Origin: a virus
DNA: 23,842 bases
Virus record (IMG/VR): IMGVR_UViG_3300045733_000433
Location: 1 to 23,842 of that record
Strand: one strand, 5' to 3'
Shown here: piece after piece, positions 1-23,842 of the stretch
Position numbering within the stretch: position 1 is the first letter of the stretch
How the letters are laid out: every line of letters starts with the position of its first letter
Notes under the pieces: model-generated
Seen by the model: the letters and a program-made list of their open reading frames with translations, nothing else
Database searches by the model: none
What the model was told of the DNA's origin: nothing
Translations under genes and position numbers: made by a program

Positions 1-564
1 CTTGATGAATGTTTGACAATTTTATCTTATGAAGAATTACGTGCTAAATTTTATGAAATAGAAGAGGAAGAGGAAGAGGAAGACAAGAACTCAAGAAAAA
101 AACCAACAAACAAAAAACCAAGTAAAGAGGAAGAGGAAGAAGAGGAAGACCTTGAAGATTTAATTAATGAAGCAGATGATACTGATGAACTTTTAGAAAT
201 TGCAAAAGCTAATCCTGATACTTTTAAAAAGCATTTAAAAGCATTTAACAAAATAAACAAAGTAAAAGAATTAAGAAAAGAAATGCTTGCCTTGTTAGAA
301 GAGGAAGAAGAGGAAGAAGAGGAAGAAGAGGAAGAAGAGGAAGAAGAGGAAGAAGAACAAACAACAGAAGAGTTAGTGCTTGATGCCAGTTCTATTAAAG
401 AACTGTTAACAATAGCAGAGTCATATCCTGGTACTTTCAAGAAACATTTAAGAGCACTTAAAAAGGAAACAAAAATAAATAAACTCCGAGATGCCATGTT
501 GGAAATTTTAGAAGATGCTCTTGAAAATGAAGAAGAAGATGATCTTCCTTTTAATAAAAAATAA
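1..564 (+). CDS. Acidic two-repeat protein, 5' end cut; SSB-like acidic C-terminus
   Basis: The reading frame is open to the first base of the window (it reads L-D-E-C before a possible TTG at 13), so the true start lies upstream and this is a C-terminal part. It holds two copies of a 42-residue unit (about residues 56-97 and 126-167, counted from base 13) that are about half identical and share the core P-x-TFKKHL. The copies are separated and preceded by nearly pure glutamate linkers. The protein ends EEEDDLPF followed by N-K-K. The DDLPF part resembles the acidic tip of bacterial and phage SSB proteins, which recruits repair partners. The genes that follow (RecA-like, RuvC-like) fit a DNA-metabolism role. 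Inference: it may be the tail of a single-stranded DNA-binding protein whose OB fold lies outside the window. Against this, true SSB tips end at the phenylalanine, and the repeated unit is not one I recognise. Confidence 0.6.
   Translation, partial: LDECLTILSYEELRAKFYEIEEEEEEEDKNSRKKPTNKKPSKEEEEEEEDLEDLINEADDTDELLEIAKANPDTFKKHLKAFNKINKVKELRKEMLALLEEEEEEEEEEEEEEEEEEEEQTTEELVLDASSIKELLTIAESYPGTFKKHLRALKKETKINKLRDAMLEILEDALENEEEDDLPFNKK
298..357 (+). repeat. 9-bp microsatellite encoding 20 glutamates
   Basis: Twenty consecutive glutamate codons, arranged as about six copies of the 9-base unit GAG-GAA-GAA. The period-9 pattern is exact, which suggests recent slippage expansion. Shorter glutamate runs occur in the same gene near 61-81 and 127-150. 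Confidence 0.9.
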
Positions 565-572
565 GAAAAGAA

Positions 573-944
573 ATGTCGATTCTTAAAAAAACAACAAAGG
601 AAAAGGTAAAAGATGACCATTATATTGGAATATATATTCCAAAAGAAATGGCATCTTACCTTTCTTTATATTGCCTTGCTATTGGTGTAAGTAAATCTTC
701 TATTGTTGAAAATTTGATTACTAAATGGGTAATAAATACACGCAAAGAAAAACCAACAGATAAACTCTTAAAAGATATAGCCATAAAAGCATTTGTTTTA
801 TGGGAAAATCCTAATGGGAAAAGAACGCATTTTCAAACATTTAAAAATCAATTAAAGAATGAATTACAATACAAAAAATTAGATCAGTTTGCAGATGAAA
901 TAATTAATATATTACTAAATGAAAAGAACAAGAAGGAATCCTGA
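573..944 (+). CDS. Ribbon-helix-helix DNA-binding-like protein
   Basis: A 123-residue protein. Residues about 16-53 have the layout of a ribbon-helix-helix (CopG/Arc-like) domain: a short strand (YIGIYIP), a helix (KEMASYLSLYCLAIG) and a second helix starting SKSSIVENL. Such domains bind DNA as dimers through the paired strands. The remaining 70 residues are lysine-rich and unassigned, with a possible second small helical domain. It begins 8 bases after the upstream stop and its 3' end overlaps the recombinase gene by 26 bases, so it is co-transcribed with recombination genes. It could be an autoregulator or an accessory DNA-binding factor; the sequence does not decide this. Confidence 0.6.
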   Translation: MSILKKTTKEKVKDDHYIGIYIPKEMASYLSLYCLAIGVSKSSIVENLITKWVINTRKEKPTDKLLKDIAIKAFVLWENPNGKRTHFQTFKNQLKNELQYKKLDQFADEIINILLNEKNKKES

Positions 945-1974
945 ATCATTATCTGTACAAGTAAAAAGACACAGTACAGAAGTTCCAAAAAAGAAACATA
1001 CCTTTAAAGGTAATACAGAAACAATGGTTTCTACAGGAAGTACACAACTTGATTTAGCCATTACAGGTGGAAGAATAAGAGGAGGGGGATTGCCTGGAGG
1101 TATTTATGTAGAAGTATTTGGTCCAAGTGGTTCTGGTAAAACAGTCTTACTTTGTGAAATTGCTGGTTATGTTCAAAGAATGGGTGGAGACATTCGATTT
1201 GATGATCCTGAGGCAAGACTCAATAAACAATTTGCACAAATGTTTGATTTTGATATAAAAAACATTGAATATGCAACTCCTGATACGGTAACAGAAGTAT
1301 TTGAAAACATACGAAAATGGAAACCAAAAAAACAAGCTAAAATACATGGAACTTTTACAGATTCTCTTGCTGCCTTATCTACAGATATGGAAATGGAAAA
1401 GGATGAAGGAGATAAAATGGGGCAAAGAAGAGCAAAGGAATTTAGTGAAGGTTTTCGTAAAAATGCAAGAATACTCAAACAGAAAAATTATCTCATGGTT
1501 TGCAGCAACCAAGTTCGTGAAAATCAGGATGCTGGAAAGTATTCTCCCAAATATAAATCAACAGGAGGGTTTGCTATTGGTTTTTATGCATCTCTTCGTT
1601 TACGTGCAACTAACCCAGAAAAAATTTATAAAGAAATAACATTCCGTGGAAAAAAGATTAAAAAAGTTATTGGAGTTGAAACTGTATTTGAAGTTTTCAA
1701 ATCTTCTATTTGGAAGCCTTATCGGACAGCTCCTGTTACCATTATTTTCGATTATGGTATTGACAATATTCGTGATAATTTACAATATATTAAAGATTAT
1801 ACTAAGAATACAACATATTGTGTCAATGATAGAAAACTGGCTGTCAGTATGGAGGACGCAATTAAAATGGTTGAAAGTGAAGGTTTAGAAAATGAACTTC
1901 GTGAAGAGGTCATTAACTTATGGGAACTCATTGAAAGTAAATTTCAATCTAACCGTAAAAAGAAAATCAGATAA
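919..1974 (+). CDS. RecA/UvsX-like recombinase
   Basis: A 351-residue RecA-fold ATPase, about the length of bacterial RecA. Visible landmarks: STGSTQLDLA at about 38-47, matching the RecA N-terminal core; Walker A GPSGSGKT at 68-75; a Walker B-like FTDSLAAL at about 146-153, where RecA has V-D-S-V-A-A-L; and STGGFAIGFYASLRLRA at 214-230, matching the RecA L2/strand region. Known role of the family: it coats single-stranded DNA and drives homologous pairing and strand exchange. In phages this supports recombination-dependent replication and repair. The neighbours (RuvC-like resolvase, Rad50/Mre11-like genes) fit one pathway. The ATG at 919 lies inside the upstream gene and no Shine-Dalgarno is evident, so translation is probably coupled. 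It is closer to phage-type RecA proteins than to cellular ones, so I give no symbol. Confidence 0.92.
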   Translation: MKRTRRNPESLSVQVKRHSTEVPKKKHTFKGNTETMVSTGSTQLDLAITGGRIRGGGLPGGIYVEVFGPSGSGKTVLLCEIAGYVQRMGGDIRFDDPEARLNKQFAQMFDFDIKNIEYATPDTVTEVFENIRKWKPKKQAKIHGTFTDSLAALSTDMEMEKDEGDKMGQRRAKEFSEGFRKNARILKQKNYLMVCSNQVRENQDAGKYSPKYKSTGGFAIGFYASLRLRATNPEKIYKEITFRGKKIKKVIGVETVFEVFKSSIWKPYRTAPVTIIFDYGIDNIRDNLQYIKDYTKNTTYCVNDRKLAVSMEDAIKMVESEGLENELREEVINLWELIESKFQSNRKKKIR

Positions 1975-1977
1975 AAA

Positions 1978-2172
1978 ATGGAAGAAAAAATATATGCTGT
2001 AACATTTGCTGAAAATATTGATTCTAATTTTAATGATGAAATTGGTATCTCAGTTTCAACAATGACCCAAAATTACACAACTTTGGAAAAAATAGGATTA
2101 CTTGAAATGTTACAAAAACAACTTTTACAAGAACTAAAAATAATAAATAAAAAAGATGGAAAAAAAGATTAA
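1978..2172 (+). CDS. Small protein of unknown function (64 aa)
   Basis: I do not recognise this protein. It starts 3 bases after the recombinase stop and overlaps the next gene by 17 bases, so it fits the tight operon. It is mostly polar, with a short helical stretch around residues 36-56 rich in Leu and Gln. No cysteine clusters or membrane segments are seen. Confidence 0.5.
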   Translation: MEEKIYAVTFAENIDSNFNDEIGISVSTMTQNYTTLEKIGLLEMLQKQLLQELKIINKKDGKKD

Positions 2173-2380
2173 ACAAGGTTCCAAATCTCCTGTACCAAAA
2201 ATGTACAGACGTGATGTTAGAATGAGAAAGAAAAATATGCGAGGGTATGAATTTACCAACAAAAGAAAGCAGGTTGGCAGTTCAATATTTAATGTAATTG
2301 GTCTTTCGAGTTGGGGTCTTGCTCCTATTTACATTCCGAAACGTAAAAAACTAAAAGGATGGCAAAAAAACAGAGCATAA
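2156..2380 (+). CDS. Small highly basic protein (74 aa)
   Basis: Very rich in Lys and Arg through the first 40 residues and again at the C-terminus (PKRKKLKGW). A more hydrophobic middle segment contains IFNVIGLSSWGLAPIYIP. The charge suggests nucleic-acid binding, but no known domain is recognised. It overlaps both neighbours (17 bases upstream, 22 bases into the resolvase gene), which supports it as a real coupled gene. Confidence 0.5.
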   Translation: MEKKIKQGSKSPVPKMYRRDVRMRKKNMRGYEFTNKRKQVGSSIFNVIGLSSWGLAPIYIPKRKKLKGWQKNRA

Positions 2381-2892
2381 AAAGACATCGTAAAATAGAA
2401 GTTCCTTATCCTGAAATGCCAAAAGTTGATAAATATTTTCAAAAAAGTAATATTAGAATATTGGCATTAGATCCGGCAACTCATTGTGGATGGGCAACAT
2501 CTGTTGCTGTATTTGGTGTATGGGATTTAACTCCTAAAAGAGATGAAAGTGCAGGAATGAGACTAATCAGGTTACGTTCCAAATTACAAGAAGTCATTGA
2601 ATCGGAAGCAATTAATCTTGTTGTCTTTGAAAGACCAGGGGGAAGAAATACTGGTGCAGTTATTGTTCAATCTGAAATACAGGGACAGATTAAAACCGTG
2701 TGTGAAGACAAACATATTAATTACAGAGCATATTCTTCCAAAGAAATAAAAACGTTTGCAACAGGAAAAGGAAATGCAGGAAAACCTGCAATGATTGCTG
2801 CTGCCAGAGCAAAACTTGGTTATATTAGAAACAATGATAATGAGGCAGATGCTTTATGGTTATTAATGCTTGCTAAATCAGAATACAAATGA
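2359..2892 (+). CDS. RuvC-like Holliday junction resolvase
   Basis: A 177-residue RNase H-fold nuclease of the RuvC group. The expected acidic residues are visible: first strand ILALDPATHCGWA with D38, VVFERP with E91, and a C-terminal NDNEADALWLL with D160/D164. Length matches RuvC (about 170). A basic N-terminal extension of about 30 residues precedes the fold. Known role: symmetric cleavage of four-way DNA junctions. In phages this resolves recombination intermediates or debranches DNA before packaging. It lies two genes downstream of the RecA-like recombinase, in the same transcription unit. The ATG at 2359 overlaps the preceding gene. Confidence 0.87.
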   Translation: MAKKQSIKRHRKIEVPYPEMPKVDKYFQKSNIRILALDPATHCGWATSVAVFGVWDLTPKRDESAGMRLIRLRSKLQEVIESEAINLVVFERPGGRNTGAVIVQSEIQGQIKTVCEDKHINYRAYSSKEIKTFATGKGNAGKPAMIAAARAKLGYIRNNDNEADALWLLMLAKSEYK

Positions 2893-2931
2893 AAAGAATT
2901 ACTTTTGTTATATAAAAAAGGAAGATATAAT

Positions 2932-3234
2932 ATGGCAATGGACAAAGAATATTTAAAACAACATTTGATTTCCTATATGAAAGTGATAACTCCAAAACAA
3001 TACAAAGAATCTGTATTTGCAAAAAAAACAGAAGATGATAGATTTATGTTTGGGTATGTCAAATCAAATGGTGATAAGGTTTACAGCATTGTTACAAAAC
3101 AAATAGCCATTACTCTTGCAATAGGTATTTTTCGATATTTAGAATATGAAGTAGCAAAAGAAGGAAAAAAACAAAAAAGAAAACGATTAAATGAAAACAT
3201 TAAAAAAAGTACAAAAAGAAGTAGAAAAAATTAA
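2932..3234 (+). CDS. Unknown protein with basic C-terminus (100 aa)
   Basis: Start chosen at ATG 2932 because a purine-rich AAGGAAG lies about 8 bases upstream; a TTG at 2905 would add nine residues. The first 75 residues look like a compact alpha/beta domain (DRFMFGYVKSNGDKVYSIV is strand-like). The last 25 are almost all Lys, Arg and Asn. I do not recognise the family. Confidence 0.55.
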   Translation: MAMDKEYLKQHLISYMKVITPKQYKESVFAKKTEDDRFMFGYVKSNGDKVYSIVTKQIAITLAIGIFRYLEYEVAKEGKKQKRKRLNENIKKSTKRSRKN

Positions 3235-3376
3235 ACTTGAAATTGAAAAAATTCAAGTAATACATAACCAATTGAATCAAATAGATATGCTTAGTAAAGA
3301 AGGTTCTATATTAAGACAAAGAAAACATGAATGTGAAGGAAAACTACTTGCTTTTAAATGGTTATTAGAAGAATAA
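3191..3376 (+). CDS. Small coiled-coil protein (61 aa)
   Basis: Predominantly helical with heptad-like spacing (VEKIKLEIEKIQVIHNQL) and charged flanks, so probably a short coiled coil. It overlaps the preceding gene by 44 bases in another frame, a larger overlap than its neighbours show. It keeps the operon contiguous with the next small gene, which begins 2 bases after its stop. Function unknown. Confidence 0.5.
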   Translation: MKTLKKVQKEVEKIKLEIEKIQVIHNQLNQIDMLSKEGSILRQRKHECEGKLLAFKWLLEE

Positions 3377-3378
3377 AA

Positions 3379-3534
3379 ATGTATCATATCAAGGAAAGTG
3401 GAAAGTATCTATGTGGTACAAAAATTAAAAAAGGAGATATTTTTATTTCTATGATTGCTGCAAATAGAGCAAGTTTGGAACAATGTTGCTCTTTATGTCG
3501 TTCACAGTATAAAAATAAAATGATAGGATTATGA
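3379..3534 (+). CDS. 51-aa cysteine-containing microprotein
   Basis: ATG 3379 to TGA 3534. The stop overlaps the next start as ATGA, a translational-coupling arrangement repeated through this operon. Cysteines at residue 12 and in a CCSLC cluster (36, 37, 40) could form a small metal site; the first half (YLCGTKIKKGDIFISM) looks like beta strands. No family recognised. Confidence 0.55.
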   Translation: MYHIKESGKYLCGTKIKKGDIFISMIAANRASLEQCCSLCRSQYKNKMIGL

Positions 3535-3800
3535 AATATCAAGTAAACCATAAATATCAATTAAGACATTTAGCAGATTTACCTAAATTAAAACGATTAG
3601 CTGCTTATCGTTTATTATATGATTTTGTTGAAGGATTACCTGACGAGCAATTTAATAGTACATTTAACTATGAATTATTAAATCCAACAGAAGAAGCTTT
3701 AAATTTTGCCTTCAAAACAAAACAATGGCCTCTTCTTGAGATACTTAAAATGTTAAAAAAGGAAGAAGAGTTTGAAATACATTTACATGTCAATTTATGA
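3531..3800 (+). CDS. Unknown protein (89 aa)
   Basis: A small, probably helical protein with no motif that I recognise. It is coupled on both sides by four-base ATGA overlaps: with the microprotein upstream and with the Rad50/SbcC-like N-half downstream. That placement makes translation in step with the ATPase subunit likely, but does not prove a shared function. Confidence 0.6.
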   Translation: MKYQVNHKYQLRHLADLPKLKRLAAYRLLYDFVEGLPDEQFNSTFNYELLNPTEEALNFAFKTKQWPLLEILKMLKKEEEFEIHLHVNL

Positions 3801-4876
3801 TTGAAACATTATTAATACGGAATTTTCAAAGTCATAAGCGTACAGAATTAAAATTTGATAAAGGTGTCAACTGTATTATTGGACCAACTGATAGTGGGAA
3901 AACAGCTATTATTAGAGCGTTGCAATGGTTATTTTGGAATACACCTTCCGGAAATGCTTTTTGTAGTGATTGGTCAGAAAATGACACAACCGTCAAAATA
4001 TTGGGATGGCAACATTGGAATAAGGCTACTGATGATTATTTTGAAAGAGGAATAGATAAAAAAGGAGGATATTATCTTCATGGAGATGTCATGTTACGAG
4101 CTTTTGGACAAACTATTCCAGAAGAAGTCAAAAAGTATTTTAACATGTCTGAAATTAATATACAAGAACAACAAGATAGTCCTTTTCTTTTAAATGAATC
4201 ACCTGGAAAGATTGCTGCCTTCTTTAACAAAATAGCAGGTTTGTCTAAAATAGATACAAGCAACCAATACATTCAGGCACAAATAAGGGCAACAAATTAT
4301 GCAATATCTTATAATACAACACTTTTAGAAGAAAAAGAAGAGGAATTAAAAAAATACAGCAATTTACATGAAGCCGATAAAAAATTAAAAATACTTGAAA
4401 AATATGAAAAAGAACAAACACTTTTAATAAAATCTAAAAAGGTTTTAAGATCATCTATTAATGACATAGAAACAATAAATTTCAATTTACAAGAAGTTGA
4501 ATTATTAATTAAGGCTGAAGAAAATGTTAATAAGATTATTCAACTTCTTGAAACAAAAACAAAAAAAATACAAGAAGCTCTTCATCTAAGTGCTGTTATT
4601 TTAAAAATTAAAGAAAAGAATAGAAAAATTACAGCATGTAATAATATTAGTCAAGCTGAAGACAAAGTTGTTAATTTAATACAACAAATAAACAATTTCA
4701 AGTCATTGTCAGCCTATTTGTCGCAGTTTAAAAGTGTTATTAACAACTTACAGCAAGTAAATAAAAACAGCTTTAAAATAGGTGGGAAATTAAAACAAAT
4801 GGAAGACAAATGGGTAGAAGAATTTCCAGACACCTGTCCCTTATGTGGAAGTGAAAAGAAATATCATAAACATTAA
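3797..4876 (+). CDS. Rad50/SbcC-like ATPase, N-terminal half with zinc hook
   Basis: A 359-residue SMC-type ATPase half. It starts with the typical Rad50/SbcC opening (LLIRNFQSHKRTELKF). Walker A is GPTDSGKT at 29-36, and a Q-loop region follows around 121-130 (NIQEQQDSPF). From about 160 to 335 the protein is coiled-coil. It ends with CPLCG (C347, C350), the CxxC zinc hook, 9 residues before the stop. Full-length SbcC/Rad50 continues past the hook into a returning coil and a C-terminal ATPase lobe; here these are absent, so there is no signature motif or Walker B. They are supplied by the gene at 7176-7784. Known role: with Mre11/SbcD the complex binds and processes DNA ends. There is no sign of a frameshift: the stop is followed by other intact genes, so this is a stable gene split. 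Confidence 0.87.
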   Translation: MIETLLIRNFQSHKRTELKFDKGVNCIIGPTDSGKTAIIRALQWLFWNTPSGNAFCSDWSENDTTVKILGWQHWNKATDDYFERGIDKKGGYYLHGDVMLRAFGQTIPEEVKKYFNMSEINIQEQQDSPFLLNESPGKIAAFFNKIAGLSKIDTSNQYIQAQIRATNYAISYNTTLLEEKEEELKKYSNLHEADKKLKILEKYEKEQTLLIKSKKVLRSSINDIETINFNLQEVELLIKAEENVNKIIQLLETKTKKIQEALHLSAVILKIKEKNRKITACNNISQAEDKVVNLIQQINNFKSLSAYLSQFKSVINNLQQVNKNSFKIGGKLKQMEDKWVEEFPDTCPLCGSEKKYHKH

Positions 4877-4888
4877 AAAGGAAATAAT

Positions 4889-5047
4889 ATGTCACAAGAA
4901 GAAATGTGGGAGTTAATTCAAAACACAAAATCTTTTAAACTTGGATTCAATTATTTAGAATTTATTGAATTAAATTGTACTAAATTTAATAAGAATGGTA
5001 AATTTTGTTTAGAACCTTGTGAAAAAGAAGACAATGAAAAAAGTTAG
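4889..5047 (+). CDS. 52-aa microprotein
   Basis: ATG 4889 is preceded by AAAAAGGAAAT, a fair ribosome site. The protein ends 14 bases inside the downstream phosphoesterase gene. It has three cysteines (30, 40, 44) in its second half, arranged C-x9-C-x3-C, and no recognised family. It sits exactly between the ATPase N-half and the nuclease, so an accessory role is possible but not shown. Confidence 0.5.
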   Translation: MSQEEMWELIQNTKSFKLGFNYLEFIELNCTKFNKNGKFCLEPCEKEDNEKS

Positions 5048-5906
5048 TGCAATATTAATGTCTGATGTACATTTACAAGAAACTGTTCCTGTATGTAGAT
5101 TAGACGATTTTGAAAAAACACAATGGAAAAAATTGCTGTTTATTAAAAAACTGCAAATGGAACATGATTGTCCTGTTCTCTGTGGTGGTGATTTATATAA
5201 TCATTGGAAACCATCTCCTGAACTTATAAGCAAAACAATTAAATATCTTCCAAAAGATTTTATTACAATCTATGGACAGCATGATTTACCTCAACATAGT
5301 CTTGAACTACAATCTAAATGTGGTACATATACATTGGAAAAGGCTCATGCATTAAAAATATTAATGGGATTTCATTGGGGAATGAAACCGAATGGAAAAA
5401 CAAAATCTTTTGGAATTCAATTAGAAAATAGTAATAAGGTGATTGCTGTTTGGCATTACTTTACATACAAAGGTAAACTTCCATGGTTTGGATATAAAGG
5501 ACCTACCGCAAAAACAATATTACAAAAGTACCCACAATTCGATTTAATTTTAACAGGAGACAATCATCAAACATTTACAGAAGAATATAATGGTAGATTG
5601 CTTGTTAATCCTGGAAGTATGCTTAGAACAACAGCGGCACAAATTAATCATCGCCCTTGTGTCTTTCTTTGGTATGCTAAAACAAATACAGTTGAACAAG
5701 TATTTATTCCAATAGAGGAAGGAGTTATAAGTAGAGCACATCTTGAATCTACAGAAAAACGTAACGAACGAATAGATGCTTTTATTTCTTATCTTAAAAC
5801 AGATTTTGAAATTGGACTAAGTGTTGAAAAGAACATTGAATTATTTTATCAAAATAATAGAATACGTGGGAATGTAAAAAAAATAATATCTAAAAGTTTA
5901 GAATAA
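5034..5906 (+). CDS. Mre11/SbcD-like metallophosphoesterase (DNA exonuclease candidate)
   Basis: A 290-residue calcineurin-like phosphoesterase. Start set at ATG 5034; a GTG at 5019 is also in frame. Motifs in order: SDVH (D11, H13), GGDLY (D53), GQHD (81-84), WHYF (H141) and LTGDNH (173-178), followed by NPGSM. These match the metal-binding motifs of Mre11/SbcD with two variations: GQHD in place of GNHD, and GDNH in place of GHxH. I believe these are typical of a phage subfamily rather than signs of decay. Known partner: Rad50/SbcC ATPase, whose two halves flank this gene. Together they would resect or open DNA ends. The C-terminal 80 residues probably hold the ATPase-binding helices. Confidence 0.85.
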   Translation: MKKVSAILMSDVHLQETVPVCRLDDFEKTQWKKLLFIKKLQMEHDCPVLCGGDLYNHWKPSPELISKTIKYLPKDFITIYGQHDLPQHSLELQSKCGTYTLEKAHALKILMGFHWGMKPNGKTKSFGIQLENSNKVIAVWHYFTYKGKLPWFGYKGPTAKTILQKYPQFDLILTGDNHQTFTEEYNGRLLVNPGSMLRTTAAQINHRPCVFLWYAKTNTVEQVFIPIEEGVISRAHLESTEKRNERIDAFISYLKTDFEIGLSVEKNIELFYQNNRIRGNVKKIISKSLE

Positions 5907-6103
5907 TGGAAGAAAAAGATTATTTTGAATTCATGGAATACGTTGGAGAAAGGTATATTAGAATTATAAATGATAAAACTTGGTGTGGACTTAAAATGAA
6001 TTTTATGTTAAGAGAAAATCATTTTACAACACAAGAGATTTTTGATAACTGGAAAAAATATCATTGGAGTAAAAAACCTATAAAAAGAACAAGAAAAACA
6101 TGA
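5906..6103 (+). CDS. Unknown small protein (65 aa)
   Basis: Starts with a TAATG overlap on the phosphoesterase stop and ends with an ATGA overlap on the coiled-coil gene, so it is translationally coupled on both sides. Aromatic-rich first half (DYFEFMEYVGERYIRI) and a basic C-terminus (KKPIKRTRKT). No family recognised. Confidence 0.55.
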   Translation: MEEKDYFEFMEYVGERYIRIINDKTWCGLKMNFMLRENHFTTQEIFDNWKKYHWSKKPIKRTRKT

Positions 6104-6327
6104 ATGAACAAGATTTATTAGAATTAAAAAAAGACATTGATAAAGCAAAAGAAGAAAAACTTCAACTGCAAGGACAAAGAAAAACATTGTTATCTCAACT
6201 ATTAGAACATGGTTGTAAAACATTGGAAGAAGCTGAGAAAAAATTAAAAACACTACAAAAAGAAATAGACAATATTTCTGTAACTATTGAAAAAGGAATG
6301 GATGAAATTGAAGAAAATTATTTATGA
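6100..6327 (+). CDS. Small coiled-coil protein, possible Rad50/SbcC arm piece
   Basis: A 75-residue protein that is coiled-coil over nearly its full length, with a central GCKTLEEAEKKLKTL segment. That pattern resembles coiled-coil proteins found beside Mre11/Rad50-like genes in other phages, as far as I recall. It lies between the phosphoesterase and the ATPase C-half. Inference: it could be a third fragment of the split SMC arm, since the C-half has only a short coil of its own. Alternatively it is an independent scaffold. The single cysteine (C39) does not form a hook. Confidence 0.6.
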   Translation: MNEQDLLELKKDIDKAKEEKLQLQGQRKTLLSQLLEHGCKTLEEAEKKLKTLQKEIDNISVTIEKGMDEIEENYL

Positions 6328-6344
6328 AACTAAATATTTGATAA

Positions 6345-6506
6345 ATGAAATATAAAGAAAAAGCTAAATTGATAACTGCAATTACTCACACTTTACTTAC
6401 AGATAAAAAGATAAATGCTTGTGAACCTTTGCAAAAGCTTTGTATTGAAAAACTTGAATTATTAATTGGTTCAATAACACCAGAAGATGCAAAGGTAAGT
6501 TATTAA
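6345..6506 (+). CDS. 53-aa small protein
   Basis: ATG 6345 to TAA 6506, filling the gap between two coupled gene groups. It looks helical (KEKAKLITAITHTLL, then LQKLCIEKLELLIGSI). It has two cysteines and no motif that I recognise. Coding status is inferred from position, open frame and the gene density around it. Confidence 0.45.
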   Translation: MKYKEKAKLITAITHTLLTDKKINACEPLQKLCIEKLELLIGSITPEDAKVSY

Positions 6507-6525
6507 ATAATAAAAAAGAATAAAT

Positions 6526-6801
6526 ATGAGAACAATTTGGAAATTTGAATTAGAAGTTGTTGAAAGACAAGGAATAGAAATGCCAGAAGATACTGAAATT
6601 CTTTGTGTGCAAGTGCAACAAAAACATCCCTGTATTTGGGCTTTGGTTAATCCCGAACAAAAAAGAAATACAGTAAGATGGTTTTACATTTATGGAACAG
6701 GCCATCCTATTGAAAGAAGTTCTGATAAAATATACTTAGGTACATTCTTAATGATGAATGGTAATGCTGTATTTCATTTATTTGAACAAGATATAGAATG
6801 A
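6526..6801 (+). CDS. Conserved phage hypothetical (DUF7352-like)
   Basis: A 91-residue protein whose sequence matches a family that I recognise from many phages and bacteria: an opening TIWKFELEV, then IEMPEDTEILCVQVQ, CIWALVNP, YIYGTGHPI, and an ending FHLFE. The family is small, all-beta in appearance and of unknown function; I believe it is catalogued as DUF7352. It ends with an ATGA overlap on the next gene. Confidence 0.7.
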   Translation: MRTIWKFELEVVERQGIEMPEDTEILCVQVQQKHPCIWALVNPEQKRNTVRWFYIYGTGHPIERSSDKIYLGTFLMMNGNAVFHLFEQDIE

Positions 6802-7022
6802 GAATAGATAAGTATTATGTAATATATGATTTACTGACAAATCAGTATTTCAGAACGTATAAAGAAAATAATGTGGAAGAAGTAATATGGAAGAATAAGG
6901 TTTCATATGCTACCATATATCATTCAATAGGTTCTGTTAATTATGATTTGAAAAAATATCAAATATTTCTTAAAGATACATATTTAGAAATAAAAGAAGT
7001 AAAAGTAATAAGAAAAGAATGA
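6798..7022 (+). CDS. Unknown protein (74 aa)
   Basis: Coupled by ATGA to the preceding conserved gene. Rich in Tyr, Lys and Ile with alternating hydrophobic residues, suggesting a small beta-rich fold. No motif recognised and no membrane segment. Confidence 0.55.
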   Translation: MRIDKYYVIYDLLTNQYFRTYKENNVEEVIWKNKVSYATIYHSIGSVNYDLKKYQIFLKDTYLEIKEVKVIRKE

Positions 7023-7023
7023 A

Positions 7024-7179
7024 ATGAGATTATTTTTATCCATATTAGTCTTAGTATTAACTATTGTCAATTTAATATGTGCAATAGTTTACGCTAAAAG
7101 AAAAGAACCAAAACTTTGGCCTATCTTTGCTTCCTTGTTTTTAATAATCTGTGCTTTACTTTTAATATTTACAAAATGA
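7024..7179 (+). CDS. 51-aa two-helix membrane protein
   Basis: Two hydrophobic stretches (residues about 3-23 and 33-50) flank a charged turn AKRKEPK, so a helical hairpin in the inner membrane is likely. It starts 1 base after the upstream stop, and its own stop overlaps the next gene as ATGA. The shape is compatible with a holin-like, superinfection-exclusion or other small membrane protein. Its position just before the Rad50-like C-half says nothing clear about function. Confidence 0.6.
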   Translation: MRLFLSILVLVLTIVNLICAIVYAKRKEPKLWPIFASLFLIICALLLIFTK

Positions 7180-7784
7180 ACTTACAAGAACTAAGGAATA
7201 AGCTGGAGCAACAAAAAGGGAAAAAACAACATCTTGAAAACCTTATAGAAGAAACAAATGAAAAAATACGTATAGATACTATTTATCTACATGATGCAGA
7301 AAAGGCAAGAGAAATAATGAAAACAATTGGTTTAATGACTCAAAAACAATTACAATTTCATATTTCAGATATAGCCTCACTTGCATTAGAAGGTGTTTTT
7401 CCTAAACCATATAAACTTGTCTTAGATTTTGTAGAACGCAGAAATAAAACAGAATGTGATATATGGTTTGAAAGAAATGGAAAACGAATAAAACCTTTAC
7501 ACGCAGCAGGAGGAGGTACTCTTGATGTTGCATCTTTTGCTTTGCGAATAGCTTGTTGGAGTATGGAAATGGCAAAATCAAGAAATACAATTGTTCTTGA
7601 TGAACCAATGAAATGGGTTAGTGCAGAATATCAAGAAGCTGTTTCTGAAATAATAAAACAAATTTCTAATAAATTAGGAATCCAATTTATCATTACAACT
7701 CATTCTCCTGTATTAGCATCTTATGCTGATAAAATATTTAAAGTACGCATTAAAAATGGAATAAGTAAAGTAATACAAAATTAG
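7176..7784 (+). CDS. Rad50/SbcC-like ATPase, C-terminal half
   Basis: A 202-residue protein that supplies what the N-half at 3797-4876 lacks. Residues about 3-50 are coiled-coil. The ABC/SMC signature region is AAGGGTLDVASFALR (110-124), in place of LSGGE. Walker B is NTIVLDEP (137-144, catalytic E143) and the H-loop is FIITTHSP (H176). A D-loop-like segment follows Walker B. ATP hydrolysis would need the Walker A of the N-half in trans. The start is ATG 7176, overlapping the upstream stop as ATGA; an upstream TTG at 7116 would add 20 residues that only overlap the membrane-protein gene. No zinc hook is present in this half, consistent with a break near the hook. Confidence 0.86.
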   Translation: MNLQELRNKLEQQKGKKQHLENLIEETNEKIRIDTIYLHDAEKAREIMKTIGLMTQKQLQFHISDIASLALEGVFPKPYKLVLDFVERRNKTECDIWFERNGKRIKPLHAAGGGTLDVASFALRIACWSMEMAKSRNTIVLDEPMKWVSAEYQEAVSEIIKQISNKLGIQFIITTHSPVLASYADKIFKVRIKNGISKVIQN

Positions 7785-7790
7785 AAAATA

Positions 7791-7946
7791 ATGATACGAC
7801 CAAAATATGTAAAAATCGAAATTGAATGGATTGATGAAGCTGGTACAATTTGTTCCGTTAAATATGATGAAACAGAATTAGAAGTAGCAGAAACGTTATT
7901 AGGTTTAATGACTGGTAATATAAATGAAGAGGATTTAAAACCTTAA
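7791..7946 (+). CDS. 51-aa acidic small protein
   Basis: ATG 7791 to TAA 7946, six bases after the ATPase C-half. Begins with alternating hydrophobic residues (VKIEIEWI), then an acidic helix-like part ending NINEEDLKP. No known family; coding status is inferred from spacing and open frame. Confidence 0.5.
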   Translation: MIRPKYVKIEIEWIDEAGTICSVKYDETELEVAETLLGLMTGNINEEDLKP

Positions 7947-7955
7947 AACGATTAA

Positions 7956-8180
7956 ATGAAATGGACACCAATTAAAGATGTTAAAATTGAGAACATCATA
8001 AAAGAAATAAAGAAACCAAGAAGTTGTATGCCCATAGTAACTAAAAAACAAATGAAAAAAACTTGTCAAATAGAAGATTGTGTTTATCCAGATTGGGAGG
8101 GTGGTTTTAGCACAGGCAAACATAATTTTGATAAAGATGGTTTTTGTACAACTTGTGGAAAAACTAAAGAACAAATATGA
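7956..8180 (+). CDS. Small protein with possible zinc ribbon (74 aa)
   Basis: The C-terminal half has cysteines in a paired pattern: C37 and C42, then C64-x2-C67 (FCTTCGK), with a histidine between. This would suit a single small zinc site, though the first pair has four residues between its cysteines rather than the usual two. The first half is basic. It is joined to the HAD gene by an ATGA overlap. Confidence 0.6.
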   Translation: MKWTPIKDVKIENIIKEIKKPRSCMPIVTKKQMKKTCQIEDCVYPDWEGGFSTGKHNFDKDGFCTTCGKTKEQI

Positions 8181-8698
8181 TAAAAGCTAATATTAATATT
8201 ATTTTTCTGGACATTGATGGTGTTATGAATAGTGAGAACTATTTCCATAATGGACCAGAATCCCTTACTTGGGATATGTTTAATCCAGATTCAGTTCAAC
8301 TTCTTAATGAATTAACTGATTTAACCAATGCCAAAATTATAATAACATCTGATTGGCGTAAACAACATCATATATTTGAAATTATAGGAATATTTCAACG
8401 AAACAAAGTTAAAGCAGATATTATTGGTGAAGCACCAATTATTAGATTTGAAAAGGCGTATTCTTTTCTATCAGTACCACGTGGTCTTGAAATTTATCAA
8501 GCATTATTAAACATTCAACAAGCAAGACCTAATGAAAGTATAAACTATGTTATTTTAGATGATGATGATTCTGGTATTTTATGTTTTCAAAAAGATAATT
8601 TTGTAAAAATAGAACCAATATGTGGATTCATTAATATATCAAAAATGATAGAGGCAAGAGATATATTATTAAGGAACAATTATAACAACGTAAAATGA
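8177..8698 (+). CDS. HAD-superfamily phosphatase-like protein
   Basis: A 173-residue HAD-fold protein. Motif I is FLDIDGVMN (nucleophile D12, acid D14). Motif II is IITSDW (S58). PRGLEIYQAL (101-110) lies where motif III is expected, but the usual lysine is not obvious. Motif IV is VILDDDDS (D128-D131). The short form without a large cap, with the ITSDWR element, resembles the HAD domains that appear in phages and in RNA-repair (Swiss Army Knife) proteins. Possible roles are end-phosphate removal from RNA or DNA, or nucleotide dephosphorylation; the substrate cannot be read from the sequence. Confidence 0.8.
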   Translation: MIKANINIIFLDIDGVMNSENYFHNGPESLTWDMFNPDSVQLLNELTDLTNAKIIITSDWRKQHHIFEIIGIFQRNKVKADIIGEAPIIRFEKAYSFLSVPRGLEIYQALLNIQQARPNESINYVILDDDDSGILCFQKDNFVKIEPICGFINISKMIEARDILLRNNYNNVK

Positions 8699-8718
8699 CA
8701 AAAAATTAAAAAATAAAA

Positions 8719-9363
8719 ATGGAAAAAGAAAGATATACTCATCCAAGTTTTGGGCAAATTTATATTGGTAGAGTTTCCTCTGGCGGTAACGGACCTAATT
8801 TTTATGGTTCAGAACTACCACAAAATAATTATATCACATTAGAAGTTTATCAATCTGAAATGGAACGAGAACTTACAAAAGATTGGCATTATACACATGG
8901 ACTTCCGTTAATAAAATTAAGAATGTCAAGTGGACAATTTGCTGAAATGATAACTTCTTTAAATCGAGGTAATGGAACATGCTGTACGATTGAAATGGTG
9001 GACAGAAAATCTGTAGAAAAAATGGCAACCCAAGAAAGTAGAAAAGAATTTGTTCACAGAAAATTCAAGGATAGAATGACTATGTTTGCAAATACTATTC
9101 GTGAAAAACAGAAACAAGCAACCACATTAGTTAAAAAGAAAACATTATCAAAAAAAGACGTACATTCATTATCTAATCATTTAGAATGGTTAACTACAGA
9201 AGTAGAACAAAATATTCCTTATTTTTTAGAATGTTTTCAAGAAGATATGGACGTCGTTATACATGAGGCAAAACTTGAAATAGAAAATGCTATTCAACAT
9301 AAAATAAACGTTCTTGGTTTACAAGAATTACAAAAAGTGAAAAGAATACGTTTAAAAGAATAG
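8719..9363 (+). CDS. Conserved phage protein of unknown function
   Basis: A 214-residue protein that I recognise as a recurring phage hypothetical. Its N-terminal part reads THPSFGQIYIGRV, then NFYGSELPQNNYITL, KDWHY, and a characteristic SSGQFAEMITSLNRGNGTCCT. The first about 100 residues look beta-rich. The second half (from about 105) is helical and lysine- and glutamine-rich, probably coiled. No enzyme motif is seen. In related phages it sits among early or recombination genes, as here. Confidence 0.7.
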   Translation: MEKERYTHPSFGQIYIGRVSSGGNGPNFYGSELPQNNYITLEVYQSEMERELTKDWHYTHGLPLIKLRMSSGQFAEMITSLNRGNGTCCTIEMVDRKSVEKMATQESRKEFVHRKFKDRMTMFANTIREKQKQATTLVKKKTLSKKDVHSLSNHLEWLTTEVEQNIPYFLECFQEDMDVVIHEAKLEIENAIQHKINVLGLQELQKVKRIRLKE

Positions 9364-9365
9364 AA

Positions 9366-9521
9366 ATGAGTCCGGATGAACAAACCACAATACCTGACCT
9401 TAATCCTTGGGGAAACAGAATGACAATTAGAAGTGATTGTGATACTTCAACAGAAAGTTATTCTTTTCATCTGACAGGTACTACCAAAAAAGCAACAATA
9501 GAAAAGAAAAAAAACAAATAA
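9366..9521 (+). CDS. 51-aa small protein
   Basis: ATG 9366 to TAA 9521, starting 2 bases after the preceding stop. Polar, with IPDLNPWGNRM near the start, which is turn-rich, and a lysine tail. It lacks clear secondary structure. Probably a real small gene because of the tight spacing, but the evidence is limited. Confidence 0.45.
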   Translation: MSPDEQTTIPDLNPWGNRMTIRSDCDTSTESYSFHLTGTTKKATIEKKKNK

Positions 9522-9566
9522 AAATTACCTAAAAAAAGAACTCTTAAAAAATTAAAAAAATAAATT

Positions 9567-9869
9567 ATGAAAACACAAATAGACTACAAAATTATTAATT
9601 TAAAAGTAGGAACGACAATAGAACAAATTCGTACAGATAAAAACATGACCCAAGAAAAACTTGCCAAAGAAGTAAAAATGAACAGGTGTTCCATCGCTAA
9701 TATGGAATCAGGAAGACAAGCAATAAATTTATCAAAACTTTATGATATTGCATTTGCTTTAGGTGTTTCTCCAGCTTCCCTATTACCAAATATGGGTTGG
9801 TATCAAGAAAATAAAAATAAGAAATTAAGAAAAGTGGTTTCAATTGAAGTAATAGAAGACTTATCATGA
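9567..9869 (+). CDS. XRE-family helix-turn-helix protein
   Basis: A 100-residue protein with an N-terminal HTH_3/Cro-C1-type domain at about 17-72. Landmarks are IEQIRTDKNMTQEKLAKEV, then the recognition helix RCSIANMESGR, then LSKLYDIAFALGVSPASLL, which closes the five-helix fold. Such proteins bind operators as dimers and often act as phage repressors or regulators. A short basic tail follows (ENKNKKLRKV). A 45-base gene-poor spacer precedes it. It overlaps the next membrane-protein gene by ATGA, so the two are coupled. Which operator it binds is not shown; the tandem repeat at 10657-10676 is one place to look. Confidence 0.85.
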   Translation: MKTQIDYKIINLKVGTTIEQIRTDKNMTQEKLAKEVKMNRCSIANMESGRQAINLSKLYDIAFALGVSPASLLPNMGWYQENKNKKLRKVVSIEVIEDLS

Positions 9870-10030
9870 AAAAAATATTAGGATATTTTATAATAATAGC
9901 CATTATTGCATTTTTATATATTGCAACTGGAATTACTTATGGATTTATTGTTTCCACTTTGGCATGGTTATCTTCTATTGGACTTTGTTGGTTGTTTGTA
10001 TTTGGTGTATCTTTAATAAATAATAAATAA
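9866..10030 (+). CDS. 54-aa membrane protein
   Basis: Nearly all hydrophobic, with two membrane-spanning stretches (about residues 4-28 and 30-51), a lysine-rich start and a short polar end. It is translationally coupled to the HTH gene through ATGA. It could be a holin-like or exclusion protein. No family recognised. Confidence 0.6.
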   Translation: MKKILGYFIIIAIIAFLYIATGITYGFIVSTLAWLSSIGLCWLFVFGVSLINNK

Positions 10031-10031
10031 A

Positions 10032-10280
10032 ATGGCAAAATTAGAATCTAATTTTAAATTAAAAGTCAACACACAGGAAATAGCAAATGCTTTTGCTCAA
10101 TTTGGAAGAGCAGTAGGTAAAATGGACAAAACTATTGGTGATTTACAGGCTGCTATGATTGAAGTAGATAGAACCGTAGCAGCACTATCCAAAGTAAAAG
10201 TAAAGGTAGAAACTGTAAACAAAAAAGAAAATTGGTTTAAAAGATTACTTATAAAAATATTTGGTTTAAAGAATGATTAA
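10032..10280 (+). CDS. Small helical protein with basic amphipathic tail (82 aa)
   Basis: Residues 12-60 have heptad-like hydrophobic spacing (FGRAVGKMDKTIGDLQAAM), suggesting a coiled coil. The C-terminus NWFKRLLIKIFGL is an amphipathic, membrane-binding-like helix. It follows the small membrane protein by 1 base. Function unknown; a membrane-associated role is an inference from the tail only. Confidence 0.6.
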   Translation: MAKLESNFKLKVNTQEIANAFAQFGRAVGKMDKTIGDLQAAMIEVDRTVAALSKVKVKVETVNKKENWFKRLLIKIFGLKND

Positions 10281-10298
10281 AAATTAAACTAATTTGAA

Positions 10299-10457
10299 AT
10301 GGACACAAAACTATTTCCAAGTCGTGAACGTTATTTAATGCGTAAATTTCCTGAATTAGCAGATTCAAAAGTTTTAAAATTAAAACTTAAAGAATACAAA
10401 TTATACAGGGCAATAGAAAATTCAATTAAAAATGTACTAAATACAGGACATTTATAA
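10299..10457 (+). CDS. 52-aa basic protein
   Basis: ATG 10299 to TAA 10457. Helix-rich and basic (PSRERYLMRKFPELADSKVL, then KLKEYKLYRAIENSI). No known family. Position in the operon and open frame are the only support. Confidence 0.45.
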   Translation: MDTKLFPSRERYLMRKFPELADSKVLKLKLKEYKLYRAIENSIKNVLNTGHL

Positions 10458-10469
10458 ATTATAAATAAA

Positions 10470-10643
10470 ATGAAAAAAGTATTAATATTGATTTTGCTGT
10501 TGAGTTTAATCACTTCAGCATGTTCTTCACACAAAGAATATTTGTCGTTTGCACAAAAAGGAAAATATGGTAAGTTTCCGACAAAGAAAAACAAACCAAT
10601 GAAACAACATTATTATTGGACATTTGCACAATGGGGACGTTAA
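10470..10643 (+). CDS. Small lipoprotein (57 aa)
   Basis: Starts with a lysine pair and a hydrophobic segment (VLILILLLSLI) ending in TSAC-SS, a plausible lipobox with C18 as the lipidated residue. The mature part is only 40 residues, basic and aromatic (KQHYYWTFAQWG at the end). It is the last gene before the convergent terminator. Small lipoproteins in this position can be outer spanins or exclusion factors; the sequence does not decide. The -3 residue is Thr rather than Leu, so the lipobox is not perfect. Confidence 0.6.
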   Translation: MKKVLILILLLSLITSACSSHKEYLSFAQKGKYGKFPTKKNKPMKQHYYWTFAQWGR

Positions 10644-10656
10644 AATTTGTTTGTAC

Positions 10657-10676
10657 TGTATTGTCATGTATTGTCA
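10657..10676. repeat. Perfect tandem 10-bp repeat (TGTATTGTCA x2)
   Basis: Two exact, adjacent copies of TGTATTGTCA in the gap between converging operons. Ten bases is about one helical turn, so a bound protein would see both copies on the same face. Function unknown. Confidence 0.8.
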
Positions 10677-10741
10677 GCACTTAAATTTTAATGTTTTTGT
10701 TAGTTACATGTTATTTGCTTACTTTTAACATAAAACAAAAA

Positions 10742-10773
10742 GAAAGGGCGGGAAACAAAAAACCCGCCCTTTC
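10742..10773. terminator. Strong hairpin terminator between convergent operons
   Basis: An 11-bp perfect stem (GAAAGGGCGGG with CCCGCCCTTTC) closes a 10-base A-rich loop. It is the most GC-rich sequence in this AT-rich stretch. On the minus strand it is followed at once by TTTTTGTTTT, so it fits an intrinsic terminator for the structural operon. On the plus strand the U-tract after the stem is weak, but the hairpin probably also ends the leftward genes' transcripts. Confidence 0.88.
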
Positions 10774-10819
10774 ACATTATTAACCAATTAAAACTTTGAA
10801 GAAAACAATTAAAGAATAA

Positions 10820-11188
10820 TTATTCCTTTTTCTTTTTACTTGCAATCCAACTTCTAACAATTTGAATTACTAATCTAACAGCATCAACAAGAACTTGTTG
10901 TTCTTGTTCTTCTTCCAATAATGGAATGTTGATCACCAAATTAAGTGCTGTTGCTGCTTTTTCTTCTGCTAAAGCCCAATCTTTTACTTCAGCAGCATCT
11001 ACAATTTCATTAATTGCTACATCAAGTGTATCGGGGATAACTTTATCCCCATTCTTGTCCACCCAATTAATAACTGCTGTAAATCCTGGTCCATCAAATG
11101 CTTCTGCGTACCAAGGCAATTTAACAGCCTTATCCGCTACATCAACTAAGAACTTTTTGTTCTCCTTGCTAAAAACTTTTCCATCCAT
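10820..11188 (-). CDS. Unknown protein at the end of the structural operon (122 aa)
   Basis: The last gene of the minus-strand operon. A helical protein with LPWYAEAFDGPGFTAVINWV in the first third, a central Ala/Glu-rich helix, and a hydrophobic C-terminal helix (VDAVRLVIQIVRSWI) ending in a lysine run. I do not recognise the family. It follows the tail host-recognition genes, a position often used for lysis, exclusion or virion accessory genes. A 91-base AT-rich spacer without clear features separates it from the FISUMP gene. Confidence 0.7.
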   Translation of the reverse strand: MDGKVFSKENKKFLVDVADKAVKLPWYAEAFDGPGFTAVINWVDKNGDKVIPDTLDVAINEIVDAAEVKDWALAEEKAATALNLVINIPLLEEEQEQQVLVDAVRLVIQIVRSWIASKKKKE

Positions 11189-11279
11189 AACTTTAATTTT
11201 TAAATTGTGATTAAATATTAATTAACTCATTCTACTTAAATAAGTTTAAATAGAATTTTTTATTTCTAATTTTTAGTTG

Positions 11280-12002
11280 TTAAGCAGGAAAACTAAACCC
11301 CGGAGCTACATTGGCGACAAAATTGTTATAAGCACAGCAACCGGCTATTGTTAATGCGGCCCATTCTGCATTTGTAAAATAGTTGGCTGAATTCGCTCCG
11401 TACCATGGAATCACTGTGCCATCATTAAAATGTGTAACTATTAAATTTTGTGCCATCCAAACCTGGTCTCCGATTTTTACAGTTTGGTAAACATTGCCGT
11501 CGAAATCGGTCATGCTGCCGGGGTCGGTGGAATCGTCTTTGATAAGGCGAATTGGGGAACCTTGCGCCATTGGATTAAATGCGTCTGCTTCTAAATCAAC
11601 TGGGGAAACATTCATAAAATAATAATAATGATACCCCAGGTAATCAAAAGCAAAAGTTGTACTTATAATCCAATCAATATTGGTAATATGATTAAATGTT
11701 CCGCCAAATATATCTCTATATCCGCTGCCTTTTAATGAAAATCCTGTGGTGTTTGTTCCTTGCGGGGATTGTTGAAATGTCACTTCGGTACTTCGCAAAC
11801 TTGCAATTTTATCGTTCGTTGTGTTTCCTGTTAAATTATCTATCAAAGTTTGCCATTCAGTCTGACTTGGCACATGCCATCCCGCTGGAGCTATACTTGC
11901 GCCACCTGTTGAATATAATGCTGCATGCCAGTTGAAAAGCAATCCATATCCAACAGGTGTAAATCCGCTAACCGGTTTTGGTATATGTAATATCCTGTGC
12001 AT
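11280..12002 (-). CDS. FISUMP-domain tail protein, circularly permuted
   Basis: A 240-residue protein built from the Fibrobacter succinogenes major paralogous domain (FISUMP, TIGR02145). The segments appear in swapped order. It opens with YGLLFNWHAAL, WHVPSQTEWQTLIDNL, GFSLKGSGYRD and GSPIRLIKDD, which normally close the domain. It then has DFDGNVYQTVKIGDQVWMAQ, NDGTVIP and WAALTIAGCCAYNN, which normally open it. The fold family is linked to C-type-lectin-like surface proteins of Bacteroidota. Its place as the penultimate gene after the tail proteins suggests a receptor-binding or virion decoration role. It starts with a TAATG overlap on the upstream gene. GC is about 42-48% by hand count in sampled lines, far above the phage average. 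Confidence 0.82.
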   Translation of the reverse strand: MHRILHIPKPVSGFTPVGYGLLFNWHAALYSTGGASIAPAGWHVPSQTEWQTLIDNLTGNTTNDKIASLRSTEVTFQQSPQGTNTTGFSLKGSGYRDIFGGTFNHITNIDWIISTTFAFDYLGYHYYYFMNVSPVDLEADAFNPMAQGSPIRLIKDDSTDPGSMTDFDGNVYQTVKIGDQVWMAQNLIVTHFNDGTVIPWYGANSANYFTNAEWAALTIAGCCAYNNFVANVAPGFSFPA

Positions 12003-14644
12003 TACGTACGTGTTAGATTTAGTTTGAAGTGTATTAAAGTTGGCGCTCCGGTATAGGTAGTTGATACTGCCAAAATTACCTTGTTTCCTGCGGCTACTGT
12101 ATTGGCTGCCGTGGCTGCTGTTTCGTCAATGTCGGTGTCAACGGCTACGGCGCTTAATCCGGTTACTGCCGTAGTGCCTATTTTTATGGCTACTGTCAAA
12201 GTTCCTGCATCTACCTGAAAAACTGCGCTGTCGATGATGTAACCAACCAGTGCCTTTAGGTCAAGTACATAATCCTTTGCGATACCGGCCACAATATCCT
12301 CAAAAGTACCATCTATCCAGTCATAAGCATCAGGACTATTTGATATATTCTTTGCATCAATTTCAACTTTAAATCCTTTTGAAGTACCAAATCCAATACA
12401 TTGTTCAATCTGACCTGGAATTAAATTATCAACAGTAACCATTCCACCTAAAACAGTTGAAGATAAAAAATAATATGTCCCTGGAACGTAATTACTAAAA
12501 ACTTCTGGTGGTAAAAATCCCTCACTAATATATTGAAATTCATGATCGTCTATTACTTCAGACACTACTCCAATAGAATAAGAATGTTCCAATACATCAG
12601 CAAGTGCCAAATAATAAACAACTTCATTATTTATAACTTCACATCGTATTACATCTCCAACTTGAAAATCATGATTATCTTGAAATGCAATATTAATATC
12701 TGCTGATTTTTCAGTAATGCCTTGTACAATAGGTATAGAGTCACTTTTATTTGTTACATCCTCAATCTCATCGTATCCTGCCAAAGAACCTGTTATTAAT
12801 TCAACTAAATCAAATTCAATATGTTCATATTTAAAATTTCTTTCATAACTCGCAATAGCATAATACTTGTCTTGTATTTTTATAATATTCCTAAAATCAA
12901 ATGTAACATCTCTATCAAGGACAGTACCATGTAAGAAATTTTTATATGCACTTCGATTTAATAAAATCAAACGAGAACTTAAATCCACAATTTTAATGTC
13001 TTCAGTTCTTCCCCATGTTCTCCAAGAAGAAGAAGGTGTATAACTTCCACCATCTGCAAAGAAGAAAGCAGATGAATCATATACAGAAGATCTATCTAAA
13101 AAACTTAATTCAAGATCTATATCTTCATAACCATCTGTATTGATTTGAAAATAAGATTGTGATATATTAAATTCAATTGGATTTGAAATATTTGCAATAC
13201 CTGTAATTTGTTCAACTTTAAAATCAGCAAGCTCGATAGTTAAGCTATCAAAATGTTTAGACCCTTTTAAAGAATCAATTAAAAATTCAACATTATACGT
13301 TCCATCTCCACGAATTTCAAATAAAGAATCTGCCTGTGTATTAAATCCAATCCAAGCTTCATTTGTATCAGATATAACTTGAGGTGTTCCTAAACTTCTA
13401 TACTCACCCCAAATCCCACTTCGTCCCATTCTTATTTTTATATCTAAATCTTCTAATTTTCCATGTGTAAATAATCCAACATAAGAATCCCAAAGAGTCA
13501 GTCTGAATTTACCTGAAAAACGTATATACTCTCTATTATCTGTTTTTTTCGTTATTGATATATCAGATAATAACCTCATCCAAGGTTGATTTGTATTAAC
13601 AACAACACACAAAAGATTACCACTTGGTTGTTGAGTATGATATTGCCATCTTGCCCCTGAATCATCTGAAAACATCCAAACATTTAACCAATCTGTAAAA
13701 TCGGTTCCTCCATAATCATCTACGCTTGAACTACTTCCCTCTCCTGTTATTATTGTTAAAATGGATTTAAGAGGATGTATCTTTTGTTGTTCAACATAAG
13801 GAATATACAAATAATCAGATAAATCAATTACAGGATCAATTGCAGTTCTTGAAGTTAAGGTTAATTCCCAACTATACAAATACTCAAAACTGGCTAATTC
13901 TAAATGATTTACAATACAATAGAAACCATTATATTGAAATAATTTTGCATTAAATGATTTCAACATCATCTCTAATACATCCCAACATTTTTTTGAAGTT
14001 ATTTTTGTTTTATCTTCACTTTCATTAAAATTATAAAATTTATTAACTCTGGTTAATGCTTTCATAAAAACACAGGTAGGAGAAACTGTATTTTGAAAAA
14101 TTGCTTCATAAGTATTAACCTGTATCTTAAAAGGAAGTTCTAACTGTATTGGAGTTAATGCAAATTTTATAGATTGAAGTAATAATAAAGCCCCTGTTTG
14201 AGGTTCTTCATAAGGTTGATAAAAATTAATTTCTTTCAATTCTGCCAACCCATCTGAGGCTGTAATTTCTATTTCAAAATATGAAGGTTGTTTTTCAAAA
14301 CGCTTTGTCATATTTTCTGGTTTCAAAAACCCAAGAAAAAGAGTATTTCCTCCTGTACTATATTTTACCCTCCATTGTTTATAAGAACTTGAAATCAACC
14401 CTTCAACTTCATCTGCCATGTCAATTGGGAAAACACATTTGAATTGTAAACTCATTCCTTGAATGTAAACTGAATCCCATTCATTTTTAGACATCCCTGC
14501 ATAAGAATAAGAAACTGGATTCTCACCATCACTATTTATTATTTCATAGGAATAGTATTCTACATAATCTACTATGTATATTTCTAATAAATATTCTTTT
14601 TCTAAAATATCTTTATACCTATGATAAAATCGTTGAGTTATCAT
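12002..14644 (-). CDS. Large tail protein (distal tail / tail-tip region)
   Basis: An 880-residue protein placed directly after the tape measure, where siphophages encode distal tail and tail-associated proteins. The first about 450 residues are beta-rich, with features of tail-tip proteins (YKQWRVKYSTGG, FEIEITASDGLAELK). The middle resembles fibre or stalk regions with repeated short strands (GTYYFLSS). The last about 107 residues (GIAKDYVLDLKALVGYII onward, Ala/Thr-rich) look like a separate trimer-type or capping domain, and their DNA (12005-12326) has much higher GC than the rest of the gene. Likely functions are baseplate or tip assembly and carrying the adhesin that follows. No exact family is recognised. 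Confidence 0.72.
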   Translation of the reverse strand: MITQRFYHRYKDILEKEYLLEIYIVDYVEYYSYEIINSDGENPVSYSYAGMSKNEWDSVYIQGMSLQFKCVFPIDMADEVEGLISSSYKQWRVKYSTGGNTLFLGFLKPENMTKRFEKQPSYFEIEITASDGLAELKEINFYQPYEEPQTGALLLLQSIKFALTPIQLELPFKIQVNTYEAIFQNTVSPTCVFMKALTRVNKFYNFNESEDKTKITSKKCWDVLEMMLKSFNAKLFQYNGFYCIVNHLELASFEYLYSWELTLTSRTAIDPVIDLSDYLYIPYVEQQKIHPLKSILTIITGEGSSSSVDDYGGTDFTDWLNVWMFSDDSGARWQYHTQQPSGNLLCVVVNTNQPWMRLLSDISITKKTDNREYIRFSGKFRLTLWDSYVGLFTHGKLEDLDIKIRMGRSGIWGEYRSLGTPQVISDTNEAWIGFNTQADSLFEIRGDGTYNVEFLIDSLKGSKHFDSLTIELADFKVEQITGIANISNPIEFNISQSYFQINTDGYEDIDLELSFLDRSSVYDSSAFFFADGGSYTPSSSWRTWGRTEDIKIVDLSSRLILLNRSAYKNFLHGTVLDRDVTFDFRNIIKIQDKYYAIASYERNFKYEHIEFDLVELITGSLAGYDEIEDVTNKSDSIPIVQGITEKSADINIAFQDNHDFQVGDVIRCEVINNEVVYYLALADVLEHSYSIGVVSEVIDDHEFQYISEGFLPPEVFSNYVPGTYYFLSSTVLGGMVTVDNLIPGQIEQCIGFGTSKGFKVEIDAKNISNSPDAYDWIDGTFEDIVAGIAKDYVLDLKALVGYIIDSAVFQVDAGTLTVAIKIGTTAVTGLSAVAVDTDIDETAATAANTVAAGNKVILAVSTTYTGAPTLIHFKLNLTRT

Positions 14645-14647
14645 TAT

Positions 14648-17600
14648 TTAATGCGAATTTTTATATTTACGTTCCACTTCTTTTACAATATAATGCAAAT
14701 CAGTACCTCTTGTTTTCCCCTCTATTGTTATGTTTAAATCAATAGGTGCCCTTTCTAATTTTTCATATTCTTTAGGAGGAAGTATTCTTTCACCAGAAGA
14801 TAACCAAGCAGGATAAGAATCATTTGGATATCCTTGAGGTATTGTTCCTCCTAATTTCATTTTTGGTAATTCTGTTGTTTTTGTATCATGTAGAACCTTT
14901 TCAAAGTTATTATTTTTATTAACAAAATTATTTGCCTGTCCCTTTGCTTTTGTTATAGAATTCAAAACATTCAAAACTTCCTTTGCCCTGTCTTCTGGTA
15001 TAACCAATTCACCAGATGATAACATTGCAGGAAAAGTGTCGTTTGGATATCCTCCAGGTATAAGACCTCCTTCTTTTAACCCAAGAGCAGTCATTCCCAT
15101 AGCTATTGGAATTGTTCCAAGACCAGTCATTACGGCAGCAATTCCTGCTGATATAGCAGCAATGTTTCCTGGAAATGGAACCCAAGCACCTGCTGCAACC
15201 GCACCAGAAACAGCCAAACCGGCTTCTGTTGCAGATAATGCAGTATTTGCTATACCACCGGCAGTAGCGGCTGACACTTGCGCCACCCCATTGGCAATGA
15301 TAGAAGCAGTCTCTGCATTTTTTGCTAATTTAAAAATAACAGATAAATCACTTAATGTCTTAAATACGGATATTAAATTAGATACTAAATTAACACCTTT
15401 ACCTATTATTTCAAAAAACTTAGACATAGGATTGTCCATTCCAAACACTTCATCAAATATACTTTTTAATGAAGAAAATACAGAAGATATTTGTGACAAA
15501 ACATTACTCCAATCAATTGTTCCTTGTTCTAATTCTTTAAATTTAGCAATTATCTTGTTTATTAAATCTACATTTTCTGGAGATACTATAAGTTTTCCTG
15601 AAAATACGTCATCAACTACTCTTCCATAAGCCTGCATCTGGGCATTTACATAATCAAAACCATCCCCAAATTGTTCATGTAATTTCTTTGCCCTTTCTAA
15701 TTCAATAGTCATTTGAGTTAAAGAGTTAGAAAATCTAACTTTTTCTAATTCAGCCGTAACATCTTTTATTGTTTTAGCCCATTTTTTAAATTGTTCATCA
15801 GTAGCATTTACTAAATCAACATTTAATGCTCTACTTAAACTATTTTCAAGAACACTTATTTGTGAATCTAAACCATTCCAAACACCCTTTAATGCTTCTG
15901 ACTTTTTAAAAGCTGTATCAAATTGGATGTTCATTTCTTTCAATACATTGGACATATCCATATCAAAAGCACCTGATTTGGCTGTTTCAAATCTTGCTTT
16001 TTGTGATGGTTTAAACATTGGAGTTGGAGGAACCATCGGAGCTCCTGTAGAAACCATTCCTTGAAAAATAGGTGTATTAGACAAAAACCCTTTTTTCTTT
16101 TCAAGTTCTTTTATGATTTTTTCTAATTCTTCAAACTCAGCAACGGCATCATAAGTACTGTTTGTCATTCCCTGCATTGACAAATCCCAAGTAGATAAAA
16201 GAACTTCAGCATTCATTAATGAGGATGCTAAATCATCTGTTGCTTGTTGTGCTTGATATTCAGCTTCAAGTTGTGCTTCAAATTGAGTAACAGAACGTCC
16301 GCCAACCTCTTCCATTTCTTTTAATCCAGCTACTAAAACTTTTGTGGCGTTATAATCTGTAACAAGTTGTTGAACCCATTCACTATTAATATTGACATCT
16401 TTTGCCGCTGCAACATCTTTCAATGCTTTTTCAAGCATCTTTACTTTTTCAGAAAATATATCATAATCGCCAAATAATTTACTTTCTCTTTCAAACGTTG
16501 TAAATATATCTTTTAAATCTTTATTGAACTTAACCAAACTAAATGAAGCTTCTTCTAAATTAACATCAGGTTCTAATATTAAAGAATTTGTACCTTTTAT
16601 TAATGCTTGAGTTGACCCAATCATTGTATTTACTTTTTCCAATGATTGTAAATTAATTACAGGAGCAATAACACCTTTGGTAAATCCTTCCATAGGATTA
16701 TAAGCAGGTTGATTTTTTCCTATCATTTTACCACTAAGAACTCCTAAAGATTTTTCAATTGCTTTCTTTTCATCTTGCATTGTATTTAACAAACCTTCTA
16801 ATTCAACAACCGTAGCAATTAAAACATCTTGTTGCTGTTTTCCTATTTCTTTAATAAGATCTGCTTCTAAATTACCTTTCCCTCCTTTACGAAGACGTAC
16901 AGCATACTCTTCTCCCATTTTAGCAATAGCATTTGCCCTATCTTTTCCTCCTTTTACAATTAATCCTTGGTATTCTTTTTCTTGTGTTATTGTTTCTTTT
17001 ACTTTTCCTTGTAAGAAATCGAATTGTGTTGCTATATTTTCTGTAACAGCTTTACGATTGACTAATTCATTAAGAAGATTTCTTTTTCCTTCTTCATATA
17101 TTGCTTTAGCATTTTGAGCATTTTCTTTTTGTTTTTCAGCAATTGTTTTATCCCATTCCTTTTTCCCTTTTAATATAGCAGTTCCCATTGCTAATGGATT
17201 ACCAAAAGATGTTGGCATTGCTTTTAATCCTTTGCTATAAATAATTTGTGCCTTTTGCCAAGCATCTACTCGTTTATTATTACCATCCAAAACAGATTTG
17301 GTATATTCTTTTTCCCATTCTATTAATGCCTGTTGAGCCCCTTGTAATCTATACTTTTCAGTCAAACTGGTGATATAAGCATCAATAGCAATTTTGGCTT
17401 GTCCTGTACGTATTGTTTCTTCTGATATACCACTTAAATATGCTGGTGATATTGCTTGTAACTTTTTGATAGCATCTAATCGTAATGTACGAGAAACATA
17501 CTCGTTTTGTGCTATTGCTAAATAAGATGTAAGTTGAGATGTTTCTGTTGCCGTTGCTTCTGCTGTATCTTCAATAAGTTTCTTTTGTAATTCTTGTACT

Positions 17601-20227
17601 TCTGTTAATTTGGTAAAATGTTTATATAAGGCATAAACTGCTATACCAGCACCGATTACCCATGTCCAAGGATTTGCTACCATTGATGCACCAAGAGCAG
17701 TAAAAGCTCTACTTAATAATCCTACTTTTGGTATCATCTTTTTTATTGTCACATCTGCACCTACCATTGCTACATTTTGAACAAGCATTGCTTTTGCTGC
17801 AAATTGAGCATTTTTTGCCATTAATAATGAACCTCCGGAATAGGCTGTAAATGTTCCACTTGCAATAGTAGCTTGTTTTGTTACTGCTGCTTGAGCTTCC
17901 AGTGCTGCTGTTGCCATTCTTGTTGCAGCAGCCTGTCTTGCCTGAGCTCTTGCATTCATTAATGCTGCTTTTGAAGCAGAAACAGTAGATACATTTACTC
18001 CATTCATTGCTATTATAGCAGATTGAGATTGTGCTGCAACTGTTTGAAGAGCCATTCCCTCCATTAATATATTGGCAGTAACTTGTTTACCAAATAACAA
18101 AGAAGCTTCGGTTGCAGCAATAAATGAACTCTTTGCTTTCGTTGCTGCAATCGTTGCCATAGCAGAAGCTTCCATAGCAACTGCTTCTGCCCTTGCTGCT
18201 GCCGCTGCCAAAGCAGTTGCTCTTCTTTGTTTATAAGACATTACTGCTTCTGCATCTTTCGCTTTTAAAGAGGCATTTGTAGCTGCTAATTCAGCTTGTT
18301 TAGCAAGAAGAGATGCTTCTGTTGATAATGTTTCTGCTTTTTGAGCAATTGTTAATTTCTGTTTTGCCAAAGCACTTGCTTCAGCAGAAACGAGTTGAGC
18401 TTTATATAATGCTTGAGTTGTAATTGCTCCAGCACTTTGTGTTTTTAAGAATATTTTTTGTGCCGCTGCTGCTTTTGTTGAAGCAATAATGGCTGCATCT
18501 GCTGCTTTTTTAGCAATTATTTGAGCATTTGCCACTGCCATTGCATGAGATGCTTGTATTTTTGTTGCAAATTGTTGTGTCCTTGAAGCAAAAGCAGTTG
18601 CTTCTCCAGCGGCCATTTGAGCTTTAGCATATTTAAAAGATGCCATTTCTGCTCTTACTTGAGCAGTTGCTGCTTGTTGTGTTGTAGCTACTTGAACTCC
18701 TTGTACTGCTGACAATCTTTCGGCTGCTATTGCTGCTTTATTATCTGCCAATGCTTTTCTAAATGCAGAATTAGTAGCCTGTGTCATAGGAACAATTTGC
18801 TTTTCACTGGCTGCTGTCTGTGCTTCTGTGGCTGCCGTTTGTGCCATTGTTGCTGCCGTAAAAATCTTTGCCGCTGTTACTAAAGCATACATACTTCTAA
18901 AAGCAGAAACTAAAGCTAAAACAGGACCAACCGCAACTACTAATCCTGCTGTCTTTACAATAAAATTTTGTGTTGAATCTGATAAATTATTAAACCAGTT
19001 TCCAACATTTTTAAATGCTCCTTGTAAATTTTCTAAAACAGGAATTAATACTCTTGCAATGCCTTCTCCAAAACGAACCATCATTACACTTCCTTCTGCC
19101 AATGCTGCTCGTACTTTAAACTTATATGTATCCGCCACAGCTTCAAATGCTGCATCAGCCATTCCTGCTGAATTAGCTAAACTTTCAAATATCTTCTTAT
19201 TGTCTTCTAAATTCTCTCCAATAAGTTCTAATGTACCAGATAATGCCCTTATATTTGGAAAAATCTCTCCTGCTGTTTCTTCACCAAAAGTATCAATAAG
19301 ATTTTTAACTTTCATCAAAACAGCAAGTAAACCATCATCTCGCAATGTCTTTCTTAATTCGGCTGAACTTGTTCCCATTGCTTTTAAAGCCTCAGTAGTG
19401 TGATGGGCTGGCTTTAATAATGTAAATAAGATTTGACGTAATTGTACTGCAGACGTTTGTGCTGTTGAACCTGTTCTTGTCATTGCCGCCATCGCCGCAC
19501 CTACTTGATCAAATGATACTCCTAATTTAGATGATATGGGAAGTATAACACCCATTGAAGCAACCATTTGATCTGCTTCTCCTTTTCCTTCTCTAACAGT
19601 ATTAACCAAAATATCAGTCGCTTTTGCGGCGTCTAAATTGGATTGTTTATAAGCATTTAAAGCAGACGTAACAACATTTGCAACAACTTTTGTCTCTCCT
19701 AATCCAGAAGCGGCAGCTTTTGCGGATATATTTAATATATCTAAAGATTCTGAAGTTTTAAAACCAGAAGAGGTAATAAAATATAAAGCGTCTGCTAACT
19801 CAGTTGGTCCTTTACCGACATTAGCAGACATCTTTAGAACTTGTTCTCCCCACCGAGCAGTCATATCAGAAGCAATTCCAACCAAACCAGTAATCTTTGC
19901 AAGACTATATTCAAAATCAGAAAAAGTCTTTGCTGCCACAATTCCTAATATGCCTAATGGTAAAGTGATGAATTGTGTCATTGTCCTTCCAACAGACATT
20001 AAAGAGGCATTGGCTTGTCTTGCAGCCGCAGCAGTATTAGCCGCAGCCTGTGCCGAAGCTTCTCCTGTTTTGCGTACAGCAACACCAGTAGCAGCAACCC
20101 CTCCAGCCATTCCAGTTGTAGAAGCGGTTACTGCCCTATCTATCATTCTTATGTCCCTTGCCGCTTTTGCAAATCCAACTGTACTGGCTGATATCAATAC
20201 GGTTAATGAACCTAATAAACTACTCAT
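14648..20227 (-). CDS. Tail tape measure protein
   Basis: About 1859 residues, by far the longest gene. The N-terminal about 400 residues match the phage tail tape measure core (PhageMin_Tail, TIGR01760): DFEYSLAKITGL near 104, DALYFITSSGFK near 146, then MGVILPISSKLGVSFDQVGAAMAAMT. A long alanine-rich low-complexity stretch (nt about 17760-18900) and several hydrophobic segments follow (for example PWTWVIGAGIAVYALY). The C-terminus carries two copies of a GG-x-IP-x-GYPND-x2-PA-x-LSSGE motif (nt 14997-15075 and 14771-14860). Known role: sets tail length and enters the cell at DNA ejection. By the usual about 0.15 nm per residue this suggests a tail near 280 nm, an inference. Start set at ATG 20227, overlapping the chaperone by 8 bases; a TTG at 20284 is less likely. 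Confidence 0.93.
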   Translation of the reverse strand: MSSLLGSLTVLISASTVGFAKAARDIRMIDRAVTASTTGMAGGVAATGVAVRKTGEASAQAAANTAAAARQANASLMSVGRTMTQFITLPLGILGIVAAKTFSDFEYSLAKITGLVGIASDMTARWGEQVLKMSANVGKGPTELADALYFITSSGFKTSESLDILNISAKAAASGLGETKVVANVVTSALNAYKQSNLDAAKATDILVNTVREGKGEADQMVASMGVILPISSKLGVSFDQVGAAMAAMTRTGSTAQTSAVQLRQILFTLLKPAHHTTEALKAMGTSSAELRKTLRDDGLLAVLMKVKNLIDTFGEETAGEIFPNIRALSGTLELIGENLEDNKKIFESLANSAGMADAAFEAVADTYKFKVRAALAEGSVMMVRFGEGIARVLIPVLENLQGAFKNVGNWFNNLSDSTQNFIVKTAGLVVAVGPVLALVSAFRSMYALVTAAKIFTAATMAQTAATEAQTAASEKQIVPMTQATNSAFRKALADNKAAIAAERLSAVQGVQVATTQQAATAQVRAEMASFKYAKAQMAAGEATAFASRTQQFATKIQASHAMAVANAQIIAKKAADAAIIASTKAAAAQKIFLKTQSAGAITTQALYKAQLVSAEASALAKQKLTIAQKAETLSTEASLLAKQAELAATNASLKAKDAEAVMSYKQRRATALAAAAARAEAVAMEASAMATIAATKAKSSFIAATEASLLFGKQVTANILMEGMALQTVAAQSQSAIIAMNGVNVSTVSASKAALMNARAQARQAAATRMATAALEAQAAVTKQATIASGTFTAYSGGSLLMAKNAQFAAKAMLVQNVAMVGADVTIKKMIPKVGLLSRAFTALGASMVANPWTWVIGAGIAVYALYKHFTKLTEVQELQKKLIEDTAEATATETSQLTSYLAIAQNEYVSRTLRLDAIKKLQAISPAYLSGISEETIRTGQAKIAIDAYITSLTEKYRLQGAQQALIEWEKEYTKSVLDGNNKRVDAWQKAQIIYSKGLKAMPTSFGNPLAMGTAILKGKKEWDKTIAEKQKENAQNAKAIYEEGKRNLLNELVNRKAVTENIATQFDFLQGKVKETITQEKEYQGLIVKGGKDRANAIAKMGEEYAVRLRKGGKGNLEADLIKEIGKQQQDVLIATVVELEGLLNTMQDEKKAIEKSLGVLSGKMIGKNQPAYNPMEGFTKGVIAPVINLQSLEKVNTMIGSTQALIKGTNSLILEPDVNLEEASFSLVKFNKDLKDIFTTFERESKLFGDYDIFSEKVKMLEKALKDVAAAKDVNINSEWVQQLVTDYNATKVLVAGLKEMEEVGGRSVTQFEAQLEAEYQAQQATDDLASSLMNAEVLLSTWDLSMQGMTNSTYDAVAEFEELEKIIKELEKKKGFLSNTPIFQGMVSTGAPMVPPTPMFKPSQKARFETAKSGAFDMDMSNVLKEMNIQFDTAFKKSEALKGVWNGLDSQISVLENSLSRALNVDLVNATDEQFKKWAKTIKDVTAELEKVRFSNSLTQMTIELERAKKLHEQFGDGFDYVNAQMQAYGRVVDDVFSGKLIVSPENVDLINKIIAKFKELEQGTIDWSNVLSQISSVFSSLKSIFDEVFGMDNPMSKFFEIIGKGVNLVSNLISVFKTLSDLSVIFKLAKNAETASIIANGVAQVSAATAGGIANTALSATEAGLAVSGAVAAGAWVPFPGNIAAISAGIAAVMTGLGTIPIAMGMTALGLKEGGLIPGGYPNDTFPAMLSSGELVIPEDRAKEVLNVLNSITKAKGQANNFVNKNNNFEKVLHDTKTTELPKMKLGGTIPQGYPNDSYPAWLSSGERILPPKEYEKLERAPIDLNITIEGKTRGTDLHYIVKEVERKYKNSH

Positions 20228-20540
20228 TTTTTGTTGCGATTTTGTTTGTTTTACTTCTAATTCTTGTGTTTTGTTTTTTAGCAAAACCTAAAAGAAAACC
20301 TTTTATTTCTTCAACACTTTGTACCTTTGTTCCTTTTTCTTTTGGAGGATCCCAATCAAGTAAAAATTCACTTATCTTACTCATTTTAGAACCTTTTTTA
20401 CCATGAGCCCAAACAAACAAATTATTTATTGTCATTAGTAAATAAGCTAATCTGAAATCCTTTTTTTGTTCTGGTGATGGATCTATACTACTAAAAACCT
20501 CCCATTCAGCAATTTGTTTTGCTGTAAGCATATCCATCAA
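20220..20540 (-). CDS. Tail assembly chaperone, downstream (T-like) frame
   Basis: Second chaperone frame, homologous in layout to lambda gpT-type segments: LTAKQIAEWEVFSSI, then DFRLAYLLMTINNLFVWA. The free-standing start would be TTG 20540 or ATG 20537, but the frame stays open upstream to the slippery site at 20612. There it encodes FRLCRDLGISHPDKL, the expected beginning of such a domain. So it is most likely expressed as a -1 frameshift fusion to the upstream frame (join 20998-20612 and 20612-20220, 129 + 130 residues). The fusion binds the tape measure during tail assembly and is not in the finished virion in known phages. It ends 8 bases inside the tape measure gene. Confidence 0.82.
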   Translation of the reverse strand: MMDMLTAKQIAEWEVFSSIDPSPEQKKDFRLAYLLMTINNLFVWAHGKKGSKMSKISEFLLDWDPPKEKGTKVQSVEEIKGFLLGFAKKQNTRIRSKTNKIATKNE

Positions 20541-20560
20541 CTTATCTGGATGAGATATTC

Positions 20561-20998
20561 CTAAATCACGGCAGAGTCGGAACTGGAAGAGTTTTCCTTG
20601 TCTGCTTCTGAGTTTTTTAGGATATTATCTTTATCTTTTTCAGTAACAGCATTTAACTTTTGAGCTACTTCAACAATTTTTTCAATATCCTTTGCTTTTA
20701 TTACACTATTAAGTGTCTTAGCATCCTCTGGTTGAAACAACAAATTTCCTTCAGCATCACATACTGTTACAACAGCCAATTTAGCACGAAAATCTTCTAA
20801 CGAAGTTTCATACTCTATCTGTTTGGTTTTGTCATCATTTGGTTTTTGTTTCAATAAGGATTGTTCCCATACATCCTTTTCGTGTCCGGTCATTTCACGA
20901 ACAAATACATGACCCTTGAACAATTCCACTTTTTCAATGATTAAAGAGTTTCTTTGTAAAAGAGCTTCTCTTGTTAATAACATACTTGAATTTTTCAT
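20561..20998 (-). CDS. Tail assembly chaperone, upstream (G-like) frame
   Basis: A 145-residue protein immediately between tail tube and tape measure, the fixed position of tail assembly chaperones. Visible family features are VFVREMTGHEKDVWEQSL, LRAKLAVVTVCD-like FRAKLAVVTVCDAEGNLLF, and IEKIVEVAQKLN near the end. The unshifted product ends SSSSDSAVI. The slippery A_AAA_AAC lies at codons 128-129 and diverts some ribosomes into the T-like frame. The ratio of short to fused product is important in known phages. No Shine-Dalgarno is evident before ATG 20998; a 57-base AT-rich spacer separates it from the tail tube gene. Confidence 0.85.
   Translation of the reverse strand: MKNSSMLLTREALLQRNSLIIEKVELFKGHVFVREMTGHEKDVWEQSLLKQKPNDDKTKQIEYETSLEDFRAKLAVVTVCDAEGNLLFQPEDAKTLNSVIKAKDIEKIVEVAQKLNAVTEKDKDNILKNSEADKENSSSSDSAVI
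20612..20618 (-). promoter_or_regulatory. Programmed -1 frameshift site (A_AAA_AAC)
   Basis: On the minus strand the zero-frame codons CTA-AAA-AAC contain the canonical slippery heptamer A-AAA-AAC. The -1 frame has a stop just upstream (TAA at 20627-20625) and is then open through 20220. Six bases after the heptamer, GCAGA (20605-20601) can pair with TCTGC (20575-20571), enclosing a smaller GGAA/TTCC hairpin (20597-20594 with 20588-20585), a possible stimulator. Confidence 0.85.
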
Positions 20999-21055
20999 TC
21001 TGATTAATTTTTTAAAATTTATATATAAAATAAAAATGCTTGATTAGCAAAATTT

Positions 21056-21496
21056 TTAAACTCCGGAAGAACCGGAACCTGAATTAACAACAACCTGACC
21101 AACGACTTTAATAGTAACATTCGTAGTTACTTTATCATCTGTTGGAATTTCTAATGGTAACTCTGTAACAAGTCCAGAAAATTCAAATGAAGTTTCTTCA
21201 TTATCCGGAAGAAAAATTTCATAATTCTTCGCTTCATCATCTTCAAAGTCACCCTTCATTAAATCATACGTTGCACGCGTAAAGTTCATGGTCAAACTTA
21301 CAGTTCCACCATCACGAAATCCTGCAATAAACTCTCGATATCCACCTGTTGAATCCAAAGATGTGACATCAATAAAATCCCTTGACATGGTTGGACCAGA
21401 TATGGAATTAACTTCCGCAATCTTGTCCCATACACCAGTATCAGGATTCCATCTACGAAACGATGTTCCTACACCAGCAATTGCTTTACTACTCAT
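21056..21496 (-). CDS. Major tail tube protein
   Basis: About 146 residues. The family pattern is clear: GVGTSFRRW near the start, VNSISGPTMSRDFIDVTSLDS, GYREFIAGFRDGGTVSLTMNF, then a beta-rich remainder ending in a Gly/Ser tail. It matches lambda gpV/phi-like tail tube proteins that stack as hexamers around the tape measure. ATG 21496 was chosen because AAGGAG lies 9 bases upstream; an ATG at 21538 would overlap the terminator gene. There is a single tube gene and no adjacent sheath gene, which supports a non-contractile tail. Confidence 0.87.
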   Translation of the reverse strand: MSSKAIAGVGTSFRRWNPDTGVWDKIAEVNSISGPTMSRDFIDVTSLDSTGGYREFIAGFRDGGTVSLTMNFTRATYDLMKGDFEDDEAKNYEIFLPDNEETSFEFSGLVTELPLEIPTDDKVTTNVTIKVVGQVVVNSGSGSSGV

Positions 21497-21505
21497 AATT
21501 AAAAT

Positions 21506-21511
21506 CTCCTT
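21506..21511 (-). promoter_or_regulatory. Strong Shine-Dalgarno of the tail tube gene
   Basis: AAGGAG on the minus strand, 9 bases before ATG 21496. It decides the start over the in-frame ATG at 21538 and suits a highly expressed virion protein. Confidence 0.75.
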
Positions 21512-21522
21512 TTTCTTTACGA

Positions 21523-21927
21523 TTACCGTCTCTGGCAATCAAAATTAATAATAAATCGAACTCTTTGATTCTTGTCATAATCCAATAGATAAGGACCATT
21601 TGAACAACGAATCAAACTATAATAAGTTTCATCCCATGTCTCATTTGCCCGACCATGAAGTGAATCTTTTATTTTTTCTGCTTGTTCCCACCCATCTTGA
21701 AATTTGTTAGATCTTATTCTTATTTGTAAAGATGGGTATTCGTATTTTTCATTTCTATCCATTGTAAGTTGAGGAGCAAATCCAGGTGTCTCAAATAATG
21801 TAATTGTTTGAGACGGTTCAGCGGGTTCCTTCCCAACATATATAGGAAAAAAGGAAAATTCACCACTACTTTCCGATGATTCTGTATTTTCCAACATATC
21901 TTTTATATCTTCTGATAGTGATTTCAT
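21523..21927 (-). CDS. Tail terminator-like / minor capsid protein
   Basis: A 134-residue protein between the gp10-like and tail tube genes, the usual place of tail terminators. Features are PIYVGKEPAEPSQTITLFETPG near 30-50, then YPSLQIRIR and SLIRCSNGPYLLDYD. This matches a phage minor-capsid/tail terminator family (compare PF12691). Its role would be to cap the tail tube and join it to the head. It overlaps the upstream gene by ATGA. Confidence 0.75.
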   Translation of the reverse strand: MKSLSEDIKDMLENTESSESSGEFSFFPIYVGKEPAEPSQTITLFETPGFAPQLTMDRNEKYEYPSLQIRIRSNKFQDGWEQAEKIKDSLHGRANETWDETYYSLIRCSNGPYLLDYDKNQRVRFIINFDCQRR

Positions 21928-22412
21928 ATAACTGGTTTTACATTATTTGCAACTATTTGTACAAAATTATTTGTATTCCTTTTTACCGCTGCTTCAAAAA
22001 ACTTTGGTCCTGAACCTGGTCGTGACCAATTAATTTCATTTTCATATGGTGGTTGTGTCATTTCATGTACATACGGAGCATATTCATCTTTGGATACTGC
22101 TGGCCATCCTGCTATTACAGTAACTTTATTTGTATTTATTTCCGGTACAGGATAAGTCCTGTATCTTGCTCTCATATTTCCTGTATCAACAGGAATCAAA
22201 GGAGGAGTTCTGTCCATATCTTCTCTAAGAAATGCAGCGGCTTTTAATAAACCAGAAATAGAAGCTCCTTTAATTTGAGCTAATTTTTTATTTAATGCTT
22301 CTTGTACATTTTTTGTGCCTATAATTCTCATAGAGATACCACGTCTGGTATTCATGGAATACATTCCATTTACCATCCTCAATCCATTAGGTGCTCTTGT
22401 GTATATAGCCAT
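21924..22412 (-). CDS. HK97 gp10-like head-tail protein
   Basis: A 162-residue protein with the gp10 family core: LLKAAAFLREDMDRTPPLIPVDTG-type segment (VDTGNMRARY near 83), VIAGW, YAPYVHEMT, then INWSRPGSGPKFFEAAV near the end. Known members lie at the head-tail joint and aid tail completion. The first about 28 residues (up to MRIIGTKNVQ) look dispensable, so an internal ATG could be the real start. It ends in an ATGA overlap with the terminator-like gene. Confidence 0.83.
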   Translation of the reverse strand: MAIYTRAPNGLRMVNGMYSMNTRRGISMRIIGTKNVQEALNKKLAQIKGASISGLLKAAAFLREDMDRTPPLIPVDTGNMRARYRTYPVPEINTNKVTVIAGWPAVSKDEYAPYVHEMTQPPYENEINWSRPGSGPKFFEAAVKRNTNNFVQIVANNVKPVI

Positions 22413-22418
22413 AACTTT

Positions 22419-22832
22419 TTATTTTCCTTGATCATATAACCAAGCAATTCTTACAAATTCATCTGTTTTGCGTACCATAGGAATTTTATCAAATCTATGG
22501 ATTACATACGCTCCTTTTTTTGTTAAAGGATTGACCAGGTTTTCCTCATCTAAATCATCTAAACTTCCTAAATATAAAAATCCATTTAAGTCAAGATCTT
22601 GTGTTACCATAACTGATGCTTTTGATAATAATACATTAGCAGGAAATCCAGAAGAAAACCAACCAATATCCACTTCTGTTTTTTCTTCCCAACGTACACC
22701 ATTAGGAGGTTTTAATTCAATAGGTTCAGCAAATGTAAATCCACCAAATCCATCATTTACAGGAGTTCCCCAATATACAGCAATTTGAACACAAAATCTT
22801 GCTTCAACCTTCTCAATTCCTTTTAAAGTCAT
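22419..22832 (-). CDS. Head closure / stopper-like protein
   Basis: A 137-residue, beta-rich protein. QIAVYWGTPVNDGFGGFTF, then KTEVDIGWFSSG, SKASVMVTQDLDLNGFLYLG and EFVRIAWLYDQ resemble a conserved phage neck protein. Its place between the connector and the gp10-like gene is that of a head stopper. It has the best Shine-Dalgarno of the window (AAGGAGG, 5 bases upstream). Confidence 0.72.
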   Translation of the reverse strand: MTLKGIEKVEARFCVQIAVYWGTPVNDGFGGFTFAEPIELKPPNGVRWEEKTEVDIGWFSSGFPANVLLSKASVMVTQDLDLNGFLYLGSLDDLDEENLVNPLTKKGAYVIHRFDKIPMVRKTDEFVRIAWLYDQGK

Positions 22833-22837
22833 TTTGT

Positions 22838-22844
22838 CCTCCTT
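22838..22844 (-). promoter_or_regulatory. Strong Shine-Dalgarno of the stopper-like gene
   Basis: AAGGAGG on the minus strand, 5 bases from ATG 22832. It lies in the 20-base gap after the homing endonuclease-like gene, so the structural gene keeps its own ribosome site. Confidence 0.8.
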
Positions 22845-22852
22845 TTCTAAAT

Positions 22853-23461
22853 TTAACTATATTTCCACACAAAACCTCCTGCACTTTTTCTATGTTTAAG
22901 TCCTTTACAACAATTTACAATATCACTACCATCTACTCCTGTTTCTCTAATAGCTTGATTAATAGAATAATAACTTTGTTCTTTTCCTGTTTTTTTATTA
23001 ATAGATATAACACTTTTAGAATTTTTAGTATTTACTCCATTAATTCTATCTTGATTATATTTTTCCCTATTTTCCTCCCAAGTAACTATTTGTAACCTTT
23101 TTAAATTATATCTTTTATAATCATTCGTTCTATCAAATGAAGGACGATTTTGTGTAGCAAATCCAGATTTAATCCATTTATTATAAAGTTTATGAAATAT
23201 ATCTTGACTTAATGCCCATACTTGTAATTCTTGTAAATTATATTTTGGTAATTTGTAACCTCTTTTTATTGAATTCTCTATTTCTGTTCTATATATTGTA
23301 TTAATTAATCCTATTTTAGTTTGTTTTGTTTCTTTTGTCATTTTAGACATACAAAATTTACAATAAGAACGTTTTCCATTTTTGATATTTAAACGATCAT
23401 AAAATTCATCTACTGATTTTATCGTATCACAATTAGGACAATATTTTCCTTTAAGTGCCAT
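22853..23461 (-). CDS. Free-standing homing endonuclease-like protein (zinc ribbon + NUMOD1)
   Basis: A 202-residue protein with three parts. An N-terminal zinc ribbon has CPNC (8-11) and YCKFC (C34, C37). A middle nuclease-like part has PSFDRTNDYKRYNLKRLQIV and VTWEENREKYNQD, as in phage HNH-type endonucleases; the catalytic histidines are not obvious. A C-terminal NUMOD1 DNA-binding module (SVISINKKTG, SINQAIRETGV, AGGFVWKY) is typical of homing endonucleases. It lies between the connector and stopper genes in the same direction, with spacers of only 5 and 20 bases, so it looks like a selfish gene inserted in the structural operon. Very AT-rich codons. Confidence 0.82.
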   Translation of the reverse strand: MALKGKYCPNCDTIKSVDEFYDRLNIKNGKRSYCKFCMSKMTKETKQTKIGLINTIYRTEIENSIKRGYKLPKYNLQELQVWALSQDIFHKLYNKWIKSGFATQNRPSFDRTNDYKRYNLKRLQIVTWEENREKYNQDRINGVNTKNSKSVISINKKTGKEQSYYSINQAIRETGVDGSDIVNCCKGLKHRKSAGGFVWKYS

Positions 23462-23466
23462 TTTAT

Positions 23467-23842
23467 TTAGTTTTCAAATTGTGGAATAGATTTTGTCCAT
23501 GCAAACCTTCTTCCTTCAGTTACCAATAAAAGAACTCCAGTGGTATCTAATGCCACAGCCATTTGTCCATAACTTGTTCCTAATAAACCAGCTCCCCAAT
23601 ATCCAGCATATTTAATTTTAGCTCCTCCAGCTTCTTCTTCTTTTGCTTGCCTTTCTTTTGTAGAGGCTATCATATGTGCTGTTATCCACCTTTCTATTTC
23701 TTTTAAAATAGATTCTGATAATAAAGAACTACCTAAAGAAGCTGTTACAAAAGCATTTGCACTTGTCAAAAATGGAGTAACGTCACCTTCTGTTAAAGAT
23801 GTGTCCATAATTGCGATTACTTCTTCTTCTGTTACCCTGTTT
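23467..23842 (-). CDS. Head-tail connector (gp6-like), N-terminus cut
   Basis: The frame stays open to the right edge (residues NRVTEEEVIAI precede the internal ATG at 23808), so the start lies outside the window. The pattern RVT-x-EEV-x-AI, DTSLTEGDVTPFLTSA, LLSESILKEIERWITAHMIA and a C-terminal SYGQMAVALDTTG fits the phage head-tail connector/adaptor family (HK97 gp6-like). It would form a ring under the portal. The conserved stretch upstream of ATG 23808 argues against that codon being the start. Confidence 0.75.
   Translation of the reverse strand, partial: NRVTEEEVIAIMDTSLTEGDVTPFLTSANAFVTASLGSSLLSESILKEIERWITAHMIASTKERQAKEEEAGGAKIKYAGYWGAGLLGTSYGQMAVALDTTGVLLLVTEGRRFAWTKSIPQFEN

Follow-up and report, generated by a model that had tools for sequence, protein, structure and literature searches.

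A widespread phage Rad50–Mre11-type module that appears to encode Rad50 as separate polypeptides

The window analyzed here, a 23.8-kb virus record of phage DNA from IMG/VR, very probably encodes a Rad50–Mre11 DNA-end-processing complex of the gp46/gp47 type with a Rad50 that is permanently divided into separate polypeptides. The core of this reading, an obligate heteromeric Rad50, is the part held most firmly. The amino-terminal half (N), an Mre11-like protein (M), a small protein (S) and the carboxy-terminal half (C) are encoded in this order on one strand, with genes for a tail tape measure, tail and connector proteins on the opposite strand. The features are as follows.

919..1974, plus strand: UvsX/RecA-like recombinase, upstream context (phrog_97, 1.2e-43)
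2359..2892, plus strand: RuvC-like Holliday-junction resolvase, context (phrog_159, 2.9e-26)
3797..4876, plus strand: N-half, a Rad50/SbcC N-lobe with arm and terminal CPLC (Pfam AAA_23, Rad50 profile, AF2, Foldseek)
4385..4804, plus strand: three tandem 47-residue arm repeats, N residues ~197–336 (lag-47 self-similarity, family-wide)
4835..4846, plus strand: candidate half zinc hook CPLC, C347/C350 (sequence)
5034..5906, plus strand: M, an Mre11/SbcD-like calcineurin phosphoesterase (Pfam Metallophos_2, 3e-7)
6100..6327, plus strand: S, a 75-aa conserved small coiled-coil protein (S-profile membership)
7176..7784, plus strand: C-half, a short helix (residues 3–74) with a Rad50/SbcC C-lobe (phrog_15167, Rad50 profile, AF2, Foldseek)

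The N-half is 359 aa long and presents a Walker A motif (GPTDSGKT), a Q-loop region (INIQEQQDSPF) and one long helix. It matches Pfam AAA_23 above the curated cut-off (1.5e-13) as well as the SbcC-like PHROGs family phrog_77, and a profile built from 47 N-halves matches residues 5–220 of Rad50 (5f3w_B). When the AF2 model (mean pLDDT = 85, pTM = 0.40) was searched with Foldseek, the Rad50 N-chains 9a9j_A, 1f2u_A/C and 1ii8_A were retrieved. The Walker A and Q-loop expected of a Rad50 N-lobe are thereby found together with the AAA_23 match, the profile match and the fold. In the model, residues 187–189 form a kink and residues 190–342 a 153-residue arm of one helix; a long free helix would be expected to give such a low pTM, and the path of the arm is a model only. 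The stop codon lies nine residues past C350. Among the first set of loci, N of 109 of the 112 family members has a CxxC followed by a stop within 2–28 residues, and this CxxC at the arm tip is a candidate zinc hook.

The C-half is 202 aa long, with a signature-like AAGGGTLD, a Walker B motif (IVLDEP) and an H-loop (TTHS). The classical Rad50 signature is LSGGE; that of the C-half is relaxed, being AAGGG in the window and mostly SGGG or SGVG family-wide. The protein matches the PHROGs family phrog_15167, annotated 'ATPase' (4.6e-28), as well as the C-terminal part of phrog_77. All 46 C-halves used for the C profile match phrog_15167 (best 6e-105), and the profile matches residues 172–370 of Rad50 5f3w_B and also Rad50 3qkr_B (5e-16). 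The AF2 model (mean pLDDT = 91, pTM = 0.71) retrieved the Rad50 C-chains 1ii8_B, 1f2u_B/D and 3qkr_B. Signature, Walker B with its catalytic Glu, and H-loop are all present as in a Rad50 C-lobe, by profile and by fold. Standalone C-like proteins of 193–219 aa also occur in a library of predicted viral structures.

The first-pass annotation had described both proteins in these terms, including the single coil and terminal hook of N and the short coil of C, and had proposed a Rad50 in two genes. Its coordinates and motifs hold, and the halves match complementary parts of 5f3w_B far beyond chance. The 2.3 kb of intact genes that it placed between them measures 2,299 bases and includes, besides M and S, small ORFs. 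Rad50 binds ATP between two heads, each composed of an N-lobe and a C-lobe, with the nuclease bound at the root of the coil, and two arms are linked by their CxxC hooks via zinc (PMC4494100). That N and C would together form one such head is well supported by homology. In the P. furiosus Rad50 entries 1f2t/1f2u, 1ii8 and 3qkr, the N- and C-parts are listed as chains of their own, and the N and C models match exactly these chains; this is a direct hint that lobes made apart can join.

For M, the ATG at 5034 is a more likely start than the GTG at 5019. The best solved match of the M profile is P. furiosus Mre11 (1ii7, 1.7e-5), and the phosphoesterase motifs DxH and GD are present. Motif III, classically GNHD, reads GQHD in 67 of 121 proteins and GNHD in 53, and motif V in the window is GDNH rather than GHxH, with Asp replacing the first His. 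With these putative metal ligands substituted, nuclease activity is uncertain. The setting is that of an Mre11/SbcD protein, M being encoded beside Rad50-type genes in the 106 loci described below. Of the 85 loci with enough flank, 83 have a UvsX/RecA homologue upstream of N and 52 have a RuvC-like resolvase homologue there.

Relatives were gathered by alignment-based IMG/VR scans and a single search through 84,980 prokaryote genomes, the latter giving seven matches, all of them metagenome-assembled contigs. Single-protein IMG/VR scans yielded just one confirmed relative when C was the query and none when N was. The resulting 248 loci, representing 149 non-redundant clusters, were scanned with the N, M, S and C profiles. 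The order N-M-S-C on one strand was found in 106 of the 149 clusters and N-S-C-M in two; most others are interrupted by contig ends. No ORF in the 248 loci was matched by two of the four profiles. In 30 longer contigs (37–89 kb), AAA_23 scored above cut-off exactly once per contig, in a frame of ~310–400 aa that is the N-half. The sequence distances of N and C are correlated (0.71; 0.60 after removing RecA distance), as are those of M and C (0.75; 0.64), and those of S track the others less closely; the correlations left after RecA removal may stem from the genes being closely linked.

Five divergent phages were also found to have a single N and a single C each. In Microcystis phage Mvi-JY20, N, M, an S-like gene and C are consecutive. 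The cultured Bacillus phage vB_BboS-125 carries the same split pair as gp32, annotated 'exonuclease' (phrog_16465), and gp35, annotated 'ATPase' (phrog_15167), with an S-like gp34 and an arm of ~298 residues; its halves are annotated as unrelated genes and its nuclease ORF, downstream, is unannotated. N and C are ~7 kb apart in LR745208, a 485-kb uncultured phage, ~39 kb apart in Microbacterium phage Magritte, counted around the ends, and 108 kb apart in Tunturiibacter phage Tunturi_5. The N-half ends in a CGKC motif in Tunturi_5 and in a CPVC motif in LR745208, and N of Magritte is without a terminal CxxC. A search with PF13476 returned no further ATPase of this kind from the divergent phage records other than Tunturi_5, whose own N it missed.

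On this sequence evidence, the split Rad50 module is widespread and is not the property of one odd phage. The earlier proposal of a stable fission is supported by the conserved order, the lack of any fused ORF, the single AAA_23-type N-lobe above cut-off in each of the 30 contigs and the fact that divergent phages retain a single N and a single C even where the two are unlinked.

The arm of N was measured from a conserved ID153 to the hook. Its length ranges from 144 to 298 across loci and peaks at 147 (10 loci), 194 (53 loci) and 241 (2 loci), which are 47-residue steps. Among lags of 20–79, the best was 47 in 74 of 96 arms that are <40% identical to each other, and the family mean at lag 47 was 0.334, compared with −0.073 ± 0.017 in shuffled arms whose hydrophobic pattern was preserved. 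In the window arm alone, lag 47 is again best, yet its score was reached by 87 of 2000 class-preserving shuffles; as a result, the claim of a 47-residue repeat rests on the family. In the two arms of E. coli SbcC, lag 47 ranked only 24th and 42nd. The repeat blocks of the window begin KLKILEKYEK, NVNKIIQLLE and KVVNLIQQIN, and hydrophobic positions are doubled at 5/6, 8/9, 25/26 and 42/43 of the repeat. The 47-residue tandem repeats of the split-Rad50 arm are judged to be real and are new here. The first-pass annotation had overlooked these repeats, the S gene at 6100–6327 and the wide occurrence of the module.

The remaining helical segments keep their length. The C helix (G15–Q56) has 41 residues in 103 of 104 cases and the S core (L6–K47) has 42 residues in 88 of 104 while the arm varies, and the correlations of arm length with C helix and S core length were weak and not significant. 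Since the arm varies while C and S stay constant, the N arm would appear to be without a residue-for-residue return strand. In the window, ~314 residues separate Walker A from the hook and ~142 the start of C from Walker B; in E. coli SbcC, the corresponding distances are 469 and 474 residues, which places the hook midway between the Walker motifs. A single polypeptide with its coil folded back in matched strands was not found, N and C being separate genes in all complete loci. The module is nevertheless predicted to work like Rad50–Mre11.

A mechanism may be outlined from homology and from established Rad50 biology. By homology, N would contribute the N-lobe together with one long helical arm and half of the zinc hook, and C would contribute the C-lobe and a short helix. 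Two heads would dimerize on ATP, and each ATP site would take its Walker A (of N) and its Walker B (of C) from one head and its signature from the C of the other. M would dock at the coil root and, with the neighboring UvsX and RuvC proteins, process ends for recombination-dependent replication. With low confidence, we infer that beyond the reach of the C helix the arm has no covalently attached return strand to pair with. It could pair with the arm of a second N, a tentative suggestion that is favored because arm length changes without a change in S or C; the paired arms might then be closed by a CPLC:CPLC zinc knuckle, and S might serve as a fixed-size helical adaptor on the coil. Stated more broadly, and just as tentatively, the SMC-type arm may be built in trans as a single-stranded rod of 47-residue repeats whose non-covalent partner is a second N or several S, one per repeat. 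If so, repeats could be gained or lost without a matching change elsewhere in the complex, and opening would be possible by dissociation, beyond hook or head opening.

The S protein is probably a two-helix hairpin with its turn near HGCKT. The S profile has 207 member ORFs across the 248 loci; in two loci where S was unscored, an S-like ORF directly before C was identified by eye. No convincing match was found in Pfam, PHROGs, NCBIfam or the PDB, and S would therefore be a conserved, previously undescribed protein. Family names such as TelA, WXG100, scaffold and other coiled coils arose from weak, inconsistent matches and were set aside as coiled-coil noise. The idea that S is a duplicate of the arm repeat, or of the coil of C, was likewise rejected (hhalign probability <2%, no detectable homology). 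The first-pass annotation spoke of a two-subunit Rad50: the split stands, and the subunit count is probably too low, with S in nearly every complete module.

It is also conceivable, though unlikely, that S acts away from the coil as a regulator or as a recombination mediator with a UvsY-like job, and is merely in the operon. The gene does lie within a recombination operon, and in T4 two small, unrelated genes, 46.1 and 46.2, separate 46 from 47; however, S is next to C in most modules and its co-occurrence is near-universal, the two loci recovered by eye included. Less probable is a three-piece Rad50 in which S supplies the missing middle of the return strand, one copy per arm, running from the hook to the C helix. 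The return strand of the window is clearly short by the distances given above, the gap between S and C is ≤20 bases in 51% of cases, and the best local match of S helix 1 is just after the SbcC hook (529–565), although the database was tiny and the E-value for the whole protein was 6. Against this, the arm varies by ~95 residues in 47-residue steps with S and C unchanged, and S, with its conserved turn, resembles a hairpin and not one long helix. As a simple full-length return strand, S was rejected since the lengths fail to match.

Slightly further down the scale, each 47-residue repeat might seat one S hairpin so that several copies of S clad each arm. The repeats are real, S is encoded separately with a constant size, and the doubled hydrophobic positions could seat more than one helix; but S has no detectable homology to the arm repeat, and a homodimeric coiled coil can gain repeats without any ligand. 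It is very improbable that N and C are parts of two distinct ATPases, each pairing with another full-length partner. While they are separate genes and far apart in some phages, their motifs are strictly complementary, the long contigs hold no other AAA_23-type N-lobe above cut-off, and every divergent genome tested has one N and one C; support for such partners was found in neither set. A decayed or mis-assembled gene, a frameshift, an intron or a split intein is scarcely credible: the 106 independent loci and the intact genes between the halves rule out frameshift, decay and assembly error, there is no Rfam match to a group I or II intron, and the 2–28 residues after the hook are too short for an intein half.

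An obligate heteromeric Rad50 may be compared with several known systems. The T4 proteins gp46/gp47 (phrog_77) function in recombination and end processing (PMC3175470). Like the module, they are a phage Rad50/Mre11-type pair in a UvsX setting with the same ATPase motifs, and the M profile matches gp47 (9e-9). In contrast, gp46 is one 560-aa chain with its hook at 288 and Walker B at ~501, whereas the N of the module ends at the hook; the conserved S and the 47-residue-repeat arm are features of the module. Bacterial and archaeal SbcCD and Mre11–Rad50, with P. furiosus Rad50 as an example, share with it the head fold, Walker A and B, Q-loop, signature, CxxC and adjacent phosphoesterase. Their natural ATPase, however, consists of one chain whose antiparallel coil is intramolecular, separate chains being confined to the solved head entries, and the arm of the module is a single strand of repeats. 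The Mre11/Rad50 fusions of Mimivirus (R555) and others are likewise a non-canonical viral architecture of the same complex in which nuclease and ATPase are joined, the reverse of a module in which the ATPase is split; the fusion of Bacillus phage 0305phi8-36 is without one P-loop segment (PMC3175470). The words 'split' and 'fission' are absent from the text of that paper. No description of a split phage Rad50/SbcC was found in text searches of open-access papers, and a large jumbo-phage survey reports SbcCD as near-universal, with no mention of a split in the passages found. What is already known is that the halves sit in PHROGs as separate families; the split-Rad50 layout is apparently common and unreported.

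To our knowledge, all well-studied Rad50/SbcC and SMC proteins have their ATPase lobes joined via a covalent fold-back coil, and it has long been asked how the coil relays signals from hook to head and back. A coil that is cut at its tip and has a shortened return strand throughout a large natural family suggests that covalent continuity may be dispensable. The module would be a natural test bed, with hook, arm, C-lobe and S open to being separately mixed, omitted or varied in length, a layout that makes testable how Rad50-type machines open, close and hold DNA. In many phages, genes annotated as 'exonuclease', 'ATPase' and hypothetical proteins probably encode one machine.

The metal-ligand motif GNHD is replaced by GQHD in 67 of 121 members of the Mre11/SbcD-like phosphoesterase family, and the window protein (5034-5906) carries a metal-ligand substitution, GDNH, where GHxH is expected. 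One relative occupies the gp36-gp37 gap of a Bacillus phage, where annotation is absent.
L002, 9232-10212: 326-aa ORF matching the phosphoesterase profile, vB_BboS-125 (NC_048735.1)

In Microbacterium phage Magritte (L005, L004), the terminal CxxC of the Rad50/SbcC N-half is lost while the N- and C-halves are otherwise retained. One N gene continues beyond its hook, CVLCG, into sequence that by eye resembles a NUMOD4/HNH homing endonuclease; an endonuclease has apparently been inserted directly at the hook end.
L149, 6135-7727: 530-aa N-half ORF extending past the hook

The N-half arms of LR745208 and Tunturi_5 (L252, L253) show units of roughly 47-50 residues. Since these units open with Pro-containing motifs such as VPDAEP and LPG, their sequences suggest jointed arms. 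In LR745208, the protein between the S-like ORF and the C-half has the look of a sliding clamp when read by eye.
L249, 6409-8570: S-like (small coiled-coil) ORF, sliding-clamp-like protein and C-half, directly consecutive, uncultured phage LR745208

Three further window genes were noted.
13-564: strongly acidic poly-Glu protein
11280-12002 (-): Fib_succ_major (FISUMP) domain protein, close to tail genes
22853-23461 (-): HNH/endonuclease VII-like gene
The first contains two segments of ~40 residues that resemble each other (ELLEIAKANPDTFKKHLKAFNK... and ELLTIAESYPGTFKKHLRALKK...), and the last sits within the head-tail connector gene block. The FISUMP domain protein, together with the scarcity of SD-like sites, suggests a Bacteroidota-type host for the virus.
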